The notes beneath the pieces are model-generated. The model was not told the origin of the DNA and made no database searches. It saw only the letters and a program-made list of their open reading frames with translations. From NCBI GenBank assembly GCA_900754775.1, contig CAAEDZ010000104.1:1-5465 (forward strand): a stretch of DNA of 5,465 bases, read 5' to 3'. The position numbers were made by a program, and so were the translations under genes. The DNA is from Clostridia bacterium. GTDB taxonomy: Bacteria > Bacillota_A > Clostridia > Christensenellales > Aristaeellaceae. Positions 1 through 5,465 of the stretch are shown in pieces; within the stretch, counting starts at the first letter, position 1; each line of letters starts with the position of its first letter.

Positions 1-72
1 GGGGGAGGGAAACGCCGCCGGGGAGCCGCCCGCCGCGGGGAAACTTCATCGCACACGGAAAGGAGGAGCGCC
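1..72 (+). other. Leader upstream of the first M56 gene; end of any upstream gene not visible
   Basis: This short GC-rich stretch contains no forward-strand stop codon in any frame. The end of an upstream gene therefore cannot be located: it either stops before position 1 or overlaps the start of the first M56 gene. No convincing -35/-10 pair or BlaI-type operator dyad was found. The only clear signal is the ribosome binding site at 61-66. The promoter of the cluster, and a possible BlaI/MecI-type repressor gene, would have to lie to the left of the window. Confidence 0.5.
61..66 (+). promoter_or_regulatory. Shine-Dalgarno site for the first M56 gene
   Basis: AGGAGG, within AAAGGAGG at 59-66, lies 6 nt before the ATG at 73. 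It decides the start. The reading frame stays open back to position 1, but no other candidate start in the window has such a site. Confidence 0.85.
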
Positions 73-1668
73 ATGGAACACTGTTTCCGCGCCCTTTTCA
101 CCACCTCTCTGGGCATCGCGCTGGTCCTGTTCCCGCTGTATCTCCTCTACCGCGCCTGCGAAAAGCGCCTCGCCCCAAAGTACGCGAACGATCTGTTCGG
201 CGCGGCGTATGCCGCCCTCTGGGTCGTCTGGTACGCAAAGTGCGTCTGGCCGGACGAGTTGGGCCTTCTCCCCTTCGGCCCCGCCTACGCCCCGGAGGCG
301 GCGCTGCGGGAAGCGCCCGCCGCGGGACCGGGCTGGCTGGAGGTGGCCGCGTGGGTCTGGCTGGCCGGCGTCGGAGCCTATCTGCTTTCGCGCATCGTCC
401 CCTACGTCTGCTTCCGCCTGCGCGTGCGCCGCGAGAGCCGCCCGGCGAGCGCGGAGACGCAGCGCGCCTTCGACCGCCTGCTCGGCGGCGTCGCCGTGGA
501 TACCACGGAGAACTGGCAGAAGTACGTGCGCGTGCTGCCGGGCCTGCCGGGGCCGATGAGCATCGTCCTCTGGCTCAAATGCCTGCTGCTCGACCGCGAG
601 AACTACGACGAGGAAACGCTGGACGCCATCTTCCGCCACGAACTGATGCACACCAGCAACAGGGAAGTCAGCATTGGCCGGCTCTCTACGCTGTTTTCGT
701 TGGCTGTGCAATGGCTGAACCCGGCGGCGTGGTGGATGCGCTCCGAACAGCGCCGCAATGAGGAACTCGCCTGCGACATGGCGGCGGCGGGCTGGCGCTC
801 CCTGGAACACCGCCGCGCCTACGCCCGCGCCATGGTGGGCCTCGCCTCCGGGCCGCGCCGCGAAGTGCCGGGCACGGCGGGCATGGCCTGCGGCGCGAAG
901 ACGCTGCGCCGCCGCGTGGCGGCCATCCTGCGCGGCGAGCCGGAACAGTACGGCGTAAAGCCGTGGCTCCTGCGCACGCTGCTGGGCCTCGTCACCCTGC
1001 TGGCCGTCGCCTGCGGCGCGCTGCTGCTGGGCGGGGCGGGGAGCTTCCGCATCGACGAGGGCAACTTCCTCTCCTGCCTGGGCATGGATCTGGGCGAGCT
1101 TTCCCCAACGGCGGTGCATGAAAGCGCCGTTACCTACGCGGGCAACGGCTTCTACCGCCTGCGCGTCGCCGGCAGCCCCTACGGCGCCGAGGCGGTGCTG
1201 AGCGACGGCATCGGCGGCCTCTATCTGCAATTCCCCGCCGACATGCCGGAAGAGGAGGTCGAAGCGTGCATCTCCCGCATGGAGGCCCAACTCACCGGCG
1301 CGCTGGGGGGACCGCTGGAAGAAGGCGCGCTGGAGGCCATGTGGGCGCGGCTGGAAACGCAGGCGCTCGAATGGTTGGATGATGTGAACATGGCCGAATG
1401 GAAGCTGGCGGTGCTGGACGACCAGCTGCGGCAGGCGTATGCGCGGCAGACGGGAAGCACCTATGGCGCGCCGTCCGTGCCCCCGCCGCTGCTGCTGTTG
1501 TTGGGCGCATCCGGCGAAGAACGCGGCACGTGGCGCGGCTCGACCGACGATGGCACGGCCACCATCACGCTGCGCGTCCTGCCGGGCGCGGTCTCGCGCG
1601 CCCCGGAGACGGAAGGCGGCACGCTGGTGGCCCTCGTGTGGGACGAATGGTGGCCGGAGGCGGCGTGA
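73..1668 (+). CDS. M56-family (BlaR1/MecR1-like) membrane zinc metallopeptidase, paralogue 1
   Basis: Likely a membrane-embedded signalling protease of 531 aa. Hydrophobic segments lie at about 5-28, 38-60 and 86-108. A basic cytoplasmic region follows, then a fourth segment at about 298-322 and a C-terminal domain (323-531) expected outside the cell. The zinc site is HELMH at 189-193 (zinc ligands H189 and H193, catalytic E190). The probable third ligand is E231 in ELACD, 38 residues downstream, as in BlaR1. The family segment WLNPAAWW precedes it, and MACG...TLRRRV (about 271-282) leads to the last membrane helix. In BlaR1 this domain is activated by the sensor and leads to loss of the BlaI repressor; the target here is unknown. 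The C-terminal domain shows no penicillin-binding S-x-x-K/KTG pattern that I can see. It carries WRGSTDDGTATITL at 487-500. Compared with its two sisters it has about 45 extra residues rich in Trp, Glu and Leu (about 415-478), ending in PPP followed by five Leu. The gene leads the three-gene run. Family call is strong, function is inference. Confidence 0.9.
   Translation: MEHCFRALFTTSLGIALVLFPLYLLYRACEKRLAPKYANDLFGAAYAALWVVWYAKCVWPDELGLLPFGPAYAPEAALREAPAAGPGWLEVAAWVWLAGVGAYLLSRIVPYVCFRLRVRRESRPASAETQRAFDRLLGGVAVDTTENWQKYVRVLPGLPGPMSIVLWLKCLLLDRENYDEETLDAIFRHELMHTSNREVSIGRLSTLFSLAVQWLNPAAWWMRSEQRRNEELACDMAAAGWRSLEHRRAYARAMVGLASGPRREVPGTAGMACGAKTLRRRVAAILRGEPEQYGVKPWLLRTLLGLVTLLAVACGALLLGGAGSFRIDEGNFLSCLGMDLGELSPTAVHESAVTYAGNGFYRLRVAGSPYGAEAVLSDGIGGLYLQFPADMPEEEVEACISRMEAQLTGALGGPLEEGALEAMWARLETQALEWLDDVNMAEWKLAVLDDQLRQAYARQTGSTYGAPSVPPPLLLLLGASGEERGTWRGSTDDGTATITLRVLPGAVSRAPETEGGTLVALVWDEWWPEAA
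532..611 (+). repeat. Near-identical 80-nt coding block shared by paralogues 1 and 2 (second copy 2180-2259)
   Basis: Positions 532-611 and 2180-2259 differ at only 3 of 80 bases by hand alignment, including silent positions. They encode VLPGLPGPMSIVLW-x-KCLLLDRE and the residues just after, which lead into the zinc motif. The third paralogue has the same region at about 3690-3769 but is clearly more diverged (PASVVVGPRAVLLDRE). This is paralogous coding sequence, not a mobile repeat. Confidence 0.75.
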
Positions 1669-1682
1669 GCGCCGCGCAGAAA

Positions 1683-1686
1683 GGAG
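1683..1686 (+). promoter_or_regulatory. Shine-Dalgarno site that sets the GTG start of paralogue 2
   Basis: GGAG within AGAAAGGAGA (1678-1687) lies 7 nt before GTG at 1694. The same frame is open back to an ATG at 1439 inside the first gene. The residues it would add are low-complexity Arg/Ala/Cys and lack a comparable site, so GTG 1694 is preferred. That start also places a membrane helix at the N-terminus, as in the sisters. Confidence 0.8.
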
Positions 1687-1693
1687 AAACGCC

Positions 1694-3154
1694 GTGAACA
1701 GCTTTCTCGCCCTCTCGCTGGGGCTGTGCCTGAGCCTCGGCCTGACGTGGCTCTTTGCCCGCAAGTGCGCGCGCTGGCTGGACGATAGCTGGTGGAGCCA
1801 GGAATTTGGCATCCAGGTCTGGGTGACGGTCATTTTGAGCGTACCTGGGGTCATCCTGCCCATGCGCGGCGGCTTTGCGAACTTTTCCCACGGCCTCGTC
1901 CCCGTCGGCCTGGCGCCCTCGCCGCGCCCGCGCCTGCGGGAACTGGCGGCGGCGTGGCGGCCGGGGCCGCTGGAGGTGTTCGGCTGGGTCTGGCTGGCGG
2001 GCATGGCCGCCGTGCTGCTGTGGCGGTTGGCGGGCATGTTGCTTTTGTGGCTGCGCGTGTGGCGCAAGAGCCGCCCGGTGAGCGCGCGCGTACAGCAGGC
2101 GCTGGAAAACGCCTGGCGCACGCTGGAGGGCGGCATCCTCGGGGGAAAGACGCTCGAAACGCACCTGCCTGACGTGCGCGTGCTGCCGGGGCTGCCGGGG
2201 CCGATGAGCATCGTCCTCTGGCCCAAATGCCTGCTGCTCGACCGCGAGGACTACGACGATGCGGCGCTGGACGCCATCCTCCGCCACGAGCTGGTGCATG
2301 CCTGCGGCCGAAACGTCGCCTCCCACCGCTTTTCCTGGCTGCTGCTGGGTGCGATCTTCTGGTTCGTGCCCACGGTGTGGCTGTTCACGCGCGAGGCGCG
2401 CCGGCGCGAGGAATACACCTGCGACCGCGACGCCAACGCCTTCAGCAACAAAGAGGAACTGCGCGCCTACGCTCGCGCCATCACAGCGCTGGCCGCGCCC
2501 CGGCGGCGCGAGGCGTTCGGCACGGCGAACATGGCCTGCGGCGAGGCGACGCTGCGCCGCCGCGTGGAGGCGCTCTTCCGCGAAGAAGCGCTGTCGCCGT
2601 GGGGGCGGCGGACGTTGCGCGCGCTGCTGGCGTTCGTCCTTATTCTGCTGCTCACGCTTCTGCCGTTCTTCCTCTTTTCCGGCCCGGCGCGCTTCGACGT
2701 CAACGAGGGGAACATCCTCAATTTCGTCGGCTGGGACGTGTTCGACCTTTCCAACGGCATGGACCCGGACAGCCTGCCCGCCGTGGAGGGGGAGGGCGTT
2801 CTGCTCTACCGCATGGAGACAAGGACGCTGCCCTACGGCGCGGCGGCGCTCTACAACGAGATGGGCGATCTCTACCTTTCCTTTCCCGACGACCCCGCCG
2901 CCGCGGACGAAGCCTGCGCCCGGCTGACAAAGCGCCTTACCGCCCTGCTCGGCGAGCCGGCGGCTCGCAGGGACATCTCCGTCATCCACGCAAGAGATGT
3001 TGACCTGCGCGCCATGCTGGAGCTGCCCCCGGACGCCCCCGCCCCGCGTCGGGAAACCCTGGCCACCTGGCGCGGCACGATCGATACGGGCACGGCCACC
3101 ATCACCCTCGCCCGCATAGAGGGCGAAACCGGCGCGGTGGTCGCGCTTCTGTGA
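1694..3154 (+). CDS. M56-family (BlaR1/MecR1-like) membrane zinc metallopeptidase, paralogue 2 (short C-terminus)
   Basis: This 486-aa protein starts at GTG, 25 nt after the first gene, and is probably co-transcribed with it. Membrane segments lie at about 3-22, 40-57, 92-118 and 309-328. The zinc-protease domain between the third and fourth has HELVH at 198-202. The probable third ligand is E240 in EYTCD, 38 residues on, the same spacing as in paralogue 1. GTANMACGEATLRRRV (about 276-291) precedes the last helix. The presumed external domain (331-486) begins DVNEGNILNFVGWDVF. It contains LPYGAAALYNEMGDLYLSF and then WRGTIDTGTATITL at 459-472. The protein ends abruptly at ...GAVVALL. The stop TGA (3152-3154) sits where paralogues 1 and 3 have a TGG Trp codon, so the tail may have been lost by a point change. 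Expected role: envelope sensing and regulated proteolysis, by analogy with BlaR1; ligand and substrate unknown. Confidence 0.88.
   Translation: MNSFLALSLGLCLSLGLTWLFARKCARWLDDSWWSQEFGIQVWVTVILSVPGVILPMRGGFANFSHGLVPVGLAPSPRPRLRELAAAWRPGPLEVFGWVWLAGMAAVLLWRLAGMLLLWLRVWRKSRPVSARVQQALENAWRTLEGGILGGKTLETHLPDVRVLPGLPGPMSIVLWPKCLLLDREDYDDAALDAILRHELVHACGRNVASHRFSWLLLGAIFWFVPTVWLFTREARRREEYTCDRDANAFSNKEELRAYARAITALAAPRRREAFGTANMACGEATLRRRVEALFREEALSPWGRRTLRALLAFVLILLLTLLPFFLFSGPARFDVNEGNILNFVGWDVFDLSNGMDPDSLPAVEGEGVLLYRMETRTLPYGAAALYNEMGDLYLSFPDDPAAADEACARLTKRLTALLGEPAARRDISVIHARDVDLRAMLELPPDAPAPRRETLATWRGTIDTGTATITLARIEGETGAVVALL
2549..2587 (+). repeat. 39-nt coding block shared by paralogues 2 and 3 (second copy 4055-4093)
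   Basis: Positions 2549-2587 and 4055-4093 differ at a single base and encode TLRRRVEALFREE, just before the fourth membrane helix. The corresponding part of paralogue 1 (from 901) matches only over its first half. Paralogues 2 and 3 also share a nearly identical stretch encoding REEYTCDR (about 2405-2428 and 3911-3934). Confidence 0.7.
2891..2919 (+). repeat. 29-nt identical block in the sensor domains of paralogues 2 and 3 (second copy 4394-4422)
   Basis: Positions 2891-2919 and 4394-4422 are identical and encode DPAAADEACA in the presumed external domain. A second identical stretch of 23 nt is at 3131-3153 and 4631-4653, encoding GAVVALL. It runs right up to the base that makes the stop codon in paralogue 2. 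Flanking sensor sequence is much less alike, so identity is patchy. Confidence 0.75.
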
Positions 3155-3176
3155 GCGCGGGAAGGGCGCTCTTCCC
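3153..3176 (+). promoter_or_regulatory. Two competing short hairpins between paralogues 2 and 3
   Basis: GAGCGC (3153-3158) can pair with GCGCTC (3166-3171) around a 7-nt loop. GGGAAG (3159-3164) can pair with CTTCCC (3171-3176). The two stems share bases and cannot both form fully. They overlap the stop codon of paralogue 2 and end 11 nt before the ribosome binding site of paralogue 3. They could tune translation or mRNA processing of the third gene, but short stems arise easily in GC-rich DNA. There is no T-tract, so this is not an intrinsic terminator. Confidence 0.3.
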
Positions 3177-3187
3177 ATCAACGCACA

Positions 3188-3193
3188 GGGAGG
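3188..3193 (+). promoter_or_regulatory. Shine-Dalgarno site for paralogue 3
   Basis: GGGAGG lies 6 nt before the ATG at 3200. No other start codon exists in that frame between the stop of paralogue 2 and this ATG. Confidence 0.8.
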
Positions 3194-3199
3194 TATCCC

Positions 3200-4753
3200 A
3201 TGAACACCTTCTTTTCGGCTTCCCTCGGCGTGAGCGTGTGCGCCTTGGCGCTGCTGCTCGTCTATCGCCTCTGCGAGCGGCGGCTCGATTCCAGCCAGTG
3301 GAGCCTGCTCTTTTTTACGCTTGGCTCGTCCCTCCTGTGCCTGCTCGGCCAGGTGTTCGCTCCCGTGCTGCTCGGCTCGACGCGCGGGGCGTGGGGGCTG
3401 CTCCCCGCCGGCTTTTCGCCCAGCCTCCGCTCGCCGCTGCGGGAAGTGGCGGCGGCGTGGCGGCCCGGGCCGCTGGAGATCATGACCTGGGTGTGGCTGG
3501 CGGGTCTCGTCCTTTGCCTTTTGTGGAACATCGCCGCCATCGTGCGCGTGCAGCGGCGCGTGCGGCGCGAGAGCCGTCCGGCGGGCGAGGCGATCCAGAA
3601 GGCGCTGGTGCGCGTGAGCCGCGCCATGGACAGGGATATACTCAACGAATACGCCTCCGCCGGGGCGCTGCCCAATGAGGTGCGCGTCATGCCGGGCCTG
3701 CCGGGGCCGGCCAGCGTGGTCGTCGGCCCGCGCGCGGTGCTGCTCGACCGCGAGGACTACGACGAGGAAACGCTCGACGCCATCTTCCGCCACGAACTGG
3801 TGCATATCCACGGCAATTCCGTTTCCGGCACGCGCGCGATCTGGACGGCGTTCACCTGCATTTTCTGGTTTTCGCCGCCGGTGTGGCTGTTGCGCCGCGA
3901 GGCGCGCGTGCGCGAGGAATACACCTGCGACCGCGAGGCCAACCTTGGCCGCACGCCGGAGGAACGCCGTGCCTACGCCCACGCCATGGCGGACCTTGCC
4001 GCCGGGGTCAGGCGCGAATGGCCCGGCACGGCGGGCATGGCCTGCGGCGCTTCCACGCTGCGCCGCCGCGTGGAGGCGCTCTTTCGCGAAGAAAAGCCCG
4101 CGTCCCGCTGGCGAAAGCGGCTGTTCGGGGCGCTGCGCTTTCTCCTCTACGTCTCGGCGGTGCTTTTCTCCCTCTCGCTCTTCGGCGGCCCGGCGCGCTA
4201 TACGCTGACGGAGGAGAATATCCTTCATTACGTCGGCCAGTTCCGGCCGTATCAGGGCATGCACGAGTCCGCTCTCACGCGCGTGGACGGAGTGGAAGAC
4301 GCGCTGCTCTACCGCATGGAGACGCGCAGCGCCCCCTACGGCGCGACGGCGGTCTATTACGAGGATATATACGACATCTACCTCGCCTTTTCCGACCCCG
4401 CCGCCGCGGACGAAGCCTGCGCGGGCCTCTCCCAGCGCCTCACCGCCCTGCTCGGAGAGGGCGAGGCGGCGGACGGCGACCGGCTCTATCTCACGGACGA
4501 CACGCTCTTTCGCATGCTGGAACAGCCCCCGGCGGGCGGCGCGTTCGAGCGCCGCGTCCTCGGCACCTGGCGCGGTACGACCGACGATGGCGCGGCCACC
4601 ATAACCCTCGCCCGCGCGGACGCCGAGAACGGCGCGGTGGTCGCGCTTCTGTGGGGAGAGGAGATCGAGACGCAGCCGCTCCCCTTCGACATCGACGTTT
4701 TCATCATAAGTACGATGCTGCAGAACGACAGCGCCCCTTCCGGCACAGAATGA
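3200..4753 (+). CDS. M56-family (BlaR1/MecR1-like) membrane zinc metallopeptidase, paralogue 3
   Basis: This 517-aa protein is the last gene of the run, 45 nt after paralogue 2 and followed by the terminator hairpin. Membrane segments lie at about 4-22, 34-58, 91-115 and 308-328. HELVH at 198-202 and the probable third zinc ligand E240 in EYTCD fall at the same residue numbers as in paralogue 2. The protease halves are therefore equal in length up to that point, and TLRRRV (from 286) also coincides. The presumed external domain (331-517) starts TLTEENILHYVGQF. It has APYGATAVYYEDIYDIYLAF, then DPAAADEACA, then WRGTTDDGAATITL at 457-470. Unlike paralogue 2 it continues past VVALL with W485 and a 32-residue acidic tail containing FDIDVFIISTML. 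By analogy with BlaR1 it should relay an external signal by intramembrane-anchored proteolysis; neither ligand nor target can be read from the sequence. Its domain order is intact and no frameshift is seen. Confidence 0.9.
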   Translation: MNTFFSASLGVSVCALALLLVYRLCERRLDSSQWSLLFFTLGSSLLCLLGQVFAPVLLGSTRGAWGLLPAGFSPSLRSPLREVAAAWRPGPLEIMTWVWLAGLVLCLLWNIAAIVRVQRRVRRESRPAGEAIQKALVRVSRAMDRDILNEYASAGALPNEVRVMPGLPGPASVVVGPRAVLLDREDYDEETLDAIFRHELVHIHGNSVSGTRAIWTAFTCIFWFSPPVWLLRREARVREEYTCDREANLGRTPEERRAYAHAMADLAAGVRREWPGTAGMACGASTLRRRVEALFREEKPASRWRKRLFGALRFLLYVSAVLFSLSLFGGPARYTLTEENILHYVGQFRPYQGMHESALTRVDGVEDALLYRMETRSAPYGATAVYYEDIYDIYLAFSDPAAADEACAGLSQRLTALLGEGEAADGDRLYLTDDTLFRMLEQPPAGGAFERRVLGTWRGTTDDGAATITLARADAENGAVVALLWGEEIETQPLPFDIDVFIISTMLQNDSAPSGTE

Positions 4754-4783
4754 CGTGACGAACGGGGCGCCGGAGCGCTGACA

Positions 4784-4847
4784 AAGCCCATGAACGCGAA
4801 AACCGCCACCGATTCTTCCTCGGGGCGGTTTTCGCGTTCATGGGCTT
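4784..4847. terminator. Bidirectional intrinsic terminator with a 24-bp perfect stem
   Basis: The arms 4784-4807 and 4824-4847 are perfectly complementary over 24 bp. The stem can continue, after one bulged A (4808), with CCGA (4809-4812) against TCGG (4820-4823), leaving a 7-nt loop. The inner GC-rich part is flanked by AAAA (4799-4802) on the left and TTTT (4829-4832) on the right. It can therefore act as a terminator on either strand. It begins 30 nt after the third M56 gene and ends 34 nt before the stop of the convergent phosphoesterase gene, which is the expected place for a shared terminator. Confidence 0.85.
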
Positions 4848-4881
4848 GCGGGCTTTTCCGGCGCGCGAATATCCCGGGCGC

Positions 4882-5465
4882 TCACTTTGTGAACCGCACC
4901 AGATGCACCTGCGGCGGCGCGCCCACGCGCAGCGTCACCCGGCTCATGCCGATGCCATTGGAGACGATGGTCCTCACCCCGCCCAGCGTGCATTCGCCGC
5001 TCACCCAGGCGTGGCGGCGCGGCTCGAAGAAGAACGTGTAGGGCGTTAAGCCCAGCACATTGAATTGCCCGCCGTGCGTGTGGCCGGAAAGCTGCAGGTC
5101 GGGCCGCGCGCCCACGCCAAAATCGCAGGCGACGGGGTAGTGGGAAAGCAGCACCCGCGCGCTCGCCCCGTCGTGGGGGAAGATGGCCTCCGCGCGGGGA
5201 TGGCCGTGCTTGCGCTCGTCCACGCCGCCCAGCCGCAGCCCCTCCAGAAATACGCTCTCGTTGACGAGCAAGTGCGCGTGGCCCGCCAGCATTTGCGCAA
5301 AGCCGGGAAGCTCGCGGTCGTTGTTGCCCAGACAGGCGTACACCCCCAGCGGGGGCGAAAGCAGCGGAAAAAAGCGCAGCAGCCGCGCAAGGCTCTCTTC
5401 GTCCTCGGCAAAGTCGCCGCCGATGCAGACGACGTCCGCCTTCAGCGCTGCCACGCGCGCAAGAA
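4882..5465 (-). CDS. Metallophosphoesterase, YkuE-like calcineurin fold (N-terminus beyond the window)
   Basis: This reverse-strand gene ends at 4882 and runs off the right edge. The first in-frame start codon inside the window (GTG at 5452-5454) is not the real start. The frame continues as L-A-R before it, and the residues after it (AALKADVVCIGGDF) are the family's second block, so the D-x-H block and start lie outside. Visible motifs are GGDF (its metal-ligand Asp codon at 5413-5415), GNND at 5317-5328, SHYP (His codon 5140-5142) and GHTHGGQ at 5065-5085. The C-terminus, NGIGMSRVTLRVGAPPQVHLV, is typical of YkuE-like proteins (COG1408 type). Such enzymes use two metal ions to hydrolyse phosphate esters, often at the membrane or cell surface; the substrate here is unknown. 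One oddity is GNND in place of the usual GNH(D/E), which removes the usual catalytic His. The gene converges on the M56 run, shares its terminator, and need not be functionally linked to it. Confidence 0.9.
   Translation of the reverse strand, partial: LARVAALKADVVCIGGDFAEDEESLARLLRFFPLLSPPLGVYACLGNNDRELPGFAQMLAGHAHLLVNESVFLEGLRLGGVDERKHGHPRAEAIFPHDGASARVLLSHYPVACDFGVGARPDLQLSGHTHGGQFNVLGLTPYTFFFEPRRHAWVSGECTLGGVRTIVSNGIGMSRVTLRVGAPPQVHLVRFTK

Follow-up and report, generated by a model that had tools for sequence, protein, structure and literature searches.

The analysed stretch of DNA, referred to as the window, has a length of 5,465 nucleotides. It contains three genes for receptor-proteases of peptidase family M56 on one strand, followed by a hairpin and a convergent gene:

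73..1668, + strand: M56 receptor-protease 1 (type B), 531 amino acids, ATG start, PF05569 with 71.3 bits
524..657, + strand: conserved protease-core block, direct repeat family D1, with copies at 2172-2305 (90%) and 3678-3811 (80%)
about 1039-1665, + strand: sensor part of gene 1
1694..3154, + strand: M56 receptor-protease 2 (type C2), 486 amino acids, GTG start, PF05569 with 73.4 bits
about 2687-3151, + strand: sensor part of gene 2
3200..4753, + strand: M56 receptor-protease 3 (type C3), 517 amino acids, ATG start, PF05569 with 80.1 bits
about 4193-4750, + strand: sensor part of gene 3
4655..4753, + strand: 32-residue C-terminal tail of the last gene (plus stop), common to four different gene bodies among relatives
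4785..4846, no strand assigned: strong hairpin between the convergent genes, -52.3 kcal/mol, z -10.4, none of 200 shuffles as stable
4882..5463, - strand: YaeI-like metallophosphoesterase, cut by the window end, PF00149 with 26.6 bits (cut-off 21.5)

A first-pass annotation of this DNA had described three full-length M56 paralogues separated by 25 and 45 nt. All three reading frames are indeed intact and exceed the PF05569 cut-off of 31 bits, with matches that cover the profile only from about position 100 onward, and measurement of the gaps gave the same values. Each start codon is preceded by an AGGAG- or GGAGG-like stretch, as read from the sequence. The number three has to be taken as a minimum. 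Positions 1 to 72, inspected by eye, contain no stop codon in any frame, so that the start of the array is not visible in the window and the array could continue to the left; a related locus (L001) harbors six such genes. A scan of the whole window identified no sigma-70-type promoter (mean of 0.2 in shuffles) and thus none between the array genes. Since the gaps are small and genes overlap, the array genes are likely co-transcribed. With pairwise identities of 195/467 (42%), 203/473 (43%) and 249/481 (52%) they are old paralogues. The longest exact DNA runs in common reach 31 nt, and a search for direct repeats within the window yielded family D1.

The protease parts retain HExxH, ExxCD and LRRRV in all three proteins. 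HExxH starts at residue 189, 198 and 198 in genes 1, 2 and 3, respectively; the motifs of gene 1 are HELMH (aa 189), ELACD (aa 231) and LRRRV (aa 278), those of gene 2 HELVH, EYTCD and LRRRV. The E-x-x-C-D motif starts 42 residues past the HExxH start, which corresponds to the annotated spacing of 38 residues past the second histidine. Including the six genes of L001, a gluzincin zinc site (HExxH plus ExxxD) was found in nine genes. The model of gene 3 corresponds to S. aureus BlaR1 throughout the membrane and protease part, indicating a BlaR1-like fold there.

The sensor parts differ in length, nearly as annotated, with about 209, 155 and 186 amino acids past the last membrane helix. A motif search for the SxxK acylation motif revealed no S..K in the three window sensors and a single one in the sensors of L001 (gene 4, aa 342). 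The window proteins reach 28.4, 39.3 and 39.7 bits with the NCBIfam equivalog blaR1_generic, which has a cut-off of 400 bits. Judged by the missing SxxK and by 28-40 of 400 bits, the window proteins are members of family M56 without the status of beta-lactam receptors (BlaR1/MecR1). Comparison of the gene 3 sensor model with known structures gave no match at an E-value of 0.001, and class-D beta-lactamases appeared with 0.27 or worse over 67-97 columns among the best 50 matches listed.

The first-pass annotation had proposed to look upstream for a BlaI/MecI-like gene. This position falls outside the window, but the gene was found in relatives. A genome scan using gene 3 led to one locus, L001, from Candidatus Pullichristensenella stercorigallinarum (of a Clostridia genus; genome G001). 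There, a BlaI gene at 2181-2546 (PF03965 with 99.5 bits, matching MecI and BlaI structures) overlaps the first of six consecutive M56 genes by four bases. The nearest counterpart of window gene 1 is the fifth gene of this array (49%). Among 150 genomes related to G007, three contained a match to gene 3 at an E-value of 1e-15 or better (G001, G007 and G002); in a set of 396 from the order, G001 alone scored above 100 bits, using a nine-row alignment and up to three scored candidates per genome. Genome G007 carries at one contig end a BlaI gene orthologous to that of L001 (PF03965 with 94 bits) and the start of a receptor. A different contig of this genome has two receptors with the metallophosphoesterase behind them. 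In G002 the end of a last gene and the same flank are located at a contig end, and a profile search found no BlaI. Pieces of the array recur across relatives, and the whole locus is visible in L001 only. Both G007 (contig C122, a BlaI-M56 pair) and G001 (contig C48, BlaI with an M56 fragment) contain in addition a separate M56 locus with its own BlaI.

The metallophosphoesterase is the right flank of the array and lies outside the system. Flank-like DNA adjoins the array in L040 (90%), L088 (88%) and L001 (78%), in the latter beyond a BRO-N gene (PF02498, L001:11816-12706; the Pfam scan covered ten ORFs) that separates the last receptor from the convergent metallophosphoesterase known from the window. 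In the window and L040 the corresponding gaps are short, and no such gene was seen there. BRO-N domain genes are usual in phages. Concerning the shared terminator of the earlier annotation, the hairpin at 4785-4846 is very stable, but a consensus terminator scan of the window did not list it; the term is therefore a reading of the hairpin, which is possibly a bidirectional terminator.

L001 and G007 have a promoter in common, consisting of TTGACA, a 17-nt spacer and TATTCT directly ahead of the BlaI start. Two adjacent dyads lie over and past the -10 box, the first of them oppositely oriented in G007. The exact 14-mer of the first dyad occurs once per genome, and a degenerate dyad without mismatch is located in both genomes at the array promoter only; weaker matches elsewhere were at chance level in G001 and amounted to one in G007. 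These dyads, whose position also falls outside the window, are putative BlaI sites. The L001 operon (2181-11473) seems to consist of repressor and receptors without an effector gene: none other than receptor genes were seen between BlaI and the last receptor, so that self-induction is the sole target that can be named.

Gene arrangement as well as BlaI, promoter dyads and flank in the relatives can be read from the sequence. The best explanation, to which we assign as a whole a probability of about 0.6, is that the window represents the 3' end of a tandem array of M56 membrane receptor-proteases with BlaI at its head, from a bacterium that, going by its nearest loci, is a relative of the Clostridia genus Ca. 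Pullichristensenella. The array would be one which works as a many-input OR gate with positive feedback and has recombining sensors. BlaI would repress the array through the dyads over the -10 box, for which sites are present in two relatives. Each receptor would combine a BlaR1-type membrane and zinc-protease module with its own small outside sensor lacking the beta-lactam acylation motif. Whichever sensor has its ligand bound, the protease of that receptor would be activated, cut the single shared BlaI and thereby induce the whole array. Recombination at conserved stretches would reassort sensors between protease parts, and the last gene would be exchanged between lineages, as sequence mosaics suggest. 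The earlier proposal of several inputs feeding one output is the best reading because BlaI heads the L001 array and G007 has this BlaI and its promoter as well; we infer the OR-gate cleavage of BlaI by each receptor, and likewise the ligands, mixed dimers and an adaptive role of shuffling.

A doubtful alternative is neutral tandem duplication, in which redundant BlaR1-like genes expand, contract and recombine without selection for sensor diversity. Recombination is the default for tandem repeats, and tandem M56 genes are not unique to this locus. An M56 match at an E-value of 1e-5 was found in 59 of 89 genomes of the class. Reading of all listed places by eye identified a tandem pair within about 4 kb in two of them (G530 and G541) and at least three genes in tandem only in G001, the centre of the search, although contig breaks may hide arrays. 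Further pairs are present in G039 and G031, besides G007, among 60 relatives. In G039 (contig C123, L042:1-4767) BlaI is followed by two long M56 ORFs sharing their first 60 residues, which may reflect a recent tandem duplication or an assembly artefact.

Against neutral duplication, divergent paralogue lineages are each present in more than one species. Three protein searches, each scoring only roughly 8,000 candidates sharing most words, gave 53, 80 and 116 matches; a tree of 62 rows was built from the 53 matches of the first search, minus three weak or fused ones, plus the window, L001 and G007. Supported group A comprises L001 genes 1-3 and the first G007 gene, and supported group C window genes 2 and 3, the last two G007 genes and L001 gene 6. 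Type B (window gene 1, L001 genes 4-5) falls between them, a placement without support, and the tree is made less reliable by its mosaic rows and by the length of the L001 gene 4 branch. Because window gene 1, genes 2-3 and the G007 genes fall into separate lineages shared with L001, the tree suggests that the duplications happened before these species separated. Judging by longest contigs of equal size, group A appears to share contigs with other types (P0050 and P0013, 295,606; P0116 and P0029, 20,140). P0038, whose longest contig equals that of P0047 (34,612), encodes a 769-aa product, much longer than its relatives, with an M56 part matching group A, and is possibly a fusion of array genes. 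Two further points argue against neutrality. The zinc-site motifs are intact in all nine genes of window and L001, and gene 2, whose closest G007 counterpart (95% identity along 375 aa) is truncated where contig C79 ends, is under purifying selection relative to that counterpart in both parts (dN/dS 0.22; protease 0.20, sensor 0.19).

It is rather unlikely that the receptors form obligate hetero-oligomers, whose subunits pair via a swapped helix and share active sites so that their combination sets the response. The active site of S. aureus BlaR1 is shared across a domain-swapped dimer, in which R294 from the other chain forms a bridge to D246 and completes it, and self-cleavage takes place in the loop preceding this segment, according to PMC9834060. 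In 47 aligned relatives the aspartate equivalent to D246 is invariant and the arginines (RRR) are invariant or nearly so, and the surrounding segment ranks among the most similar stretches between paralogues. The likely co-transcription also fits such complexes. However, the same conservation is expected for homodimers, and the type of the gene at the array end varies between window, G007, G002 and L001, which an obligate fixed complex would not easily tolerate.

The recombination assumed in the array model was analyzed by segment typing of 157 sequences (167 minus ten weak or fused) against 13 references, which flagged sequences that change type along their length. A two-parent test was performed with 23 of them, 13 chosen as likely mosaics and 10 as controls; as the picks were drawn from the same data, it describes and does not prove. 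Two parents gained 35-115 matched residues in 12 of the 13 likely mosaics (10 in P0010) and 0-12 in nine of the ten controls; the exception, P0011 with 31, is due to the 32-residue C-terminal tail. The pairings were B>C2, C3>C2, C1>C2, C2>C1, C3>C1, C2>C4, C1>B and A>F. Breakpoints map close to where the third membrane helix begins, inside the PGLPGP-to-HELVH core, between zinc site and loop, or to the LRRRV stretch preceding the last helix, and some fall into the protein segment matching the D1 block. In P0006, residues of about 206-250 are identical to the L001 gene 6 type of another species, inside a C1/C2 mosaic, which could be cross-species exchange or an assembly error. Three further observations are less prone to artefact. 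The first is the tail itself, with which 14 of the 157 sequences end: it sits on C1 bodies (clusters of 151, 16 and 8 members), on a C2 sensor (cluster of 4), on C3 (clusters of 60 and 20, plus the window) and on C4 (clusters of 34 and 18, plus five with one member). It is missing from other C1 proteins and from the shorter P0029 (C3) and P0027 (C4). In the G002 genome contig, a C1-like end with the tail adjoins the same flank. Second, window gene 3 (C3) and P0028 (C4) show 80-100% identity in some stretches and 36-60% in others. Third, DNA identity between window and G007 is 0.89-0.99 within 1998-3047 of gene 2, 0.78 where gene 2 ends and in the gap, 0.53-0.75 throughout gene 3 and 0.87-0.92 in the flank, so the last gene differs between more similar neighbours.

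It is improbable that the mosaics mainly stem from faulty metagenome assembly at the repeated protease core: the tested mosaics comprise just 1-5 member sequences each and, P0012 excepted, have longest contigs of 1.5-11.8 kb, shared runs of up to 31 nt suffice to confuse small k-mers and P0006 joins a stretch identical to a gene of another species, but the large tail clusters, the tailed end in G002, the differing last gene of window and G007, and P0012, which occurs in 5 contigs (longest 317 kb) with a first part 18% diverged from the nearest parent, argue against it. Mosaic genes as a class are well supported, while single cases may be errors, and sensor halves appear to have been swapped between array copies.

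Beyond the array model, we tentatively consider that the locus may be a diversity-generating receptor repertoire, in which one repressor switch is combined with interchangeable extracellular sensors, homologous recombination at conserved blocks of the protease continually makes new pairings of sensor and signalling parts, the last receptor is exchanged between lineages, and mixed dimers may widen the repertoire. By analogy, hsdS shuffling varies restriction specificity; such loci contain a site-specific recombinase gene and inverted repeats. If true, as many as six receptors under a single BlaI, their sensors recombining and lacking the beta-lactam motif, would turn proteolytic one-component signalling into a sensory system that has many inputs and can evolve. 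The array would also provide a natural set of sensor swaps for asking how an outside domain switches an inside protease, named as an outstanding question in PMC9834060.

Searches of the open-licence literature listed no paper describing BlaI arrays with several receptors. The array resembles the BlaI-BlaR1 and MecI-MecR1 systems of S. aureus and B. licheniformis in the M56 gluzincin site (HExxH plus ExxxD), the BlaR1 membrane-protease fold, the D246/R294 equivalents and, in the relatives, a BlaI-family repressor with dyads in its own promoter. Textbook BlaI-BlaR1 signalling involves one repressor and one receptor, whereas at least three receptors (window) or six (L001) belong to one repressor here. 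The array sensors are also small (about 105-209 aa), those of the window lack SxxK, the L001 operon contains no beta-lactamase or mecA-like gene, and the array genes are mosaics of each other. The tandem M56 pair of G039 (Clostridia) likewise places more than one M56 gene behind a single BlaI, but its two products are long (719 aa and over 850 aa) and match PF05569 over nearly the full profile. A BlaR1 homologue of M. tuberculosis, as described in a passage of PMC9834060, has an M56 protease domain but nothing equivalent to the beta-lactam sensor; it shares this lack with the array and, as far as that passage tells, is not itself arranged in an array.
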